The translations under genes were made by a program, and so were the position numbers. Shown here piece after piece: positions 1 through 64,000 of a DNA stretch of 64,000 bases (position 1 is the first letter of the stretch; every line of letters begins with the position of its first letter). The notes beneath the pieces were generated by a model that had not been told where the DNA came from, made no database searches, and was given only the letters and a program-made list of their open reading frames with translations. The stretch is from positions 1,984,001-2,048,000 of the forward strand of contig NZ_JARVRS010000001.1 of assembly GCF_030209575.1 (NCBI RefSeq). The letters are read 5' to 3'. Origin of the DNA: Leifsonia sp. fls2-241-R2A-40a (GTDB lineage Bacteria; Actinomycetota; Actinomycetes; Actinomycetales; Microbacteriaceae).

Positions 1-416
1 ACCGTCGTCCCGACGGCGCCGGTCACCTGATGAAGGGTCGAGGAGTCCGTGCGGATGGCCCCGACCAGGGCGTGAGCGCCCAGCGCGAGCGCGAGTGTCA
101 GGCCGAACACGACGGTGGAGTGCCCCAGCGAGAACCAGAAGCCGACGGACACCGGGCGGCGCCTCCCGGCCAGGAGTGCCCGCGTCGTGTTGTCGATGGC
201 GGCGATGTGGTCGGCGTCGAAGGCGTGGCGCAGGCCGAGCGTGTAGGCGGTGAGCGCCAGCCCCCACGCCGCACCCCGATCGGGGCGCCCGGTGCCCGTG
301 AGGAGCAGAGTCGCTCCGGCGAGATGAAGCAGGACGATGGCGGCCGCCATCGCGCCGACCGGGCCCGCCGCACCCCGCGGCGAGCCCGCATCCCGACGGA
401 TCATCCAGACCGGCAC
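1..416 (-). CDS. Nickel/cobalt permease, NiCoT (HoxN/NixA) family, partial
   Basis: N-terminal part of an integral membrane Ni2+/Co2+ uptake permease; the rest lies beyond the left edge. Reading the minus strand from a GTG at 416 (or an ATG at 404) gives a hydrophobic first segment, then LRHAFDADHIAAIDN, the NiCoT metal-binding signature (HxxxDADHI) of the second membrane helix, then GFWFSLGHSTVV, the second family signature. The gene begins 7 bases after the sulfite-oxidase-like gene and is probably the last gene of that operon. Nickel or cobalt specificity cannot be told. The family call is secure; the exact start is not. Confidence 0.85.
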   Translation of the reverse strand, partial: MPVWMIRRDAGSPRGAAGPVGAMAAAIVLLHLAGATLLLTGTGRPDRGAAWGLALTAYTLGLRHAFDADHIAAIDNTTRALLAGRRRPVSVGFWFSLGHSTVVFGLTLALALGAHALVGAIRTDSSTLHQVTGAVGTT

Positions 417-423
417 GTGCGGG

Positions 424-1500
424 TCAAACCACGTCGACGTAGATCACCTCGACCGCGTTGTTCCCATACCCCAGCCGGTTCCACTCGGGCACCTCGGGCT
501 GGACGTTCCCGGCGGAGTCGGTGGCGCGAACGCGAAGGGTGTGCCGGCCGACGTCGGATGCGTCCCACTCGAAGGTCCACTCCTGCCACTGGTAGGGTCC
601 CGTCGGCGGATGCAGGTCGGCGGGGTACCACTCGCCGGCCCCGGTCAGGCTGACCTCGACGCGTTGGATGGGGCCTCTGCCTGCCCACGCCTTCCCTCGC
701 ACGAGGCACGGACCCGCCGGAATGACCGCTTCGGGCGCGGGCGAGGTGATCCGGGCGCGCACGCGCATGATGTCCACCCGCTCGGGCGGCCGATCCGGCC
801 ACTCGTACATGTAGTGGCCCGTCTGGAATTCGCCCGAGAACGGATCGGTCAGTACGTCGATGCGTGCGAGCCACTTGACCGACGTGACGGCGTACCAGCG
901 CGGGACGATCAACCGGAACGGGGCTCCGTGGTCGACGGGGAGGGGTTCGTCGTTCATCTCATAGGCGATCAGGATGTCGGACGCGGGATCCGCGGCGAGC
1001 GGCAGAGGAAGGGCGCGCTCGAACCTCAGGTCTTCGCGGTCGATGTCTGCAAGCACTGGGGTCAGGTGGTACGCCCCGTGGTCGGCGCCCGTGAGGAGCA
1101 CTTCGACCCCGCCCTCGGCCGGCTGCGCCATCGCCAGCACATCGCTGAGGCGGGCGCCCCGCCAGCGGGACGTGGACACGGCGTAGTCCCCCCACGGTTC
1201 TCCCGTCGGCAGGGGCCGCATCTGCAGCCGGCCGTTCCCCGCGCACTCCAGAGTGACGGCCTGCTCGTGCGCGGGCATCGCCTTCAGATCCTCGAGGGTG
1301 AGGGTGAGCGGGTTCGCGACGGCACCCCCGATCGAGAGCGTGCCGTCGTGCTCCGGCAGCGGAAAATTGCTGCGCACGTAGTGGAGTGCGATCGGGGTGA
1401 TCCCGCCCGCCAGTGCTTCCGGCGGTGCCTCCGCGTTGTACGGCGCCGGGTTGATGAGCTGCAGGGCTGCGCGGTCCTCGCGCAACTGTTCCGTGTCCAT
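424..1500 (-). CDS. Sulfite-oxidase-like molybdopterin oxidoreductase
   Basis: 358-residue protein of the sulfite oxidase/nitrate reductase superfamily. An N-terminal molybdopterin-binding domain contains LECAGNGR, whose Cys (about residue 86) corresponds to the molybdenum-ligating cysteine. The C-terminal third (from about residue 255, 'ITSPAPEAVIPAG...') is the Ig-like Mo-co dimerisation domain. No signal peptide, haem-b5 domain or membrane segment is seen, so it is a short cytoplasmic-looking form whose electron partner is unknown. The ATG at 1500 is chosen because the reading frame upstream belongs to the neighbouring gene. It lies 38 bases downstream of the enoyl-CoA hydratase-like gene in the same operon. 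The substrate (sulfite or another small molecule) is not determined. Confidence 0.88.
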   Translation of the reverse strand: MDTEQLREDRAALQLINPAPYNAEAPPEALAGGITPIALHYVRSNFPLPEHDGTLSIGGAVANPLTLTLEDLKAMPAHEQAVTLECAGNGRLQMRPLPTGEPWGDYAVSTSRWRGARLSDVLAMAQPAEGGVEVLLTGADHGAYHLTPVLADIDREDLRFERALPLPLAADPASDILIAYEMNDEPLPVDHGAPFRLIVPRWYAVTSVKWLARIDVLTDPFSGEFQTGHYMYEWPDRPPERVDIMRVRARITSPAPEAVIPAGPCLVRGKAWAGRGPIQRVEVSLTGAGEWYPADLHPPTGPYQWQEWTFEWDASDVGRHTLRVRATDSAGNVQPEVPEWNRLGYGNNAVEVIYVDVV

Positions 1501-1538
1501 CGGTGCTCCTTCTCTGTGCCTTCGGGATGTCCGTGCGA

Positions 1539-2402
1539 TCAGAAGTCCGCGTCCCGGAAGTCGGGCTCGCGGTCGTCGTTGAATGCGCCGATGCCCTCGG
1601 CGCGGTCGGGATGGATCGCCGTCCGCCAGTGGGCGTCCATCATGATCGCGATGGCCTGCTCGACCGGCTGCCCTTCGCCCAGCTGGACGGCGCGCTTGAC
1701 GGCCTGGACCGCGGTGGGGGAGTTCCCGGCGATCTTCCGCGCGATGGCGAATGCGGCGTCGAGCAGCGCTCCGGTGGGATGCAGCTCGTTGACCATGCCG
1801 AGCCGATGAGCTTCCGCGGCGCTGATCGGGTCGCCCGTCAGCAGCATCTGCATCGCCGGGCCACGCCCGAGGAGCCGCGGCAGGAAGACGGGAGAGCCGC
1901 CGCCCGCGGCAAGGCCGAGCATCGCCTCCGGCTGCGCGAACGACGCGCTCTCGGAGGCGATGATGAAGTCGCAGCTCTGCGCGAGCTCCGAGCCGCCGCC
2001 GTAGGCTACGCCGTTGACCGCTGCGATGATCGGCGTGCGGAGCTGCCGCACCGTGTACAGGGTGCGGTCGAAGTCCTGCCGCTGTCGCAACCACTCCTCC
2101 TTGGTCATCCGGTTGCGCTGCCGGAGATCGCTGCCGATGGAGAACGCGCGGTCGCCCGCGCCCGTGAGGATGACGACCCGCACCTCGGTGCGCACGGCGA
2201 CGTCCTCCAGGGCCCGTGTGAGGCGGGCGCCCAGTTCGGTCGTGATCGCGTTCCCCGCGTGCGGCCGGTTGAGGGTCAGCAGCACGATCCGGCCGCCGTC
2301 GTGGTCCTCGGACAGCACCGACGAGGCCGGCTCCTCGGCGTCCGCGGGCGGCAGCGGGAAGTCGAGGTTCTTCCACCGGCCGATTCCAGCCGTATCGGTC
2401 AT
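1539..2402 (-). CDS. Enoyl-CoA hydratase/isomerase family protein
   Basis: 287-residue crotonase-fold protein. It has the crotonase landmarks: LTLNRPHAGNAIT near the start, the first oxyanion-hole strand (AFSIGSDL), GVAYGGGSELAQ carrying the first catalytic-type Glu, and FAQPEAMLGL carrying the second. Both glutamates of hydratases are therefore kept, so hydration of an enoyl thioester is possible. Nothing else in the operon is obviously a CoA pathway, which makes its role beside a DyP peroxidase unclear. The ATG at 2402 is preceded by an AGGAGG-like site (cgaggaggatgcg). Family certain, substrate unknown. Confidence 0.85.
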   Translation of the reverse strand: MTDTAGIGRWKNLDFPLPPADAEEPASSVLSEDHDGGRIVLLTLNRPHAGNAITTELGARLTRALEDVAVRTEVRVVILTGAGDRAFSIGSDLRQRNRMTKEEWLRQRQDFDRTLYTVRQLRTPIIAAVNGVAYGGGSELAQSCDFIIASESASFAQPEAMLGLAAGGGSPVFLPRLLGRGPAMQMLLTGDPISAAEAHRLGMVNELHPTGALLDAAFAIARKIAGNSPTAVQAVKRAVQLGEGQPVEQAIAIMMDAHWRTAIHPDRAEGIGAFNDDREPDFRDADF

Positions 2403-2426
2403 CGCATCCTCCTCGGTTCGGGCAGG

Positions 2427-3767
2427 TCAGGGCAGCTCGGAGAGCCAACGCATCGCCGACAGGCTCGGCGCGAAGCAGTACTCGCCGCCGCGGGTCACCA
2501 CGAACGGCGGGACCGCGGTCAGCCGTCGCCGGATGGGGTGGTGCGGGATGGTGAAGTCGCTGGGTCCGCGTGCCGAGCCGACCAGTGGATCCGCCTGGTC
2601 CGGCGCGCCGATGAAGATGCCGTCGTTCAGCCACTGGGTCTTCACGAACTCGAACTGCCGGCGGATGTGGGTCCCGGCGAAGACGAAGATGATGCCGCGA
2701 TCCACCCCGTCGTCGTCGAGGACGCCTTCGGGGAGCTCGGGGCCGTAGCTGGTGCCGCGCCGGATCATCCGGTGGAGGCGGACGTCGACGCTGCCGTCGC
2801 CCTCGAGCGCATCCCGCGGGTTGGCACGGCGGGCGTGCGCGCCGACGGGGCAGCGGAAACCCCGCGGGTCGTCGCCATACGTGAAGTCGTTGTTCCGGTG
2901 CGGGTCCGCGCCCAGGGAGGGGTCGTCCGCGTCGGGGGAGACGGCGAGCGGTGCACCGGACTGCCAGCGACCGACCATCTTGGCGCCCAGCAGGGCTTCC
3001 TCCTGGCGGTCGGCGGCCTTCTCCCGCAGGTAGCGACGGTAGTCGGCGACCTTGGTGTGCAGCTTGCGGAACACCACGTACGTGCCGTTGCGGCCGAGGA
3101 CGTCCGGCGTCGGCATCGGAGGGAGTTCGCCCGTCTCGTCGGGGTAGCCCAGCACGATCTCGCCGGCCTTCAGCGGCCGCTCGTGCGGGTTGGTCGGCGG
3201 GCGCCCGCTGCCTTCGACCGCAGGCTGGCCGATGCCGTCCTTGAACCCGAACGAGGTGCGTCCGGTGGGGAGCTGGTAGGCGTCCTGCCGCCAGACGACG
3301 GTGATCCCGGGCAACTCCTGCTGGGCACGGCGCGCCCGCTCGGCCACTGACTCCAGCCGCGCCCGGTCGGGGGAGAGCACGGCGATGGCGACGTGAACCT
3401 CGGCTGTCCCGAGCGGATGCTCCCAGTGCTCAGGGGCGCTCTCGCCGACATCGCCGAGGTGGGCGGCGCGTGCCGCCATGCCCTCGCGGAACTCCGGCGA
3501 GAACGAGTCGAGGGACTCTTGCGGCACTCCGAGTGTGGCAAGCCCCTGGTAGGTGAACGCGACGGTGATCCAGGCGTCACGGCTCGGGTCGTCGGACGGG
3601 ACACCGGAGTCGACCAACGGCACCAGCCTCCGCACCAGCTCCTGGCCGGCTGCCCGGTCGTCGATGCGCAGCAGGACGTACGTCGCGACGTAGGGCGACG
3701 GCCTCTCGTGCAGCGCGCCGCTCTGGATGTCGTCGAGCTCGAGGACGACTTCCTCCGTCCCGGGCAT
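2427..3767 (-). CDS. Dyp-type haem peroxidase
   Basis: 446-residue dye-decolourising peroxidase. The family GxxDG motif is present as GFKDG with the catalytic Asp at about residue 177. The proximal haem ligand is the His of GAHARRANPRD (about residue 311), followed by the distal-Arg segment MIRRGTSYG. DyPs oxidise phenolic or dye-like substrates with H2O2. There is no Tat or Sec signal, so this one looks cytoplasmic or carried by a partner; no encapsulin gene is visible nearby. Its ATG shares one base with the stop of the upstream DUF4331 gene (TGATG), implying translational coupling and a shared function. Confidence 0.93.
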   Translation of the reverse strand: MPGTEEVVLELDDIQSGALHERPSPYVATYVLLRIDDRAAGQELVRRLVPLVDSGVPSDDPSRDAWITVAFTYQGLATLGVPQESLDSFSPEFREGMAARAAHLGDVGESAPEHWEHPLGTAEVHVAIAVLSPDRARLESVAERARRAQQELPGITVVWRQDAYQLPTGRTSFGFKDGIGQPAVEGSGRPPTNPHERPLKAGEIVLGYPDETGELPPMPTPDVLGRNGTYVVFRKLHTKVADYRRYLREKAADRQEEALLGAKMVGRWQSGAPLAVSPDADDPSLGADPHRNNDFTYGDDPRGFRCPVGAHARRANPRDALEGDGSVDVRLHRMIRRGTSYGPELPEGVLDDDGVDRGIIFVFAGTHIRRQFEFVKTQWLNDGIFIGAPDQADPLVGSARGPSDFTIPHHPIRRRLTAVPPFVVTRGGEYCFAPSLSAMRWLSELP

Positions 3768-4891
3768 CAGTGGTGCTCCGGCTTCTCGGGCGGCTCGGGG
3801 TTCGGCTCAGCCAGGTACGGGAACGTGCGGGAGGCCGGCCGGGAGGACGCATCCACGCCGTCCCGGATGGTCGGGCCGTTGCCGGCGTTGATGAAGGTGG
3901 TGAAGAAGGTGTCCATCATGTCGTCGTTCACGGCTCTCCCGCCGCAGGTCGTGTGCTCACGACCCTTCATCGCGGCGAGCTCGATCTCCAGGAACGAGCC
4001 CGCCTCCTGGTACGGCTTGTCCAGATCGACGACGAGGTAGTCGGCGAGCACCAGCTCGGTGAGCGGATGCCGTCCGTCCACCGGAGGCCAGTCGACGGTC
4101 CCGTCGAGGGAGTCCCAGAACGCGAGATTCGCATCGAGCCGTGCGCGGTAGGCGCTGAGATAACCGTCCTCGAGGTGGAAGCCGTCCTCCATGTTGTACA
4201 GGTCGCGGAGCTCGATGTCCCGGTTGACCTGATCGAACTGCTTGGGCGCCAGCAGCATGTTCTTCACCTCGGGACGCCCCACCCGCTCGATCCGCACGGT
4301 GAAGACGCCGCGGGTCAGGGTCTCGGCGATCACACCGAACAGGTGGCCGTCGCCCAGCAGGGCGCGATCGATCTCGACGACCAGGCCGAGCACATCCTTG
4401 CCGTCCATGAAGATCGCCCCGGGGTCGGTGAACGCCAGTGCGCCGGTCGCGATCGTCTTGAGGGCCGCGGGGGCGTCGAGGATGAACGGATCCCACCGCA
4501 CTCCCGCGAAGACTCGGACGCCGTGCTCCGCGCTGCCGGCCTCGTCGTTCACGCGGAACTCGACGACCTCGCCCGCCGGCGTCGTGATGCGACCCGTCTG
4601 CGTGAAGGTGCCGTCCTCCGAGCGGGAGGGGGGTTCGAAGACGCAGTCGAAGCGGAGCTCCCGCTCCCCGGGCGTGAACGGCGCGCCGTCGTCCGTGTTC
4701 GGGGCCAGCGGCCGCAAGCGGAACCGGTAGATCAGCCCCTCCGAGAACGCGTCCGTCGGCTTCGCGAACGGGAGCGTGTCCATCACCACGACCAGGGCGT
4801 CCGGCCGTTCGGGGCTCGGGAAGGCGTAGACGTCGGTGATGTCCGCGATGGGGTTCGAGATCGCCCGGGGGCCGGAGATGTGATCCGACAT
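3767..4891 (-). CDS. DUF4331 family protein
   Basis: 374-residue protein matching the DUF4331 family: it begins with the characteristic 'ISNPIADITDVYAFPSPE' type segment and has the repeated beta-rich blocks of that family (for example IGRALLGDGHLF-like and DVLGLVVEIDR). The function of DUF4331 is not known. Members are often secreted, but no signal peptide is seen here. It is coupled to the DyP peroxidase downstream and starts 6 bases after the small gene upstream, so the three probably act together. Confidence 0.8.
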   Translation of the reverse strand: MSDHISGPRAISNPIADITDVYAFPSPERPDALVVVMDTLPFAKPTDAFSEGLIYRFRLRPLAPNTDDGAPFTPGERELRFDCVFEPPSRSEDGTFTQTGRITTPAGEVVEFRVNDEAGSAEHGVRVFAGVRWDPFILDAPAALKTIATGALAFTDPGAIFMDGKDVLGLVVEIDRALLGDGHLFGVIAETLTRGVFTVRIERVGRPEVKNMLLAPKQFDQVNRDIELRDLYNMEDGFHLEDGYLSAYRARLDANLAFWDSLDGTVDWPPVDGRHPLTELVLADYLVVDLDKPYQEAGSFLEIELAAMKGREHTTCGGRAVNDDMMDTFFTTFINAGNGPTIRDGVDASSRPASRTFPYLAEPNPEPPEKPEHH

Positions 4892-4897
4892 GCCGGG

Positions 4898-5446
4898 TCA
4901 GTCCGCGGCTTCGTCGAGCAGCGGGCGGAGCGCGGGATGCTCCAGGGCAGCGGCGGCGTCGGGGTGGTCGAGCACCTCCTGGAACGCGGCGGCGACCCGC
5001 AGCGCCTTGCGGATCTGCTTCACCGTTCCGGGGTAGTTGCGGGCGTAGGCGGCGGCGCGTTCCTGGGCGCCGAGGATGAACTGCTTCTCCGTCGCGAGGT
5101 CCGGCAGGCCCTCGTAGCCCTCGGTGTGCCGGAAGATGACGTCGAAGAGCGCCAGCGTCGGTCCTGAGTTGAAGAAGTCGTCCATGTAGGCGTCCCACGG
5201 CCCGTCGAAGCTGGTGACGAAGAGCAGGCGCGTGTCGTCGTCGAACAGCACGAAGCGTGCCTCATGGATGGTCTTGATGGCGACGTCGTAGTCGCCAGGT
5301 CGGTATCCAGGGGTCTGCTGAAGATCGCTCAACGCCTGACGCAACGCCTGCGACTCGCCCTCCTTCACCCGGAAGAAGAGGCTGAATTCGCTGGTCGGGC
5401 CGACCGTGAGACCCGGATCCGACGCGGCGTTTTCGGTGACAGTCAT
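4898..5446 (-). CDS. Conserved hypothetical protein, first gene of the DyP operon
   Basis: 182-residue soluble protein starting MTVTENA; the ATG at 5446 has AGGGAG 7-8 bases upstream, so longer upstream starts are rejected. The sequence has a segment rich in aromatic and acidic residues (IHEARFVLFDDDTRLLFVTSFDGPWDAYMDDFF) with an alpha/beta look that could be a dimeric ferredoxin-like barrel, but I do not recognise a named family. Position as first gene of the DUF4331-DyP-hydratase operon is the only functional clue. Confidence 0.7.
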   Translation of the reverse strand: MTVTENAASDPGLTVGPTSEFSLFFRVKEGESQALRQALSDLQQTPGYRPGDYDVAIKTIHEARFVLFDDDTRLLFVTSFDGPWDAYMDDFFNSGPTLALFDVIFRHTEGYEGLPDLATEKQFILGAQERAAAYARNYPGTVKQIRKALRVAAAFQEVLDHPDAAAALEHPALRPLLDEAAD

Positions 5447-5595
5447 TGCGTTCTCCCTGCTCGAGTTCCCGGTTGGGGGCATCATGCGCCCGTGAGGCTC
5501 ACCTCGGCTAGGGAGCATCTGCGGCTGTCATCGATGCGCCTCCGCGGCCGTTTGGTGTCTGTCTCACGAGGCCCCTGTTGCGGTATGAAGTGCCC

Positions 5596-7311
5596 ATGCC
5601 CACGACACATGGTCAGGGGCCGACCCGGGTGCCGCTCCTCGGCCAGCTTCGTTCGTATCAGCGTGGGTGGTTGCGCGGTGATGTCATCGCTGGTGTCACG
5701 GTTGCCGCCCTGATCGTCCCGAAGAACCTGGGCTACGCGGGCATCGCGGGGATCCCTCTGCAGAACGGCCTCTATGCGGCGGCCGCCGGAGCCATCCTGT
5801 ACGCGATCTTCGGCACCAGCCGACAGATCTCGATGGGTCCCAGTTCGGGTCTCGCGGCCGTTGCCGCCAGCGCCGTGCTGGCGGCGGGCATCGCCGGCGA
5901 GCAGGATGTGGCGTCGTTCGTCGCCGGCATCACGCTCGCCTCCGGCATCCTGTTCCTGCTGCTCGCCGTCTTCAAGATGGGGTGGATCGCGCAGTTCCTC
6001 TCGCGAGCCGTGGTCACGGGGTTCCTGTTCGGTGCGGCGATCGATGTGGTGATCGGCGAACTTCCGAAGCTCACCGGGACGAAGACCACCGGCTCCAACC
6101 CGATCCAGGAGCTGTGGTCGTGGTTCGGGACCCTCGGGGATGCGCACGGCACGACCGTGCTCGTCGGCGTGATCTCGCTGGTCGTCGTCTTCGGACTCCG
6201 GCTGGTCGCGCCGCGGATCCCCGGTGCGCTCGTTCTCGTCGTGGGCGGGCTGCTGGCCGCCGCGCTGTTCAACCTGGGCGACAAGGGCGTGGCCCTCGTC
6301 GGCGATGTGCCGCGCGGGCTCCCGGTGCCTCAGCTCCCGAACGGTCCGCAACTGTGGGAGCACGCGGGCACCGTCGCGCTCGCGGCGGTGGCGCTGGTGA
6401 TGATCGGGTTCTCCCAGACGGCCGGGGACGCCCGCACGTTCGCCGCCAAGCACCGCTACGAGATCGATATCAACCAGGAGTCGCTCGCCCAGTCCTTCGC
6501 CAACATCGCCGCCGGTCTCTTCCAGGGGATGCCGGTCTCGACGAGCCTGTCCGCGAGCTCCCTGAACGACCGTTCGGGAGCGAAGACCGGTCTGGCCTCC
6601 CTGACCTCGGGAGTCACCGTCCTGCTCACGCTGCTGTTCCTTGCACCGCTGTTCTCTTCCCTGCCCAAGGCGGTCCTCGGAGCGTTGATCATCGAGGCGG
6701 TCGTGTCCGGCATGATGGACTTCCCCGAGATGCGGCGGCTGTTCCGCGTGAAGAGGGTCGACTTCTGGATCGCCGTCGTCGCGCTCCTCGCAACCTTGGT
6801 CTTCGGTGTGCTGGCCGGCGTCATCATCGGGATCGTCCTCTCGCTGATCTGGCTGGTCGCGGTGGCGACGCACCCCGAGATGCCGACCCTCGCACGGGAA
6901 CGGGGAACGCAGGTCTTCCGGGAGGTCGAGTCGCATCCGGGGGATGAGATGGTGCCGGGCGTGGCGGTGGTCCGGTTCGACGGCGGGCTCTTCTTCGCCA
7001 CCGCCGACGCTCTGGAGGACCGCCTCCGCCAGGTCATCCACGACAACCCGGAGCTGACCGGGATCGTCATCGACTGCGGCGGGATCAACTTCATCGACTC
7101 CCAGGGGGCCGCGACGATGGCGGACATCGTGACCCTCACCCGCGACGCGAACGTCAACCTCCGCCTCACCCGTCTGAAGCCGGGCCCCCGCGCCGTCCTC
7201 GAACGCGACGGTGTCATCGAGCAGCTGGGCGCGCAGAGGATCCACGGCAACATCCATCGAGCAGTCCAGGCGGAGGTGTCGGACCCGGAGGACGGCCCCG
7301 ATCGCGAGTGA
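5596..7311 (+). CDS. SulP family anion transporter with C-terminal STAS domain
   Basis: 571-residue SLC26/SulP permease. The first ~420 residues hold about a dozen hydrophobic segments, beginning with 'RGDVIAGVTVAALIVPKNLGYA', the family signature around TM1. The last ~120 residues form a STAS domain (GVAVVRFDGGLFFATADALEDR..., GIVIDCGGINFIDSQGA). It probably moves sulfate, bicarbonate or another anion with H+ or Na+. The ATG at 5596 is preferred; an in-frame TTG at 5578 and GTG at 5590 are possible. It is divergent from the DyP operon across about 150 bases. Confidence 0.9.
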   Translation: MPTTHGQGPTRVPLLGQLRSYQRGWLRGDVIAGVTVAALIVPKNLGYAGIAGIPLQNGLYAAAAGAILYAIFGTSRQISMGPSSGLAAVAASAVLAAGIAGEQDVASFVAGITLASGILFLLLAVFKMGWIAQFLSRAVVTGFLFGAAIDVVIGELPKLTGTKTTGSNPIQELWSWFGTLGDAHGTTVLVGVISLVVVFGLRLVAPRIPGALVLVVGGLLAAALFNLGDKGVALVGDVPRGLPVPQLPNGPQLWEHAGTVALAAVALVMIGFSQTAGDARTFAAKHRYEIDINQESLAQSFANIAAGLFQGMPVSTSLSASSLNDRSGAKTGLASLTSGVTVLLTLLFLAPLFSSLPKAVLGALIIEAVVSGMMDFPEMRRLFRVKRVDFWIAVVALLATLVFGVLAGVIIGIVLSLIWLVAVATHPEMPTLARERGTQVFREVESHPGDEMVPGVAVVRFDGGLFFATADALEDRLRQVIHDNPELTGIVIDCGGINFIDSQGAATMADIVTLTRDANVNLRLTRLKPGPRAVLERDGVIEQLGAQRIHGNIHRAVQAEVSDPEDGPDRE

Positions 7312-7390
7312 CTTCCCAAGCGCTGTCGCCGCGTGTCATCGTGCGACTCGCGGGGACACGGGCTCCTGTGCCCGAGGCGATGGAGGTGTG

Positions 7391-8542
7391 ATGGTTCATG
7401 TCACAAGGCACGGCACGCCGTGGGGTGTGCCGGCCGTCGGAACGTCGCTTCTGCTCGGCGCCGCGCTGGCCCTCAGCGGATGCGCGACCGGCACGAGCGA
7501 GCTCGACCGCGCCCAGGCTCAGGTGACCGCCAAGGAGAAGGCGGTGAAGGAGGCCGAGGCGACCGCGTCCACGTCGGCTCAGACATTCTGCCAGGCGAGC
7601 GAGACCTACATCCGCGCGCTGGATCGGTATGGGGATGTGCTGGCCGAGAGCGCTCCGACCGTCGGCGACGTCCGGAAGGCGGGCTCCGACCTGGCCAAGC
7701 CCCGGGATGCGGCATTCGACGGCGCGCAGGCCGCGGTGGACGCCCATGCGGAGTTGGCTGCCGCGCGCCAGGACTTGGCCGAGGCCCAGGCGGCCCTCGA
7801 GGCCGCGAAGTCCGGCTCCACCGGTTCTCCGAGTGCCGCAGCTCCCAGTGCAGCCTCGCCTGGTCCCACCGCTACGCCGCTGGTTCCGGCAGCGACCGTC
7901 GACCGGGTGAAGAAGGCGGAGGACGACTTCGCAGCCGCACAGGAGTCGATCACCGACGAAACCCCCCTCGCCGACGCGTCGCAACGGTTCAACTCCGCCG
8001 CGGTCGCTCTCGAATTCGCCTGGCTGCGATTGTTCGCCGACGCGGGATGCCTCACCGGCGACGAGGCCGAGAAGGCGCAGGCTGCGGTGGCGTCCTACGT
8101 GACCGCGGTCCAGCAGGACCTCGCCGCGGCGGGCTACTACTCCGGCGCGGTGGACGGGATCTACGGCCCCGAGACGACCGCCGCGGTGGAGGCGCTCCAG
8201 AAGGCGCATGGGCTCACGGTCACGGGTGCCATGGACAAGGCGACCGCTGCCGCGTTGCAGGCTCAGCTCGCCGCGCTCGGCGGCGCGGCCGCGCAGCGCG
8301 ACACCGCGACGACGGCCGCGCTTCAGCAGACGTTGAAGCTCGCCGGATACTGGACCGGGCCGATCGACGGGGTCTGGAGTCCGGCGCTGACCGACGCGGT
8401 GAAAGCCCTGCAGAGCGACCTGGGCCTGCCTCCGACCGGTGTCGTCGACGCCGTCACCGTCAACGCCTTTCACCAGGCCCTCGCCGCGGCGAAAGCGCCG
8501 GCGCCTACGGCTACCCCGAGCCCTTCCGGCTCATCCGGCTGA
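7391..8542 (+). CDS. Lipoprotein with two peptidoglycan-binding domains
   Basis: 383-residue exported lipoprotein. A short positively charged N-terminus and hydrophobic stretch lead to the lipobox LALSGC (acylated Cys about 31). Residues ~32-145 are Ala/Glu/Lys-rich and likely coiled coil, followed by a Ser/Pro/Thr-rich linker. Two PG_binding_1 repeats follow, at about 236-292 (GAVDGIYGPETTAAV) and 305-363 (GPIDGVWSPALTDAV). It probably tethers to the cell wall from the outer face of the membrane. No catalytic domain is present. The ATG at 7391 has GGAGGTG directly upstream. Confidence 0.88.
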   Translation: MVHVTRHGTPWGVPAVGTSLLLGAALALSGCATGTSELDRAQAQVTAKEKAVKEAEATASTSAQTFCQASETYIRALDRYGDVLAESAPTVGDVRKAGSDLAKPRDAAFDGAQAAVDAHAELAAARQDLAEAQAALEAAKSGSTGSPSAAAPSAASPGPTATPLVPAATVDRVKKAEDDFAAAQESITDETPLADASQRFNSAAVALEFAWLRLFADAGCLTGDEAEKAQAAVASYVTAVQQDLAAAGYYSGAVDGIYGPETTAAVEALQKAHGLTVTGAMDKATAAALQAQLAALGGAAAQRDTATTAALQQTLKLAGYWTGPIDGVWSPALTDAVKALQSDLGLPPTGVVDAVTVNAFHQALAAAKAPAPTATPSPSGSSG

Positions 8543-8565
8543 GCACGACGACCGGCGGCCCTTCG

Positions 8566-8591
8566 TCCCCGGGCCGTCAGCGGCCCGGGGA
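8566..8591. terminator. Hairpin between convergent genes
   Basis: Perfect inverted repeat with 10-base GC arms (TCCCCGGGCC/GGCCCGGGGA) and a 6-base loop in the 58-base gap between the convergent lipoprotein gene and the small minus-strand gene. There is no T-tract on either side, so it would be an atypical bidirectional terminator. Confidence 0.6.
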
Positions 8592-8599
8592 CCGGCCCG

Positions 8600-8833
8600 C
8601 TACGTGAAGATCGCCCACTCGACGCGGTCGAGGATCATCGGCTGGCCCTTCGCGATGACCTGCCAGGTCGCCTCGTCACGGCCCGCGTACTCGACCAGGA
8701 TGGTCGTGTACTTCCCGTCGCCGGCCACTCGGTCCCAGCGGACCAGAGAGATCATCTGCCCGCACCGCAGATACGGGACAGGTGCCGACTCATCGGGGTG
8801 CGCTTGGTGCTGTACAGCTGCATGGATCGCCAT
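8600..8833 (-). CDS. Small hypothetical protein
   Basis: 77-residue soluble protein with no family I recognise. It ends VEWAIFT and has a beta-rich look (YTTILVEYAGRDEATWQVIAKG). Support for it being real is a strong ribosome site (GGGAGGGG about 5 bases before the ATG at 8833), good codon usage and the hairpin directly after its stop. It lies 38 bases downstream of the membrane-protein gene on the same strand. Confidence 0.6.
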   Translation of the reverse strand: MAIHAAVQHQAHPDESAPVPYLRCGQMISLVRWDRVAGDGKYTTILVEYAGRDEATWQVIAKGQPMILDRVEWAIFT

Positions 8834-8870
8834 GACATCCCCTCCCGACTGTCTCGTCCGGCCGGCGCGC

Positions 8871-9287
8871 TCAGGAGCGCACTTCGCGGCCGTGGACGGT
8901 GACCGCGTAGATCACGAGGACATCCAGCGCGATCATCACGAGGGACCACCAGGGCTGCGCGGGCAGCGACATCACGTGACTGACCGCGTTGATCGCGACC
9001 ACGATCGCGACGACGATGCGCGCCCAGGCCCGACCGGTGAGCAGGAAGAACGCCAGCACGACCATCACCAGACCGACGATCAGTGACCACCAGCCCCAGC
9101 CGGCCACGTCGAACGATGCCGCCCTGCCTTGCGGGCCGACGAAGTAGGCGGTGTTCGGCCCGACGATCGCCATGATCCCGTAGAAGATGTCGATGGCCGC
9201 GCCGAGCAGGAGAAGGATTCCTGCGAAGTAGATCCAGCCCACCCAGCCGGTCCTCTCGCTGGCGGCATGAGCTTGTGTCTGAGACAT
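8871..9287 (-). CDS. Four-helix membrane protein, DUF7144-like
   Basis: 138-residue protein with four hydrophobic segments separated by short loops (WIYFAGILLLLGAAIDIFYGIMAI; WWSLIVGLVMVVLAFFLL; ARIVVAIVVAINAVSHVM; PWWSLVMIALDVLVIYAV). The pattern, including 'GWIYFAGILLLLGAAIDIFYGI', matches the actinobacterial small membrane proteins filed under DUF7144, whose function is unknown. The ATG at 9287 is preferred over an in-frame TTG at 9296; GAGAGG lies about 10 bases upstream. Confidence 0.78.
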   Translation of the reverse strand: MSQTQAHAASERTGWVGWIYFAGILLLLGAAIDIFYGIMAIVGPNTAYFVGPQGRAASFDVAGWGWWSLIVGLVMVVLAFFLLTGRAWARIVVAIVVAINAVSHVMSLPAQPWWSLVMIALDVLVIYAVTVHGREVRS

Positions 9288-9447
9288 CACTACCAACCTC
9301 TCCGGGCGGGATCTCGACGCGCGCCCTCATCCTGTAGCCCGCATGATGCAGTGATGTGACGGGGGTTGGCTATACACCGTTTCGCTCACTGACCGGTTTG
9401 GTCGGCGATGTGTCGAGTGGGGGATTCCTTGAACGATCCTGCTCGCC

Positions 9448-10740
9448 CTACCGGCGGGCTGACGCGAGGAGGGCCTCCGTGTGTTCGACGACTTCACGGG
9501 GTCCGTCATGCTGGCGGAGCGCCTCGCCGATGCGTTCGGCGCCCGTCCGGTAGGCGTCCCCGCCGGAGACCCGCCGCCACGCGCGCAGGATCGCACGCGG
9601 AGACGGTGTTCCCGTGCGGAGATTGATCCCGGCGCCGGCCCAGGTGACGCGGGCTGCGACTTCCGGCTTGTCCAGGTCTCCGCCCGCGACCACCAGAGGG
9701 ACGCCGTGGTGCAGCGCTGCCAGCACGCCGCCCCACCCGCCGTTGGTCACCATCACGTCGACGCGGGGCAGCAGCCGATCGTACGGGAGCAGGTCTGCGA
9801 CGCGGGCGTTCGGCGGCGCAGGGAACGGCAACTCGCTGTTCCCGCGCACTCCGGTCGCGACGGCAAGCTGTACCCATTGACGTCCGAGCGCTGCGAATGT
9901 CGGCCGGATGAGGTCGGCAGGATCCACATTCTGGGTGCCCTGCGTCACGTGCACCACCGGACGCGGGTCCGCGAGCGATTCCGGCCACCACGCGGGCTCC
10001 GGGATGCCGCTCCCGGCATGGTCTGCGAGTTCGCCGACCCAGACGATCCGCCCCGGCCACTGAGGCCGGGGGTACTCCAGTTGCTCGACGCCGCTGGCGC
10101 ACACCAGATCGCGCGAGTACAGCGCCTCCTGGAAGGTGAGTGCCGTCGGTGGAAGGCCGGCGAGCGCGCGTTGCTCGTGGAACGCACGCTGAATCGGGCG
10201 GGATGCGGCCGAGAGCGCCGCCCAGAGTGCGCGGTCTCGCAGGCGGCCGAGCACCGACGTCGCCGGTTGCAGGCCCAGGCCGGGCGGCGGAGCACCCGGG
10301 GAGGGCGTCGCGAGGGGGACGAGCGCGACCGTGACCCGCGGAGTGCCGGTCCGTTCGGCGGCCAGATGCGCGCCGAGGGAGAGACCGTCGGCGACGAGGA
10401 CATCCCAAGGCCGCCTGTCGAAGGACGCCGTCAGGTCGGCGCACTGCGCGGCTCCCGTCCGGACGAACAGGTCCTCGACGTTCACGATCAGCTGGCGGGG
10501 CCCCTTCCGGCCGCGCAGCCGCGGGAACGTCGGGGACAGGTCGTTCTCGTCGAAGTCCGGCGCCCTCATCCACAGCACCGGTTCCGCCCCGTCGGCGCGG
10601 AAGGCGTCGGCGTGGGCCGACCCTGTGTACACGCGCACCCGGTGCCCGGCCGCAGAAAAGGCGCGTGCTACCGCCCGCATCGGCGCGACGTGGCCGGAGA
10701 ACGGCATGACCGCGAGCATCACCTCTGCCATGGCAGCCAT
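9448..10740 (-). CDS. UGT/MGT-type glycosyltransferase
   Basis: 430-residue GT-B glycosyltransferase of the family that includes macrolide and zeaxanthin glycosyltransferases (GT1). The N-terminal acceptor domain starts with AVMPFSGHVAPMRAVARAF. The C-terminal donor domain carries VTNGGWGGVLAALHHGVPLVVAGGDLDKPEVAARV, the family's donor-sugar signature. It would transfer an NDP-sugar to a small hydrophobic acceptor. The start is ATG at 10740 or 10731. It follows the flavin operon after a 102-base gap on the same strand, so it may be read through from it, but nothing ties it to flavin chemistry. Confidence 0.85.
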   Translation of the reverse strand: MAAMAEVMLAVMPFSGHVAPMRAVARAFSAAGHRVRVYTGSAHADAFRADGAEPVLWMRAPDFDENDLSPTFPRLRGRKGPRQLIVNVEDLFVRTGAAQCADLTASFDRRPWDVLVADGLSLGAHLAAERTGTPRVTVALVPLATPSPGAPPPGLGLQPATSVLGRLRDRALWAALSAASRPIQRAFHEQRALAGLPPTALTFQEALYSRDLVCASGVEQLEYPRPQWPGRIVWVGELADHAGSGIPEPAWWPESLADPRPVVHVTQGTQNVDPADLIRPTFAALGRQWVQLAVATGVRGNSELPFPAPPNARVADLLPYDRLLPRVDVMVTNGGWGGVLAALHHGVPLVVAGGDLDKPEVAARVTWAGAGINLRTGTPSPRAILRAWRRVSGGDAYRTGAERIGEALRQHDGPREVVEHTEALLASARR

Positions 10741-10842
10741 GGTGAGGCATTCGGGCCGGACGGCGCTAGAGCGGTGGTGCGCTCAACCGTCGACAGACTC
10801 CAGCGAGACCGCGCGCTGATCAACCGTGATGCTCCTGGCCCA

Positions 10843-11343
10843 TCACTCGAGCAGTACCTTGACCTTGCGCCGGTGCCACACGATCGGCGCCGGTAGCTCG
10901 TCGCTCATCAGGGACAGGACCCGGAGCACGATGATGTCGTGGTCGCCGGCCGGGTAGGTGTGCTCGACGACACACTCCAACCACGTGGGCGAGCCTTCGA
11001 GGAACACCGCACCGGACGGCAGTTCGGCCTTGCGTACGCCGCGGAGCCGGCTCTGCTTGTCCCGTGACGCCAACTGGCTCGTCTTCCCCGCGTGGTCTGC
11101 TCCCAGGACGGACACTCCTATCGTCGGCGCAGCCGCCAGGTCCGGCCAGGTGGTCGAACTGCGCTGCACAGCGAACGACACCATCGGGGGATCGAAGGAG
11201 ACGCCGACCGAGAACGATGACGCGATCATCACCACGGGCTCGTCCGCGATCGTTGCGGCGAGCGCCGCCACCCCGGAGGGGAAGCCCGCGAATGCGGCCC
11301 GCATCTCGTCCGGATCGGTCGTGAAGTCGTACGTCATCGTCAT
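10843..11343 (-). CDS. Flavin reductase, split-barrel type (RutF/HpaC-like)
   Basis: 166-residue FMN-binding split-barrel protein: [47 protein letters not shown] follows the pattern of NAD(P)H:flavin reductases such as RutF and HpaC. It would provide FMNH2 to the two FMN-dependent monooxygenases encoded upstream in the operon. The ATG at 11343 overlaps the stop of the preceding reductase gene by four bases (ATGA), so it is translationally coupled. It is the last gene of the coupled run. Confidence 0.88.
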
Positions 11344-11843
11344 CGCGATCGCCCCTCGCCGAGCGACGCCTGAATGGCGGCGCCCCAAGCCGCGACGTAC
11401 TTGTCCAATGTGCCGTCCTCCGGGTACCGGGAGTCCAGCTGGTACAAGCCCTGGGCCGGGCAGACCGCGCCGAGTTCGACGAGCACCGGCTTGAGGCTGA
11501 GTTCAGGAGCGAGTGCGTGGGCGGGGCCGGCGCCCAGCATGAACGGCACCGCGACCTGTCCGGCGAGGCCGTCGGCCGTCGCGAACTGGTCGAGGAAGAG
11601 TTTGAGCAGGCCGGAGTACGTGCCCTTGAAGGTGGGCGACGCGGCGATCACGAGGTCCGCCTCCTGCACCCGGGCTACAGCCTCCCGGACGAGCGGATCG
11701 CCGAAGCCGAGGAGCCCGTGGCCCAGCTCGGAGACCTCGATCGTCTCCGCTCGCGCGCCAAGGGCTGCGGCGAGGCGCTCGGCGGCGTCGCGGGTGCGCG
11801 ACTGCGGCTTGGGATTGCCCACGATGACTGCTGCTGTGACCAT
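11340..11843 (-). CDS. NADPH-dependent FMN reductase (SsuE-like flavodoxin fold)
   Basis: 167-residue flavodoxin-fold reductase. It begins [21 protein letters not shown] (phosphate-binding loop for FMN) and has [20 protein letters not shown], the segment typical of SsuE/MsuE reductases of two-component monooxygenases. It is a second, structurally unrelated flavin reductase in the same operon, as if each monooxygenase had its own partner. The start shares one base with the stop of the transporter-kinase fusion (TGATG) and the end overlaps the next gene by four bases. Confidence 0.9.
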
Positions 11844-13600
11844 CAGGCCTTCGTCCTTTCGTCTGATTCGCGGTCGCGGAGCAGGGAGCGTGCGTCCCGC
11901 TCGTCGTCCCGCATCGCCTGGATGAGCTCCTCCGCGGTGCCGAAGGCGCGCTGGGCGCGGAGGAGGAGCCCGGGGGTGAGCTCGGCGCGGCGGCCGTACA
12001 GGTCGCCTGCGAAGTCGAGGACGTGCACCTCGACGGTTCTCGCCCGGCCGGGGAAGGTGTCGTTGCTGCCGACCGAGATCAGCGCGGGCCGGGGCTCCCG
12101 CCAGGTCTCGGCCCGGAAGGCGCCGACGTACACGCCGTCGGCGGGCGAGCGGGCCGGGTCCTCCAGATCGAGGTTGGCGGTGGGGAAGCCGAGGTCGTGC
12201 CCGGTCCCGGCTCCCGGCACGACGGTGCCCACGAGGACGTCGTCGGCCGCCGGGCGCGCCGGCAGGAGGGCCGCGGCGACGATGCTCACCACGCCGACGG
12301 CCGCCAGTGCGGCGAGCGAGGCGGCGGTGCCGGTCGCCGCGAGCACCACCGACGTCACGGCGCTCCCCAGCACGGCACCGAGCTGCTTCATCGCGTTGAA
12401 GGCGCCGGACGCCGCGCCGATCGACGACCGCTCGACCGAGCTGACCGTCGCGATCGAGAACGGCGACCACAGGAACGAGTTCGCGATCCCGAACAGGGCG
12501 AAGACGGCGGCGATAGCCAACAGCGGCGCCCCGGCCCAGACGAGCGCCGCCGTGCCGCCGATGGAGGCGACCAGCGCCGCGCCGCCGATGACGGCGACCA
12601 CCCGTAGGCCGACCGTGTTGTTGAGGCGTGCGGAGAACGGCGCAGCAACGAGGCAGACCAGCCCCATCGGCACCAGGACGACCGACGCCGTGACGACATT
12701 CAGCCCGCGCTCGGCCTGCAGCGCCAGCATCAGCGGGATGGGCGCGGAGCCGACACAGAACGCAGCGGCGGCGGCGCCCCAGGACGCGGTGACGAAACCG
12801 CGGCGGCGGAGCAACGCGACGGGCAGCAGCGCACGGTCGCCCGACCGCCGCTGCACCCACACCACGCCGACCACGAGCATGATGCCGACCACGACGAGGA
12901 GCCACCGCGGCACCCCCGCAACGGTGGGCGATGCGGCATCGGTGCCCTGGATCCCGAGCACCAGTGCGCATCCGCCGAGCGCGTTGCCCGCCATCGCCCA
13001 CAGCGGGATGCGCGCCGGATGCCGCTCGGAGACCGGCACCCATCGCAGGACCGCGACAGCGGTGACCAGACCGATCGGCAGGTTGACCGCGAAGATCGAC
13101 GGCCAGCCTGCGGCCCCGACAAGGAGCCCGCCGAGGATCGGCCCGGCGACTGTCGCGGCTCCGCCGACCGCACCCCAGATCCCGAGGGCGATCGCGAGCC
13201 GCGGCGGGGCGAACAGCGTCCGGATGATCGTCAGGCACTGCGGAGTCATGAGCGCCGCCCCGACCCCCTGCGCGACGCGCCAGCCGATCAGCGAGCCGAT
13301 GTCCTGCGACAGCGCGCACAGCACCGAGCCGACGGTGAACGCCGCAAGCCCGATCAGGTAGACCCGCCGGCGGCCGAACCGATCGCCGAGCCGGCCCGCG
13401 ATCAGCAGCGGGACGGCGTAGGCGATGAGGTAGCCGCTATTGACCCAGATCGCGAGGGTGGCCGTGGTGCCGAGGCCCGTGATCAGCGCGGGCAGAGCCA
13501 CCGAGGTGATGGTGCTGTCCAGCAGGAGCATGAAGAAACCGAGGCAGAGGCTGCTCAGGGCCAGCCAGTCCGCGGTCGACCGCCGCACCGCGCCGCTCAT
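11843..13600 (-). CDS. Fusion protein: MFS (DHA2-type) transporter with C-terminal riboflavin kinase domain
   Basis: 585-residue single reading frame. Residues 1-~450 are a 14-helix major facilitator of the EmrB/QacA type ([15 protein letters not shown] in TM1, [13 protein letters not shown] loop 2-3). Residues ~455-580 (bases ~12238-11850) are a riboflavin kinase domain: G[14 protein letters not shown] (the PTAN ATP/Mg motif), [16 protein letters not shown] (canonical NPTF with Pro to Asp), and [16 protein letters not shown] with the catalytic-type Glu. No FAD synthetase domain is present. Inference: transport coupled to FMN formation (uptake with trapping as FMN) or local FMN supply to the operon's monooxygenases. 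The DHA2 type is usually an exporter, so direction is open. The start lies 1 base after the upstream stop. Confidence 0.9.
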
Positions 13601-13601
13601 C

Positions 13602-14936
13602 TCAGACCGCCAGATTCTCGCGAAGCGTCGACCCGGGATAGCGCGGCGCCAGCGCCCCGCGCCGGCGGAGCTCGGGCATGAGCAGCTCGCTCAGCTCGGC
13701 GAGGCCGGACGGCATCGACAGCGGGCTCGACAGCATGTACCCGCCGCGCGACCCGGTCTGCGCGAAGTTCTCCTGCAGGGCGTCCGCCACCGTCGCGGCG
13801 TCGCCGACGATGGTGTGGTCCAGCCCGGTCGCAGCCCCGAAGCCGTGCGTGAAGAACTCCGCCCGGGTCAGGGTGTGGTCCTCACCGAGCTCGGCCACGA
13901 GCGAGCCGACGAAACCGGCAGGGCTCGCCTGGGCCGCCACGATCTCGTCGCGGAGATCGCCCAGCCGGAACGAGTCCGGCAGGGTCGAGAAGTCGTACCC
14001 GGCGTTGTGCGACAGCATCGCGCCGACGGCCTCCTCCGTCCAGAAGTCGAGCACCGCATCCCGCCGGGCCATCGCCTCCGCGGTGGTGCGACCCACGATC
14101 GCCTGCGTGGCCCAGAGGATGCCGACCTTCGCCGGATCCCTCCCCTCGGCGACGAGCGCCTCGTCGAGCATCCGGCGGTGCCGCTGCTGGCCGGGAAGGC
14201 TGCCGCCGAACCCGAAGACGAGGTCGGCGAAGGACGCCGAGCCCGCGATGCCGCGGGGCGAGTTGCCGGCCTGCACGATCAGCGGGTGCACCTGTGGGCT
14301 CGGTACGGAGGCGAGCGGCCCCTTCACCGTGAAGAACTCGCCGTCGTGGTCGATCGGGTGCACCTTCGACGGGTCGGCGAACCGCCCGGTCGCCGCATCG
14401 CGGATGATCGCATCCGGGGCGACCGAGTCCCACAGCGCCCTGCACACGCGGATGAACTCCTCCATCCGCTCGTACCGGAGGTCGTGGTCGATGAGCTGGG
14501 CGTAGCCGTAGTTCGCCGCGTCGGCCCCTCGGCTCGACGCCACGACGTTGAAGGCGATCCGGCCTCCCGTGACGTGGTCGAGCGAGTTGAGGAGGCGGGC
14601 GACATAGAAGGGGTGCATGAAGGTCGAGGAGTAGGTGAGCCCGAAGCCGATCTTCTCGGTGACCATCGACATCGCAGCGATGACCGGCGACATGTCCTGC
14701 CTCGGCCACTGGATGCCCCACTCGACCGCCGGGTCGATGCTCCCCCGCCAGGTGCTCGGGATGCCCGATCCATCGCCGAAGAACAGCATGTCGACGCCGG
14801 CGCGCTCGGCGGTCTTCGCGACCTCCAGGTACATGCGGACGTCGGGGAACTGCTGCCCGACCCACGAACCCGGCTGCGCCCAGCGGCCCTCGGTGTGCGT
14901 GAAGGAGAGGTCGTACGCGATATGCATGCCGCTCAT
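13602..14936 (-). CDS. FMN-dependent monooxygenase, NtaA/SnaA/DszA family
   Basis: 444-residue class C flavin monooxygenase with a luciferase-like barrel. It has the NtaA/SnaA/DszA landmarks: MHIAYDLSF start, [40 protein letters not shown], and [21 protein letters not shown]. Such enzymes use FMNH2 delivered by a separate reductase to attack S- or N-containing organics (EDTA, NTA, sulfones, pristinamycin). Riboflavin hydrolase RcaE is reported to be of this type. The ATG at 14936 overlaps the isochorismatase stop (ATGA). The substrate is not given by sequence; see the operon finding. Confidence 0.9.
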
Positions 14937-15592
14937 GCGGTCACCCGCTTCCAGAGCGAGACGACCTCGTCGCTGTCCGAGAGCACGGCGACATTGAGCT
15001 CCAGCTGGACCAGCGCCGCCTCGTTCACGGCCAGGTCGTACGCGGCCGTCGCGTCCCGCGGCACCACGACCGGCCAGTCGAGCTGCATCGCATCCTGCGC
15101 GGTGGCGTCGACGCAGCACTCGCTGGTGAGGCCCACGATGGTGAGCCAGTCGTAGCCGGCGGAGCGCATCCGCTGGTCGAGGTCGGTCCCGAGGAAGCCG
15201 CTGTAGCCGCGCTTGACGACCCGCAGCTCGCCGTCGGCGGGCTGCATGCGGTACCACTCCGCACCCGCCGAGCCCACGATGCAGGGCTCTGTCGGGGCCA
15301 TCGGTGCATCGTAGTCGCCCTCGCGCAGCCAGTTGCTGGAGCGCCACGGGCGCGCCGGGTCGCTGCCCAGCTCCACCCAGACCACCGGGACGCCGGCCTC
15401 GCGGGCGGCGTCGACCAGGGCGCCGATCCGGGTCACCGTCGCGTCGAGCTCGGCGACCACCTCCTCGGTCAGCCCGTAGGCGCCGAGCGCGGCCGGGTCG
15501 CCGAAGTCGCGCTGGACGTCGACGACGACCAGGGCGGGCGTGGTGCCCGGCCGGGTCAGCTGAGCGAGCTGCGCATCGCGGAGGGCGCTCAC
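14933..15592 (-). CDS. Isochorismatase-fold cysteine hydrolase (RutB-like)
   Basis: 219-residue alpha/beta hydrolase of the isochorismatase superfamily with a complete catalytic triad: Asp25 in VVVDVQRDF, Lys127 in VVKRGYSGF and Cys160 in GLTSECCVDATA. Members hydrolyse amides and ureides; RutB hydrolyses the peroxyureidoacrylate made by RutA. The neighbour upstream is a RutA-like oxygenase whose stop overlaps this gene's GTG start (GTGA at 15589-15592). The pair therefore looks like a ring-opening oxygenase plus ureide/amide hydrolase. Confidence 0.9.
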   Translation of the reverse strand: MSALRDAQLAQLTRPGTTPALVVVDVQRDFGDPAALGAYGLTEEVVAELDATVTRIGALVDAAREAGVPVVWVELGSDPARPWRSSNWLREGDYDAPMAPTEPCIVGSAGAEWYRMQPADGELRVVKRGYSGFLGTDLDQRMRSAGYDWLTIVGLTSECCVDATAQDAMQLDWPVVVPRDATAAYDLAVNEAALVQLELNVAVLSDSDEVVSLWKRVTA

Positions 15593-16653
15593 CGGTCGCC
15601 GCCCGCATCGTGGGCCCGGAGGGCCGGGAGGACCGTCTCGCCGAACAGCACCATGTCCTGGTCGTACTCGGGGAAGATCAGCATCAGGCCGTCGAGGTCC
15701 GCCTCGCCGACGATGTACTGGATGTGCTCGGTGACGGTGTCCGCAGAACCGGCCACGTAGGCGGTCTGGAAGGCCGCCTCCCCGACCGCGCCCGACGCCC
15801 AGGCCCGGGCCTGGTCCTCGGGCACGCCCCACGACGCGCGCATGTTCGCCAGCGCCTCCCGGTCGACGCCCGCGCCCCACTCCTTCACCTTCGCCTCGGC
15901 GAGCGCGTCCGTCTCCGCCTGGACGACGGTGAGCATCGAGTAGGTCTTGCAGACCCGCCCGTTCGCCGCCGCCCGGGCGTGGACGTCGGCCGAGAGGTCC
16001 TTCATCTCCTCCAGGCTGTCGCCGGCGAGGAAGGCCCCGTCGGCGAACCGAGCCTGGAAGGCACGGGCGGCCTCCGACTTGCCCGCGCTGATGATGGTCG
16101 GCGTGGACGAGGGGTGGGGACGCGACTCGCAGTCCACGAGCTCGAAGTACGGCGTGCGCATGGTGACGGAGTCCTCGGTCCAGAGCCGGGTCACCGCCTC
16201 CGTCCACAGCTCGGTCATCGTGTATCGGTCCGCGTGGCTGAGGGTCGCGTCCCAGATCCCGAACTGCTCGAACTCCCCGGCGTAGGCGCCGTTGACGATG
16301 TTCATTCCCGCGCGGCCGCCGGACACGTCCTGCAGCGTGGCGTACATCTTCGCCGCGACTGCCGGGTTGTGCACGTTGGCATGCATGGTGGCCCAGATCT
16401 GCACCCGCTCCGTCGCCTCGGCGAGCGCCGACATCATGGTCATCGACTCCAATGAGCGGCCCCAGTGATCCGTGGTCCCGCCGAAGCCGCGCCATTTCGC
16501 CATCGACATGATGAAGTCGAGGCCGATGTTCTCGGCGTGCACGGCCGCGCGCTTGTTCCAGGCGTACGTGGCTTCGGGGTGGGGGGCGGTGGTGGAGAGC
16601 ATCCAGCCGCCGTTTCCGATCGGGAGGAAGATCCCATAGTCTTTCGCGGGCAT
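15589..16653 (-). CDS. RutA-like FMN-dependent monooxygenase (luciferase-like)
   Basis: 354-residue luciferase-like monooxygenase. The N-terminus (YGIFLPIGNGGWMLSTTAPH) and the block MSMAKWRGFGGTTDHWGRSLESMTMM closely parallel the uracil-cleaving pyrimidine oxygenase RutA as I recall it ([39 protein letters not shown]). RutA opens the uracil ring between N3 and C4 with FMNH2 and O2. Here the true substrate may be uracil-like or a fused-ring relative. RutC, RutD and RutE homologues are absent. The ATG at 16653 has AAAGG upstream. It follows the solute-binding protein after 30 bases. Confidence 0.85.
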   Translation of the reverse strand: MPAKDYGIFLPIGNGGWMLSTTAPHPEATYAWNKRAAVHAENIGLDFIMSMAKWRGFGGTTDHWGRSLESMTMMSALAEATERVQIWATMHANVHNPAVAAKMYATLQDVSGGRAGMNIVNGAYAGEFEQFGIWDATLSHADRYTMTELWTEAVTRLWTEDSVTMRTPYFELVDCESRPHPSSTPTIISAGKSEAARAFQARFADGAFLAGDSLEEMKDLSADVHARAAANGRVCKTYSMLTVVQAETDALAEAKVKEWGAGVDREALANMRASWGVPEDQARAWASGAVGEAAFQTAYVAGSADTVTEHIQYIVGEADLDGLMLIFPEYDQDMVLFGETVLPALRAHDAGGDR

Positions 16654-16683
16654 TGAGCGCCTTTCGCTGGGGTCGGTGTCGTC

Positions 16684-17796
16684 TTACGGGGCGGGCCAGA
16701 TGAGCGTGTCGCCCGTGTAGATGGCTTCGATGTAGGAGTTGTCGAACCACTTCGCCGCCGTGTCACCGGTCACGGAGTCGGGGACGATCTGGAACTGGTG
16801 CAGCATGTCGACGAGCTTCGTGACGTTCTTCGGGTCCATGCCTCCGAGCGGCTGGTCGGGGGTGGGGTTGTCGGCCACGACCTGCGTCTCGGTCTTCCAG
16901 ATGGTCGCGTTGAGCTTCTTGTCGTAGGTGGCGCCGCCGGACAGGTCCGCGGCGAAGCCGACGCACTCCTCGATGTTCGCGTCGCTCGCGGTGCAGTAGT
17001 CGTAGGCGTGCAGGGCGGCGCGCAGGATGTCCTGCACCGCCGTCGGGTGCGCCTTCGCGAACGCCGGGTTGACGGCCATCGCGCCGAGGGAGCTCGGGAT
17101 GCCGTACGTGACCGGCTGCCAGACCGTCACCTTGTCGCCGGCCGCCTTGAGCTGGTTGGGCTCGTTGGAGATGAAGCCGGTCAGCGCCGCGAGGCCGTCC
17201 TGCTTGCGGGGCAGCACCGAGGGGTCATAGCCCTCCTTGACCAGCTTCAGCGAGTCCCAGGCGACGCCGGCCTTGACCATCATCGCCTCCACCGACGCGG
17301 GGACGTAGCCCTTGTGGCCGACGACCTGTCCGTCAAGCTGCGTGAGGTCGGTGATGCCCGGGTTGGTCATCAGGATGTCGAGGCCCGCGTTCGAGTAGGA
17401 CGAGATGCCCTCGATGTCGATGCCGTTGGCGCGCGCCTGGATCAGGTCCTGCTGCGCGATGGCCGAGACGGTCGCCTGCCCGCTCGCGAGCAGCTTCGTG
17501 TTCTGGGCGGTGTCGCCGCTTCCCGGCTTGAGCGACACGTTCAGGCACAGGTCGGAGAAGTAGCCGAGCTTGCTGGCGGCGATGTACTCCAGGATCGAGG
17601 CGGAGGACTGGAACTGGTAGCCGGAGAGGTACGTGATCGGGCCGGCCGCCTTGTTCTGCTCGCAGCGCTTGGACGAGATGGCGGTTCCCGACGATGCGGA
17701 GCCGGTGGACGATCCGGAACTGCAAGCGGCCACACCGAGCGTCAGGACGACGGCGGTGAGGGACGCGAGCCCGGCCTTGATGAGACGGTGCTGCAT
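16684..17796 (-). CDS. ABC transporter substrate-binding lipoprotein, NMT1/THI5 (SsuA/ThiY/RibY) type
   Basis: 370-residue lipoprotein with signal peptide and lipobox LGVAACS (Cys about 25). The mature part has the NMT1/THI5-like layout: ASKLGYFSDLCLNVSLKPGSGDTAQNTKLLASGQATVSAIAQQDLIQARANG. This SBP family binds sulfonates, pyrimidine thiamin precursors and, in RibY, riboflavin. It is encoded with its own permease and ATPase directly upstream of the flavin monooxygenases, so it very likely delivers their substrate. Confidence 0.88.
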   Translation of the reverse strand: MQHRLIKAGLASLTAVVLTLGVAACSSGSSTGSASSGTAISSKRCEQNKAAGPITYLSGYQFQSSASILEYIAASKLGYFSDLCLNVSLKPGSGDTAQNTKLLASGQATVSAIAQQDLIQARANGIDIEGISSYSNAGLDILMTNPGITDLTQLDGQVVGHKGYVPASVEAMMVKAGVAWDSLKLVKEGYDPSVLPRKQDGLAALTGFISNEPNQLKAAGDKVTVWQPVTYGIPSSLGAMAVNPAFAKAHPTAVQDILRAALHAYDYCTASDANIEECVGFAADLSGGATYDKKLNATIWKTETQVVADNPTPDQPLGGMDPKNVTKLVDMLHQFQIVPDSVTGDTAAKWFDNSYIEAIYTGDTLIWPAP

Positions 17797-17904
17797 GGGT
17801 CACTCCTTCGGGGATGGGGTGGTGCAGGGCTGCGCGATGGCAGGGGTGGGCCTCGTCGCCGGGCGGCGACAGGGTGTGGGGGCGGAGAGGCGCGACGGCC
17901 GCGG

Positions 17905-18765
17905 TCAGTCGGTGGAGCTCTCGTGCCAATGCAGGGCACGACGCTCGATCAACGTGATGACGCCGAGCAGGAGGACGCCCATGACGGCCAGGACGAAGAT
18001 GGCCGAGTAGACGACGGCGAGCTGGTTCATCGACGACGCGACGCTGATGACCGTCCCGAGACCGCCCGTCGAACCGGACGCGGAGAGCTCTGCGACCACG
18101 GCGCCGATGATCGAGAGCGGGAAGACGATGCGCAGGGCCGCGAAGATGTAGGGGAGCGCGTTGGGGATGCGCAGGTGGACGAGCATCTCCAGCCGCGAGG
18201 CATCCATCGTCTTGTACACCTGCATGACCTGCTGCGGGACGGAGCGCAGACCGACCGCGGTGTTGATGAGGATGGGGAAGAAGCAGATCAGCGCCGTGAT
18301 GATGAGCTTGGGCAGCGGTCCGAACCCGAAAGCGACGACGAGCGCGGGGGCGATCGCCACCAACGGCGTGACGTTCAGCACCACGGCGATCGGCATGATT
18401 GCCCTCCGCGCCAGCGGGAGCTCGCTGATCAGCACCGCGATCACGAAGGCGGCGACGAAGCCGATGGCCAGTCCGGCCGTCGCCTCGCCCAGAGTGATCA
18501 GGGCGTTGCCGAGGTAGTACCCGAGGTTGCCGCCCAGGGAGTCGCCGATCGCCTGCAGCGGCGGGAGCAGGTACGGCATGGAGGCCGCGCCCCACTGCCA
18601 GAGGCCGCCGAGGACGGCGAGCATGGCGATGAGCGGCAGCCACACGGCCGGGTGGATCCAGGCGATGCGGGACTTGGGATGCTTGAGGCTGAACCGCGAA
18701 GGCTCGGCGGGGACGTCCTCCTGCAGAGGGGGCGACACGGTTGCTCGTTCTGTTGCGACGCTCAT
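17905..18765 (-). CDS. ABC transporter permease, SsuC/TauC type
   Basis: 286-residue inner-membrane permease with about six hydrophobic segments and the EAA-type loop (KTMDASRLEMLVHLRIPNALPYIFAALRI) that contacts the ATPase. The layout matches nitrate/sulfonate/taurine and ThiX-type permeases. The ATG at 18765 is chosen because GGGAGG lies 5-6 bases upstream. It follows the ATPase gene after 10 bases and precedes the SBP gene by about 108 bases. Confidence 0.9.
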   Translation of the reverse strand: MSVATERATVSPPLQEDVPAEPSRFSLKHPKSRIAWIHPAVWLPLIAMLAVLGGLWQWGAASMPYLLPPLQAIGDSLGGNLGYYLGNALITLGEATAGLAIGFVAAFVIAVLISELPLARRAIMPIAVVLNVTPLVAIAPALVVAFGFGPLPKLIITALICFFPILINTAVGLRSVPQQVMQVYKTMDASRLEMLVHLRIPNALPYIFAALRIVFPLSIIGAVVAELSASGSTGGLGTVISVASSMNQLAVVYSAIFVLAVMGVLLLGVITLIERRALHWHESSTD

Positions 18766-18775
18766 CGCTGCCTCC

Positions 18776-19606
18776 CTAGGCCGCATCCGTCGATCGCCAT
18801 GCGGAGTGCAGGCGGTCCCTGATCAGGTCTTCGTATTCGTGGAAGCGACGCTCCTCGAACAGCTTCTGGTTGCGCGGACGCGGCAGGTCGATGTCGATCA
18901 CGTCGACGATCCGTCCCGGTCGCGGCGCCATCACGACGACCGTGTCGGACATGCGCACGGCCTCGGACACCGAGTGCGTCACGAACAGGACGGTCGTCTT
19001 CAACTCGTCCCACAGATCGAGGAGCTGGTCCTGGAGGCTCTCGCGCGTGAACTCGTCGAGCGCGGAGAACGGCTCGTCCATCAGCAGAACATCGGGCTGC
19101 AGGCCGAACGCGCGCACAATGGCCGCGCGCTGCTGCATGCCCCCGGAAAGCTGGGCGGGGAGCTTGTGGGCTGCGTCCGCGAGGCCGGCGCGGTCGAGCA
19201 GCTCGAGCATGTCCGGGGCCGGCATGCGGTCGCCGCGGTCGGCGAAGTCGCCGATGCGCTGCCGTCGCTTGGCCGCGCCCGGATTGATCTTCTGCGGCAG
19301 GCTGACGTTCTTCAGCACCGTCAGCCACGGCAGCAGCGCCGGCGTCTGCGGCACGAGCCCGATGAGCTTCGCCGCGCCCGCCTCGCTCGGCGTCACGTCG
19401 TGGACGCGCACCTCACCGCGATCGGCGGTCTCGAGGCCGGCGACGATGCGCAGGAGCGTCGACTTGCCGCATCCGCTCGGCCCGATCAGGCTGACGAACC
19501 GTCCCGGCTCGATCGACAGACCGACGTCCTTCAGCGCGATCATCGCCGAGGAACCGTATCCGTAGGCCTTGCCCACCGAGGTCAGTTGTACCGCTGGCGT
19601 CACCAT
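18776..19606 (-). CDS. ABC transporter ATP-binding protein, SsuB/TauB type
   Basis: 276-residue ATPase with all landmarks: Walker A GPSGCGKST, Q-loop LVPQTPALLPWLTV, signature LSGGMQQR, Walker B VLLMDEPFSALDE and the switch His in FVTHSVSEA. It powers the NMT1-type importer and is the first gene of the flavin operon. The ATG at 19606 has GGAGGG 6-7 bases upstream; the longer frame reaching 19747 is rejected. The 160-base leader up to the next gene shows no FMN, TPP or SAM riboswitch core that I can recognise. Confidence 0.92.
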   Translation of the reverse strand: MVTPAVQLTSVGKAYGYGSSAMIALKDVGLSIEPGRFVSLIGPSGCGKSTLLRIVAGLETADRGEVRVHDVTPSEAGAAKLIGLVPQTPALLPWLTVLKNVSLPQKINPGAAKRRQRIGDFADRGDRMPAPDMLELLDRAGLADAAHKLPAQLSGGMQQRAAIVRAFGLQPDVLLMDEPFSALDEFTRESLQDQLLDLWDELKTTVLFVTHSVSEAVRMSDTVVVMAPRPGRIVDVIDIDLPRPRNQKLFEERRFHEYEDLIRDRLHSAWRSTDAA

Positions 19607-19765
19607 CCACACCCTCCATGCCGTGCACGAACCCGTCAGGCCCGTTCCCAGATGGCGGAGAGCGTGCGCGGCGAGTTCGATGTCTGCCGCGCGGAGTCCG
19701 CTTGTTGATTCACCACCGTAGTAAGGCCGTGTTTCGCGAAGTCGCACCGGGATATTGCGCGCATG

Positions 19766-20191
19766 TTAACTCTGGTGGGGCAGCGGCACGACGTCGTCGC
19801 CGTCGAGCACCCAGACCTCGACGCCCAGGTCGGCGGCCGCCGTCGACACCCATCCGCCCAGCGCCTGAGCGGTCACCGTGGTCACGACCAGCGCGGCGCG
19901 TGCCACGTCCGCGAACACCTGCCGCAGCCAGATGACCTTGAGCATGTCGGCCAGCACCTTGTTGCGGAAGGCCGGCTTGTACGCGCCCTGGTTGGCCACC
20001 AGCTGGACGACGATCGTGCCGGCCGCGTCCATCCCCTCGACCTCGACCCGCACCCCGTCCGCGACCATCAGCTGGCGAGGGCGGAGCGCGGTGCCGACAC
20101 GGTCGCTCAACGCGGACAGCATCCGCCGTTCGACCGAGCCCTCGGCGAACCGGTTCCACTCGCCCGCTCCGGACGCGTCTGCCCCTGCCAT
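19766..20191 (-). CDS. Conserved hypothetical protein, possibly nuclease-like fold
   Basis: 141-residue soluble protein starting MAGADASGAGEWNRFAEGSVERRML. The order of a variable helix, a strand with VEVEG, then VQLVANQGAYKPAFRNKVLADMLKVIW is vaguely like small restriction-endonuclease-fold proteins, but no catalytic set is clear. It lies on the minus strand upstream of the ABC operon with a 159-base gap, and is divergent from the ferritin-like gene. Function unknown. Confidence 0.6.
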   Translation of the reverse strand: MAGADASGAGEWNRFAEGSVERRMLSALSDRVGTALRPRQLMVADGVRVEVEGMDAAGTIVVQLVANQGAYKPAFRNKVLADMLKVIWLRQVFADVARAALVVTTVTAQALGGWVSTAAADLGVEVWVLDGDDVVPLPHQS

Positions 20192-20270
20192 GTCGTCAGG
20201 GTAGGCAGTCGGGATTTCCGTCAGGTTTCGTCGCGACGAGCGAAGCCTGACACGGGGACGATGTCGGTCC

Positions 20271-21149
20271 ATGATGGACGTGATGGCAGATCGCATCTCT
20301 CCGCAGAGGATCCTCGAGCACGTCCAACGGCTCGGGGAGCAGCATCCGCCGATCGCTCTCGACTCTGTCGACCGTGACGTCCGCGCACCGGCGGCCGTCG
20401 CCGATCGCTACGGCCACGTCATCGACTACCTCGCGCGGGTGGAGCTCGAAGTCGACCGGAACGTGCTCGAGCTGCTCGTCCTGCTGCCGGACGTGCACGA
20501 AGTCGACCGCATGTTCTACGCCGACGTGTGGCAGCCGCAGGAGATCCAGCACGGACTGATCCTCGACCGTCTGCAGCAGGATCTCGGCCGTCCCGCGGCC
20601 CAACCGGAGCTCGCCGTCTCGTTCAAGATCAAGATCATGGGCGCCCTCGCTCACTTCTCTTCGATCCAGGACATCGCGCGGCTGCTCTACTACCTGACCG
20701 GCGCGAGTACCGAACGGCAGGCGGTGCTGGCGTACAACGTCCTCTACGACGGGATGCTGGACCTCGGCGAGCCCGCGATCGCCGAGACGATCATCAGCCC
20801 GATCCGCAGGCAGGAGCCGGGCCACTTCGCGTTCTACCGGATGAGCGCGACGCAACTGGTGCAGAGCGGCGAGCTCAAGCCGTGGCAGCTCTACCTCGCG
20901 CGCATCCTGAGGGAGAAGACGTACAACCTCGTCGGCACGAACGGCCAAGACCGCTACCGCGCCCAGATGGGTGGCGTCGCGAGCGTGCTCGGGTTCGCCG
21001 ACGACCTCGAGAAGTACGCGCGCGAGGTCGGCCGGATCGAGGCGCAGCTGCTCTGGGCGCAGCACAGCGGCATGGAGTTCCCGCCCTACGTGCTCAAAGC
21101 GCTCAAGGAGAGCGTCGACCTCTACCGGGAACGCGGGTTCAACGCCTGA
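20271..21149 (+). CDS. Ferritin-like (acyl-ACP desaturase-like) diiron protein
   Basis: 292-residue (289 if the ATG at 20283 is used) all-helical protein. It shows the spacing of a four-helix diiron site: Glu in RVELEVDRNVLE, EIQH in the second helix (WQPQEIQHGL), Glu in EPAIAETI and EPGHF in the fourth (RRQEPGHFAFY). This resembles acyl-ACP desaturase/ferritin-like proteins of actinobacteria, some of which carry misleading GTPase names in databases. It may be a desaturase or an orphan oxidase; there is no genetic partner here. Divergent from the small unknown gene. Confidence 0.7.
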   Translation: MMDVMADRISPQRILEHVQRLGEQHPPIALDSVDRDVRAPAAVADRYGHVIDYLARVELEVDRNVLELLVLLPDVHEVDRMFYADVWQPQEIQHGLILDRLQQDLGRPAAQPELAVSFKIKIMGALAHFSSIQDIARLLYYLTGASTERQAVLAYNVLYDGMLDLGEPAIAETIISPIRRQEPGHFAFYRMSATQLVQSGELKPWQLYLARILREKTYNLVGTNGQDRYRAQMGGVASVLGFADDLEKYAREVGRIEAQLLWAQHSGMEFPPYVLKALKESVDLYRERGFNA

Positions 21150-21252
21150 AGCCGGCTCGTCGGGCTCGCGCGGTGCTCAGCGCACATGTGGCCGAATCGT
21201 CGCCTCTCACGGGCCCTCTCCGAGGGAGGGGCCGCGAGCTAGGGTGAGGAGC

Positions 21253-22185
21253 ATGAGCACGCGGACTCGGGACATGGTGCTGCTTGACGGTGGCGCATTT
21301 CTGATGGGGTCGGACGAGTTCTACCCGGACGAACGACCTGTGCACGAGCGTGAAGTCGGTTCGTTCTGGATGGATCGCTACGAGGTCACCAACGAGCAGT
21401 ATGCCGAGTTCGTCGATTCAACCGGCTACGTGACCGTTGCCGAGCGTGAGCTCGACCCGGCCGCGTTTCCCGGCGCTGATCCGGCCGTTCTCGTCCCTGG
21501 TGCGATGGTGTTCACCCCGTCGGCCGGTCCGGTCGATCTGAATGAATGGCGCAACTGGTGGGCGTGGACGCCGGGCGCTTTCTGGCGCGCGCCGTTCGGG
21601 CCGGGCTCGTCTGTCGCTGACAGGATGCAGCATCCGGTGGTGCATATCGCGTTCGAGGACGCCCTGGCGTACGCAGCCTGGGCGGGGCTGCGGCTACCCA
21701 CCGAGGCCGAGCACGAGTATGCGGCGCGCGGGGGGCTGGAGGGCGCGCGATTCGCATGGGGCGAGGAGATCTATCCCGGCGGCGAAGCGCAGGCCAATTC
21801 CTGGCTGGGACGTTTTCCGTATGACAATCAGGGTGTCGGGGGGACCGCACCGGTGGGCTCGTATCCTGCGAACGGTTACGGCCTCTTCGACATGGTCGGC
21901 AACGTCTGGGAGTGGACGACCGATTACTACACGCCGCGGCATCTGCGCCTGTCTGACAAGCCGGTGGACGCCGGCAAGCGCCAGAACCTTCTCGCGACTG
22001 CGAGTGCACAGCCGGAGTTCCCTGAGATCCCTCGGCGCGTGCTCAAGGGCGGCTCGCATCTGTGCTCTCCCGACTACTGCCTCCGTTTCCGGCCGGCGGC
22101 TCGCTCGCCGCAGGCGGAGGACACGGGGATGTCGCATATCGGGTTCCGGTGCGCGCGCGACGCTGAGACTTCCGGCGACTCCTAA
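21253..22185 (+). CDS. Formylglycine-generating enzyme (sulfatase-modifying factor)
   Basis: 310-residue FGE-sulfatase-fold protein. The copper-binding active-site pair is intact in GGSHLCSPDYCLRFRPAAR (Cys about 271 and 276), which separates true FGEs from EgtB- or SUMF2-like relatives. Other landmarks are MVLLDGGAFLMGSDEFYPDE, DRYEVTNEQYAEF, RLPTEAEHEYAARGG and GNVWEWTTDYY. It oxidises Cys in a CxPxR motif of type I sulfatases to formylglycine in the cytoplasm. No sulfatase gene is in the window. The ATG at 21253 has AGGGTGAGGA upstream. Confidence 0.92.
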   Translation: MSTRTRDMVLLDGGAFLMGSDEFYPDERPVHEREVGSFWMDRYEVTNEQYAEFVDSTGYVTVAERELDPAAFPGADPAVLVPGAMVFTPSAGPVDLNEWRNWWAWTPGAFWRAPFGPGSSVADRMQHPVVHIAFEDALAYAAWAGLRLPTEAEHEYAARGGLEGARFAWGEEIYPGGEAQANSWLGRFPYDNQGVGGTAPVGSYPANGYGLFDMVGNVWEWTTDYYTPRHLRLSDKPVDAGKRQNLLATASAQPEFPEIPRRVLKGGSHLCSPDYCLRFRPAARSPQAEDTGMSHIGFRCARDAETSGDS

Positions 22186-22188
22186 GAC

Positions 22189-22467
22189 TCATGCAGATGG
22201 AGCCGCCGGAAAGACCTCGGACCAGTCTCCACGTCCGGTGTCGTCATCGTGGTGGATCAGCAGTGCAAGACCCGTGCCTCCGCGACGGGGGAAGTCCAGC
22301 ATCCGCACATCGCCATTGGCGTTGCCGCCGGCGATCAGCGGCCGGCGCCCGATGCGGCTCCAAATGCGCGCCGGCTTCGATCCGGCCACGCACGTGCTCA
22401 GCATCCACGTCGACGTCTGCACGGTGTCGAACCCCAGGATCACGTACACCGTCGCGGACGGAGCCAA
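22189..22467 (-). pseudogene. Truncated HAD-family hydrolase (C-terminal remnant)
   Basis: The minus strand encodes IGRRPLIAGGNANGDVRMLDF followed by LALLIHHDDD, which is the motif-IV region (GNxxGDxxML) and following strand of HAD phosphatases. Motifs I-III are missing. The fragment is open only to a TTG at 22467, right beside the tRNA terminator, and the stretch before IGRRPL does not look like HAD sequence. It ends 3 bases from the convergent FGE gene. Most likely a decayed remainder of a gene once next to the tRNA. Confidence 0.55.
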
Positions 22468-22471
22468 ACAA

Positions 22472-22506
22472 AAAACCCCCGGATTCCGCCTGGGACCGGG
22501 GGTTTT
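22472..22506 (-). terminator. Rho-independent terminator after tRNA-Phe
   Basis: Perfect 11-base inverted repeat (AAAACCCCCGG/CCGGGGGTTTT) with a 13-base loop, followed on the minus strand by further Ts. It lies 4 bases beyond the CCA end of the tRNA-Phe fragment, so it is the native terminator of that tRNA gene. Confidence 0.85.
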
Positions 22507-22509
22507 CTC

Positions 22510-22559
22510 TGGTGGCTCCGACCGGCGTCGATCCGGTGACCTTTCGATTTTCAGTCGAA
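22510..22559 (-). other. tRNA-Phe 3' fragment; probable element attachment site
   Basis: On the minus strand the segment reads a complete anticodon arm (TTCGA-CTGAAAA-TCGAA, anticodon GAA), variable loop, T-arm (ACCGG-ATCGACG-CCGGT) and 3' acceptor CGGAGCC-ACCA. The matching 5' acceptor GGCTCCG and the D-arm are absent: the sequence upstream is unrelated. This is what integration into the 3' part of a tRNA gene leaves at the distal end. An intact tRNA-Phe should lie to the right, at the element's other end; none is in the window. Confidence 0.8.
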
Positions 22560-22848
22560 GTCAGGGCGTGACACAGGCCCTCGTACAGTGACAGATCGTT
22601 GAGTTTCCGCGGAAGTGGATGCTCTGAGATCACGTGAGATCGCATTGGATCTCGGGCGTTTGTAGTCAATATGTAGTCACGCCGTAGGAGCAGCGTTTCT
22701 TCTGTGAACTTTCGAACGCAACGTTCAACCGTTCTTTGTAATAGGCCTCTGGCCGTATTGCTTCCTTTAGTTCGAACGGGTGAGGGCGTCGAGTCCGGCA
22801 AACCGGCGTCCGAAGCACGAGAGGATCCGCTGAGCTAGGGTGCACAGC

Positions 22849-23712
22849 GTGAGCGATGCGCGATTCCGGCCCTTCGGCTATAGCAACGAGCAGTACCAGC
22901 AGCTTCTCGTCTTACGCGACGGAGTACCTGATGAGCTCAAGGAGCCGCTCCTAGGGTGGATCTTCACCGCTCTAACCCTCCCGTTCGACTTCGCCGCTGG
23001 TCGATATATGGACGAGGAGCTCGCTCACCGGGTTCGGGCGTTGACTCGAATCGATCTCGGCCAGCCCGCACGAGTCACTGTTCACGGGGACGACGTCCAA
23101 CAACGGCTGCGCTCGCTAAGCGAGTTGGAGCTCCTACGTATTGCCGATGCGCTGGCGTACATCCAGTATCCATATAAGGGGCATCCGCCAGATATTGATT
23201 ACGCCTTCGAGCTGGCCTCGTCGAAGTGGGAATTTCAATACGACGAGGAAGCCGGCGCATGGCGGCTTGGCGAGCGCCTGCCCGAAGGGGTGCTTGACCA
23301 GATTTCGCAGACTATTGACCTCGCCGGTACGGCTGGACAACTGCTGCACCGTGCGTTCACTGCGGCTTATCAACTCAATCCGAATGCGGGCGAGGCCTAC
23401 AAGATGTCGGTGAAGGCTGTCGAGACGGCGGCGCATAAGACCATCGAACCCAACAACGCGGGCGCAACCCTTGGGACAATGTTGGGTGTGATGCGTCGTG
23501 CGCCGCGTCCGTGGACCATTCCTCTGGACGAGCGCGCAGACCACGCGGGAAACAACGCAACCTTCCTTGTGGACATGATGTCGGCGATCTGGGACGGCCA
23601 GGAGGACCGCCACCGCGATGGTCAGGTCGCACTCGATGAAGCCCGGTCGGCCTTCCATGCCGCGACGACAATCGTTGCTTGGTTTGCCGAGGGCCTCGTT
23701 CAGCAGCGTTAG
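22849..23712 (+). CDS. Hypothetical protein, Abi/HEPN-like C-terminal region
   Basis: 287-residue protein read from GTG 22849, with AGGGTG upstream. I do not recognise a named family. The C-terminal half (YKMSVKAVETAAHKTIEPNNAGATLGTMLG... GQEDRHRDGQVALDEARSAFHAATTIVAWF) has the helical pattern seen at the end of abortive-infection-like proteins, but motif support is weak. It is the first gene inside the tRNA junction. Confidence 0.6.
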   Translation: MSDARFRPFGYSNEQYQQLLVLRDGVPDELKEPLLGWIFTALTLPFDFAAGRYMDEELAHRVRALTRIDLGQPARVTVHGDDVQQRLRSLSELELLRIADALAYIQYPYKGHPPDIDYAFELASSKWEFQYDEEAGAWRLGERLPEGVLDQISQTIDLAGTAGQLLHRAFTAAYQLNPNAGEAYKMSVKAVETAAHKTIEPNNAGATLGTMLGVMRRAPRPWTIPLDERADHAGNNATFLVDMMSAIWDGQEDRHRDGQVALDEARSAFHAATTIVAWFAEGLVQQR

Positions 23713-23787
23713 GCGGAGCGAAAGCGGGCCTAGAGGTCTGCATGGGTGCTAGGGCCGGATGACCGTGGTATCGGGCAGACTGGTGGG

Positions 23788-24189
23788 GTGGAACGGGAGC
23801 CTCCGGCGCCGAGGCCGTTCGGTGTCTCCGCCGATGAAGCGGTCGAGTTGTGCCGCGAATGGATGATCTACCTGGGTGCGGTGGACGCCGTCGCGGCGCA
23901 AAATCCCGCCCGCCAGCTCTGTGACCTCTACAGTTCCCGCTACCTTGCCTGGGTCGACAACCGACGTGGGAACCTCGATGTCGATGCGGTTGAGAAGGCT
24001 GCCACGCTTGCAGCGTCCGATGGTCGGCAGGCGTTGATCTTTGTGCGTGGGGGCGTTCGACCGGTTGCTCAGGAGCAGGCTGACGCGCTTGGCGTGGCGA
24101 TCCTCTGGTACCACGCCGTCGATGCGACGTTGGCGGGTCGTAGTCGACCCGGCCTTGCGCTCTTGGTCTCAGGGCTGGGGACGGCGTAG
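23788..24189 (+). CDS. Hypothetical protein of the mobile element
   Basis: 133-residue protein from GTG 23788 (MEREPPAPRPFGVSADEAVELC). The core YLAWVDNRRGNLDVDAVEKAATLAASDGRQALIFVRGGVRPVAQEQADALGVAILWY has the alpha/beta pattern of small restriction-endonuclease-like (Mrr-type) domains, including an Asp and a strand-helix ending, but the canonical QxK triad is not clear. It is convergent with the relaxase gene, with a 13-base gap. Function unknown. Confidence 0.6.
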   Translation: MEREPPAPRPFGVSADEAVELCREWMIYLGAVDAVAAQNPARQLCDLYSSRYLAWVDNRRGNLDVDAVEKAATLAASDGRQALIFVRGGVRPVAQEQADALGVAILWYHAVDATLAGRSRPGLALLVSGLGTA

Positions 24190-24202
24190 TCGGCCGTCCA
24201 AC

Positions 24203-26935
24203 TCAGAAGCGATGCGAGGGCGACGGCGCTTCGGCCGGGGACGAGACTCGTGTCGGGTCGCTACGGGATGCTCGGGCGAGTTCGCGGCGGGCGGCGATCC
24301 GGGACTTCTCGAGCGTCTCTTCTCGGGGCTGACGCTGCATAGTGTCGGCCAGCTCGCTGATTGCGGTGCTGGTGGTTCCTGCGATGACGATGGCTTCGTT
24401 TCGTCCTCGTCCGCGGGTGAGTCCGACGTAGAGGCCTGCCGCATCGACGCCAGGGCCGACGATGGATCGTTCGGTGGTTTCGCCTTGGACGCCGTAGACG
24501 GTGCTGGCGTATCCGAGATGCAGGTGGGAGCCGGCGTACTCGTGGGTGATCTTCCTCAGGTGGGACGAGTCGCTAACGCTGGCGAGGAGGACGTGATCTT
24601 TAGTGATGGCCCTGATGATCCAGGTTTGACGGTTCTCCACTCCGGAGATTCTGTCGTTGCGTCGAGTCTGAACGACGTCGCCCACGAAGCACGGCTGATT
24701 CGCCTGACCGAGCACTTGACGGTCGGTGGTGAGGGCGCCGGACGCGACGCGGTGTGTCTGGATGCTGTCGTTGATCTGCTGGGCTTCGGCGTGCGTGGCG
24801 GTGACGAGTGCAATCGTCTGGCCGCGAAGGGTGGCATCAAACCATCCGTCAACCATGATCTGCCGGGCGTCGCCCTCGGCGGTGACGGAAGCGACGTGCC
24901 CCTTGTCGATCAGCTCCTCTGCGAGCCGCTGTGCTTCTTCAGCGCCGTCGGCGTCGCGGAGTCGCAACGTGAGATCAGCCCAATCGGGATCATGAAATCG
25001 GTGGATGTTCGTCAGTTCGACTTCAACGAACGCTGCGGATCGGAACAGGGCCATCGCGCCGGAGTGTCCGACGGGGAGGGCTTGGTAGTCGTCGCCAACG
25101 ACCGCGATAGTTGCTCGCGTGCGTTCGATGACGTCCAGAAGAGCGTTTGCGGCTTCGAGATCGAGCATGCCGGCCTCATCGACCACGATCCGGTCACCCG
25201 GTCGGATCGCGATTCGAGGGCCTCGATACTCCGCTCCGGTCGTTGGGTCGACAGCTCCGGGGAGCAGTCGCGTCCACACTGTGCTGCCAGAGGTGCTCTC
25301 TGTCCACCGCCATCCGTAGTCATGGAGGAGCTGGTGGAGGGAGGAAGCGGCGCTGTTGGTTTCCCTCCCGGCGACTGTCGAGGCCCTCTTGGTCGGAGCG
25401 ACGATGACCATGTTGTGTCCGTGCCGGCGAAGCGCGGCTCCGGCGACCTTGAGCATGGTGGTCTTACCCGTTCCTGCGGCGCCGGTGACGGAGACGATCG
25501 AGGCTGTGCCGGCAAGTGCGGCAGCACCATCGCTCTGGTCACCATCGAGGACGCGCTCCGGGTCGAGCGCGTGAGCGATCGCCGTGATCTCGCGGGCTGA
25601 GACGGCATCTCCGGGTGCTGCCATCGCGTCGATCCGGTTCGCGAGAGTGGTCTTCACGACAACCGTTGCGATGGACATCCGATGCTTGACGTGCTTCGGC
25701 ATATCAGGCTCGTTCAGCAACGTCACCGTGTAGGTGCGAGTAGCAGCCTCTGAGACCGCGTCAATAGTTGCCGCAAGCTCACTGCGCTCGCCCAGAACCC
25801 CAGAGGCCGCGATCGCGCGAATGGCGCCGGCCCGGATGTCCATGTCGCTGAATCGGCCGCCCGTGCCTGTTGACCGTGTATCCGCATCAACGACTGCTCT
25901 GGCCGCCAGAAGCTCCAGATCCAGGTCGTCAATCGAGACTGCAGCCAGACGAGCGGGGGAACGGGTTTCACTGATCGTCGGGTCCGCCGACCTCATCTCT
26001 TGGCGGATGAGCTCGGTCCAGTCGTCTTCGTCCAGGTTGCCAGGTTTGTTCGGTCGGCCGGCGGCCCAGGCCCATCGGTCGATCTGATTCAGCACATCAC
26101 GGGAGGGTTCCTGCCCGCAGTGCTGTTGCTTCCACCAGACCGTGCGGATGGTCTTGTTGGCTTCGATCTGCGCGGACCGCTTCGACAGCGGCCGCACCAG
26201 GTGCTGCAGCTGGGTGATCTCCCCCTCGGCGTTGAGGGTGAACCCTTTCGCGGCGAGGGCGGTGATCCAGGTGGGGTCGGTGCGGGAGGCGAGGTCGCCT
26301 TCGGCGTTGATCACGTTCTGGAACCGCAACGCGACCCGGGTGTCGATGTTGGACCATTTGCGGTCTTGCCCTTGGACTTTGACGTTGAGCCAGAGGTGGC
26401 GGTGCTTGTGTGGATCCAGGGAGCGGGAGCGTTCGTGGCGGAGTTCGACGATCTCGATGCGGGCGAGGTCTTCGCGGACGCTGCCACCTTGGCCGCGGCG
26501 GGCGTTGAGCTCGGACTGCCACAGTTTCACTATCCGGTCGCGGAGCCGGTCTTGCAGGTCCTCGTACGCGGCGGCGAGGTCGGGGTCGAGCATGGTGGCG
26601 ATCGAGAACGACTTCGGGGCGTTGATCGTCGCATCCAAGATCAAGTCCGCGACGGGGGACTCCAGGTCGCGTCCGCGACGTTCCCCGGTCAGCGGGTCGA
26701 GTCCGTCCACCCAGTCCTTGAGCTGGTCTCCGGTGAGCAGGTCGTCGCGGACGGCACCATTCTCGACGATGTAGCGGGTCATCAGAGCGCCGGCGTAGCC
26801 GGCGGCGGCAATGACACCGTCAGCCGTTTTAGCGGTGAGGGTGGCGTCACAGACGCCGGAGAAGGCGTACTGGACTGCTTGCTTGACCCCGTGGGACTGC
26901 TGTCCCCGCTTCCACCGGGCTACTCCACCGCGCAC
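24203..26935 (-). CDS. MobF-type conjugative relaxase with C-terminal helicase
   Basis: 910-residue TraA/TrwC-type protein. The relaxase part (1-~340) holds the metal-binding histidine cluster PHKHRHLWLNV. The helicase part shows Walker A GAAGTGKTTM, Walker B RIVVDEAGML, the GDDYQALPVG motif and the C-terminal motif YVGLTRGRGRN, so the superfamily 1 helicase is complete. It would nick oriT and unwind the transferred strand. The GTG at 26935 is preferred to the one at 26941, because AGGGAGGTGA sits at proper spacing only for 26935. The very N-terminus is not the usual MobF start, and the nicking tyrosines cannot be assigned with certainty. No mating-pair genes are present. Confidence 0.85.
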   Translation of the reverse strand: MRGGVARWKRGQQSHGVKQAVQYAFSGVCDATLTAKTADGVIAAAGYAGALMTRYIVENGAVRDDLLTGDQLKDWVDGLDPLTGERRGRDLESPVADLILDATINAPKSFSIATMLDPDLAAAYEDLQDRLRDRIVKLWQSELNARRGQGGSVREDLARIEIVELRHERSRSLDPHKHRHLWLNVKVQGQDRKWSNIDTRVALRFQNVINAEGDLASRTDPTWITALAAKGFTLNAEGEITQLQHLVRPLSKRSAQIEANKTIRTVWWKQQHCGQEPSRDVLNQIDRWAWAAGRPNKPGNLDEDDWTELIRQEMRSADPTISETRSPARLAAVSIDDLDLELLAARAVVDADTRSTGTGGRFSDMDIRAGAIRAIAASGVLGERSELAATIDAVSEAATRTYTVTLLNEPDMPKHVKHRMSIATVVVKTTLANRIDAMAAPGDAVSAREITAIAHALDPERVLDGDQSDGAAALAGTASIVSVTGAAGTGKTTMLKVAGAALRRHGHNMVIVAPTKRASTVAGRETNSAASSLHQLLHDYGWRWTESTSGSTVWTRLLPGAVDPTTGAEYRGPRIAIRPGDRIVVDEAGMLDLEAANALLDVIERTRATIAVVGDDYQALPVGHSGAMALFRSAAFVEVELTNIHRFHDPDWADLTLRLRDADGAEEAQRLAEELIDKGHVASVTAEGDARQIMVDGWFDATLRGQTIALVTATHAEAQQINDSIQTHRVASGALTTDRQVLGQANQPCFVGDVVQTRRNDRISGVENRQTWIIRAITKDHVLLASVSDSSHLRKITHEYAGSHLHLGYASTVYGVQGETTERSIVGPGVDAAGLYVGLTRGRGRNEAIVIAGTTSTAISELADTMQRQPREETLEKSRIAARRELARASRSDPTRVSSPAEAPSPSHRF

Positions 26936-26960
26936 CCGCACTCACCTCCCTCACACGTCG

Positions 26961-26976
26961 TTTCGGACTTCCGAAA
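26961..26976. promoter_or_regulatory. Inverted repeat upstream of relaxase gene
   Basis: TTTCGGA-ct-TCCGAAA is a perfect 7-base inverted repeat 26 bases before the relaxase start. Related half-sites (gTTCGGAAAt at about 26997-27005 and acTTCCGg at 27021-27028) follow. It could be an autoregulatory operator or part of oriT. Function is inferred only from position. Confidence 0.5.
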
Positions 26977-27040
26977 TCGGGCAGTCTTGTCCTTTGTTCG
27001 GAAATGACCCTCTACTTACTACTTCCGGTTCGCCGGGCGT

Positions 27041-27062
27041 TTTGGCGCGCATTTGGCGCGCA
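27041..27062. repeat. Tandem 11-base repeats, iteron-like
   Basis: TTTGGCGCGCA occurs twice head to tail (27041-27051, 27052-27062). A third copy with one mismatch, TTTGACGCGCA, lies at 27210-27220. All three lie in the ~300-base gap beside the relaxase, a usual place for oriT or replication iterons. The rest of 26977-27236 shows no convincing gene. Confidence 0.6.
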
Positions 27063-27236
27063 CCCGGGTTTTTCCGACAAGTCGCGCTCTCCCGGCCGGG
27101 CAGGGACCAGCCTGATCCGGTGCGCCACCGAGCCCGTCGGCGAGCTGCCGCGCGGTACGGCCTGCGGAACGAATGCCCTCATACCTACACGTTGTGTTTC
27201 CCAGCAGGTTTTGACGCGCAAATGCGAAATTCGCCC

Positions 27237-27488
27237 CTACCGGATGCCGCCGAGCCGCTTCAGATTGACGAAGGGCACGCAAGCGGTCTCCGCGGTGAGC
27301 GCTGCAAGCCAACCGATGGGCGAGTGCGGGTCGGCGGCGATCGCCCACCCCTCCATGACGTGCTGGCCGACGGTCTCCACGCATTCCATCTTCTCCGCGG
27401 CAGTCGGGGTCCAGGGTCCTTCCACCCTTAGGAGTCCGCCTTGCAGTTTTGGAGCCATTTCTCCGGTGTCGATGATGAATACCCGCAT
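27237..27488 (-). CDS. Small hypothetical protein of the mobile element
   Basis: 83-residue protein from ATG 27488 (MRVFIIDTGEMAPKLQGG), with GGAGTGAG about 10 bases upstream. It has no recognised family, membrane segment or signal. The 229 bases between it and the next minus-strand gene show no further convincing gene. Confidence 0.45.
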   Translation of the reverse strand: MRVFIIDTGEMAPKLQGGLLRVEGPWTPTAAEKMECVETVGQHVMEGWAIAADPHSPIGWLAALTAETACVPFVNLKRLGGIR

Positions 27489-27717
27489 CTCGCTCACTCC
27501 GCAGGTCGATCGCTTTTGAGTGCCTTTCCGGCGAGTGATAGAAAGCGAGAGGGGCGCAGTGCCGGGACCGTGGAGTACCGGACTGGAGCGAAGCGGAGGG
27601 AGGATACGCCGCGAAAGCCCGGCACGTAGCACCGGGAGGGGAGCTACGATCGGGCGACGGAAAGGCCCTCAAGATCCGCGCCAAGTGCTGCGGAGTTTGT
27701 CGTTCAGAGGGCGTGGC

Positions 27718-28125
27718 CTAAAGCGGCGGACGTACCCTATACGCGAGGTTTACTTCTTGGTCGTAGTAGCCATTGCGGTGGTATGGAGCGTCTGAGACAA
27801 GTCGAATCTGCGCGAACGTGCCCTCGGCAACGTCGTCGACTGTCACGTTCCACGTCAGTTGGGAGATCTCTCCAGACCTTCCGTCGGCCGTGATTGCGCC
27901 ACGTGTCGCGCTGCGACCCTCGAGTCGCCAGATCAGAGGACGATCCTCGGGATCCCATCCCAGGCATTCAAACGTCACGACATCACCCGGATGGAGAATC
28001 GAGTCGACCCTCACCAGCGACTGTTGTGCCCCTGCATCGAGTCCGGGGCGATTCTGGTTTCCGAAGCTGTCAACGACTGACTCGATTCGGGGGTAGATCT
28101 CTCCCGCACTAGCTTCACGACTCAT
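27718..28125 (-). CDS. Beta-rich hypothetical protein paired with HEPN gene
   Basis: 135-residue soluble protein. The middle and end (HPGDVVTFECLGWDPEDRPLIWRLEG, ISQLTWNVTVDDVAEGTFAQIRLVSD) look like an Ig-like or jelly-roll beta sandwich with alternating hydrophobic residues. No named family is recognised. Its ATG lies inside the last codons of the upstream HEPN gene (11-base overlap), so the two are co-translated and likely partners. Confidence 0.6.
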   Translation of the reverse strand: MSREASAGEIYPRIESVVDSFGNQNRPGLDAGAQQSLVRVDSILHPGDVVTFECLGWDPEDRPLIWRLEGRSATRGAITADGRSGEISQLTWNVTVDDVAEGTFAQIRLVSDAPYHRNGYYDQEVNLAYRVRPPL

Positions 28126-28591
28126 GTAGAAGCGTCACCCGATTTCTTATCTCGCCCGCGATTCCAGAGAGCAGATCGCGCTCAAAAGGGACTAGCGGAC
28201 GGCTGTGAGCGACGTCGTTTCGAAGAGCATCGAATCGTCGTAGTAGGGGAAGCGTGCTCGCGCGGTCGCCCAACGCTGCAGCCACAGGCTCCCAGTTCTG
28301 TTCGACAATGTTGATCAGCTCGTAGCACTCGCACCAGGCCAAGCCTGGCCGCTCAATATCCGCCACGCCCCGGCGGGTCCGGGTTCGGCTTGCATCGCGG
28401 CGCTGATCCCACTTCGCCCGCTGTTGCTCTGTTGACACCCGGTCGAGCCACCCGTCGCCCCAGGCTTGCTTGTACGCGTGCAACATCAGCTCGCGGAGCG
28501 CCGACTCAAACGAGCTAAGGGCAGCCGACGGTTCGAGCAAAGGCACGTGTGGAAGTATGCAGGGAGACCAGGCCCTGGGGGAAGCCGTCAC
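28115..28591 (-). CDS. HEPN-domain protein (Swt1-like)
   Basis: Up to 158 residues; a GTG at 28546 giving 143 residues (MPLLEPSAALSSFESALRELM) is an equally good start. It is all helical with the HEPN Rx4H motif as FDALRNDVAHSR near the end. The preceding segment, with FESALRELMLHAYKQAWGDGWLDRV and a Trp-rich middle, recalls the Swt1-type HEPN group. HEPN proteins with this motif are usually RNases or toxin components. Overlaps the beta-rich gene downstream by 11 bases. Confidence 0.65.
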   Translation of the reverse strand: MTASPRAWSPCILPHVPLLEPSAALSSFESALRELMLHAYKQAWGDGWLDRVSTEQQRAKWDQRRDASRTRTRRGVADIERPGLAWCECYELINIVEQNWEPVAAALGDRASTLPLLRRFDALRNDVAHSRPLVPFERDLLSGIAGEIRNRVTLLHES

Positions 28592-28983
28592 TTAAGTGCC
28601 TGCGTGCATCCCTCTTGGATTTGCCTTTGGTCGCCTGTTTACTACTGCTGTTTCCCGGTCGTTCTTACCGATCCGGCTCATCTGCTAGTTCTCTATGGGT
28701 CTAGCCGTCCTTCCCTTTCCGGATCTTCCGTCTTTCGCTTTCGCGTCCGCATTGTCGCCTCTGGGGTCAACCAAATCGCCCGCGAGCAACGGATCAAGTT
28801 CACAGCGTCTCTCGGGCACCACAGCCGACGTGGAGTGGCTTCTCAGCAATTGGAAGTCTGAGGTGTTGTCTGCGCGCCTAGACTGCGAGGGCACGACCTC
28901 GGAGTCTTTTGTAACGCTGGGGTTGCGGACGCATTGTTGTGGACAATGCGTTGAGTTAGCTCGAAGGCAAAGTGTTCGGCTAG
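28592..28983. other. Non-coding gap at the right side of the mobile segment
   Basis: 392 bases, lower in GC than the flanks, with a T/C-rich part near 28620-28690. No reading frame with a recognisable protein, no tRNA, and no copy of the tRNA-Phe fragment is seen on either strand. It may hold a worn junction between the mobile segment and the region to its right. Confidence 0.5.
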
Positions 28984-30354
28984 TCAGGCAGACGGCGGCA
29001 TTCGCCGCCCCACGCCGCCGACGTACGCCAGAGCCGTCGCCACCAAGACGATGGCCGCTCCTACCGCGAGGCTGATCACGCTGCCGTCCGCTCCCGGGGT
29101 ACCTGGCACTCGACCTCCTATGCCGGCAAGGGCGATCGCGCTGGCGGTTCCGGTGGCGGCGGCGAGCTGCTGCGTGATCCCGAGGAGAGCGCTGGCGTGT
29201 GCGTGCTGCGGCTCGGGAACGTGGGCGAGCGCCCGGGAGTAGAGCGGCGTCATCAGCAGTCCGAATGCGAATCCGATCAGAAGATGGAGGCCGAACCAGA
29301 CCGGCCATTCTGCGCTCTCGTTCGCGGCGACCGCGCACCCGGTCAGCCCGCACGCCAGCAGTACGAGGGCCGACACGATGACCACCCGCCCCAGGCCGCG
29401 ATCGGCCGCGCGACCGGCCGATGGTGCGACCGCTCCCATCAGCAGGCCGCCGGGCAGCATCAGAAGACCGGCTTGCAGCGGCGTGAGATGCGCAGTGCCC
29501 AGGAGAAGCAACGGGAAGAGCGCGAACGCACCGAACAGTGCGACGAGTACGAGGGCGAGGGTGAGCGCTGAGGGCGCGAACCCGCGGCGTCGGATTGTGC
29601 TGAGGTCGAGCGTCGCCCGTGAGGGGCCGAGCGCGCGCTGACGCCACGCGAAGGCGGAGATCCCGAGCAGGCCGCAGGCGAGCGCGGGGAGTCCGACCGG
29701 AGCGCCGACGGAGGCCGCGGCGACGACGACTCCGCCGAATCCGGGAACGGATAACGCGATCGACGGCAGATCAAAGCCGCCGTCGGACTGGCCCGTGCGG
29801 AGGTCGCGGCGGAGCAGAGGGGCCGCGATGAACAGGCCGAGATAGAGCGGCAGCTGCAGGAGGAAGAGACCCCGCCATCCGGTGAGAGCCAGGACCATGC
29901 CGGCGGCCGCCGGCCCGAGCGCCGGCGCGACGGCGGTGGTCAGCCCGGCGATGCTCAGAGCGCGGCCGCGACCGCCCGGGGTCGAGGTCCTCAAGATGGT
30001 CGTCAGGAGCATCGGGATGACCGCCACGCTTCCGGCCGCTTGGATGACCCTGCCGGCAACCAGCCAGGCGATTGTCGGCGCTGTCGCGCTGATGACGACT
30101 CCGACGGCCAGGAGTCCGCACGACCAGCGGAAGATGGTGCGGGTCCTGTGCCTGTTCAGGAGAGAGCCCGTGAGTGGAAGGAGGACGGCGAGGGTGAGCA
30201 TGTACGCGGAGGTCGCCCACTGGCTGTCGCCGACGTGGGTGCCGAGTTCGTGGGCAATAACGGTCAGTGAGACGCCGGTGAGCGTCTCGTTGAGCAGGAT
30301 GACGAAGACCGCGCAGGTAAGGGTGGTCAGCATTGTGAGCTCGTCGCGTCGCAT
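28984..30354 (-). CDS. MFS drug-resistance-type transporter (DHA2, 14 helices)
   Basis: 456-residue integral membrane protein with about 14 hydrophobic segments: FVILLNETLTGVSLTVIAHELG (TM1), QWATSAYMLTLAVLLPLTGSLLNRHRTRTIF (loop 2-3), and PMLLTTILRTSTPGGRGRALSIAG. This is the EmrB/QacA-like proton antiporter pattern. The ATG at 30354 has GGAG about six bases upstream; an ATG at 30396 is the alternative. It is divergent from the IolE-like gene and probably exports a toxic compound, identity unknown. Confidence 0.85.
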   Translation of the reverse strand: MRRDELTMLTTLTCAVFVILLNETLTGVSLTVIAHELGTHVGDSQWATSAYMLTLAVLLPLTGSLLNRHRTRTIFRWSCGLLAVGVVISATAPTIAWLVAGRVIQAAGSVAVIPMLLTTILRTSTPGGRGRALSIAGLTTAVAPALGPAAAGMVLALTGWRGLFLLQLPLYLGLFIAAPLLRRDLRTGQSDGGFDLPSIALSVPGFGGVVVAAASVGAPVGLPALACGLLGISAFAWRQRALGPSRATLDLSTIRRRGFAPSALTLALVLVALFGAFALFPLLLLGTAHLTPLQAGLLMLPGGLLMGAVAPSAGRAADRGLGRVVIVSALVLLACGLTGCAVAANESAEWPVWFGLHLLIGFAFGLLMTPLYSRALAHVPEPQHAHASALLGITQQLAAATGTASAIALAGIGGRVPGTPGADGSVISLAVGAAIVLVATALAYVGGVGRRMPPSA

Positions 30355-30494
30355 GGCGTCTCCGTCCGCGGGCGACCAGCCCTTCGGCTGGGTCATGAGC
30401 GCCGCGATCCGCCATGACGGGGTGTGACCCGCCGGGGCGGAGTCAGTGCACAAGTATGTAAAGATGTAAGCACATAGACCATAGGAGGTCAACG
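30355..30494. promoter_or_regulatory. Divergent promoter region with AT-rich repeats
   Basis: 140 bases between the MFS and IolE-like genes. A short AT-rich island contains direct repeats tATGTAAagATGTAAgc (30454-30471) flanked by GTGC...GCAC, unusual in this GC-rich DNA. It is a plausible operator/-10 region for both genes. No regulator of this class is adjacent, so the assignment is tentative. Confidence 0.4.
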
Positions 30495-31421
30495 ATGGAT
30501 AAACGTACCCCCGACATCGCCGTCGCCGGTGCCCCGGTCAGCTTCGGCGTCTTCGAGTTGACGCCGCAGGACAGTCCCGTCGCCCTCCCGAACGGCGCCG
30601 CCGTGCTGGCCGCCCTCGCTGAGACCGGATATGACGGTGTCGACCTCGGGCCGCGGGGCTTCCTCGACGGCGTCGGCGAGGACGGCGACCTGGGCACACG
30701 TCTCCGGGCGGCGGGCCTGCACCTCGCGGGTGGCTGGATCGAGCTGCCCTTGAGCGATGACGCGCGATACGCCGCTGCAGTCCCCGAACTCGAGGCGGCG
30801 CTCGACGTCTTCGCCGCGGCCGGCTCAGGGCCGATCGCGCCCCGTCCGACGCTCGCGGACTCCGGCGACGACTACCGTCGCGCGCATCCGGGCGCCGGTG
30901 AGGGCCACGGTTTGGATGCACACGGCTGGGAGCGGGTCGGCCGCAATCTCGCGGACGCCGCCCGTCGGGTGAGTGACAGGGGCCTGGAGCCCACGTTCCA
31001 CCACCACGCGGGCACGTTCGTCGAGACCCCAGACGAGATCGACGAGCTGCTCGACCGCATCGACATCGGCCTCACTCTCGACACGGGGCACCTGCTGATC
31101 GGCGGGGGAGACCCGGCCGAGGCGTGGGCCCGCTGGGGCTCGCGCATCAACCACGTGCACCTCAAGGACGTCGACCGCGATCGCCTTCGCTCGATCGTCG
31201 GGGCAGGAGGTGGGATGGTGGAGGTCTGGTGCGGCGGCACCTTCGTGCCGCTTGGCGACGGTGACCTCGATGTGGCCGGCTTCCTCGACGGTCTGGTGGC
31301 CGCGGGCTATGCCGGATGGGTCGTAATAGAGCAGGATGTGCTCGCGGTCGACCACTACGACTTCAATGCGATCGTGCAGGAGCACCGGCGCAATCGAGAC
31401 GTCCTGCGTCCGTGGTTCTGA
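30495..31421 (+). CDS. Sugar phosphate isomerase/epimerase, IolE-like
   Basis: 308-residue AP-endonuclease-2-type TIM barrel. It resembles 2-keto-myo-inositol dehydratase IolE in its start (VAGAPVSFGVFE), FHHHAGTFVETPDEIDELL, LTLDTGHLLIGGGDP, INHVHLKDVDRD and VVIEQDV, which supply the expected metal-binding Glu, Asp, His and Glu. A strong AGGAGGT lies 6 bases before the ATG. It stands alone, convergent with the LacI gene; an inositol-type dehydrogenase (33786) lies close by. Dehydratase or isomerase activity is an inference. Confidence 0.8.
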   Translation: MDKRTPDIAVAGAPVSFGVFELTPQDSPVALPNGAAVLAALAETGYDGVDLGPRGFLDGVGEDGDLGTRLRAAGLHLAGGWIELPLSDDARYAAAVPELEAALDVFAAAGSGPIAPRPTLADSGDDYRRAHPGAGEGHGLDAHGWERVGRNLADAARRVSDRGLEPTFHHHAGTFVETPDEIDELLDRIDIGLTLDTGHLLIGGGDPAEAWARWGSRINHVHLKDVDRDRLRSIVGAGGGMVEVWCGGTFVPLGDGDLDVAGFLDGLVAAGYAGWVVIEQDVLAVDHYDFNAIVQEHRRNRDVLRPWF

Positions 31422-31460
31422 GCGGGTGCGCGGTCGACTCGTCGGCGGACCGCGCCGCGC

Positions 31461-32468
31461 TCACGGCAGAGGAGCGGTGGTCGCTCGCACCACGAGGGTC
31501 GGCTCGACCAGCGTCAGCCGGCCGTCGGCCTCGGGCTCCTCGAGCCGCCTGACGAGCGCTTCGGCGGCGGTGGCGCCGACGGCGGTGCTGGCGTTGTCGA
31601 CAGACGTGAGGTTCACCAGCCGCATCGCGGCGAGGGACGTGTTGTCGTATCCGACGACGGAGAGGTCCCGCGGGACGGTGAACCCGCTCTCGCCCGCAGC
31701 GGCGAGCACGCCCGTCGCCACCACGTCGTTGAACGCGAAGATCGCCGTCGGCCGCTGCTCCATGGCGAGTAGGCGCAGTGCAGCCGCGTAGCCGTCGCCC
31801 TCTGTCGTGCCACCGGCCTCCACAGCGGGATCGTGCACCCCGCGCTCGGCGAGGAAGCCGCGAAAGGTGTCGCGGCGGATGGCGGGGATCGCCCCGCGAC
31901 CCCCGTCGATGTGGGCGATCCGCCGATGACCGAGCTCCCAGAGATGTGTGAGGGCGAGCCGGGTGCCCACGACGTCGTCGTTCGCCACCACGTCCAGTCC
32001 GGCACCGGCGAAGTCCCGGCTGGCGGCGACGACTGTCGGCCGCCGACGCGCCGCGTCTCGCAGGACCGCGGACGGGTCCATCGTGCCCATCAGCACCAGT
32101 CCGTCGACGTGGAGCCGGAGGACGCTCTCCACGAGGCCCCCGCCGGCGTCATCCAGCCGTTCGTCGGCGAGCACCGTCCGGTAACCGGCTTTGCCGGCGG
32201 CACCGGCGAATCCCTCCAGGCAGTTCACGAACCACGGATTGCGCAGATCGTTCATTACTACGCCGAAGACCCCGGTGCGGCGGGCGCTGAGACTCTGGGC
32301 GACCAGGCTCGGCTGGTAGCCGAGGTCCGCCATCGCGGCCTCCACGGCTGCGCGACGCTCCGGGCTGACCTTCGGCGACCCTTGAAGCACCAGGGAGACC
32401 AGCGACTTCGACACCCCCGCGCGGGCGGCCACCGTGCGGATGGTCGGCTGAGCGTTCGGGGACTCCAT
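31461..32468 (-). CDS. LacI-family transcriptional regulator
   Basis: 335-residue repressor. The N-terminal helix-turn-helix is TIRTVAARAGVSKSLVSLVLQGSPKVSPERR with the hinge region GYQPSLVAQSLSARRTGVFGVV. The rest is a periplasmic-binding-protein-like sensor ending with VVGYDNTSLAAMRLVNLTSVDN. It is divergent from the long sugar-acid operon, and a perfect palindrome lies between them, so it most likely represses that operon and itself until a sugar ligand binds. Confidence 0.92.
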   Translation of the reverse strand: MESPNAQPTIRTVAARAGVSKSLVSLVLQGSPKVSPERRAAVEAAMADLGYQPSLVAQSLSARRTGVFGVVMNDLRNPWFVNCLEGFAGAAGKAGYRTVLADERLDDAGGGLVESVLRLHVDGLVLMGTMDPSAVLRDAARRRPTVVAASRDFAGAGLDVVANDDVVGTRLALTHLWELGHRRIAHIDGGRGAIPAIRRDTFRGFLAERGVHDPAVEAGGTTEGDGYAAALRLLAMEQRPTAIFAFNDVVATGVLAAAGESGFTVPRDLSVVGYDNTSLAAMRLVNLTSVDNASTAVGATAAEALVRRLEEPEADGRLTLVEPTLVVRATTAPLP

Positions 32469-32531
32469 GCTGCAACTCTAGCCGCGGATGCGGCGTTGAC
32501 AGACGGCCGCGGGTGCGGCATGCTGACAGCG

Positions 32532-32545
32532 TTGGACCGGTCCAA
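32532..32545. promoter_or_regulatory. Putative LacI operator
   Basis: TTGGACCGGTCCAA, a perfect 14-base palindrome with central CpG, placed 63 bases before the LacI start and 39 bases before the Gfo/Idh start. This is the geometry of LacI-family operators between divergent promoters. Confidence 0.75.
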
Positions 32546-32583
32546 TGACCGCAGAACCGGACGCACGATGGAGTGGAGAACGA

Positions 32584-33789
32584 GTGCAGAGCAAACGCAC
32601 GAACCCGGGCGAACTACGGGTCGCCGTCGTCGGATTCGGATGGATGGGCCGGGTGCACACGCTCGCCTACCGCCGGGTCTCGGAGCATTTCCCCGGTCTT
32701 CCGCTCCGGCCGAGACTCGCCGCCGTGGCCGACGAGGTCCCCGGTCGCGCGGAGGAAGCGGCAGCGCTCTTCGGATTCGAGCGCGCCGCCACCGACTGGC
32801 GCGCGCTCGTCGACGCACTGGACATCGATGCGGTCAGCATCACGGCCCCGAACTTCCTGCACCGCGAGATCGGCGAGGCCTTCGCGCGGGCGGGCAAGCA
32901 CATCTGGATTGAGAAGCCGGTCGGCGTGGACGCTGCCGATGCGCGAGCGGTCGAGGCCGCGGCGTTGGAGTCGGGCGTCACCGCCCGGGTCGGCTTCAAC
33001 TACCGCAACGCTCCAGCGGTCCGCCGCGCGAAGCGGCTCATCGCCGAGGGGGCGATCGGCACTCCGACGCATGCGTCCTTCCGGCTGCTCGGGGACTACG
33101 CCGCCGACCCTGCTGGCGCGTTCACCTGGCGTTACGAACTCGAGCGGGCCGGACACGGTGTCGTCGGGGACCTGGCCGCTCACGGCGTGGACCTCATCCG
33201 CTACCTCCTCGGAGAGGTCGTCGACGTGACCTCGGCAGGCGCGATCTTCATCGGCGAGCGGCGTCGGCCGACGGGCGCGACGACCGGCCACGTCCGCGCC
33301 GAGGAGGGCGACCTCGTCACAGTTGCGAACGAGGACTGGTCGGCGTCGCTGCTGACTCTGGACTCGGGCGCCAAGGTCACACTCGAGGCCAGCCGCGTCG
33401 CGGTCGGGCACCAGAACGACTACGGCTTCCGCATCCACGGGACCCACGGCGCCCTCGAGTGGGATTTCCGCAGGATGGGCGAGCTCCTGCAGGCGGGAGG
33501 CGAGCACGCGCAGGACCTGCCGATGGCCACGGTCTTCACGGGGCCGGGTGACGGCGCGTCCGCAGCGTTCCAGCCGGGCTCGGCGCTCAGCCTCAGCTAC
33601 GACGACCTCAAGGTGATCGAGGCCGAGGGCTTCCTCCAGGCGGTCGCCGGTGTTCCCGGCGCCGATGGCGCGGGCCTCGCCGATGCCGTCGCGGCGGCGG
33701 AGGTCCTGGACGCGATCGCCGCGAGCTCCGAGAGCGGTGCGCGCGTCACGGTTGCGCAGCGCATCGCCATTGCGGAGGCGGCACGATGA
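32584..33789 (+). CDS. Gfo/Idh/MocA family oxidoreductase (1)
   Basis: 401-residue NAD(P)-dependent sugar dehydrogenase. The Rossmann start is VAVVGFGWMGRVHTLAY; the EKP motif is WIEKPVGVDAADA with the conserved Lys; the C-terminal substrate domain carries GDLAAHGVDLIRYLLGEV, where the His is the usual catalytic residue. The GTG at 32584 has GGAGA about 6 bases upstream and lies below the operator; the ATG-like frame further upstream would cross the operator and is rejected. First gene of the operon; probably oxidises a free sugar or glycoside. Confidence 0.88.
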   Translation: MQSKRTNPGELRVAVVGFGWMGRVHTLAYRRVSEHFPGLPLRPRLAAVADEVPGRAEEAAALFGFERAATDWRALVDALDIDAVSITAPNFLHREIGEAFARAGKHIWIEKPVGVDAADARAVEAAALESGVTARVGFNYRNAPAVRRAKRLIAEGAIGTPTHASFRLLGDYAADPAGAFTWRYELERAGHGVVGDLAAHGVDLIRYLLGEVVDVTSAGAIFIGERRRPTGATTGHVRAEEGDLVTVANEDWSASLLTLDSGAKVTLEASRVAVGHQNDYGFRIHGTHGALEWDFRRMGELLQAGGEHAQDLPMATVFTGPGDGASAAFQPGSALSLSYDDLKVIEAEGFLQAVAGVPGADGAGLADAVAAAEVLDAIAASSESGARVTVAQRIAIAEAAR

Positions 33790-34781
33790 CGGTCCGGGTC
33801 GGCGTCATCGGAGCCGGGATCATGGGCTCGGACCACGCCGCCATCGCCGATGGACGCATCTCCGGCGCGACGGTGACCGCCGTGGCCGATCTCGACGCCG
33901 CCCGCGCGGCATCCGTCGCGGGCGGCCTGCGGAACGCACGCGTGGCGGAGTCGCCGCTCGAGCTGATCGCCGCGGAGGACGTGGATGCGGTCGTCGTCGC
34001 ATCCGCCGATGCAAGCCATGCGGAGTTCACCCTCGCCGCGATCGCCGCCGGCAAGCCGGTGCTCTGCGAGAAGCCGCTCGCGCCCGATGTCGCATCCTGC
34101 GACGCGATCGTCGCAGCCGACGATCGCGCGAGGGAGCGCTTCGGCCGCGGGTTGGTGTCCGTCGGCTTCATGCGGCGGTTCGACCCCGCATACGTGTCCC
34201 TCAAGCGCGCGATCGCCGAGCAGTCGATCGGGCGAACGGTCCTGCTCAACTGCGAGAGCCGCGGAGTGACGAGCGCTCCCGGAACGACGAGCGAAGGCGC
34301 CGTCACCGGTTCGACCATCCACGAGCTGGACATCGTTCCGTGGCTCCTGGACTCGCCCGTCGTCGAGGTGCGATGGGATGCGCCCGACTCGGCCGTGGAG
34401 GGGCTGCTCGACCCGCAGGTCGTAACTCTGCGCACGGCGAGCGGGGTCCTCGCTGTCGTCGAGACGTTCCTCAACGCCCGCTACGGCTACGACATCCGCT
34501 GCGAAGCCGTCGGCACCACGGGAACGGCGGCCATCCACACCACCGACGATGCCCGGCTGACGACCACCGGCGACCTGCGGCGCGCCGAGAGCTACGGCGC
34601 CGATTGGCGCCGCCGCTTCGCTGAGGCCTACCGCATCGAGGTGCAGGCGTGGGTCGACTCGCTCCGCGACGAACGGCCGAGCCCGCTCGCGGACGCCCGC
34701 GCGGGCCGTGCGGCGACGGTCCTCGCCCAGGCGGTCATCGACTCGATGCACGAGCGCCGATCCGTCGACGTGCCGCGATGA
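33786..34781 (+). CDS. Gfo/Idh/MocA family oxidoreductase (2), inositol-dehydrogenase-like
   Basis: 331-residue NAD(P)-dependent dehydrogenase with VGVIGAGIMGSDHA, LCEKPLAPD, GFMRRFDPAYVSLKRAI and STIHELDIVPWLL, the last two being typical of myo-inositol 2-dehydrogenase IolG. Substrate could be inositol or an aldose. The start overlaps the preceding stop by four bases (ATGA), so it is translated with the first oxidoreductase. Confidence 0.87.
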   Translation: MTVRVGVIGAGIMGSDHAAIADGRISGATVTAVADLDAARAASVAGGLRNARVAESPLELIAAEDVDAVVVASADASHAEFTLAAIAAGKPVLCEKPLAPDVASCDAIVAADDRARERFGRGLVSVGFMRRFDPAYVSLKRAIAEQSIGRTVLLNCESRGVTSAPGTTSEGAVTGSTIHELDIVPWLLDSPVVEVRWDAPDSAVEGLLDPQVVTLRTASGVLAVVETFLNARYGYDIRCEAVGTTGTAAIHTTDDARLTTTGDLRRAESYGADWRRRFAEAYRIEVQAWVDSLRDERPSPLADARAGRAATVLAQAVIDSMHERRSVDVPR

Positions 34782-35821
34782 GCGGCGTGCCGATGCTGAC
34801 CTCCACCGTTCCGGACTCCCGCGACGCCCCATCACTCGGCTGGGGCGTGATCGGGACGGGGTGGATCGCCGAGCGCTTCGTCGACGCGCTCCTCGCGTAC
34901 ACGGGTCAGCGCGTAGTCGCGGTCGCGGCCAGGCGTCACGAACGCGCACGGGCGTTCGCCGCCGAGCGCGGCGTCCCCACCGCGCACCCGGACGTCAGCG
35001 CGCTCCTCGCCGACCCGTCCGTCGACGTGGTGTACATCGCCACCCCGCACCCGTCGCACGCAGAGCTGGCGATCGCTGCCATCGAAGCGGGCAAGCACGT
35101 CCTCATCGAGAAGCCGCTCGCCCTCGACGCGGCGGAGGCGCGCGAGGTCGCCGCACGAGCCCGCGAGGCGGGGGTGTACTGCGCGGAGGCGCTCTGGACA
35201 TTCTTCCTGCCGCGCTTCGACGTCGTCCGCCGCCTCATCGACGGCGGCGAGATCGGCGACGTGCGCACGGTGCTGGCCGAGTACGGCGAGTACCTCCCGG
35301 ACCACCATAGGGCGATGGATCCGGCGCTGGCCGGCGGCAGCCTCCTCGACCTGGGGACCTACCCCATCGCTCTGGCCGCCCGCTGGACCGGCCGTCCGGT
35401 GGCCGTCCACGCGGTGGGAGAGAGCAACCGGTTCGGAGTCAACGCCCAGACCGGCGCACTGGTGCAGGACGAGGGCGGACGCATGGCGGTCGTGCACACC
35501 TCCCTCATCGCCGGCAGCGGGACGGCCGCGACAATCCTCGGCACGCAGGGCTCCATTGAGCTTCCCGGCCCGTTCTATCAGCCGGGCAGCGTGCTCCTCC
35601 GCACGCGGGAGGGACGGGTGCGCGCCGCCTTCGATGAGGCGCGCATCGGGCACGCCGGACTGCACTTCGAGGTGGCGGCCGTCGCTCGCGACATCGCGTC
35701 CGGGCGCACCGAGTCGGCCGTTCGGCCCCTCGACGACACGATCACGTTCCTCGAACTGATGGATGCGATCCGGGCCGAGGCGAGCGTCGACTTCGATGCA
35801 GCGAAGGAGCCGGTCCGATGA
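34778..35821 (+). CDS. Gfo/Idh/MocA family oxidoreductase (3)
   Basis: 347-residue NAD(P)-dependent dehydrogenase: GWGVIGTGWIAERFVDAL, VYIATPHPSHAELA, LIEKPLALDAAEAREV, then ALWTFFLPRF and GGSLLDLGTYPIALA, a pattern close to D-xylose 1-dehydrogenase/dimeric dihydrodiol dehydrogenase types. That would fit oxidation of an aldose to its lactone as the first step of the pathway. The ATG at 34778 overlaps the previous stop (ATGA); an ATG at 34793 is an alternative. Confidence 0.87.
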   Translation: MSGVPMLTSTVPDSRDAPSLGWGVIGTGWIAERFVDALLAYTGQRVVAVAARRHERARAFAAERGVPTAHPDVSALLADPSVDVVYIATPHPSHAELAIAAIEAGKHVLIEKPLALDAAEAREVAARAREAGVYCAEALWTFFLPRFDVVRRLIDGGEIGDVRTVLAEYGEYLPDHHRAMDPALAGGSLLDLGTYPIALAARWTGRPVAVHAVGESNRFGVNAQTGALVQDEGGRMAVVHTSLIAGSGTAATILGTQGSIELPGPFYQPGSVLLRTREGRVRAAFDEARIGHAGLHFEVAAVARDIASGRTESAVRPLDDTITFLELMDAIRAEASVDFDAAKEPVR

Positions 35822-37014
35822 GCGTGGACATCCTTCCGGTGGACCAGGAACGCGCGACCCTGGTCGGACGCGCGTGGATACCGGACGTCGGACCCTCGGT
35901 CGTCGCCGTCCGCGAGGGCGAGCTGCGGGATGTGACTGCCGACTTCCCCACGGTCAGCAGTCTCATCGAGACCGGCTGTGCCGCAGACGCGCTGGAAAGC
36001 GCACGAGGCACGGTCATCGGAACCGTCGAGGACATCGCGGCCAACACCGGTCCGGAGCCCGCACACCCTTCGCAGCCCTCGCTGCTCGCGCCCGTCGACC
36101 TCCAGGTCCTCAAGGCCGCGGGCGTGACGTTCGCCGTGTCGATGATCGAGCGGGTCATCGAGGAACGCGCCCGAGGCGATGTCGCCGAGGCCGCCGCGAT
36201 CCGACGCGAGCTCAGCAGCCGTATCGGCGAAGACCTGGCCGGCCTCACGCCCGGCTCGGAGGCCGCCGGTGTTCTGAAGAAGTACCTGATCGAACAGGGC
36301 TGGTGGAGCCAATACCTCGAGGTCGGGATCGGCCCCGACGCGGAGATCTTCACGAAGGCCGCCACGCTGTCCGCCGTCGGATTCGGCTCCGACATCGGCG
36401 TGCTGAGATCGTCGGAGTGGAACAACCCCGAACCGGAGGTGGCGGTCATCGTCGACTCCCGCGGTCACGCCGCCGGGGCGACGCTGGCCAACGACGTGAA
36501 CCTCCGGGACGTGGAAGGGCGGTCGGCGCTCCTGCTGCCGCGAGCGAAGGACAATAACGCGTCCTGCGCTCTCGGCCCGTTCGTGCGGCTGTTCGACGAC
36601 GAGTTCGCCATCGACGACGTGCGCCGGGCCCGGGTCCGGCTCGACGTGACCGGTGAGGACGGGTTCGAACTCGAGGGCTGGTCCGACATGAGCCTCATCA
36701 GCCGGGACCCGCTCGACCTGGTCGGTCAGCTCATGGGAGCTCATCACCAGTACCCCGACGGCGCCGTGTTGATGCTCGGCACCCTGTTCGCCCCGACCGC
36801 CGACCGGAAGGGCCCCGGGCTCGGGTTCTCGCACGAACCGGGCGACATCGTGCGCATCTCGTCGCCCGCGCTCGGCACGCTCACGAACCGCGTAGAGCAC
36901 AGCGAAGACTGTCCGCCGTGGACGTTCGGCCTAGCGGCGCTGTTCCAGAACCTGGCCGCGCGCGAGCTCACCGCGCCGGCCGCACCGATCCCTGCAACGG
37001 AAGGACGGTCATGA
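35818..37014 (+). CDS. FAH-family 2-keto-3-deoxy-pentonate dehydratase-like protein
   Basis: 398-residue protein of the fumarylacetoacetate hydrolase family. The length and the block YLEVGIGPDAEIFTKAATLSAVGFGSDIGVLRSSEWNNPEPEVAVIVDSRG fit the long FAH-fold dehydratases (XylX/2-keto-3-deoxy-arabinonate dehydratase) rather than short hydrolases. Glu and Asp residues in GPDAEIFTKA and EWNNPEPEVAV are the expected Mg ligands. It would convert 2-keto-3-deoxy-pentonate to 2-oxoglutarate semialdehyde, which the next gene product can oxidise. Coupled on both sides by ATGA overlaps. Confidence 0.82.
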   Translation: MSVDILPVDQERATLVGRAWIPDVGPSVVAVREGELRDVTADFPTVSSLIETGCAADALESARGTVIGTVEDIAANTGPEPAHPSQPSLLAPVDLQVLKAAGVTFAVSMIERVIEERARGDVAEAAAIRRELSSRIGEDLAGLTPGSEAAGVLKKYLIEQGWWSQYLEVGIGPDAEIFTKAATLSAVGFGSDIGVLRSSEWNNPEPEVAVIVDSRGHAAGATLANDVNLRDVEGRSALLLPRAKDNNASCALGPFVRLFDDEFAIDDVRRARVRLDVTGEDGFELEGWSDMSLISRDPLDLVGQLMGAHHQYPDGAVLMLGTLFAPTADRKGPGLGFSHEPGDIVRISSPALGTLTNRVEHSEDCPPWTFGLAALFQNLAARELTAPAAPIPATEGRS

Positions 37015-38534
37015 TCCTCAGCCACGATCCGAGAACAGGCGAAGCGGAGGACACCGGCATCGCGCCGTCCTCGGCAGAGGATGTCGAGCGCACGGTCGCA
37101 CGTGCGGCCCAAGCCGCCCGTGAGCTGGCCGCGTTGGATCGCCATCGCCGAGCGGACCTGCTGGAGACGATCGCAGAGTCCGCCGAAGCGTCCGCCGCCG
37201 ATCTCGTCGCCGTCGCCGCGCGCGAAACGGGGCTCGGCGTAGAGCGGCTGGAGGGGGAGGTGCGTCGCAGCGTCTTCCAATTCCGGCTCTTCGCGAAAGC
37301 CGTCCGAGAGGGCGGCTTCCTTGAGGCCGCCATCGACCATGCCGGGCCCACACCCCTCGGGCCCGCTCCGGATGTCCGGCGGATGCTCATCCCGATCGGC
37401 CCGGTCGCGGTGTTCGGGTCGAGCAACTTCCCGTTCGCGTTCTCGGTGCTCGGCGGGGACACGGCGTCCGCACTCGCGGCCGGCGACCCCGTGGTCCTGA
37501 AGGCGCACAGCTCGCACCCGCAGACGTCGGCGCTGTCGCACAGCGTGCTGCGCGCAGCAGTGCTGATCGCGGGCTTCCCCGAGGGAACCGTCGGCATCGT
37601 GTTCGGTCAGGAGGCCGGCCGCGCCCTGGTGCAGGCGCCCGACATCGCAGCCGTCGGCTTCACCGGATCCCTGGGGGCCGCGGAGGCCCTGCAGTCGGCC
37701 ATCGCGGAGCGGCCCAAGCCGATCCCGTTCTACGGCGAGCTCAGCAGCATCAATCCGCTGATCGTCACGCCCGCCGCCGCCCGACGTCGCGGCGCCGAGA
37801 TCGCGCGCGGCCTGCACGGCTCCGTCACGGGGTCCGGTGGCCAGCTCTGCACGAAGCCGGGGATCGCCTTCATCCCCGCCGACACTGCGGGGGATGCCCT
37901 GGTCAGCGAGCTGGCCGACTCCATCCGGCAGAGCCCGGCCGCCGTGCTCCTGAATGCCCGCATCGCCGCCTCGTACGGCGAGATCCGCGCCCGCCTGTCC
38001 GAGGGCGCACCGGTCATCGCCACGGGAGCCGAGGCCTCCGACCCGGGATATCGCGTCGCCCCTGCTCTGCTCGAGCTCGACGCGGCGGACTTCCGGGAGG
38101 CACACGCGGAGGAGTGCTTCGGCCCCTTGGTCGTCGTCGTCCGCTACCGAGATGAGACGGACCTCATCGCCGCGTTCGAACGCATCCCCGCCTCGCTGAC
38201 GGCGACCATCCACAGCGAACCCGGCGACGCCCTCGGGACGCTGATCGCCCGGGTGCAGGCGAGTTCGGGGCGCCTCGTCTTCGATGGCTACCCCACCGGA
38301 GTGCGCGTGTCGTGGGCGCAGAACCACGGTGGTCCGTGGCCGGCGACGAACACGCAGCACACCTCCGTGGGCGTGACGGCGGTGCGCCGATTCCTGCGGC
38401 CGTTCGCGTGGCAGGACGCGCCGCAGTCCGTGCTCCCCGTCGAGCTGCGGGACGGCGATGCGGACATCCCGCGTCGCGTCGATGGCGTGCTGACGATGCC
38501 CGCGCTGAGCGCTGTCGCCGGACGCGTCGCGTGA
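37011..38534 (+). CDS. 2,5-dioxovalerate (ketoglutaric semialdehyde) dehydrogenase-like
   Basis: 507-residue aldehyde dehydrogenase. Landmarks are PIGPVAVFGSSNFPFAFSVLGGDTASALAAGDPVVLKAHSSHPQT, GFTGSLGAAEAL, IPFYGELSSINPLIV and the catalytic Cys in GSGGQLCTKPGIAF. The F-Y-x-E-L-x-S-x-N-P block is characteristic of alpha-ketoglutaric semialdehyde dehydrogenases. It produces 2-oxoglutarate, the end product of oxidative pentose degradation. ATGA overlap with the FAH gene before it and GTGA overlap with the dehydrogenase after it. Confidence 0.88.
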   Translation: MILSHDPRTGEAEDTGIAPSSAEDVERTVARAAQAARELAALDRHRRADLLETIAESAEASAADLVAVAARETGLGVERLEGEVRRSVFQFRLFAKAVREGGFLEAAIDHAGPTPLGPAPDVRRMLIPIGPVAVFGSSNFPFAFSVLGGDTASALAAGDPVVLKAHSSHPQTSALSHSVLRAAVLIAGFPEGTVGIVFGQEAGRALVQAPDIAAVGFTGSLGAAEALQSAIAERPKPIPFYGELSSINPLIVTPAAARRRGAEIARGLHGSVTGSGGQLCTKPGIAFIPADTAGDALVSELADSIRQSPAAVLLNARIAASYGEIRARLSEGAPVIATGAEASDPGYRVAPALLELDAADFREAHAEECFGPLVVVVRYRDETDLIAAFERIPASLTATIHSEPGDALGTLIARVQASSGRLVFDGYPTGVRVSWAQNHGGPWPATNTQHTSVGVTAVRRFLRPFAWQDAPQSVLPVELRDGDADIPRRVDGVLTMPALSAVAGRVA

Positions 38535-39562
38535 AGGCCGCGCGCTGGCACGCCCGCGGAGATGTGCGCGTGGAGGAGGTGCCCGAACCGACGCCCGCTC
38601 CGGACGAACTGATCGTCCGCGTCGAATGGTGCGGCATCTGCGGCACAGATCTCGAGGAGTACCGGGAGGGACCGATCACCATCCCGGTGGCCCGGCCCCA
38701 TCCGCGACGTAACACCCTGGCGCCGATCGCGCTCGGACACGAGGTCGTCGGCCGTGTGGCCGTCGCGGCCGAAGACGGCAGTGGGCCGCCGGTCGGCACC
38801 CGGGTCGTTCCGGATGTGGTGATCGGCTGCGGCGAATGCCGGTGGTGCCTGCGCCATCAGGAGGGGCTGTGCCCCGAGCTCGCCGTGCGCGGGCAGACGG
38901 AGGACGGCGGCCTGGCCACGTTCATGGCCGCGCGTGCGCGTACCTGCCTGGTCGTTCCCGACGGCGTCAGCGCCGAGGAGGCCGCGCTGGTCGAGCCGGC
39001 CTCGGTGGCGGTGCGAGCGCTCGCCAAGGCCGGATCGGTCGCGGGTGCCTCGGTCGCAGTCGTCGGCGGCGGGACGATCGGCCAGCTCGTCGCGCGCGTG
39101 GCGACCGCCCTCGGGGCCGCCCGCGTCACGGTGATCGACCCGGTCGCCGACAGGCTCGACCTCGCACGTCGCCACGGTGCCATCGGACTCACCCCGGCCG
39201 AAGCCGAGAGCAGCCAGGACGAGGCCGACGTCGCCGTGGAGGCGAGCGGCTCGCCCACCGCACTCCCGCTCGCGGTCCGGCTCACCCGCCGGGGAGGGAC
39301 CACGGTCGCCCTCGGGATCGCCCCCGAGCCGGTGATGGTCGACCGCATCGACCTCGTCCTGAAGGAGAAGCACCTCGTCGGCTCCGCCGCCCACCTCTGG
39401 GACGACGACAGCGCCGTGGCCCTCGACCTCATCGTGCGCGGCCGCGTCCCGGTCGCCGACCTGATCAGCCACCGCATCCCCCTCGACGACGTCGTCGGAG
39501 GGATCCGGCTCCTCGACAGCGCGGATCTCGGAGTGCTGAAGGTGCTGGTCGACTGTGCTTGA
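38531..39562 (+). CDS. Zinc-dependent alcohol dehydrogenase (sorbitol/threonine-dehydrogenase-like MDR)
   Basis: 343-residue medium-chain dehydrogenase. Catalytic zinc ligands sit in VEWCGICGTDLEEY and LGHEVVG; the structural-zinc cysteines are in CGECRWCLRHQEGLC; the cofactor site is VVGGGTIGQLVARV. The GTG start overlaps the preceding stop (GTGA). Possible jobs are oxidation of a sugar or polyol feeding the pathway, or of a keto-deoxy acid intermediate. Confidence 0.88.
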   Translation: MKAARWHARGDVRVEEVPEPTPAPDELIVRVEWCGICGTDLEEYREGPITIPVARPHPRRNTLAPIALGHEVVGRVAVAAEDGSGPPVGTRVVPDVVIGCGECRWCLRHQEGLCPELAVRGQTEDGGLATFMAARARTCLVVPDGVSAEEAALVEPASVAVRALAKAGSVAGASVAVVGGGTIGQLVARVATALGAARVTVIDPVADRLDLARRHGAIGLTPAEAESSQDEADVAVEASGSPTALPLAVRLTRRGGTTVALGIAPEPVMVDRIDLVLKEKHLVGSAAHLWDDDSAVALDLIVRGRVPVADLISHRIPLDDVVGGIRLLDSADLGVLKVLVDCA

Positions 39563-40712
39563 ATCCACCACACGGATCTCGGCGATCGACACCTTCTCGA
39601 CGTTCGGCGGGGTCCGCAACTGGCTCTTCGTCCGCGTCTCCACGTCGGACGGCCTGCACGGCTGGGGCGAAGCGTCCACCGAACTGTGGGAGTCCACGGT
39701 CGAGTCCGCCGTGCACGAGCTCGGCAGACGATTGCTCGGGGCCGACGCCCTCGCCACCGAGCCGCTGTGGCAACGCGCGAACCGCCACGGCTTCTGGCGC
39801 GGCGGCGTGGTGCTCACAACCGCGCTCTCCGCCATCGACCAGGCGTTGTGGGACATCCGCGGACGCTTCCACGGAGTGCCCGTCTACCGTCTGCTGGGCG
39901 GCCCGGCACGATCGTGGATCGAGACCTACCGCCACGTCGGGATCTACGACGCCGAGCAACTCGCAGATGAAGCGAGAGCCCTGGTCGCCGCCGGCGCCCG
40001 CACACTCAAGACCGGAGCGTGGGTAGCGGACAGCGTCGCACCAGAACGCGAGCGCCTCCGGCGCGCCGAGAGACGCCTCCGAACCCTTCGCGACGCGGTC
40101 GGCGACGACGTCGAAATCCTGATCGACAACCACGGCCGGGCCCGCCCCGACGAGGCGATCCGGCTGATCGAGACCGCCGCCGCCTCCCGTCCGCGCTGGA
40201 TCGAGGAGCCCATCCCCCCGGAAGCGCCCGAACTCGTCGCACCCGTCGCGGAGGCCGCGCGCCGCCACGGAATCTCTGTCGCACTCGGGGAGAGGCTGTT
40301 CTCGCGCTGGGAGTTCCGCCCGGTGCTCGAACGCCAGCTCGTCGATGTCGTCCAGCCCGATCTCTGCCATGCCGGCGGTATCACCGAAGTGGTGAAGATC
40401 GCGGCGCTCGCCGAGGTGTACCGGGCCACGGTCGCGCCGCATAATCCCGCCGGCCCGGTCTCGACCGCGGCCGCCGCGCACGTCGGCATGGCCATCCCGA
40501 ACTTCGACATCCTCGAGCTCTGCCTCGACGGCCCGCGCGCCGCGGAGATCGTGGACGACCCGTGGACGCTCGACGGACACCGCCTGCTCGTTCCGGATCG
40601 GCCGGGCCTCGGCGTCGACCTCGATGTCGACGCCATCCTCGACCGGCCGGTGCAACCCATCGCCGTCCCCAGCGAAGCGTACGCGGCCGACGGCAGCGTC
40701 CGAGACGTTTAG
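39555..40712 (+). CDS. Enolase-superfamily sugar-acid dehydratase (GalD/ManD-like)
   Basis: 385-residue mandelate racemase/muconate lactonising-type enzyme. The metal ligands are Asp in ILIDNHGRA, Glu in WIEEPIPPE and Glu in ALGERLFSRWEF. The His of DNHGR and the His of VAPHNPAGPVS are the acid/base pair found in galactonate and mannonate dehydratases. It probably dehydrates an aldonate to a 2-keto-3-deoxy acid. In this operon it takes the place of the IlvD/Edd-type dehydratase used in xylose oxidation elsewhere. The GTG start lies 8 bases inside the previous gene. Confidence 0.87.
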   Translation: MLESTTRISAIDTFSTFGGVRNWLFVRVSTSDGLHGWGEASTELWESTVESAVHELGRRLLGADALATEPLWQRANRHGFWRGGVVLTTALSAIDQALWDIRGRFHGVPVYRLLGGPARSWIETYRHVGIYDAEQLADEARALVAAGARTLKTGAWVADSVAPERERLRRAERRLRTLRDAVGDDVEILIDNHGRARPDEAIRLIETAAASRPRWIEEPIPPEAPELVAPVAEAARRHGISVALGERLFSRWEFRPVLERQLVDVVQPDLCHAGGITEVVKIAALAEVYRATVAPHNPAGPVSTAAAAHVGMAIPNFDILELCLDGPRAAEIVDDPWTLDGHRLLVPDRPGLGVDLDVDAILDRPVQPIAVPSEAYAADGSVRDV

Positions 40713-40747
40713 AACACGGACGTCCAGAACCCGAAAGAAGGTACGAG

Positions 40748-41911
40748 ATGGCACGGGCCGTCACCATGTGGGAGTTCTCCTGGCTATTGCGCCGGCAAGG
40801 GCAGCAGCGCGAGTACGCCGACACCGAGCGGGTGCTCGACGAACTGGCGGAGCGCGGGTACGACTGCGTCCGGATCGACGCATTCCCGCATCTCATCGCC
40901 GCCGATCGGACGGGGCGCACCAGCACGACGTTCGTCGTCCATCCGCAGCCCGATCACTTCATGTGGGGGCCGCACGGCGGCAACGTGGTCGTGGAGGATC
41001 CGGCCGGTGCGCTCGCCGTCTTCGTCGCCGGCTGCCGAGAGCGTGGGATCACCGTCGCCCTCTCCAGCTGGTTCAACGACGACGACGAGCACCGGCGGCT
41101 CGGGATCCGAACCCCTGCCGACCTCGCACGGGTGTGGCAGGAGACACTCGCCGTGCTCGACGACCGCGGCCTTCTCGACGCCATCGAATACGTCGACCTC
41201 TGCAACGAGTTCCCGCTGGACGACTGGCTCCCCGAAGCTCACGAAGCAATCTTCGGTCGCCCGGAGAACACACAACCCAGCATCCCCGGCCAGGCGGTCG
41301 AAGGCGGCTGGACCTGGAATGCGGAGCAGCGCGAGCGCATCCGCGAGTACTTCACCGCAGTCGACGGACTGCGGTCACGGTGGCCGCAGCTCCGCTTCAC
41401 CGTCTCGGTCGCACCGGTCTCCGACTCCGTCTACGACCTCGACTATCGCGACCTGGACTTGATCGAGACGCACATCTGGCTCTCCAGCAACGTCGCCGAG
41501 TTCGCCGCCCTGACGAACTTCTCGCTGGAGGAGCACGGGTTCCCCGGAGCGTGGCAGAAGCAGGTCGACAGCCTCGACGAGGTCTACTGGCCCGATCCGG
41601 AGCGGTGGCACCGCCTGCTGGGTGAGCAGCTGACGCGATGGGCACAGCTCGCGCACACGCAGCAGCGACCGCTGTGGACCACCGAAGGCTGGTCGCACAT
41701 CCTGCTCGACGATTTCACCTCCCCGTCCGGACGGCACGCCTGGGACTACGTAAAGGCCGTCGCCGAATACGCCGTGCCGAAGGCACTCGCGCTCGGCTGG
41801 GAAGGCGTGTGTACCTCGAACTTCACCGAGCCGCACTTCCCGGCACTGTGGGCGGACGTGGACTGGCATCGGACGATGACGGACCTGATCCGCAACCACC
41901 CGCAGCCATGA
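40748..41911 (+). CDS. Cytosolic cellulase-like glycoside hydrolase (clan GH-A type)
   Basis: 387-residue TIM-barrel protein without signal peptide. The N-E acid/base pair of clan GH-A is visible in YVDLCNEFPLDDW and a nucleophile-type Glu in PLWTTEGWSHIL; MWEFSWLLRRQG at the start and WTWNAEQRERIREYF in the middle are typical of bacterial proteins named cellulase-like. It may cleave an imported oligoglycoside to supply the operon's sugar. A GAAGG site lies 8 bases before the ATG, and a 35-base gap separates it from the dehydratase. Confidence 0.78.
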   Translation: MARAVTMWEFSWLLRRQGQQREYADTERVLDELAERGYDCVRIDAFPHLIAADRTGRTSTTFVVHPQPDHFMWGPHGGNVVVEDPAGALAVFVAGCRERGITVALSSWFNDDDEHRRLGIRTPADLARVWQETLAVLDDRGLLDAIEYVDLCNEFPLDDWLPEAHEAIFGRPENTQPSIPGQAVEGGWTWNAEQRERIREYFTAVDGLRSRWPQLRFTVSVAPVSDSVYDLDYRDLDLIETHIWLSSNVAEFAALTNFSLEEHGFPGAWQKQVDSLDEVYWPDPERWHRLLGEQLTRWAQLAHTQQRPLWTTEGWSHILLDDFTSPSGRHAWDYVKAVAEYAVPKALALGWEGVCTSNFTEPHFPALWADVDWHRTMTDLIRNHPQP

Positions 41912-42771
41912 AAGCGGAGCAGCTCACCGCACCCCTCTGCGAACACGGAGAAGGGCCGGCCTGGTCGGACCGGTGGGCGGGACCCCGCTGGGTGGACATG
42001 CTCGCCGGCGACCTCCTCGAGCTGCAGCCCGACGGTTCGGTCCGTCGGCGACGGGCGGGGGACGTGGCCGCAATGACCCGTCCGCGCCGTGGCGGCGGCT
42101 GGGTGGTGGCAGACAGGGCGCGCCTGCGCGCGACCACCGCCGATGACCTCGAGGCTCCTTTGCAGGCCGGCCCGGAACTGTGGGCCGACGCCAGCATCCG
42201 CAGCAACGAGGGCACCTGCGCACCGGACGGCACCCTGCTGCTCGGCACGATGGACAACGACGCAGCCGAGGGACGCGGCTTCCTCGCGGCGGTCGAGGGC
42301 GACAGCATCCACACCGTCTGCCCTGCCACCATCTCCAACGGCCTCGGGTTCGCCCCGGACGGCAGCGCGTTCTACATCGACAGCACCCTGCGCCGGGTCG
42401 ACCGGTTCGACTGGGATCCAGTACACGGTCTGACCGGGAGGCGCCCCTGGGTCGACGTCTCCCACGCCCCAGGCATCCCGGACGGGCTCGCCGTCGCCGC
42501 GGACGGCGGCGTCTGGGTCGCCTTCTTCGGCGGCGGAACAGTGCGCAGGTACGGGCCCGACGGACGAGAGGATGCCGTTGTGCCCGTCCCCGTCCTGCAG
42601 CCGACGGCCGTCGCATTCGTGGGCGCAGGGGAACTCGCCGGCAGCCTCGTTGCGACCACCTCCCGTTACGCTCTCGGCTCCGCGGCCGAGAAGAGCGCGG
42701 GCGCGCTGTTCGTCATCCCGGGCGCCGGCGAGGGCGCCCCGGTCCACGAGTGGAGCGGCGAACTGCGCTGA
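41908..42771 (+). CDS. SMP-30/gluconolactonase family lactonase
   Basis: 287-residue beta-propeller. It has the SMP-30 pattern: CEHGEGPAWSDR near the start with the metal-ligand Glu, SIRSNEGTCAPDGTLLLGTM, TISNGLGFAPDGSAFYIDS with the Asn ligand, and GIPDGLAVAADGGVWVAFF with the Asp ligand. It would open the aldonolactone made by the sugar dehydrogenases. ATGA overlap with the glycosidase gene. Last gene of the operon, convergent with the ABC genes after an 8-base gap and no visible terminator. Confidence 0.9.
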   Translation: MKAEQLTAPLCEHGEGPAWSDRWAGPRWVDMLAGDLLELQPDGSVRRRRAGDVAAMTRPRRGGGWVVADRARLRATTADDLEAPLQAGPELWADASIRSNEGTCAPDGTLLLGTMDNDAAEGRGFLAAVEGDSIHTVCPATISNGLGFAPDGSAFYIDSTLRRVDRFDWDPVHGLTGRRPWVDVSHAPGIPDGLAVAADGGVWVAFFGGGTVRRYGPDGREDAVVPVPVLQPTAVAFVGAGELAGSLVATTSRYALGSAAEKSAGALFVIPGAGEGAPVHEWSGELR

Positions 42772-42778
42772 GCCGCGG

Positions 42779-43612
42779 TCAGCCCTTCGACCCCGCGAAC
42801 GACAGGCGGTCCTGGATCTGACGGCTGAGGCCGACGTAGACGAGCAGCGGCGGCCACACCGAGACGAAGATCGCACCGACCAGGTACCCCCAGAAGGTCG
42901 TGAACGTGCCCTGGAATTGCGCGAGGCCCAGCGGGACGGTGAAGTTCTCCGCCGACCGCTCGTACACCAGAGGGAAGAGAAAGTCGTTCCAGATCCACAG
43001 CGCGTAGACCGTGCCCACCGTCGCGAACGCCGAGCGCGTCATCGGAAGGACGACCCGCCAGACCGTCGTGAGCAGACCTGCTCCATCGATTCGGGCGGCC
43101 TCCTCCAGCTCGTTCGGCACCGCCATGAACGCGGCGCGCAGGAACAGGATCGCGAACGGGGCCCAGCTCAGGTACTGCAGGATCAGCGCGACGAGCGTGT
43201 CGCTGAGGCCGAACGCCGACATCTGCAGCGCCGACGGGAGAACGATCGTCTGCGCCGGGATCAGCTGCCCGGCGACAAAGACCGCGAACAGGATGGCCAT
43301 GCCGGCGAACTTCATCCGCGCGAACGCGTAGGCCGCCAACCCCTCGATGATCAGAATGCCGGTCACGGAGACGATCGTGATCAGGGCGCTATTGATGTAC
43401 AGCGTCCCGAACGCGCCCTGATTCCAGGCGTTCACGATGTTGTCGAAGTTGAGCGAGGTCGGAAGCGAGAACGGGTTCGCGATGATGTCCGAGGACTTCT
43501 TGAACGCGCTCGTCGTCACCCAGAGGAGCGGGAACAGCACGGCGATCGCGAGGGCGCAGAGCCAGACGTAGGAGCCGACTCGCGCCGGGAGGGAGAAGCG
43601 TGCGAATTTCAT
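42779..43612 (-). CDS. Sugar ABC transporter permease, MalG type (CUT1)
   Basis: 277-residue permease with six hydrophobic segments and the EAA loop EAARIDGAGLLTTVWRVVLPM. It ends without an associated ATPase gene. Seven bases separate it from the MalF-type gene upstream. It would import a mono- or oligosaccharide captured by the SBP encoded at 44563. Confidence 0.92.
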   Translation of the reverse strand: MKFARFSLPARVGSYVWLCALAIAVLFPLLWVTTSAFKKSSDIIANPFSLPTSLNFDNIVNAWNQGAFGTLYINSALITIVSVTGILIIEGLAAYAFARMKFAGMAILFAVFVAGQLIPAQTIVLPSALQMSAFGLSDTLVALILQYLSWAPFAILFLRAAFMAVPNELEEAARIDGAGLLTTVWRVVLPMTRSAFATVGTVYALWIWNDFLFPLVYERSAENFTVPLGLAQFQGTFTTFWGYLVGAIFVSVWPPLLVYVGLSRQIQDRLSFAGSKG

Positions 43613-43619
43613 GGCGGTC

Positions 43620-44570
43620 CTAACGGGGGGCTTTCTCGCCGCGGGTGATCCGGAGCTGGACGACCGCGATGATGCAGAGGATCACGAACAGGGCGACGCC
43701 GATCGCGTTGCCGTAGCCGACATCGTTGCCGCCGAAGGAGACACTGTACAGGTAGGTGACGAGCGTGTCGGAGGCATGGAACGGACCACCGGCCGTCATC
43801 ACGTAGACGGTGTCGAAGAGCCGGAACGAGTTGATGAAGCCGAGCAGCACCACCACCGACGCGACCGGCTTGATCGTCGGCAGCACGATCTGCCAGAGGA
43901 TGCGGCCCTGCGAGGCGCCGTCGACCTCCGCAGCCTCGCAGATCTCGTCGTTCACCTGCGTCAGCGCGCTGAGGAAGAGCACCACCGAGAAGCCGAAGTT
44001 CTGCAGGATGTACGTGGCGGTCACCGACGGCAGCGCCCACTTGGCATCGCCCAGCCACGGCTGCGCCCACGCGCCGAGGCCAACGGCGCGCAACCCCTCG
44101 TTGATCAGGCCCTGCGACGGGCTGAAGAAGAAGATCGCCAGCATGGCCATCGCGACGGTTGAGATGACGACGGGAGCGAAGAACACGATCCGGAAGAATG
44201 CGCCGCCCCGGATGCCCGCATGGATGATGGCGGCGAGGACGAAGCTTCCGACGGACATGAAGAAGAACACCATGACGGCGACAAACACGTTGTGCCCGAA
44301 GCTGGTCCAGAAGAGCCCGTCGGTGAGTAGTCGCTGGTAGTTGGCGACCCCGACGAATTTGATGTCCGCCAGATTGATGCCGTTCCACGAGGTGAAGCTC
44401 AGCACCACCGCGCCCACGATCGGGACCAGCTGGAACACCGCGTACAGGATGCCCGCTGGCGCGATCATGGCGTAGGCCTTCCACGACGGCTCCGCGCCGG
44501 CGCGTGACACGCGCCGGACGCGGAGCTTCGCAGTCGAGATCACTGCTGTTGCCATGAGGTTCTCAGCCAT
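43620..44570 (-). CDS. Sugar ABC transporter permease, MalF type (CUT1)
   Basis: 316-residue permease with about six hydrophobic segments; the EAA loop is CEAAEVDGASQGRILWQIVLPTIKP. The ATG at 44570 overlaps the SBP gene by 8 bases; an ATG at 44555 without overlap is the alternative start. Forms the channel together with the MalG-type protein. Confidence 0.92.
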   Translation of the reverse strand: MAENLMATAVISTAKLRVRRVSRAGAEPSWKAYAMIAPAGILYAVFQLVPIVGAVVLSFTSWNGINLADIKFVGVANYQRLLTDGLFWTSFGHNVFVAVMVFFFMSVGSFVLAAIIHAGIRGGAFFRIVFFAPVVISTVAMAMLAIFFFSPSQGLINEGLRAVGLGAWAQPWLGDAKWALPSVTATYILQNFGFSVVLFLSALTQVNDEICEAAEVDGASQGRILWQIVLPTIKPVASVVVLLGFINSFRLFDTVYVMTAGGPFHASDTLVTYLYSVSFGGNDVGYGNAIGVALFVILCIIAVVQLRITRGEKAPR

Positions 44571-45918
44571 TCGCCTTCTGTGCGGCCTCGGTGGCCGACT
44601 CCAGCTGCTGCGCGAGCTCCTGGGGTGTGATGTCGCCCGACATGAGGCCGACGCTGCCCTGCCAGATGTACTTCGTGTAGATGTTCACGTCGATGCCCTG
44701 GTCGTTGTAGAGGGCCGAGCCGTCCGAACCGGTGTCCTTCACGAAGCCGGAGATGGTGTTCCACTGCGTCTTGATGGACTTGTCGACGTCCAGCGCGCTG
44801 CTGTTCGTCTTGTACGGCATGAAGGAGAGCGACTCCTTCTGGTAGGTGCTCGCGACCTCCGGCCGGCTGAAGTACTCGAGGAACTTCTCGACCGACTTGG
44901 TGTCGGCCTTCTTGCTGACCATCAGGACCGAGTTGGCGATGGTGATGTCGGTGCCCTTACCCTTGCCGTCCTTGAACGGCGGGAACAGCATGACGCCCGG
45001 CGTGAACGAGGGCGGCTGCGCCTGGATGGTGTTCAGGAACCAGGAGCCCATCTCGTAGAACCCGACGTCGCCCTTCAGGAAGAGCGAGTCCGCGGTGGCC
45101 TGGGCCTCGCCAAGGAAGCCGTCCTGGAAGTAGGGCTTCATGTCGACGTACGACTGCAGGGCGTTCACCACCTCCGGATCCGTCCACTTGGGCGTGTCCG
45201 GCTGGCCGGCGCTCACGCTGCGGTCGTACAGCTGCTGGGTCTCCTTGGAGCCGAGCGCGCGCTGAACCAGGTCGTTCAGGTAGTGGCCGCCGGGCCACTG
45301 GTCCTTCGCGCCGATCACGGCGGCATTGCCTCCGGCCGACTTGATCTTCTTCATCGCGGCGAGCATGTCCTCGAAGGTGTGGATCGAGGAGGCCTCGATG
45401 CCGAACTTCTTGAGGTAGTCCGGGTTGAACCAGATCAGGTTGCCGACGTTATAGCCGGTGCTGATGCCGTAGACCTTGTCCTTATAGGTGTTACCAGTGA
45501 CGGCTCCACCCAGCGCCCGCGACTTTATGGTGCTGTTGTAGAACGAGGTGATGTCCTGGATGACGCCTGACTTCGCGAAGTTGTAGACCTCGGGCCCGGA
45601 GATGTCGCTGGCGAGCGACGGCGGGTTGCTGGACGACAGCGCGGTACGCACGGCCGGCTGGTAGGTGGATCCGCTGTTCGGCTGGACCTGGTTCTGCACC
45701 TTGATGCCCGTGGCCTTCGTGAAACCGTCGAACAGGTGCTGAGCGGCGACCTTTCCGACCGGATCCGACCAGCGGTTCATGATGCTGATGCTGCCGGAGC
45801 CGCTCGAGCCGGAGCCGGAGCAGCCGGCAAGTGCGATCCCGACGACCGCGGCTCCTGCGATCAGTGTCGCCAGGCGGCGGCGGACGCGGCGACCCTCGCG
45901 CCGTTGTGTTGACTTCAT
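44563..45918 (-). CDS. Sugar ABC transporter substrate-binding lipoprotein (CUT1)
   Basis: 451-residue extracellular lipoprotein with a basic N-terminus, hydrophobic core and lipobox (VGIALAGCSGS). The mature part is a family 1 extracellular binding protein (YGISTGYNVGNLIWFNPDYLKKFGI is the usual mid-region). The ATG at 45918 follows AGGAGAG; the longer frame from 45948 has no ribosome site. It lies 62 bases downstream of the AraC-type regulator in the same direction. Confidence 0.92.
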   Translation of the reverse strand: MKSTQRREGRRVRRRLATLIAGAAVVGIALAGCSGSGSSGSGSISIMNRWSDPVGKVAAQHLFDGFTKATGIKVQNQVQPNSGSTYQPAVRTALSSSNPPSLASDISGPEVYNFAKSGVIQDITSFYNSTIKSRALGGAVTGNTYKDKVYGISTGYNVGNLIWFNPDYLKKFGIEASSIHTFEDMLAAMKKIKSAGGNAAVIGAKDQWPGGHYLNDLVQRALGSKETQQLYDRSVSAGQPDTPKWTDPEVVNALQSYVDMKPYFQDGFLGEAQATADSLFLKGDVGFYEMGSWFLNTIQAQPPSFTPGVMLFPPFKDGKGKGTDITIANSVLMVSKKADTKSVEKFLEYFSRPEVASTYQKESLSFMPYKTNSSALDVDKSIKTQWNTISGFVKDTGSDGSALYNDQGIDVNIYTKYIWQGSVGLMSGDITPQELAQQLESATEAAQKANG

Positions 45919-45979
45919 CGTCTCTCCTCTTGGTGGGGGACCGGACACGAAAGGACCGGTCGGATGGGGGTTCCCCCTC

Positions 45980-46828
45980 TCAGCCGACGGGATCGGGCTG
46001 AAGTTCGAGCGCGTCCTTGACGGGGGCGTCGGACGCGTGGTGCCGCTGGCGGTAGGAGTGGGACGTCTGGTACTCCGACCGATAGTCGGTCGGCGTCATC
46101 CCGCGGCTGCGGCGGAGTTCGTGGGTGAGATGGCTGGTGTCGTAGAAGCCCGTGCGGAGGCTGATCTCGCCGATCGACAGCGAAGTGGTGGCGAGCAGGT
46201 CGCACGCGGCCATCAACCTGACCCGGAGCAGGTACTTGTACGGAGTGACCCCGAAGTGCTGCTTGAACAGTCGGCTGAAGTTACTCGGCGACATGAGCAC
46301 GCTGCCCGCCAGGTCACCGACGGTCAGCGCTCGTGCGTAGTCGCGGGTGATCAGCTCGATCGCCGGTGTCAGGGTGCGCAGGCCGTCGGAGGCCGATTCC
46401 TTGATGGTGAGGCTCCGGGTCACGCCCAGGAGCCCGGTGATGGCGCCGTCGGCATCGCGGATCGCGGTCTTCGTGCTGACGAACCAGTCGTAAGAGCCGT
46501 CGCGGTTGCGGACGAGCTCCACTAGGTCGATCAGCGGCTCGCCGGTCTCGAGCACCGCGTTGTCGTAGTTGCGGTAGTGCTCTACCAGGTATTCCGGCGA
46601 GAAGTCCTCGTCGCGCTTGCCGATGATCTGAGCCTTGCTCCGGCAGCCCATGAGCGACACGAAGGGCTCCGAGCAGTCGACGAAGACGCGCTCGGCGTTC
46701 TTCACGAAGATGAACAGATCGGGCACGTGGTCGAAGGCGCTGATCAGAGCCCTGCCGGTTTGTTCCAAGCCGGCCAACGGAAGGCCGCTGCCCCGGGACG
46801 GGGCCGCAGACCGTGCGAGGCTTTCCAT
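45980..46828 (-). CDS. AraC-family regulator with N-terminal PAS sensor
   Basis: 282-residue regulator from ATG 46828, with GAGGAGG upstream. Residues ~25-145 form a PAS_4-like domain (FDHVPDLFIFVKNAERVFVDCSEPFVSLMG, DWFVSTKTAIRDADGAITGLLGVTRSLT). Residues ~160-260 are a two-helix-turn-helix AraC DNA-binding domain (LTVGDLAGSVLMSPSNFSRLFKQHFGVTPYKYL). AraC proteins normally sense sugars with a cupin, so a PAS sensor for a carbohydrate operon is uncommon. It heads the SBP-permease operon and is divergent from the isomerase operon, so it probably controls both. Confidence 0.88.
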   Translation of the reverse strand: MESLARSAAPSRGSGLPLAGLEQTGRALISAFDHVPDLFIFVKNAERVFVDCSEPFVSLMGCRSKAQIIGKRDEDFSPEYLVEHYRNYDNAVLETGEPLIDLVELVRNRDGSYDWFVSTKTAIRDADGAITGLLGVTRSLTIKESASDGLRTLTPAIELITRDYARALTVGDLAGSVLMSPSNFSRLFKQHFGVTPYKYLLRVRLMAACDLLATTSLSIGEISLRTGFYDTSHLTHELRRSRGMTPTDYRSEYQTSHSYRQRHHASDAPVKDALELQPDPVG

Positions 46829-47038
46829 TGCACCTCCTCGTGCGTTGCGATCATTGGTAAAGCCCGGGATAGGCCGCCCGTTCATGTCAGGACAAGCATC
46901 ACTCCGGGGCGGACGGCAGCACAACAGTCCCGGGGTCGACTCGGCCGAAATTTACAAGGATCGAATCGGAATTTCCAACGGCGGCCGACGGGGCGCTCCT
47001 TATCGTCGAAGAAGGCAATGAGGAAGGACTCGTGACAC
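46829..47038. promoter_or_regulatory. Divergent control region between AraC/ABC and isomerase operons
   Basis: 210 bases. A direct repeat pair TCGgccgAAATTT (46941-46953) and TCGgaATTT (46966-46974, part of tcgaatcggaattt from 46961), about two helical turns apart, is the kind of site AraC regulators bind. The sequence is markedly more AT-rich than the flanking genes between 46945 and 46975. Confidence 0.4.
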
Positions 47039-47983
47039 ATGGACAATGACGCCCGCACAGAGAGGCCGAAGGTCTCGATCGGAAGTTGGGCCTTCAGCTT
47101 CGGTCCCTACGAGTCGCATCCCTGGAGCTTCGACCGGTTCGCCGACTTCGCGGCCGACGCCGGATACGACGGGGTCGAGATCAACGGCTTCCGTCCGCAC
47201 CCGCACGAGGACGACTACACCGCGGCGGAGGCTGAGGGCCTTCGCATCCGGCTCGCCGACAAGGGCCTAGGCATCTCCGGTTTCGCCCCCGATCTGCGGT
47301 CCACGCCGCCGGCCGAGGTCGAGGAGGCGGTCTATCTGGCGCGAATCGACAGGATTGCCGACTTCGTCCGCGCTGCGGAGATCCGGACGGTGCGGGTCGA
47401 CACGATCACGCCGCCGACCGGTCCCGTCTCCGTCGACGACTCCGAGGCGCGTGCACGCCTGGTCACGACGTGGCGCGCGTCCGCGCAGCGCCTGGCCGAC
47501 GCCGGCGCCCAGCTGGTGTGGGAGTTCGAGCCCGGCTTCTGGATCAACCGCCCCAGCGACATCCTGCGGATCGTGGAGGAGGTCGACCACGCTAACTTCG
47601 GGCTGCTGTTCGACACCTCGCACGCCCACACGCTGGGCCGCTACGGCCGCCGCCAGAGTCCCGCTCCCGAACTGCTCGCCGGCGGCGCGGCGGAGTTCGC
47701 CTCGCTGGTCGCGCCATGGGTGCGTCACCTGCACCTGATCGACAGCGACGGCAGCCTCCACGACGACGACACCAGCGTCCACCTCCCGTTCGGACTCGGG
47801 GAGCTCGACTTCCAGGAGGTGCTGGACGGGCTCGGCCCGGTCGCCGCAGGGTTGGAGTGGTGGACGGCCGACTATTGTTTCTGGCCGGAGACGGAGGTGG
47901 ATGCCCTCCGTGGAGCGAGCGAGCTCCGCGCGATCCGCGACACATTCCTCAGCCGCCAGCAGAGCATCCGGGAGCACGCATGA
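47039..47983 (+). CDS. Sugar phosphate isomerase/epimerase family TIM barrel
   Basis: 314-residue AP-endonuclease-2-type barrel: VSIGSWAFSFGPYESHPWSFDRFADFAADAGYDGVEING at the start, then LVWEFEPGFWIN, FGLLFDTSHAHTLG, VRHLHLIDSDGSLHDDDTSVHLPFGLGELDF. It has the expected Glu/Asp/His metal set. The exact substrate is unknown. First gene of a tightly coupled operon; its stop overlaps the next start (ATGA). Confidence 0.82.
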   Translation: MDNDARTERPKVSIGSWAFSFGPYESHPWSFDRFADFAADAGYDGVEINGFRPHPHEDDYTAAEAEGLRIRLADKGLGISGFAPDLRSTPPAEVEEAVYLARIDRIADFVRAAEIRTVRVDTITPPTGPVSVDDSEARARLVTTWRASAQRLADAGAQLVWEFEPGFWINRPSDILRIVEEVDHANFGLLFDTSHAHTLGRYGRRQSPAPELLAGGAAEFASLVAPWVRHLHLIDSDGSLHDDDTSVHLPFGLGELDFQEVLDGLGPVAAGLEWWTADYCFWPETEVDALRGASELRAIRDTFLSRQQSIREHA

Positions 47984-48999
47984 GAGCAGCAGCGATCACA
48001 GGCAAGGGCGCCGTCGAGATCGTCGACCGCCCGCAGCCACACGGCCTGGTCGACCTCGTCGTCGTGCAGATCCTCGTCGCCCCGATGTGCACGGAGTTCA
48101 AGTCCCGCCAGGCCGGCGACGTCTCCGACTCGATCGGTCACGAGGCCGCCGGTGTCGTCGTCGACGCGGGGAGTTCGACCCGCGTCGCGGTCGGCGACCG
48201 GGTCGTGGTGATGCCGGGCTACGCCTGCGGGACGTGCCGCTACTGCATCGCGGGCGAGCACATCCACTGCCCGTTCCAGCGCGACGTGCTGGCCGAGTCA
48301 GAGCAGCCGTACGGCACGGCGACCTACGCCGAGTACGTGCTCAAGCCCGACTGGCTCCTCGTCCCGGTGCCCGACGACGTCTCGCTGGTCCACGCCTCTG
48401 CCGCGTGCTGCCTGCTGGGCCCGAGCTTCAATGCGAGTCAGCGGATGAACGTGGCCGCCAGCGACACCCTGCTCGTCGCCGGGTGCGGGCCGGTCGGCCT
48501 CGGAGCCATCATCAACGGCGTCACCCGCAACGCGACCGTGCTCGCGCTCGAGGTCAACCCGTGGCGGGCGGACCTCGCCCGGCAGCTCGGAGCGACCGTC
48601 TTCGATCCGACCGCTCCCGATATCGTCGACCAGGTGCTCGACGCGACGGACGGCTGGGGCGTCACGGCCTCCATCGAGACCAGCGGTGTGCCCTCCAATC
48701 CGGCGCTCCTGGCCTCCGTGTCCGCGCGTCGTGCCGGCCTGAGCATCGTGGCGTGGGGCCTGGACATCACACTGCCGCCGATCGTGCCGCTCGGCCTCGA
48801 CGTGCACGGCGTCTGGCACTGGAAGCACCAGACCGACGGCTGGCGCATGATCGAGACCATCCGCAAGGCCAGCGGCCTCATCGACACGGCGATCACGCAC
48901 CGTTTCCCGCTCGATCGGGTGTCGGAGGCGATGGACGTGCAGGACTCCGGCCGCTGCGGCAAGGTGCTCCTCTTCCCCACGGAGGTGCAGGACCTGTGA
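47980..48999 (+). CDS. Zinc-dependent alcohol dehydrogenase (MDR)
   Basis: 339-residue medium-chain dehydrogenase with a catalytic Cys in APMCTEFKS, the SIGHEAAG motif, four structural-zinc cysteines in CGTCRYCIAGEHIHC and the cofactor site VAGCGPVGLGAI. It probably oxidises or reduces a sugar-derived alcohol or ketone. ATGA overlap upstream, GTGA overlap downstream. Confidence 0.87.
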   Translation: MRAAAITGKGAVEIVDRPQPHGLVDLVVVQILVAPMCTEFKSRQAGDVSDSIGHEAAGVVVDAGSSTRVAVGDRVVVMPGYACGTCRYCIAGEHIHCPFQRDVLAESEQPYGTATYAEYVLKPDWLLVPVPDDVSLVHASAACCLLGPSFNASQRMNVAASDTLLVAGCGPVGLGAIINGVTRNATVLALEVNPWRADLARQLGATVFDPTAPDIVDQVLDATDGWGVTASIETSGVPSNPALLASVSARRAGLSIVAWGLDITLPPIVPLGLDVHGVWHWKHQTDGWRMIETIRKASGLIDTAITHRFPLDRVSEAMDVQDSGRCGKVLLFPTEVQDL

Positions 49000-49697
49000 C
49001 CACCATCGTCACCCTCGCCGGCGAGGGCGAGTACGAGTCCGACGTCACCATGCGCCCGGTCGCCGAGACCATCGCGCGCGAACTCGGGGCGACCCTGGAC
49101 TACCGCACGCCGAGCATCATCGAGGACACCCCGGACTTCCCCGAGTCGAGCTTCGGCGGGCTGGACGTGCTCGCCGATGCCGACCTGCTCCTCCTCTACA
49201 CCCGGTTCCGAGTGCTGCCAGACGACGAAGTCGCCGCGCTGGCCGCCTACCTGGAGCGAGGGGGCGCCGTCGTCGCGCTGCGCACTTCCAACCACGCGTT
49301 CCATCCGGTCGCCGCGTCGCCGTGGGAGGACTGGACCGCGGGATTCGCCGACCGCTACCTCGGTTCGGCGTGGTCCACCCACCACGGCCACAGCTCGCGC
49401 ACGCGGGTGGAGGTCGTGGCCCCGGACGACCCGATCACCGAGGGGCTCCCTCCGGTGTTCGAGGTGGACTCGTGGCTCTACGTCAACGAGCCGCCCGCCG
49501 CCGCGCGGGTGCTCCTCGCCGGTGATCCGATCGACCCGGAGATCCCGCCGCAGCCGTCCCCGGTGGCCTGGAGCTGGGATGACGACGGCCGCCGTGTCTT
49601 CTACACGAGCCTTGGGAGTCAGTCCGATCTCGAGCGGTCGGAAGTGGTGCGCCTGCTCACCCAGGCGGTCCGCTGGGCCATCGGCGAGGACCGATGA
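48996..49697 (+). CDS. ThuA-like domain protein
   Basis: 233-residue protein with the class I glutamine-amidotransferase-like fold of ThuA: TIVTLAGEGEYESDVTMRPVAETIARELGA, LLLLYTRFRVLPDDEVAALAAYLERGGAVVALRTSNHAFH, and THHGHSSRTRVEVVAPDDPITEGLP. ThuA-type proteins occur with sugar oxidoreductases in disaccharide and 3-keto-glycoside metabolism; the precise activity is unsettled. GTG start overlapping the previous stop (GTGA). Confidence 0.8.
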   Translation: MTTIVTLAGEGEYESDVTMRPVAETIARELGATLDYRTPSIIEDTPDFPESSFGGLDVLADADLLLLYTRFRVLPDDEVAALAAYLERGGAVVALRTSNHAFHPVAASPWEDWTAGFADRYLGSAWSTHHGHSSRTRVEVVAPDDPITEGLPPVFEVDSWLYVNEPPAAARVLLAGDPIDPEIPPQPSPVAWSWDDDGRRVFYTSLGSQSDLERSEVVRLLTQAVRWAIGEDR

Positions 49698-50458
49698 AGG
49701 CCTCGACGCTCGGTCACCTTGAGGAGGGTTCCGGCCCGCCGCTCGTCCTGCTGATGGGTCTGGGCGCGCGCGCCGAGGCCTGGCGTCCGCACCTGGACGC
49801 GTGGTCGAGGACGTTCCGCTGCATCGCGGTCGACAACCCCGGCGCGGGCGAGTCCGACCTCGGCGACGCACCGCTGACCGTCGCCGGAATCGCCGCTCGG
49901 GTCGCGGACCTGCTCGACGAGCTGGGAGTACAGCAGGTCGCCGTCGCAGGGATCTCGATGGGCGCGTGCACCGCGCAGGAGCTGGCGTTGCAGCGACCGG
50001 ATCTGGTCGCCCGGCTCGTCCTGGTCGCCCCTTGGGCGGCCAGCGACCCGTACACCGACGGCGTGCTCGAATCCCTGACCGCGTCGCGGACCGATTCGTC
50101 GGCCCGGCACTTCAACCTGCTCCTGCGCAACACGGTGTGGACGCCAGAGTGGATCAACGACCACGCCCACGAGTTCGAGGCCCAGCTCGGCGCGGAGCCG
50201 CCGATCGGCGTGGACGCGTTCGCAGCGCAGGCTCGCGCGTGCGCCGGCCATGACACCCGGGATCGGCTCTCGGCGATCGGGGTTCCGACGCTGGTGACGG
50301 TCGGAGCGGACGACGTCTTCATCCGGCCGGCGCGCTCGTACGAGGTCGCCGACGGCGTCCCCGGAGCACGACTCCAGATGTTCGGCGGCACCGGGCATGT
50401 GCACCACTGGGAGCGGCTGGACGAGTTCAACACGATCGTGGAGGAGTGGCTGACGTGA
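49694..50458 (+). CDS. Alpha/beta-fold hydrolase
   Basis: 254-residue hydrolase. The nucleophile elbow is GISMGA (Ser), preceded by the oxyanion segment LVLLMGLGARAEAW. The acid is in TLVTVGADDVFIRP and the His in GGTGHVHHWE. Likely a lactonase or esterase acting on an intermediate of the operon; the exact ester is unknown. ATGA overlap with ThuA gene and GTGA overlap with the next gene. Confidence 0.85.
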   Translation: MKASTLGHLEEGSGPPLVLLMGLGARAEAWRPHLDAWSRTFRCIAVDNPGAGESDLGDAPLTVAGIAARVADLLDELGVQQVAVAGISMGACTAQELALQRPDLVARLVLVAPWAASDPYTDGVLESLTASRTDSSARHFNLLLRNTVWTPEWINDHAHEFEAQLGAEPPIGVDAFAAQARACAGHDTRDRLSAIGVPTLVTVGADDVFIRPARSYEVADGVPGARLQMFGGTGHVHHWERLDEFNTIVEEWLT

Positions 50459-51282
50459 GTCTTCCCAGGGCTCGTTTCGCCTGCCAGACCTACAGCTGGC
50501 AGATGTCCGCCGACCGCTTCCGCGGAACCACCCGGCATATGGCGCAGGTCGCCGCCGACGCGGGCTTCGCGGGGTTCGAACCCGAGGTCTTCATGCTCGG
50601 TGCCGATTGGAACGCCCGTCGGCTCGACGCGGATCTCGCCTCCGTCCCCATCCAGCTCGCCGCCCTCTGCCTGGTGCACGATTGGCGCGGCCCGTCCGAG
50701 AGCGACGAGGAGCGGCGCGAGGCCGACGCAGCCATCGACGCCGTCGCGGGCCACCCGGGCGCGGTGCTGAACCTGGTGGTGATGCCAGGAGCGGACCGTG
50801 AAGACCTGCGCGAGCGGCAGCGCAACGCGCTCGCGTGCATGCGGGAGGTCGCACAGCGCGCTGCCGACCGCGGCGTGGTCGCCACCTTCCACCCGAACTC
50901 ACCGGCCGGGTCCGTGTTCCGCACCCCGGACGACTACGAGCTGCTGCTGGACGAACTGCCGGAGCCGCTGGGGTTCACCCCCGACGTCGGGCACATCGCA
51001 AAGGGCGGGATGGATCCGATCGCGCTCGTCCGCCGGACCTCGGACCGCATCCGGCACGTCCACATCAAGGACATCCACTCCGACGGCGGCTGGGCTGCGA
51101 CGGGCGAAGGCGTCCTCGACATTCCCGCGATCGTCGCGACCTTGGACGACGTCGGCTATCGCGGGTGGATCGCGTTCGAGGACGAATCGCCGCTGGCCGA
51201 GCGCGATCCTGACGAGGCGGTGCGGCGCACCGGCGCCTACGTCCGCCGATCTCTCATAACCGTCACGGAGGAGACCCCATGA
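50455..51282 (+). CDS. Sugar phosphate isomerase/epimerase family TIM barrel
   Basis: 275-residue barrel from GTG 50455 (MSLPRARFACQTYSWQM); the GTG nine bases upstream lies inside the preceding gene. Metal-site segments are GFAGFEPEVFM, ATFHPNSPAGSVF, GFTPDVGHIAKGGMDP, IRHVHIKDIH and WIAFEDES. Similar to hydroxypyruvate isomerase/IolE-type proteins. GTGA overlap with the hydrolase and ATGA overlap with the epimerase that follows. Confidence 0.82.
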   Translation: MSLPRARFACQTYSWQMSADRFRGTTRHMAQVAADAGFAGFEPEVFMLGADWNARRLDADLASVPIQLAALCLVHDWRGPSESDEERREADAAIDAVAGHPGAVLNLVVMPGADREDLRERQRNALACMREVAQRAADRGVVATFHPNSPAGSVFRTPDDYELLLDELPEPLGFTPDVGHIAKGGMDPIALVRRTSDRIRHVHIKDIHSDGGWAATGEGVLDIPAIVATLDDVGYRGWIAFEDESPLAERDPDEAVRRTGAYVRRSLITVTEETP

Positions 51283-52151
51283 CCTGGCTGCTCGCAGCGA
51301 ACACGTTCATCTGGCATTCGCCGCTGACCGACGCCATCCTCGCCGACCGGCTGCCCCGGCTGGCAGAGTGGGGGTTCGACGCCGTCGAGCTTCCGCTGGA
51401 GAACCCGGGCGACTGGGACCCTGAGCGCACCCGCGACCTGCTGGAGCAGACGAGGCTCACCGCCGTGGTCGGGGCGGTGTTCGCGCCGGGGCGGGAGCTG
51501 GCCGCCGCGGACAGCGCGACGCAGGAGTCGACGCTCGAGTACATGCGCACGGCCATCGACGCCGCACAGCGGCAGGGGTCGTCGATGGTCATCGGCCCGG
51601 CGTACACCTCGGTGGGCCGCACCTGGCGCATCAGTCCGGCCGAACGCGGCGAGGTGCTGGGCGAGCTGGCGGAGAACTACCGTCGCCTGGCCGATTATGC
51701 GGGCGAGCGCGGCGTGCGGATCGCACTCGAGCCGCTGAACCGCTATGAGACGAGCCTGTTCAACACCACGTCGCAGCTGCTGGATTTCATCGAGCCGTTC
51801 GACCCTGCGGTCATTGGTCTGAACCTCGACACATATCACATGAACATCGAGGAGCGGTCGTTCACCGAACCTCTTCGCGCGGCTGGAGACCGCCTGTTGC
51901 ACCTGCAGGTCTGCGGCAACGATCGCGGCGCTCCTGGCGGAGACCTCACGCCGTGGGACGACGTCTTCGGCGCGCTCGACGAGATCGGGTACTCCGGGCT
52001 CCTCGGCATCGAGTCGTTCACCGCCGACAACGCGTCCATCGCAACCGCCGCATCCATCTGGCGCCCGCTGGCTCCCACGCAGGATCAGCTGGCGGTCGAC
52101 GGGTTGCGCTTCCTCCGCGAACAGCGGGAACGGTATGGGGCCGGTCGCTGA
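51279..52151 (+). CDS. D-psicose/D-tagatose 3-epimerase-like protein
   Basis: 290-residue AP-endonuclease-2-type barrel that fits the ketose 3-epimerase group: EWGFDAVELPLENPGDWD, VRIALEPLNRYETSLFNT, VIGLNLDTYHMNIEE and GLLGIESFTADN supply the two catalytic Glu, the Asp and the His of the Mn site. It would epimerise a free ketose or keto-sugar at C3. Coupled by ATGA overlap, last gene of the operon. Confidence 0.85.
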   Translation: MTWLLAANTFIWHSPLTDAILADRLPRLAEWGFDAVELPLENPGDWDPERTRDLLEQTRLTAVVGAVFAPGRELAAADSATQESTLEYMRTAIDAAQRQGSSMVIGPAYTSVGRTWRISPAERGEVLGELAENYRRLADYAGERGVRIALEPLNRYETSLFNTTSQLLDFIEPFDPAVIGLNLDTYHMNIEERSFTEPLRAAGDRLLHLQVCGNDRGAPGGDLTPWDDVFGALDEIGYSGLLGIESFTADNASIATAASIWRPLAPTQDQLAVDGLRFLREQRERYGAGR

Positions 52152-52166
52152 CCGACCCCATACCGT
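52130..52166. terminator. Bidirectional hairpin between convergent operons
   Basis: Seventeen-base arms (ACGGTATGGGGCCGGTC and GACCGACCCCATACCGT, one mismatch) with a 3-base loop. The hairpin straddles the stop codon of the epimerase gene and lies 8 bases from the end of the opposing operon, so it can end transcripts from both sides. No strong T-run follows. Confidence 0.7.
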
Positions 52167-52173
52167 GGCTGCC

Positions 52174-53013
52174 CTAGATGTGGTCGGTGCGAAGCGGGAC
52201 CCAGTCGGGATGCCGGTCGAGCCGGCCCTCGATCTCGCGTACTGCGGCGAGCGAGCGCCCGAAGTGCACGTACGGGTCGCCTCCGATGCCGTATGACTGC
52301 ACGCCGAGCGGTCCGGTGTAGCCGACGTCGCGGAGGAGCCCGAGCAGGTGGAAGTTGTCGAACTCGCCGTCGCCGATGGGCTCGATCGTCGCCGGGAAGT
52401 ACGAGCCTGCGACCGGCCTGCTCCCGTTGGTGTTGACCATGCCGAGGAACGGTGCGAGTGCGGCGAGCGTGCCGGGGAGGTCGTCGCCGTCGGCGGCGTA
52501 CCAGTGGAACGCCGCGAATGTGATGCCCAGATCGGTGGTGTCGTAGGCGGACGCGAGGCGCAGCGCATCGCCGGGCCGCTCCATCCAGGCGAACGTGTGC
52601 GGGTAGAGCAGGAGGCGCACACCGTTCGACCGCGCCCGCTCCAGGGCGGCGTCGAGGAACCGGCGCGCGTCGGCGTCTAATGCGGCGTCCGAGCGCTCCC
52701 CCGACTCGTTCAGCAGGGCGAGTTCCACGGTCCGGGTCGCGTCGACGGAGCCGATGGTGTCGAGCGCACGGTTCCACTCGGCGCTTCCCGGTGCGGAGAG
52801 GTCGATGGTGAGGTAGATCGAGGCGACGTCGAGGCCGTGTCGTCTCGCCATCTCGCCGAGTGCGGGGAGGTCGGCCCATGCCGGCTCGCTCCACAGGGTG
52901 AGGTTGGTCGCGTCGTAGCCGAGCTCGGCCAGGATCTCGAATCGGGTATTCAGCGGATAGGCGCCGCCGCGGCTGTAGAAGCCGACGTCCATCCCGACCA
53001 GGTCGTGCGCCAT
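52174..53013 (-). CDS. Sugar phosphate isomerase/epimerase family protein
   Basis: 279-residue barrel from ATG 53013 (MAHDLVGMDVGFYSRGGAYPLNTRFEILAELGYDATNLTLW). It has RLLLYPHTFAWME, LGITFAAFHWYA and GPLGVQSYGIGGDPYVHFGRS. The His and acidic positions are partly kept, but the final Glu of the usual metal site reads Gln-Ser (VQSYG), so catalysis may differ from the other four relatives in the window. The start shares one base with the preceding stop (TGATG). Confidence 0.75.
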   Translation of the reverse strand: MAHDLVGMDVGFYSRGGAYPLNTRFEILAELGYDATNLTLWSEPAWADLPALGEMARRHGLDVASIYLTIDLSAPGSAEWNRALDTIGSVDATRTVELALLNESGERSDAALDADARRFLDAALERARSNGVRLLLYPHTFAWMERPGDALRLASAYDTTDLGITFAAFHWYAADGDDLPGTLAALAPFLGMVNTNGSRPVAGSYFPATIEPIGDGEFDNFHLLGLLRDVGYTGPLGVQSYGIGGDPYVHFGRSLAAVREIEGRLDRHPDWVPLRTDHI

Positions 53014-54143
53014 CAGAGGGCCCCGGCCGTCGCGGTTTCGAACCGGACGGGCCGAGGAACCGCGGGGTACTCGACCAGCACCGGCTGTCCCGTCGTCGCG
53101 GACTCCACGACGGCGCGCAGCCACTGGAACGAGAACAGCGTGCGGGCGGTCCGCGTGCGCGGGTCTTCACCCGCCCGCAGCACCGCGTGGAACTCGGCGA
53201 GCGGACGCGCGTGGAACACCGGCCCAGTGGTCGGGTGGTGTTCCGTCTGGGTGACGACGGCGCCGCCACGGTCAGAGCTCACGCGGACCTCGTCGCCCTC
53301 CCAGTCCAGCCAATCCCAGGAGACGGCGCCTGCGGCACCGGTGATCTCCACGGAGGAGTGCTCCGACCCGTGCGTGGCGGCCGCGCGCTCATACGAGACA
53401 TCGACGATCGATCGATCGGCCAGGGTCAGCCGGAAGGTCGCCCCGATGTGCTGCTCGGCGCGGTCGGAGTCTGCTTCGAACGGGCCGCCGGTGTGCGGAC
53501 GCCCCGCCCACGCGTCGCGGATCTCGACGGCGACCGGCTCGAAGACCTCGTCGAGCACGGCGACGTCGTACGGACCCCAGTCCATCATCACGCCCCCGCC
53601 GCTGAGGGACGGGTCGCGGAACCAGCTCGATTCGCTCTGGAACTCGAAGCCGCTCCGCCCGCGCTGGGACCGATTGACGAACTCCGCGTGATAGATCTCT
53701 CCGAGAGCCCCGTCGCGCAACAGGCTCCGAACGCGTTGCGTGGTGGCGAGGGAGCGGAAACGGGAGTCGCATCCCTCCAGCGCCCGACCTGCGGCGTTCG
53801 CCTGGGCGGCCAGAAGAGCCGCGTCGCCGGCGGTGAGCACGAGGGGCTTCTCGCACAGTACGTGGAAGCCGGCGGCGATCGCGGCGGATGCCAGGTCGAA
53901 GTGGGTGAACGGGGGAGTGGCGACCACGGCGATGTCGTCCGGCTCCCGCCGGCCGCTGAGGAGCGCGGTGATGTCGTCGTGGACGATCGCGTCCGGGAAC
54001 TGCTCGACGAACGCTCGAAGAGTTTCGGCGTTCGTGTCTGTGACGTGCACCTCCACCGGTTCGTCGATGACGCTGCGGTCGTAGGCCGCGGCGGCGTGAT
54101 GCCTGGAGATCGCTCCCGCACCGATGAGGAAGACTCGTGCCAT
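53013..54143 (-). CDS. Gfo/Idh/MocA family oxidoreductase (4)
   Basis: 376-residue NAD(P)-dependent dehydrogenase: VFLIGAGAISRHHAAA, VVATPPFTHFDLAS, LCEKPLVLTAGDAALL and GGGVMMDWGPYDVAVLDEV. In that last block the usual catalytic His is replaced by Gly-Pro-Tyr, as in glucose-fructose-oxidoreductase-like members that use Tyr. It is divergent from the SBP gene and has its own copy of the operator right beside its ribosome site. Confidence 0.86.
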   Translation of the reverse strand: MARVFLIGAGAISRHHAAAAYDRSVIDEPVEVHVTDTNAETLRAFVEQFPDAIVHDDITALLSGRREPDDIAVVATPPFTHFDLASAAIAAGFHVLCEKPLVLTAGDAALLAAQANAAGRALEGCDSRFRSLATTQRVRSLLRDGALGEIYHAEFVNRSQRGRSGFEFQSESSWFRDPSLSGGGVMMDWGPYDVAVLDEVFEPVAVEIRDAWAGRPHTGGPFEADSDRAEQHIGATFRLTLADRSIVDVSYERAAATHGSEHSSVEITGAAGAVSWDWLDWEGDEVRVSSDRGGAVVTQTEHHPTTGPVFHARPLAEFHAVLRAGEDPRTRTARTLFSFQWLRAVVESATTGQPVLVEYPAVPRPVRFETATAGAL

Positions 54144-54150
54144 TGGTAAC

Positions 54151-54164
54151 CCTTTCGCGAAACT
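54151..54164. promoter_or_regulatory. LacI-type operator at the Gfo/Idh gene
   Basis: CCTTTCGCGAAACT, containing a perfect TTTCGCGAAA palindrome, 12 of 14 matches to the perfect site at 56820. It overlaps the GAAAGGG ribosome site of the minus-strand Gfo/Idh gene (start 54143). Confidence 0.65.
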
Positions 54165-54305
54165 TTCTTCGTCAGGTTACGAGCCGAACTCATCCCGCGT
54201 CAACGCGTTCTTCGTATCAAACTTCTCCAGCCGGCACATCATGGCCCACGCGAGGTGGTCAGAAATGCATGCGAGAGGGTCCGTGACAAGAAAGTTATGC
54301 GAGCA

Positions 54306-54326
54306 ACTTTCAAGAAAGTCTTGACA
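54306..54326 (+). promoter_or_regulatory. LacI-type operator plus -35 element for the SBP gene
   Basis: ACTTTC-AA-GAAAGT (54306-54319) is a 6-base-arm inverted repeat of the same family with AA in place of CGCG's centre. TTGACA (54321-54326) follows at once as a perfect -35. An extra half-site GAAAGTT lies at 54290-54296. No clear -10 is seen. Repressor binding here would cover the -35. Confidence 0.65.
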
Positions 54327-54394
54327 AAGTCCTGCTCGCCGGTCACGCTCATTGCGAAGAGAACGAGCTCTTCCCTATTCGGAGGTCTGAATCC

Positions 54395-55657
54395 ATGAAG
54401 GCACCTAAGAGAGCTGCCTTGATCGCCATCGTGTCCGCGGGCCTCTTGGTCCTCAGCGGATGCTCCGGGAGCGGCGGGACGTCGTCCGGCCCGATCACGC
54501 TCAACGTCTGGGGATTCTCGTCCCTGTACAAGCCGCAGGTCGAGCAGTACGAGAAGCTTCACCCGAACATCAAGATCCAGCAGAAGATCGGCGACTACGA
54601 CGCCGCGCACCAGACCCTCCTCACCGCGCTCAGCGCGGGCAAGGGTCCGGACATCGGCCAGATCGCCATCGACTACATGGCGGAGTTCACCGCGACCCCG
54701 CAGGCGTTCACCGACCTGCGGACGTTCGGCGCCAACGACATCAAGAGCGACTACCTCGACTGGCGCTGGAGCGGCGGTGTCGCCAAGGACGGCACGGTCG
54801 TGGGCATCCCCACCGACGTTGGCGGCATGGCCGTCGCGTATCGCACGGATCTGTTCCAGGCGGCCGGGCTCCCGACGGACCCGAAGGCCGTGAGCGCGCT
54901 GTGGCCGACCTGGGACGACTACATCAGCACCGGCAAGAAGTACGTGGCGGCGACCGGTAAGAAGTTCATCGACAGCGGCAAGGCCATCTTCCGCGCCGCA
55001 TCCAACCAGGCTGACCTGAAGTACACCGACAAGGACGGCAAGCTCGTCTACGCCACGAATCCCGCCATCAAGCAGTCGTGGCAGTACGGCGTCGACGCCA
55101 TCAGCGCCGGCCTCTCGGCGAACGTCCCGACCTACTCGCCGCAGTGGAACGCCGCTCTCGCGGACGGCGGGATCTCGACGCTGATCGCTCCGGCCTGGAT
55201 GCTGCTGTCGATCAAGCAGCAGGCCCCCGCCACCGCCGGCAAGTGGAACATCGCCAGCCTCCCGGGCGCGGCGGGCAACGACGGCGGATCCTTCCTCGTC
55301 GTGCCCAAGCACGCCGCCCACCCGAAAGAGGCGTACGAGTTCATCAAGTGGCTGGAGGCGCCGGAGCAGCAGCTGTCGCTGTTCAAGGAGACCGCGGACT
55401 TCCCGGCCGTTCCCTCGCTCTACTCGAACCCCGCCGTGACCGGCTACAAGGACTCGTTCTTCAGTGACGCTCCCGCCGGCCAGATCTACGTCGACAGTGT
55501 GAAGGCCTACCACGGCCACCCCGTCGGACCGAAGGACCGGGCGATCGAGAACCAGTTCGAGAACGGCCTCGGACGAGTCGATCAGGGGCAGCAGAGCGCT
55601 GACGCGTCCTGGCAGCAGACGCTATCCGATGCCAAACGCGAAGCGGCGAACGGTTAG
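54395..55657 (+). CDS. Sugar ABC transporter substrate-binding lipoprotein (CUT1)
   Basis: 420-residue lipoprotein: signal peptide with lipobox LLVLSGCSGS (Cys about 23), then a family 1 binding protein (VWGFSSLYKPQVEQYEKLHPNIKIQQKIGDYDAAHQTLLTALSAG). It captures the oligosaccharide for the two permeases encoded downstream of the LacI gene. A strong hairpin after its stop suggests that it is made in excess of the permeases. Confidence 0.93.
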   Translation: MKAPKRAALIAIVSAGLLVLSGCSGSGGTSSGPITLNVWGFSSLYKPQVEQYEKLHPNIKIQQKIGDYDAAHQTLLTALSAGKGPDIGQIAIDYMAEFTATPQAFTDLRTFGANDIKSDYLDWRWSGGVAKDGTVVGIPTDVGGMAVAYRTDLFQAAGLPTDPKAVSALWPTWDDYISTGKKYVAATGKKFIDSGKAIFRAASNQADLKYTDKDGKLVYATNPAIKQSWQYGVDAISAGLSANVPTYSPQWNAALADGGISTLIAPAWMLLSIKQQAPATAGKWNIASLPGAAGNDGGSFLVVPKHAAHPKEAYEFIKWLEAPEQQLSLFKETADFPAVPSLYSNPAVTGYKDSFFSDAPAGQIYVDSVKAYHGHPVGPKDRAIENQFENGLGRVDQGQQSADASWQQTLSDAKREAANG

Positions 55658-55675
55658 CACCATTCGGTGGATCGA

Positions 55676-55712
55676 CCTCCCGGCCGCGGTTCCCCCGACC
55701 GCGGCCGGGAGG
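55676..55712 (+). terminator. Strong terminator after the SBP gene
   Basis: Perfect 15-base inverted repeat (CCTCCCGGCCGCGGT/ACCGCGGCCGGGAGG), 7-base loop, followed by CTTTTC. Confidence 0.85.
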
Positions 55713-55731
55713 CTTTTCGAAAGCCCGCGAG

Positions 55732-55745
55732 CGCCTCGCGAAAGT
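55732..55745. promoter_or_regulatory. Partial LacI-type operator upstream of the LacI gene
   Basis: The right half TCGCGAAAGT matches the palindrome ACTTTCGCGAAAGT at 56820 (10 of 14 positions overall). It lies about 60 bases before the LacI start and is consistent with weak autoregulation. Confidence 0.45.
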
Positions 55746-55805
55746 TTCTCGAACGCTCTAAGGTGATGTGTGTCCCGCACCGGGGATGCCCGTGAGGGGA
55801 GCGCA

Positions 55806-56816
55806 ATGAGCACCGTACCGACCGATCGGGTCACGATCGCCGACATCGCGGAAGTCGCGGGCGTCTCGGTCCCGACGGTGTCGAAGGTGCTGAACGACCG
55901 GCCTGGCGTCTCCGCGTCCACGCGGGCGCGGATCACCGCCCTGCTCGAGCAGCACGAGTACACCCCGCGCCGCTCGCCCACGACGGGCATGATCGCCGTG
56001 GTCCTCGCCGAGTTGACCAGCCCCTGGTCTGTGGCGCTCGTCGGTGCCCTCGAGGAAGCCGCCCACGCCAGCGGTCTGGGGGTCATCCTCACCCGTATGC
56101 GCGGGAGTGCGGACGAGAGTTGGATCGACCTCATCGCCGCCCGGGCGGTCGACGGCGTCGTCTTCGCCGTCGTCGAGATGTCCGCTGCCCAGAGGGACCG
56201 GATGCAGGAGCTGGGGCTTCCCTACGTCGTCATCGACCCGCGCGTGATGCAGTCGACCGACGTCCCGACGGTGGGCATCACCCACTGGCGAGGCGCGTGG
56301 GCGGCCACTGCGCACCTCCTGGAGCTGGGTCACCGCCGGATCGCGATGGTCAGCGGGCCGCTCGACCTCGTGTTCAGTCGTGCCCGCGTCGACGGGTACC
56401 GCGCCTCCCTCTCCTCGGCCGGCATCACCGTGCCAGACGAATACCTGGTCGAGACGGAGTTCGGCTATGAGGGCGGCCGGGACGGAGCCGAGCGACTGCT
56501 CGCCCTCCCGGTGCCGCCGTCGGCCATCTTCGCCGCCTCCGACGAGCAGGCCCTCGGCGTCTACGAGGCGGCCCGCATCAGGGGCCTCCGCATCCCGCAG
56601 GACCTCAGCGTCGTCGGGTTCAACGATGTGCCCATCGCCCAGTGGGCGTCGCCGCCGCTGACCACGGTGCACGAGCCGATCGACGACACGGCACGCGAGT
56701 CCGTGCGGATACTTCGCCAACTGATCGACGGAGTGAGGACGGCGACCGCCGTGGAGCTCGCGACCGAAATCGTCGTGCGTCAGAGCACCGCCCCCTTCGA
56801 CGAGAAACTCGACTAA
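55806..56816 (+). CDS. LacI-family transcriptional regulator
   Basis: 336-residue repressor. HTH: VTIADIAEVAGVSVPTVSKVLNDRPGVSASTRARI, hinge LLEQHEYTPRRSPTTG. The effector domain ends VVGFNDVPIAQWASPPLTTVHEP. The ATG at 55806 has GAGGGGAG upstream; the longer frame from 55770 lacks one. Flanked by ACTTTCGCGAAAGT-type sites before the SBP, the divergent Gfo/Idh gene, itself and the permease gene, so it most likely controls the whole glycoside cluster. Confidence 0.92.
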   Translation: MSTVPTDRVTIADIAEVAGVSVPTVSKVLNDRPGVSASTRARITALLEQHEYTPRRSPTTGMIAVVLAELTSPWSVALVGALEEAAHASGLGVILTRMRGSADESWIDLIAARAVDGVVFAVVEMSAAQRDRMQELGLPYVVIDPRVMQSTDVPTVGITHWRGAWAATAHLLELGHRRIAMVSGPLDLVFSRARVDGYRASLSSAGITVPDEYLVETEFGYEGGRDGAERLLALPVPPSAIFAASDEQALGVYEAARIRGLRIPQDLSVVGFNDVPIAQWASPPLTTVHEPIDDTARESVRILRQLIDGVRTATAVELATEIVVRQSTAPFDEKLD

Positions 56817-56819
56817 GCA

Positions 56820-56840
56820 ACTTTCGCGAAAGTCTTGACA
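56820..56840 (+). promoter_or_regulatory. Perfect LacI operator and -35 before the permease genes
   Basis: ACTTTCGCGAAAGT (56820-56833) is a perfect 14-base palindrome, one base away from a consensus -35 TTGACA (56835-56840). It is the best copy of the cluster operator. A convincing -10 at 17 bases is not seen (AACTCT). Confidence 0.8.
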
Positions 56841-56905
56841 AGGCGTTCCGGATTTGGAACTCTCGTTGAGTCGGCACAGTCGCGCCGGCCACGAAAGGAC
56901 TTGCC

Positions 56906-57832
56906 GTGTCAACGATGACCGTTGCCCGCCCCGCCCTTCTCCGAGGGCGCCGGGTCACCTTCCGGGAGCGGATGGCGCCGTACGTGTACATCGCCCCGTT
57001 CTTCCTGCTCTTCCTCGCCTTCGGGCTCGGCCCGCTGATCTACACCGCGTGGGTGTCGCTCCACAATTGGGCGCCCCTGGAGACCGACCACCCGTTCGTG
57101 GGCATCGGCAACTATCAGGCGATGCTGGCCGACCCGCGGTTCTGGAAGGCGCTCGGAAACACCTTCACGATCTTCCTGCTCTCCACCATCCCCGGACTCG
57201 TCCTCGCGTTGCTGATCGCCACCGCGCTCAACAACCGCAGCCTGAAGGTCAAGACGTTCTGGCGGATGGCCCTGCTCGTACCGAACGTCACGCCGCTCGT
57301 CGCGGTCACGCTGGTCTTCAGCTCCATCTTCGGTCGTGACTACGGCCCGATCGCCTGGGGCCTTCACGTGCTGGGCCTGCCTCCCATCGACTGGGGAGCC
57401 AATCCCTGGACGACGCAGTCGGTGATCGCGCTCATGGTGATCTGGCGCTGGACCGGCTACAACGCCCTCATCTACCTCGCGGCGATGCAGGCCGTTCCCG
57501 ACTCGCTGTACGAGTCGGCCGAGATCGACGGAGCGGGCCGCTGGCAGACCTTCACCCAGGTCACGCTTCCCATGATCCGCCCCACGGTGCTGTTCACGGT
57601 GGTGACCTCCACTGTCGGCGGGCTGCAGATCTTCACCGAGCCGCTGCTGTTCACGTCGCCGACCGGAGGCAGCAATGGGCAGGGGCTCACGATGACGCTG
57701 CTCCTCTACGGGCAGGCGTTCAACTCGTTCAAGTTCGGATACGCGTCGGCCATCGCGATGGCGCTGCTGTTCGTGGTGCTGATGCTGGCACTGGTGAACT
57801 TCGCCCTCGCGCGGCTGATTAGGAGCTCCTGA
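56906..57832 (+). CDS. Sugar ABC transporter permease, MalF type (CUT1)
   Basis: 308-residue permease with six hydrophobic segments (VYIAPFFLLFLAFGLGPLIYTAW first) and the EAA loop YESAEIDGAGRWQTFTQVTLPMIRP. Starts at GTG 56906 (AAAGGA about 8 bases upstream) or ATG 56915. Its TGA overlaps the ATG of the next permease. Confidence 0.93.
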   Translation: MSTMTVARPALLRGRRVTFRERMAPYVYIAPFFLLFLAFGLGPLIYTAWVSLHNWAPLETDHPFVGIGNYQAMLADPRFWKALGNTFTIFLLSTIPGLVLALLIATALNNRSLKVKTFWRMALLVPNVTPLVAVTLVFSSIFGRDYGPIAWGLHVLGLPPIDWGANPWTTQSVIALMVIWRWTGYNALIYLAAMQAVPDSLYESAEIDGAGRWQTFTQVTLPMIRPTVLFTVVTSTVGGLQIFTEPLLFTSPTGGSNGQGLTMTLLLYGQAFNSFKFGYASAIAMALLFVVLMLALVNFALARLIRSS

Positions 57833-58782
57833 TGACGACAACCTCCACCCGTCCCGAGGCCGAACCGCGCGACGACCGCGTGGCGCCCAGACGTCCCGTC
57901 TCACGAGCGGCCGCGAAATCGAACCGTACCGCGCGCGACCGCCCGGTCGGCTCACTCCGCAAGCGGCGGCGCGTCTCCTGGTTCACCTACACCGTGCTGA
58001 CCGTCGCCGTCCTGCTGGCGCTCGCGCCGCTCTACTGGATGTTCGTGGTTGGCTCGAACAGCAGCTCGGCCGTGTCGCAGTTCCCGCCGGTGTTCACGCC
58101 GGGCGGCAACTTCTTGAAGAACCTCGACATCATCAACGGCACCGTCCCGTTCGGACGGTCGTTGATCAACAGCGCCATCGTGGCGGTGAGCGTCGCGCTG
58201 CTGCAGATCTTCTTCTGCAGCCTGGCCGGCTTCGCCTTCGCCAAGTTGCAGTTCCGCGGGCGAAACTGGCTTTTCATCGCGGTGGTGGCGACCATGGCCA
58301 TCCCCGGTCAGCTCGGTCTGGTGCCGATGTACATGATCATGTCCAGCCTCGGCTGGGTCGACACCCTGCAGGCGTTGATCGTCCCGGGGGCCGTGTCGGC
58401 GTTCGGTGTGTTCTGGATGCGGCAGGTCATCGTCGGCTCGATCCCCGACGAGCTGGTCGAGGCCGGCCGGGTCGACGGCGCGTCGACGTTCCGGATCTTC
58501 CGCTCCCTCGTCCTCCCGAATATCCGCGGCTCTGCGGCGGTGTTCGGTCTGTTCGCCGCGATGTCGGCCTGGAACGACTTCCTGTGGCCACTCGTCATCC
58601 TGAACACGCCCGACAACTTCACCTCGCAGGTGGCCATCCAGCAACTGCGAACCCAGTACACGATCGACTACTCGACCGTGATGACCGGATCGGTGCTCGC
58701 CACCATCCCGCTGCTCCTCCTGTTCCTGCTCGCCGGGCGTCAGCTCGTCGCCGGGATCATGGAGGGCGCGGTCAAGGGCTGA
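57832..58782 (+). CDS. Sugar ABC transporter permease, MalG type (CUT1)
   Basis: 316-residue permease with an unusually long, Arg-rich cytoplasmic N-terminus (about 45 residues) before TM1 (WFTYTVLTVAVLLALAPLYWMFVV). EAA loop: VEAGRVDGASTFRIFRSLVLPNIR. No ATPase gene follows. Partner of the MalF-type protein. Confidence 0.93.
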   Translation: MTTTSTRPEAEPRDDRVAPRRPVSRAAAKSNRTARDRPVGSLRKRRRVSWFTYTVLTVAVLLALAPLYWMFVVGSNSSSAVSQFPPVFTPGGNFLKNLDIINGTVPFGRSLINSAIVAVSVALLQIFFCSLAGFAFAKLQFRGRNWLFIAVVATMAIPGQLGLVPMYMIMSSLGWVDTLQALIVPGAVSAFGVFWMRQVIVGSIPDELVEAGRVDGASTFRIFRSLVLPNIRGSAAVFGLFAAMSAWNDFLWPLVILNTPDNFTSQVAIQQLRTQYTIDYSTVMTGSVLATIPLLLLFLLAGRQLVAGIMEGAVKG

Positions 58783-58829
58783 ACGCCGGCCGACAACTCT
58801 TTCACCCCACGAACCATCCGAGGAGAGCC

Positions 58830-61193
58830 GTGACTGTTCACGACCAGCGCCAGCCTGCCCACGAGCCCGCAGACCAGGACGTCGACATTGACGTCGAGCG
58901 GATCATCGCCGACATGACGCTCGACGAGAAGCTCGCCCAGCTCGTGGGGCTCTGGCTGCAGCTCGACGACTCCGTCGGCGAGGGCGGCAACATCGCGCCG
59001 ATGCAGCACGAGATGATCGCCAAGGTCGACGACTTCGCCACCTTCGCGCGCCACGGCGTCGGTCAGCTCACCCGACCCCTCGGCAGCCAGGTAACCGGCA
59101 TCGAGCGAATGCTCGGAGCCGTGGAGCGCGTGCAGCAGGAGATCGAGTCCAACAGCCGCTTCGCCATCCCCGCGCTCGTCCACGAGGAGATCCTCACCGG
59201 CCTACAGCTCTACGGCGCGACGACCTATCCGACGCCGCTGGCCTGGGGATCATCCTGGAACCCCGAGCTGGTCGACCGGATGGGCAAGCAGATCGGGCGG
59301 TCGATGCGCGACCTCGGCATCCACCTGGGCCTCGCTCCAGTGCTGGATGTCGTCCGGGACCCGCGGTGGGGTCGCGTCGAGGAGTGCATCGGCGAAGACC
59401 CGTACCTCATCGGCACGATCGGCAGCCGCTACGTGCAGGGCGTCCAGTCCGCCGGGGTGGGGGCGACCCTGAAGCACTTCCTCGGCTATTCGGGATCACA
59501 GGCCGGCCGCAACCTCGCGCCCGTGCACGCGGGGCGCCGCGAGGTCCTCGAAACGTTCTCGGTTCCGTTCGAGATGGCCGTCCGGCTAGCGCATCCGGAA
59601 GCCGTCATGCACTCCTACGCCGAGATCGACGGTGTCCCCATCGCCGCCGATCCCGAACTCCTCACCGGACTGCTCCGGGACACCTGGGGATTCGCAGGCA
59701 CCGTCGTCGCCGATTACTTCGGTGTGGCGTTCCTCCACAACCTGCACGACATCGCCGCCGACGACGTCGAAGCTGCGATCATCGCCCTCCAGGCCGGCGT
59801 CGACGTCGAGTTGCCCACCGGCAACGACTATCTGGAACCGCTCGCCGAGGCGGTCCGCGCCGGACGGATCCCCGAAGCAGTAGTGGATCGCGCGGTCCGG
59901 CGCGTCCTGGAGCAGAAGCTCCGGCTCGGGGTGTTCGGACCGCGCGTCGAGCCTCGTCCGGTCGAGCTCGACCCCGCGGAGGCCCGTGACGTGGCGGCCG
60001 AACTGGCCGAGCAGTCGGTCGTCCTTCTGACGAACGGCGCGGAGACCCTGCCGCTGACCGCCTCCGCGTCGATCGCGGTCGTTGGCCCCAACGCGGACGC
60101 GGGGGAGGCGCTCCTGGGCAATTACTCGTTCACGAACCATGTCGAGGTGCAGGACGGGACCCCGCTGGGGATCGCGCTGCCGACCGTGCTCGAGCGAATC
60201 CGTCAGGAGTTCCCCGAGGGCAGGGTCACCTTCGCCCCGGGCACGACGGTCCGGGCGGAGGACCAGACCGACGAGGCTGCGGCCCTGAGCATCGCGGCAG
60301 CGGTGGCAGCTGCCCGGGCGGCGGAGGTCTGCGTCGCCGTCGTCGGCGACCGGGCCGGGCTGTTCGGCCGCGGCACGGTCGGCGAGGGCAGCGACATCGA
60401 GGAGCTCGAGCTCCCCGGCCGTCAGCGGGACCTCGTTGATGCGCTCATCGCGACCGGGACTCCTGTCGTCGTCGTGCTGCTCACCGGCCGCCCCTATCCG
60501 GTCGCTCGGTGGGAGTCGTCGGCTGCCGCGATCATCCAGGCCTTCTTCCCGGGTGAGGAGGGCGCCGCGGCGATCGCCGGCGTGCTCAGCGGACGGGTCA
60601 ACCCGAGCGGGCGACTCCCCGTCAGCATGCCGAAGAGCGCAGGCGGCCAGCCGTACACGTACCGGCACCCGCGGCTCGGCGGGGCCAACCCGGTCTCGAA
60701 CATCAACCCCGCTCCGGCGTTCCCGTTCGGCCACGGACTGTCCTACACGACGTTCCGGCACAGCGACCTGCAGGTCGAGGTCGCCGCTCCGGCCGACACG
60801 TCGTCGACGATCACGGTCTCGTGCACGGTCGAGAACACCGGCCACCGGGCGGGCGCGGACGTCGTCCAGCTCTACGTGCGCGACGTCGCCGCGTCGGTCA
60901 CACGGCCGCTCCGCCAGCTCGTCGGGTGGGCGCGGGTGCAACTCGACCCGGGCGCGGCCGCCGCGATCCGCTTCACCGTGCCTGCGGACAGGCTGGCACT
61001 GGTCGGGCGCGGCCTGCGCTGGCAGGTCGAGCCGGGGGAGTTCGTCTTCACTGTCGCTCCATCGGCCACCGCCGGCGGTCTCACCGACTCCGTCGTGCTG
61101 GGAGGCGACGTGCGCGAGACCGGTCCCGAGCGGGAGCTGGTCACCGACGTCGAGCTGGAGCGCATCCCGACCGCGCTCCCGGCGGCGGTGTGA
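58830..61193 (+). CDS. Glycoside hydrolase family 3 (beta-glucosidase/beta-xylosidase)
   Basis: 787-residue GH3 enzyme with both alpha/beta domains and a C-terminal fibronectin-III-like domain. The KHF motif is ATLKHFLGYSGSQAGRN. The nucleophile is Asp295 in TVVADYFGV, where the usual SDW reads ADY. The FnIII-like end begins near STITVSCTVENTGHRAGADVVQLYV. There is no signal peptide, so it cleaves imported oligosaccharides in the cytoplasm. The GTG at 58830 has AGGAGAG upstream. GTGA overlap with GH42. Confidence 0.9.
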   Translation: MTVHDQRQPAHEPADQDVDIDVERIIADMTLDEKLAQLVGLWLQLDDSVGEGGNIAPMQHEMIAKVDDFATFARHGVGQLTRPLGSQVTGIERMLGAVERVQQEIESNSRFAIPALVHEEILTGLQLYGATTYPTPLAWGSSWNPELVDRMGKQIGRSMRDLGIHLGLAPVLDVVRDPRWGRVEECIGEDPYLIGTIGSRYVQGVQSAGVGATLKHFLGYSGSQAGRNLAPVHAGRREVLETFSVPFEMAVRLAHPEAVMHSYAEIDGVPIAADPELLTGLLRDTWGFAGTVVADYFGVAFLHNLHDIAADDVEAAIIALQAGVDVELPTGNDYLEPLAEAVRAGRIPEAVVDRAVRRVLEQKLRLGVFGPRVEPRPVELDPAEARDVAAELAEQSVVLLTNGAETLPLTASASIAVVGPNADAGEALLGNYSFTNHVEVQDGTPLGIALPTVLERIRQEFPEGRVTFAPGTTVRAEDQTDEAAALSIAAAVAAARAAEVCVAVVGDRAGLFGRGTVGEGSDIEELELPGRQRDLVDALIATGTPVVVVLLTGRPYPVARWESSAAAIIQAFFPGEEGAAAIAGVLSGRVNPSGRLPVSMPKSAGGQPYTYRHPRLGGANPVSNINPAPAFPFGHGLSYTTFRHSDLQVEVAAPADTSSTITVSCTVENTGHRAGADVVQLYVRDVAASVTRPLRQLVGWARVQLDPGAAAAIRFTVPADRLALVGRGLRWQVEPGEFVFTVAPSATAGGLTDSVVLGGDVRETGPERELVTDVELERIPTALPAAV

Positions 61194-63298
61194 CCGTGCG
61201 ATTCGGAGCGAGCTACTATCACGAGTACCAGCCGTACGAACGGCTGGAAGCCGACCTCGACCTCATGGTCGAAGCCGGGTTCACCACCATCCGCGTCGGC
61301 GAGTCCACGTGGGCGTCGTACGAACCGGCCGACGGCGAGATCTCCTTCGCCGCGCTGGAGCGGGTGGTCGACGCCGCTCACCAGCGAGGCCTTGAGGTAA
61401 TCGTCGGGACGCCGACGTACGCCATCCCGCCGTGGCTCTTCCGTGCCCATCCCGAGGTGATGGCCGTCCTCGCCGATGGGCGCCCTGTCGCGTACGGCGG
61501 CCGGCAGAACGTCGACTTCACCCATCCGACGTTCCGCCGATACGCCGAGCGGATCATCCGCGCGATGGGCGACGCCTTCGGCAACCGCCCCGGCGTGATC
61601 GGCTTCCAGGTGGACAACGAGATCGGTGTGTATCGTCTGGCCGGTGACGCCGTTATGGAACGGTTCCGCCAGCACGTCCTCGAACACGTCGGCGACGTCG
61701 ACAGCATCAACGCGAAGTGGGGCCTCACCTACTGGAGTCAGCGGCTGAGCAGCATCGATGAGCTCTGGGGCCCCGAGGGGAACACCAACCCGGGGTACGC
61801 CCTCGAGTGGATGCGGTTCCAGGCTGCACTCACAGTGGAGTTCCTCGGCTGGCAGCGGGACATCCTGCGTGAGCATGTCGCCGACGACCGGTTCATCTTC
61901 CACGACACCGTGGGCGGCGACAGCCTGGGGAGCACGGCGCTCCGCCCGATCGCTGAGGCGCTCGACCATACGGCCGTCAACGTCTACCTTCCGATGCAGC
62001 GGGCTCTCGAGCGGCCGCAGGCGCCCGACGCGGCTACCACCGGTCTTGCACCCTTCTGGCTGCTCGACGCCGGACCCTCCGTGCCGGAGTGGAAGGCCGA
62101 CCTCGCGTACAGCCTGCGCGGACCGCGCGGGTCGTCGTTCGCCATCACCGAGGCGCAGGCGGGATCGATCGGAGCACAGGCGACCCACGTGCCGCCCTTC
62201 CCCGGCCAGCTGCGTCAGCTCGCCCACCTGTTCGCCTCTCGAGGCGCCGACCTCCTCGCCTACTGGCACTGGCACACCCTCCATTACGGAGCGGAGACAT
62301 ACTGGGGTGGGGTCATCGGCCACGACCTCGAGCCGGGAAGGATCTACCGGGAGGTCGCAGAACTGGGTCAAGAGCTCCGGAAGCTCGCTCCCGCGTTGGA
62401 GGGCGCTGTCCCCGACGCGGACGTCGCTCTGCTCTATTCACGCGACTCGCTGCAGGCGCTCGAGTTCGATCCCATGCTGCTCGTGCCGGGGACGGCGCAG
62501 CCGGACGTTCACAGCTACCATCGAGTGTTCATGCGGATGTACGACGCTGCGGTGGACGAGGGGGTTCAGGTCCGGGTCGTCCACCCCGACTCCGACTGGA
62601 GGGGCGAGAAGGTCCTCCTGGTACCGGCGCTCTATGTCGCGGACGACGTCCTCCTGCAGCGTCTCATCGAGCACGCCGAGAACGGCGCCCACGTGGTCCT
62701 GACGTTCCGTTCCGGCTACACCGACGAATGGGTGCGAGCCCGCTGGGCCACTGCGCCCGGAGCGCTTCGACCGGCCGTCGGGGCGTCGTATCAGGAGTCG
62801 TCGACGCTGATCGGGACCCGTCGGCTGCTCGCGGCGTCCGACACTGCTGTGGGCCCGAGCCTGTCGGCGGACGCTGTCGCGGAGGGCTGGATGGACCTCC
62901 TGGTGCCCGAGGACGCCGAAGTGCTCGCCAAAGTCGACGACTCCTTCCTCGGCGGCTACGCGGCGATCACCAGCAACACGGTGGGCCGAGGTCGCATGAC
63001 CTGGCTCGGCGTGCTCCCCGATCAGGGCTCCGTGTCTGCGGTGGTGCGCTGGGCGCTCGCGGAGCGAGACGTCGAGCCTGTCGCCGACGTTTGGTCCGGC
63101 CGACCGGAGAGCGTGCACGTGACGAGCATGCGCCGCCCTGACGGGACGCGGGTCTGGTTCGTCTCGAACAATGGATGGCAGGCCGTGGAGGTCGCGCTGC
63201 CGCGGAGTGAGGCCCTCACCGACGCCGCGACCGGGGAACGCATCGCCGGGACGATCTCCCTGGACGCGTGGGGCAGCGTCGTGCTCGCCCGGGAGTAG
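61190..63298 (+). CDS. Glycoside hydrolase family 42 beta-galactosidase
   Basis: 702-residue GH42 enzyme. The N-terminal TIM barrel starts VRFGASYYHEYQPYERLEADLDLMVEAGFTTIRVGESTWASYEP. The acid/base is Glu144 in GFQVDNEIGVY and the nucleophile Glu321 in AITEAQAGSIG. A trimerisation (class-I-amidotransferase-like) domain (LLVPALYVADDVLLQRLIEHAENGAHVVLTFRSG) and a small beta domain follow. No signal peptide. Together with GH3 it suggests a substrate with galactosyl, arabinosyl or similar beta-linked units. GTG start coupled to GH3. Confidence 0.92.
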   Translation: MTVRFGASYYHEYQPYERLEADLDLMVEAGFTTIRVGESTWASYEPADGEISFAALERVVDAAHQRGLEVIVGTPTYAIPPWLFRAHPEVMAVLADGRPVAYGGRQNVDFTHPTFRRYAERIIRAMGDAFGNRPGVIGFQVDNEIGVYRLAGDAVMERFRQHVLEHVGDVDSINAKWGLTYWSQRLSSIDELWGPEGNTNPGYALEWMRFQAALTVEFLGWQRDILREHVADDRFIFHDTVGGDSLGSTALRPIAEALDHTAVNVYLPMQRALERPQAPDAATTGLAPFWLLDAGPSVPEWKADLAYSLRGPRGSSFAITEAQAGSIGAQATHVPPFPGQLRQLAHLFASRGADLLAYWHWHTLHYGAETYWGGVIGHDLEPGRIYREVAELGQELRKLAPALEGAVPDADVALLYSRDSLQALEFDPMLLVPGTAQPDVHSYHRVFMRMYDAAVDEGVQVRVVHPDSDWRGEKVLLVPALYVADDVLLQRLIEHAENGAHVVLTFRSGYTDEWVRARWATAPGALRPAVGASYQESSTLIGTRRLLAASDTAVGPSLSADAVAEGWMDLLVPEDAEVLAKVDDSFLGGYAAITSNTVGRGRMTWLGVLPDQGSVSAVVRWALAERDVEPVADVWSGRPESVHVTSMRRPDGTRVWFVSNNGWQAVEVALPRSEALTDAATGERIAGTISLDAWGSVVLARE

Positions 63299-63307
63299 GT
63301 CCGGCGG

Positions 63308-64000
63308 CTAGCCGATCGCGAAGGTCGCGCCGAGGCCGCAGTCCACGGGGAACACCGCGCCGGTGACGGCGCGGGCCAGGGGACTCGCCAGGAAGGCGAT
63401 CACGGCGGCGACGTCGGCCGGTTCGGCGATGTAGCCGAGTGGATGGGCGTCGAGGATGTCCTGACGCGCCTGGTCCGGGTCGGCCTGCCTGTCGAGCCAT
63501 TCGTCGACGAGTTGCGTGCGCGTCCAACCGGGGGCGACTGCGTTGACGCGGACACCGCTGCGGGCGTAGTCGACGGCCAGGCTCCGGGTGAGTCCCTCGA
63601 CCGCCGCCTTGGCGGCGGCATAGGGGAACATGCCCGGAGTCGTCAGCCGGGCGTGGATGGAGGAGACGTTGACGATGGCGCCCCGCGTCCGCTGCAACGC
63701 GGGCAGGCACGCGCGTGCCGAGAGCCAGGCGGACTTCAGGTCGACAGCGAAGACCTCGTCCCATTCGTCCTCGGTCATTGCGACCGCGTCGTGATAGCTG
63801 TTGCGGCCGGCGTTGTTGACGAGCACGTCGAGCCGGCCCCAGTCTTCGAGCATGCCGTCGACGGCCGCACGCAGGTCAGCGTCCACGCGGACGTCCCCGC
63901 GGTGGAACCGGACGTCGTGCCCCTCCGTCGACCGCACTTCGGCCAGCTGCGTTCCGCGAGCCTCCGCGAGATCGATGAAACAGACCCGGTACCCGTCATC
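63308..64000 (-). CDS. SDR-family oxidoreductase, partial at right edge
   Basis: Short-chain dehydrogenase whose first residues, including the glycine-rich cofactor loop, lie beyond the window. The visible part begins DGYRVCFIDLAEARG and has LVNNAGRN, VNVSSIHARL and the catalytic Tyr-Lys in FPYAAAKAAVEGL, then RVNAVAPGWTRTQL. It is convergent with GH42 after 9 bases with no hairpin seen. Substrate unknown, probably a sugar or polyol given the context. Confidence 0.88.
   Translation of the reverse strand, partial: DDGYRVCFIDLAEARGTQLAEVRSTEGHDVRFHRGDVRVDADLRAAVDGMLEDWGRLDVLVNNAGRNSYHDAVAMTEDEWDEVFAVDLKSAWLSARACLPALQRTRGAIVNVSSIHARLTTPGMFPYAAAKAAVEGLTRSLAVDYARSGVRVNAVAPGWTRTQLVDEWLDRQADPDQARQDILDAHPLGYIAEPADVAAVIAFLASPLARAVTGAVFPVDCGLGATFAIG

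Follow-up and report, generated by a model that had tools for sequence, protein, structure and literature searches.

An MFS transporter fused to a riboflavin kinase domain in a conserved oxygenase operon of Leifsonia

The window analysed here is a stretch of 64,000 nucleotides from Leifsonia sp. fls2-241-R2A-40a, to which the coordinates given below refer unless a locus or contig is named. Its minus strand carries an operon of nine genes. In the order of transcription, these encode the ATPase of an ABC importer (18776..19747, with a true start probably ∼40 codons downstream), the permease (17905..18786) and the NMT1/THI5-type substrate-binding protein (16684..17796) of this importer, LLM2, a RutA-like FMN-dependent monooxygenase (15589..16653), an isochorismatase-fold amidohydrolase similar to RutB and biuret hydrolase (14933..15592), LLM1, an FMN-dependent monooxygenase of the NtaA/DmoA family (TIGR03860; 13602..14936) whose nearest solved relative is DszA, a fusion of an MFS transporter with a riboflavin kinase (11843..13600), an SsuE-like NADPH-dependent FMN reductase (11340..11843) and a flavin reductase (PF01613; 10843..11343). 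The fusion gene, the seventh of the nine, starts one base past the stop codon of LLM1, and its own stop overlaps the ATG of the FMN reductase gene; several other junctions in the operon overlap as well. The gene order is conserved in Leifsonia, Compostimonas, Streptacidiphilus, Streptomyces and another Microbacteriaceae genus (genome G296), with the FMN reductase absent in some of them. Directly downstream on the same strand lies a glycosyltransferase gene of the EryCIII/UDPGT type (9448-10740), apparently outside the conserved set. Upstream of the ABC ATPase, also on this strand, an ORF of 176 residues (19766-20296) has no Pfam match and could be coupled to the operon.

The fusion gene is a single uninterrupted frame of 585 residues that runs on the minus strand from the ATG at 13600 to the TGA at 11843, and its codon-position GC is gene-like, with 0.93 at the third position. 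Residues 1-445 (12266..13600) form the MFS transporter part, residues 446-455 (12236..12265) a linker and residues 456-575 (11876..12235) the riboflavin kinase (RFK) domain. In Pfam searches, MFS_1 matched residues 17-411 (E 7.5e-55) and Flavokinase matched residues 456-572 (profile positions 8-123 of 124, E 6.5e-27), the score for PF01687 being 94.7 bits for a curated cut-off of 19.6. Pfam found no FMN-adenylyltransferase domain in the protein. The linker varies from a few to ∼45 residues across orthologues, as expected between independent domains. A preliminary description of this DNA had read the frame as genuinely joining a 14-helix MFS transporter to an RFK domain, and both Pfam and AlphaFold agree with this reading. 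The kinase signatures that it quoted are present, including the third one, SVGSNDTF.

The preliminary description had also suggested a search for the same architecture in other genomes. We found it, each time without internal stops, in Leifsonia sp. C5G2, L. virtsii, Compostimonas suwonensis, Streptacidiphilus jeojiense and G296. In the genus of the window, 7 of 28 genomes carry the fusion, i.e. the window's own genome and six further Leifsonia genomes, two of which appear to be C5G2 and L. virtsii again. It is rare at the family level, with 3 of 300 genomes above the threshold. These full-length orthologues indicate that the fusion is not a sequencing or assembly artefact, and they exclude the error or frameshift at the MFS-RFK junction, splitting the gene, that had been raised as a concern. 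Pairwise dN/dS values of 0.10-0.39 for the RFK part and 0.05-0.24 for the MFS part indicate that purifying selection acts on both halves of the protein. Plasmid-borne copies were sought in PLSDB, where there was no full-length match. MFS-RFK is a transporter-enzyme architecture for which we found no description in the literature searched, mainly papers available without subscription. LplT-Aas likewise joins an MFS transporter naturally to a cytoplasmic enzyme, in that case an acyltransferase (PMC11416262), but its enzyme, cargo and organism group are unrelated to those of MFS-RFK.

The MFS part has 14 membrane helices in the AlphaFold model of the fusion protein. The lysine and arginine residues of its loops are distributed with a strong bias (20 inside versus 2 outside), so both termini, and with them the kinase domain, are expected on the cytoplasmic side. 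With its 14 helices, the transporter falls among the exporters of the DHA2 group and shares fold and family with EmrB, QacA and EfpA, from which it differs by a score under the EmrB subfamily cut-off and by the additional C-terminal kinase domain. Its most likely role is the export of a product or of surplus substrate, a direction read only from its family. In Streptomyces, the orthologous MFS proteins encoded in the same operon end without a kinase, suggesting that the kinase is accessory. A tree of the MFS parts with distant outgroups did not resolve the topology. In a tree of concatenated ABC and LLM2 sequences, the Streptomyces clade (100/100) falls among the fused lineages, the base again not being resolved. 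Thus, one gain of the kinase followed by a later loss, possibly in Streptomyces, or a spread of the fusion could both account for the present distribution.

The RFK domain matches the RFK module of C. ammoniagenes in sequence (E 1e-16). The kinase domain of the full-length AlphaFold model was unusable and was therefore modelled alone (pLDDT 71). With this model, the best PDB match obtained by Foldseek was the RFK of CaFADS (5A89, E 8e-8, TM 0.73). The PTAN motif (residues 473-476), the catalytic Glu (524) and the DLYG segment are invariant across all fused proteins. Moreover, T474, N476 and E524 of the fusion, kept in all of them, align with T208, N210 and E268 of CaFADS, each of which is essential for RFK activity (PMC2573891). 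The isolated C-terminal domain of CaFADS phosphorylates riboflavin on its own (PMC2573891). From these similarities, we infer that the fused kinase would convert riboflavin and ATP to FMN. The NPTF loop, which reads N513-D514-T515-F516 here, has D, E or Q in place of the proline in every fused kinase, whereas the proline is kept in nearly all RibF rows of the alignment and in the three RcaA-like proteins examined. The P-to-D change pointed out in the preliminary description is thus real, but it belongs to a clade-wide replacement and is not a private mutation. It might point to a different substrate or reaction rate.

In a phylogenetic tree, the fused RFK domains form one group (100/99), apart from RibF and from the RcaA-like proteins, and a long stem branch of 1.35 changes per column separates them from RibF. 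An ordinary RibF is intact in the same genome, at C1:147051, and most sampled actinobacteria have a single RFK only. The tree and the intact RibF rule out an origin of the fusion from this genome's RibF, which had been supposed to have lost its FAD-synthetase half and gained a permease. By this evidence the fused kinases are a separate old lineage, not this RibF minus its FMN-adenylyltransferase half. In summary of the likeness to bifunctional RibF/CaFADS (PDB 2X0K; RFK module 5A88-5A8A), the RFK fold, PTAN, the catalytic glutamate and DLYG are common to both, whereas in the fusion an MFS transporter stands in place of the FMN-adenylyltransferase half, the NPTF proline is replaced by D, E or Q and the kinase falls in its own clade.

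Among the oxygenases, LLM2 comes closest to RutA and retains the equivalents of four of the five dioxygen-pocket residues of RutA (T105, N134, V136 and F224, with M for L65), for a RutA numbering offset of 19 that was deduced from residue identities. For LLM1, DszA is a closer match than RcaE. The operon resembles the Rut pyrimidine-degradation operon (RutA, RutB, RutF) in its RutA-like oxygenase, its isochorismatase-fold hydrolase and its flavin reductase. However, it has no RutC, RutD, RutE or RutG and contains instead the ABC importer, a second LLM enzyme and MFS-RFK. The equivalog scores of LLM2 (236 bits versus a RutA cut-off of 498) and of the hydrolase (62 bits versus a RutB cut-off of 378) rule out an ordinary rut operon.

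A dedicated RFK in an operon of FMN-dependent oxygenases is already known from riboflavin catabolism (rca), a precedent that the preliminary description had missed. The rca cluster of Microbacterium maritypicum was reportedly described by Xu et al. in 2016, with RcaA as the riboflavin kinase, RcaB as the flavin reductase and RcaE as the FMN-dependent monooxygenase, and RcaA is said to convert part of the flavin to FMN cofactor. A query with the RcaE segment taken from PDB 5W48 found an RcaE orthologue in 14 of 400 Microbacteriaceae genomes; RcaE and the five-gene rca set have been documented previously (PMC12746152). The genome of the window gave no RcaE orthologue at E 1e-150 and Pfam detected no ribokinase among the nine operon genes, which rules out an ordinary rca operon. 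All of the 12 rca loci that we read contain RcaE, a flavin reductase and an ABC importer homologous to that of the window, and in seven a stand-alone RFK of ∼135 aa adjoins RcaE and the flavin reductase. Five rca-type loci (L044, L048, L110, L114 and L115; RcaE 78-80% identical) had no detectable RFK within the 13 kb read, suggesting that the kinase is optional there too. Both operon types therefore combine an NMT1-type ABC importer, an FMN-dependent LLM monooxygenase, a flavin reductase and a dedicated RFK. They differ in that the window's operon has neither RcaE nor a ribokinase and instead encodes two LLM enzymes of other kinds and a hydrolase similar to RutB. Moreover, its RFK is fused to the MFS transporter and lies on a separate branch of the RFK tree, whereas the RFK of the rca loci stands alone.

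The relationship between the two operon types varies from one component to another. In a tree that also included 27 further binding proteins of the NMT1 type, a limited sample drawn from 16 Actinomycetes genomes, the window-type binding proteins are sister to the rca ones and form an exclusive clade with them (100/98). The identity within this clade is only ∼30%, so the ligands may differ. Neither the flavin reductase nor the fused RFK had a sister relation to its rca counterpart in the corresponding trees. The importer thus seems to be common to both operon types by descent, while the kinase was seemingly recruited separately. An operon of soil actinobacteria that had so far not been characterised is thereby connected with the family of transporters that serves riboflavin breakdown, and the operon's substrate can therefore be sought from a short list of candidates. 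Three related actinobacterial operons (L026, L027 and L028) have the same ABC clade together with a RutA-like LLM2, and an RFK was not detected in them.

We then considered the neighbourhoods of additional kinases in two Pfam-based samples, one of 200 Microbacteriaceae and one of 150 Streptomyces genomes. More than one RFK was present in 12 genomes. The extra RFK lies within 10 kb of an LLM gene in at least 7 of these 12 (two fusions, four rca loci and Streptomyces G930), four genomes with an unlocated or doubtful extra RFK being taken as unlinked. In contrast, the same search found an LLM gene near none of 20 RibF genes (Fisher p 2e-4, for a test that used only seven LLM queries, with controls partly from other genomes and related genomes that are not independent). 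Extra RFKs in two actinobacterial groups hence tend to adjoin genes of FMN-dependent oxygenases, suggesting that local FMN supply is a recurring solution. In three Streptomyces genomes whose operon lacks the kinase, another RFK is encoded outside the operon and close to a separate LLM oxygenase cluster. At these loci (L135:1818-9408, L136:9262-16865 and L137:2584-3090), this second RFK is a stand-alone protein of ∼168 aa with RATF for NPTF, and genes for a GntR-type regulator and an ABC transporter are also found near the LLM cluster. In G930 (L139:7983-10269), the extra RFK is ∼1 kb from the LLM gene. In the remaining one of the 12, the Microbacteriaceae genome G087, the extra RFK (L138:9619-10170) stands alone, and no LLM gene lies within 10 kb.

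The rca-clade binding protein and the extra RFKs beside LLM oxygenases make FMN supply the best supported explanation. The fusion would be a dedicated FMN-producing kinase that is tethered to the operon's own transporter and supplies FMN to the oxygenases, a reading to which we give a probability of about 0.57. It starts from the fusion itself, its conservation, the kinase fold with its catalytic residues, the predicted cytoplasmic placement and the conserved operon. From these we infer FMN supply as the purpose, the direction of transport and the type of substrate. The ABC importer would take up a small, probably nitrogen-heterocyclic compound, which the RutA-like and DszA/NtaA-like oxygenases would attack by means of FMNH2 and O2; the oxygenase product would then be cleaved by the RutB-like hydrolase. 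At the cytoplasmic face, the RFK would make FMN from riboflavin and ATP, the two adjacent reductases would reduce it for use by the oxygenases, and the MFS part would export the product or excess substrate. Of the two ideas put forward in the preliminary description, FMN supply to the coupled monooxygenases is the better one, in view of the extra RFKs that adjoin LLM oxygenases and of the rca precedent. However, several points speak against it. RibF could make FMN without a fused kinase, and there is no explanation for why the kinase is joined to the transporter and not to an oxygenase or a reductase. Moreover, the extra RFK of G087 stands away from LLM genes, the Streptomyces operon has an MFS without a kinase, and all the fused kinases have lost the NPTF proline.

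A second reading, compatible with FMN supply but naming a substrate, is that the operon degrades a flavin, i.e. riboflavin, lumichrome or an analogue. The ABC system would import this flavin, the RFK would turn part of it into FMN cofactor, and the remainder would be degraded by the oxygenases and the hydrolase, perhaps through opening of the uracil-like ring. We regard this as possible, at clearly lower odds. The exclusive clade formed by the binding protein with those of RcaE-containing operons fits such a role, as do the resemblance of LLM2 to RutA, an opener of the uracil ring whose dioxygen pocket is mostly kept, and that of the hydrolase to RutB. Dedicated RFKs also occur in rca operons, and C. 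scindens has one in its fin neighbourhood, which riboflavin induces (PMC12934955). However, RcaE is not found in the genome nor a ribokinase in the operon, LLM1 is nearer to DszA than to RcaE, and neither the flavin reductase nor the RFK groups as sister to its rca counterpart. The low identity within the binding-protein clade would also allow for different ligands, and this clade includes the operons L026-L028, in which an RFK was not detected. A more specific version, in which we have still less confidence, is that the operon would break down flavins aerobically by a second pathway, different from rca. The rca-type ABC system would import a flavin, the RutA-like enzyme would open the isoalloxazine at its uracil-like ring, the RutB-like hydrolase would act next and the transporter-tethered RFK would keep part of the flavin as FMN cofactor.

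The other idea of the preliminary description, that the MFS part imports riboflavin, which the fused kinase at once converts to FMN that cannot leave, now appears improbable. The predicted cytoplasmic position of the kinase suits this geometry, LplT-Aas is a case of an MFS transporter fused to an enzyme that acts on the cargo, and an MFS riboflavin transporter, RibZ (COG2814), is known in C. difficile (PMC4418817). However, the MFS part falls in a group of exporters, an ABC importer is already present in the operon, and Streptomyces has MFS orthologues without a kinase in the same operon. The host also makes riboflavin, as judged from a DHBP synthase gene that lies under an FMN riboswitch at a rib locus elsewhere in this genome. 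Rfam searches found no FMN riboswitch, the upstream element taken as a mark of known riboflavin importers (RibZ, RibXY, RibM and ImpX), in the window or in the fused loci L003-L006, which rules out a riboflavin importer controlled by such a riboswitch. Finally, a kinase-like domain that phosphorylates something else, or that only binds a flavin as a sensor regulating the transporter, would agree with the clade-wide replacement of the NPTF proline and with the long stem branch, but the invariant PTAN, catalytic Glu and DLYG and the purifying selection on the domain make it very unlikely.

Elsewhere in the window, an ORF of 912 residues on the minus strand (24203-26941) resembles by eye a conjugative relaxase-helicase and perhaps comes from an integrated element.

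Follow-up and report, generated by a model that had tools for sequence, protein, structure and literature searches.

A 54,698-bp tyrosine-integrase element in tRNA-Phe of a Leifsonia strain, putatively mobilizable and with predicted sugar and inositol catabolic cargo

Insertion into a tRNA gene, which leaves half of the tRNA behind, is a well-known way in which mobile DNA settles. The element pMEA100 integrates in tRNA-Phe, and a MobF relaxase and ArdC are common companions of conjugation.

The island described here was analyzed from a 64,000-bp stretch of the genome of Leifsonia sp. fls2-241-R2A-40a (the window, C1:1984001-2048000; genome of 3.75 Mb in 4 contigs). Like IMEs, it combines an integrase and a relaxase with attachment repeats in a tRNA gene, and no transfer channel of its own was found; unlike them, it carries a large catabolic cargo, and its mobilization is predicted from its genes. 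A tyrosine integrase and a tRNA target in Actinomycetota are shared with AICEs (PMC3218068) such as pSAM2 and pMEA100, but neither an FtsK/TraB translocase nor RepSA, RepAM or prim-pol was found in the element. The E. coli pheV island, an enterobacterial genomic island in tRNA-Phe that is treated in PMC11537424, likewise points to tRNA-Phe as a recurrent integration hotspot, but the hosts are unrelated and the cargo here is catabolic. The kind of element is well known; size, cargo and leader modules are its particular features, and no prior report of this island was found in the literature listings that were searched. The reading that we favor, at roughly 95%, is a 54,698-bp tyrosine-integrase element integrated into tRNA-Phe, putatively excisable and mobilizable via MobF, with a predicted sugar and inositol cargo.

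The half tRNA-Phe, the intact gene and the flanks

On the minus strand, positions 22559-22510 were read directly as the anticodon arm TTCGA-CTGAAAA-TCGAA (anticodon GAA) and variable loop, followed by the T arm ACCGG-ATCGACG-CCGGT and the acceptor strand CGGAGCC-A-CCA, which ends at 22510. A CCCCCGG...CCGGGGG-T(6) stem lies 3' of this half tRNA and extends to about 22472; this minus-strand terminator was also read directly. The terminator scan reported only a weak plus-strand form here, because the loop on the minus strand is longer than the 8 nt that it allows. The DNA on the island side is non-tRNA sequence, with 62.7% GC in the element backbone against about 70% in both flanks, and ARAGORN found no intact tRNA in the 64-kb window. 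The initial annotation, which had described a 3' half of tRNA-Phe with its anticodon arm, T arm, CCA and terminator beside unrelated DNA of lower GC, was therefore confirmed in these points.

A search of the whole genome with positions 22450-22640 gave three matches, including the query itself. The second (C1:2061165-2061257, 93 bp, 90% identity, E 2e-30) belongs to an intact tRNA-Phe gene at C1:2061209-2061283, i.e. c[77209,77283] in extended coordinates, which continue the numbering of the window and are converted to C1 by adding 1984000. The genes for tRNA-Asp and tRNA-Glu adjoin it. The third match (C1:2092153, 77%) covered the terminator only and was dropped as a terminator look-alike.

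The 3' end of the tRNA is thus repeated in direct orientation at both boundaries of the element. The displaced 3' half (22510-22559, minus strand, anticodon arm to CCA) forms the distal attachment core, and the repeat runs on through the terminator of the pre-insertion tRNA-Phe (22467-22509, minus strand). The exact core repeat is 49 bp long (22511-22559 and 77209-77257), with a core-to-core distance of 54,698 bp. A repeat of 50 bases (22510-22559) had been expected from the window; its second copy was found in the intact tRNA-Phe, but the length was one base shorter, since CCA is encoded in the relic and only CC in the intact gene. The further expectations of an intact tRNA-Phe to the right, of a tyrosine recombinase next to it, and of an island over 40 kb that includes the sugar clusters were all borne out; these clusters lie between the two junctions. 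The T-loop base in ATCGACG is common to both core copies and was elsewhere in the genus seen only in genome G010; therefore the copies do not tell which of them came with the element.

For comparison, 28 genomes of the genus were used (G000 is the source genome), and the tRNA-Phe locus was found in all of them. In G011 and G013, which lack the insert, the tRNA-Phe terminator is directly followed by a homologue (94%) of the window gene at 20265-21157. This homologue stands after the distal half tRNA in G001, and the next match beyond it in G013 and G001 is window 9455-10798. What lies to the left of the island is therefore the native downstream side of tRNA-Phe. The comparison with genomes lacking the insert is one that the initial annotation had proposed.

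The flank has also been altered by other events. A 1.3-kb block (21158-22466) with an FGE/sulfatase-modifying-factor-like gene lies between the relic and the native neighbor gene; G011, G013 and G001 lack it at this place. A block of about 9.5 kb (window ~10.8-20.2 kb) is missing at the site in G013 and G001. It was also observed that G014 has a block homologous to the FGE block (83%) at another place, and that the 16.6-20.2 kb part of the larger block (an ABC importer of the nitrate/sulfonate type) is located elsewhere in six genus genomes. Since the FGE block separates the relic from the native gene, the terminator that had been called native is one that was present just before this insertion, but not necessarily the ancestral one.

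Integrase, relaxase and cargo

The tyrosine integrase (most plausibly 381 aa, extended 75988-77133 = C1:2059988-2061133) ends 75 bp from the intact tRNA-Phe. It carries the R, HxxR, H and Y motifs and scored 1.2e-21 against PF00589 and 1e-66 against a PHROG integrase. The octamer TGTAGTCA occurs at six sites in 114 kb, with one pair 11 bp apart and in the same orientation inside each element end, at 22661 and 22672 in the left attachment arm (22560-22690) and at C1:2061118 and 2061129 on the right. These pairs resemble integrase arm sites. The remaining two sites accompany a tRNA-Ser(CGA) at extended 104.2 kb (C1:2088116-2088290), where a terminator and the pair of octamers come after the tRNA gene. 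No integrase was found nearby, and the site may be a scar left by a related element that has been lost. No excisionase was identified in the element.

At the other end, a MobF/TrwC relaxase with a helicase domain (912 aa) is encoded at 24203-26941 on the minus strand. It matched TrwC PF08751 at 2.8e-28 in an alignment that begins at profile position 42, and reached 80 bits with the NCBIfam MobF model, below its 100-bit cut-off; the catalytic tyrosines of the relaxase were not located. Its best plasmid relative is from Microbacterium amylolyticum (56% identity over residues 1-532). The reading frames of both integrase and relaxase are full length. An ArdC-type protein (C1:2058350-2059213) is encoded beside the integrase operon. 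An ORF of 290 aa at 22840-23712 on the plus strand had no family match and may not be a gene. Two ORFs at 27718-28591 on the minus strand, one with a weak HEPN match (Swt1-like/PDC-M34B), share 95.6% DNA identity with a module in the tRNA-Phe region of G009; this may be a defence or toxin-antitoxin pair that was recently exchanged with G009.

The simple gene caller used here, which may miss small genes, predicted 44 genes between the junctions, and all were scanned with Pfam. VirB4, VirD4, FtsK/SpoIIIE and replication initiators were found in none of the 44, and neither were phage structural families; PHROGs was run on eight element proteins. At gathering thresholds, Rfam gave nothing beyond the three tRNAs. 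The reading as a T4SS-type ICE was dropped as no VirD4/VirB4-like proteins were found, that as an AICE as there was no FtsK/SpoIIIE-type translocase or replication initiator, and that as a prophage as structural genes were lacking. The presence of a MobF relaxase and ArdC without a detectable transfer channel or replication gene is the reason for filing the island as a putative IME.

The cargo occupies window positions 28984-64000 and continues outside the window to about C1:2058122. Sugar and inositol catabolism genes make up about 45 kb of it in total. Within the window, its families include MFS, LacI, Gfo/Idh/MocA, SMP-30, an enolase-type dehydratase, FAA hydrolase and aldehyde dehydrogenase, together with two ABC importers, GH42 and GH3. 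TIM-barrel isomerases/epimerases are also among the 44 genes. Judging by family names, the dehydrogenase, SMP-30 lactonase, enolase-type dehydratase, FAA hydrolase and aldehyde dehydrogenase may form an oxidative sugar pathway. Extended positions 66024-74122 encode PfkB, Cgl0159, an aldehyde dehydrogenase, KduI/IolB, a TPP enzyme and GntR, and represent a putative inositol-type cluster. Deglycosylation of C-glycosides was also considered as a function of the cargo and was unsupported; for one TIM-barrel protein, the closest relatives of solved structure are ketose 3-epimerases, and another has none.

Window genes 30495-54143 (23.6 kb) are collinear in G020, from C1:2906707 of that genome, with 77-98% protein identity. 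The G020 copy of the cluster sits more than 1 Mb from the tRNA-Phe of G020, so that a joint arrival of cargo and integrase in a single step is not required. In this cluster, three ABC importer proteins are 96-98% identical and their neighbors 77-91%. The sole cargo match in the tRNA-Phe regions of the 27 relatives was one of 79 bp in G007, in regions that were mostly 20 kb or less and in which larger islands are visible only in part.

In the proposed course of events, integrase-driven recombination would have taken place between the attachment site of the element and the 3' half of the only tRNA-Phe gene. An intact tRNA-Phe would have been rebuilt at the proximal end with the 3' half and terminator that the element itself supplied, and the original 3' half and terminator would have been displaced to the distal end (window 22467-22559). 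The element would, most likely, be excised as a circle through the same core, and would be transferred by means of its MobF relaxase through a conjugation channel borrowed from another element, bringing along the large sugar and inositol catabolic cargo.

The tRNA-Phe site in related genomes

A second core-like copy was found in seven of the 28 genomes (G000, G001, G004 with two, G014, G018 with a partial one, G023 and G025), a count in which the second cores of G023 and G025 are on separate contigs and which does not include the weak G009 match (71%). Integrase matches lie within 1 kb of tRNA-Phe in nine of the 28 genomes: they are near full length in G000, G014, G015 (with an internal stop in the frame) and G023, fragments in G001, G007, G008 and G009, and G027 has a distant match. 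The G014 integrase is 94% identical, and its distal core lies 11.4 kb away. About 120 bp of the left arm are kept at the distal half-tRNA copies in G014 (90% identity), G001 (84%), G023 (80%) and G004 (74%). The second cores and the nearby integrases show tRNA-Phe to be a reused integration site in the genus. The G025 assembly breaks exactly at the core, and a separate contig (C2, 42351 bp) starts with the core; integrated and excised copies of another tRNA-Phe element may be present together here, a hint of excision in a relative, or the assembly is simply broken at a repeat.

The integrase was also used to scan genome contigs, and the best 79 of 452 loci were evaluated for a tRNA within 400 bp of the integrase end. 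Among these 79, the 15 loci with at least 58% identity comprised 11 at tRNA-Phe, three at tRNA-Thr and one with none; the other 64 were at tRNA-Ser, Leu, Lys, Met, Ala or Asn, or had none found. All counted tRNAs were on the strand opposite to the integrase. This distribution indicates a tRNA-Phe clade within a larger tRNA-targeting family.

These data bear on the alternatives to a mobilizable element. An old rearrangement (duplication or inversion) in place of integration might have produced the half tRNA, and the further alterations of the left flank, i.e. the 1.3-kb FGE block and the 9.5-kb block missing in G013 and G001, would suit such a history. It is nevertheless extremely improbable, given the integrase, the arm sites and the empty sites, and it is contradicted by the element arm that ends exactly at the core in G014, G001, G004 and G023. 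The repeat, integrase, arm sites and empty sites together uphold the interpretation of the initial annotation, an integration junction at the distal end of a tRNA-targeting element. The MobF relaxase and ArdC would also suit a complete element (T4SS ICE or AICE) that transmits itself and whose transfer genes escaped detection, but this is very unlikely, as none of the transfer and replication families named above was found by Pfam in the 44 predicted genes.

A more serious competitor, to which we give somewhat less than even odds, disputes the mobility of the island and not its integration: an old element may have become immobile, with the sugar genes added by later insertions between its ends. 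The GC content of the cargo is host-like (69.3%) and that of the element ends is 62.7 and 63.3%, with flanks at about 70%; half of the cargo corresponds to the cluster located elsewhere in the G020 chromosome, and decayed relatives, seen as the integrase fragments in G001, G007, G008 and G009, occupy the same site. Against this stand the full-length integrase and relaxase, the identical cores and the two intact arms.

The palindromic leader pair

A stretch of about 400 bp at 27262-27664 recurs in inverted orientation at extended 75547-75952 (77% identity). Each consists of a palindromic leader of about 175 bp and a small ORF beginning MRVFxIDT. The left leader (27494-27664, minus strand) heads the relaxase operon and the right one (C1:2059536-2059710, plus strand) the integrase operon. 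The left small ORF (MRVFIIDT..., approximately 27237-27490, minus strand) is a paralogue of the ORF before the integrase gene. The latter was at first viewed as a chance antisense frame, but its repeated conservation at the protein level, with 30 matches spread over 11 of the 299 family genomes, speaks more for a real small gene. Pfam, NCBIfam, PHROGs and PADLOC gave no match for it, nor did tblastn in plasmids.

The leader was detected in 23 of the 28 genus genomes. In a sample of 16 copies (two in the element and 14 others, including one in G021), the next gene was a tyrosine recombinase in six, a MobF relaxase in four and an oppositely directed gene in six. One copy in the source genome (G000:C1:1690171-1691548) is interrupted at position 80 of the 206-bp query by an insertion, which we take to be of the IS110 type, and breaks at the same position were found in several other genus genomes; IS110 elements may insert into the leader by preference.

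The central core of the leader (about 55 bp) was present in 249 of 72,556 plasmid records (Burkholderia 106, Pseudomonas 65), 185 of them typed as conjugative, and in six of 5,426 E. coli genomes, on plasmids every time; no copy was found in phage records. A text search for the letters of the core returned nothing. It is thus conserved on plasmids across Actinomycetota and Pseudomonadota, and the blocks GCTTTCGCGGCATAT and TATTCCACG show no variation in an alignment of 11 sequences from two phyla. Five of ten plasmid regions viewed had SSB, DUF932, a DNA methyltransferase or ArdC near the core. Among the five without these, a tyrosine recombinase on a Microbacterium plasmid and a MobV relaxase on an E. 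coli plasmid lie shortly downstream, and three had neither.

Frpo/ssi sequences are single-strand promoters of plasmid leading regions, according to PMC11541004. The leader resembles them, as they are described there, in being palindromic and intergenic, in preceding genes such as ssb and DUF932 on some plasmids and in often having several copies per plasmid; it differs in heading integrase and relaxase operons here, and the likeness considered is one of setting. The leader is a candidate single-strand promoter or primer site. A wider proposal, which we consider rather unlikely, is that it is a member of a family, spread across phyla, of promoters or primer sites activated by single-stranded DNA, so that an incoming single-stranded island would switch on its own integrase (and relaxase), with zygotic integration as in plasmid leading regions. 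Several results speak against a single-strand promoter: the DNA fold z was modest and mixed (-1.35 for the copy studied here, +0.78 to -3.11 over 11 sequences), only three of 14 consensus pairs had two-sided changes (covariation term only -0.31), and half of the plasmid contexts were without the expected neighbors.

The borders of a 54.7-kb catabolic island are now fixed. The island suggests one way for large sugar-use gene sets to enter and leave these genomes. The leader pair is more unusual than the island itself, and offers a testable route to how such elements may time their integration.
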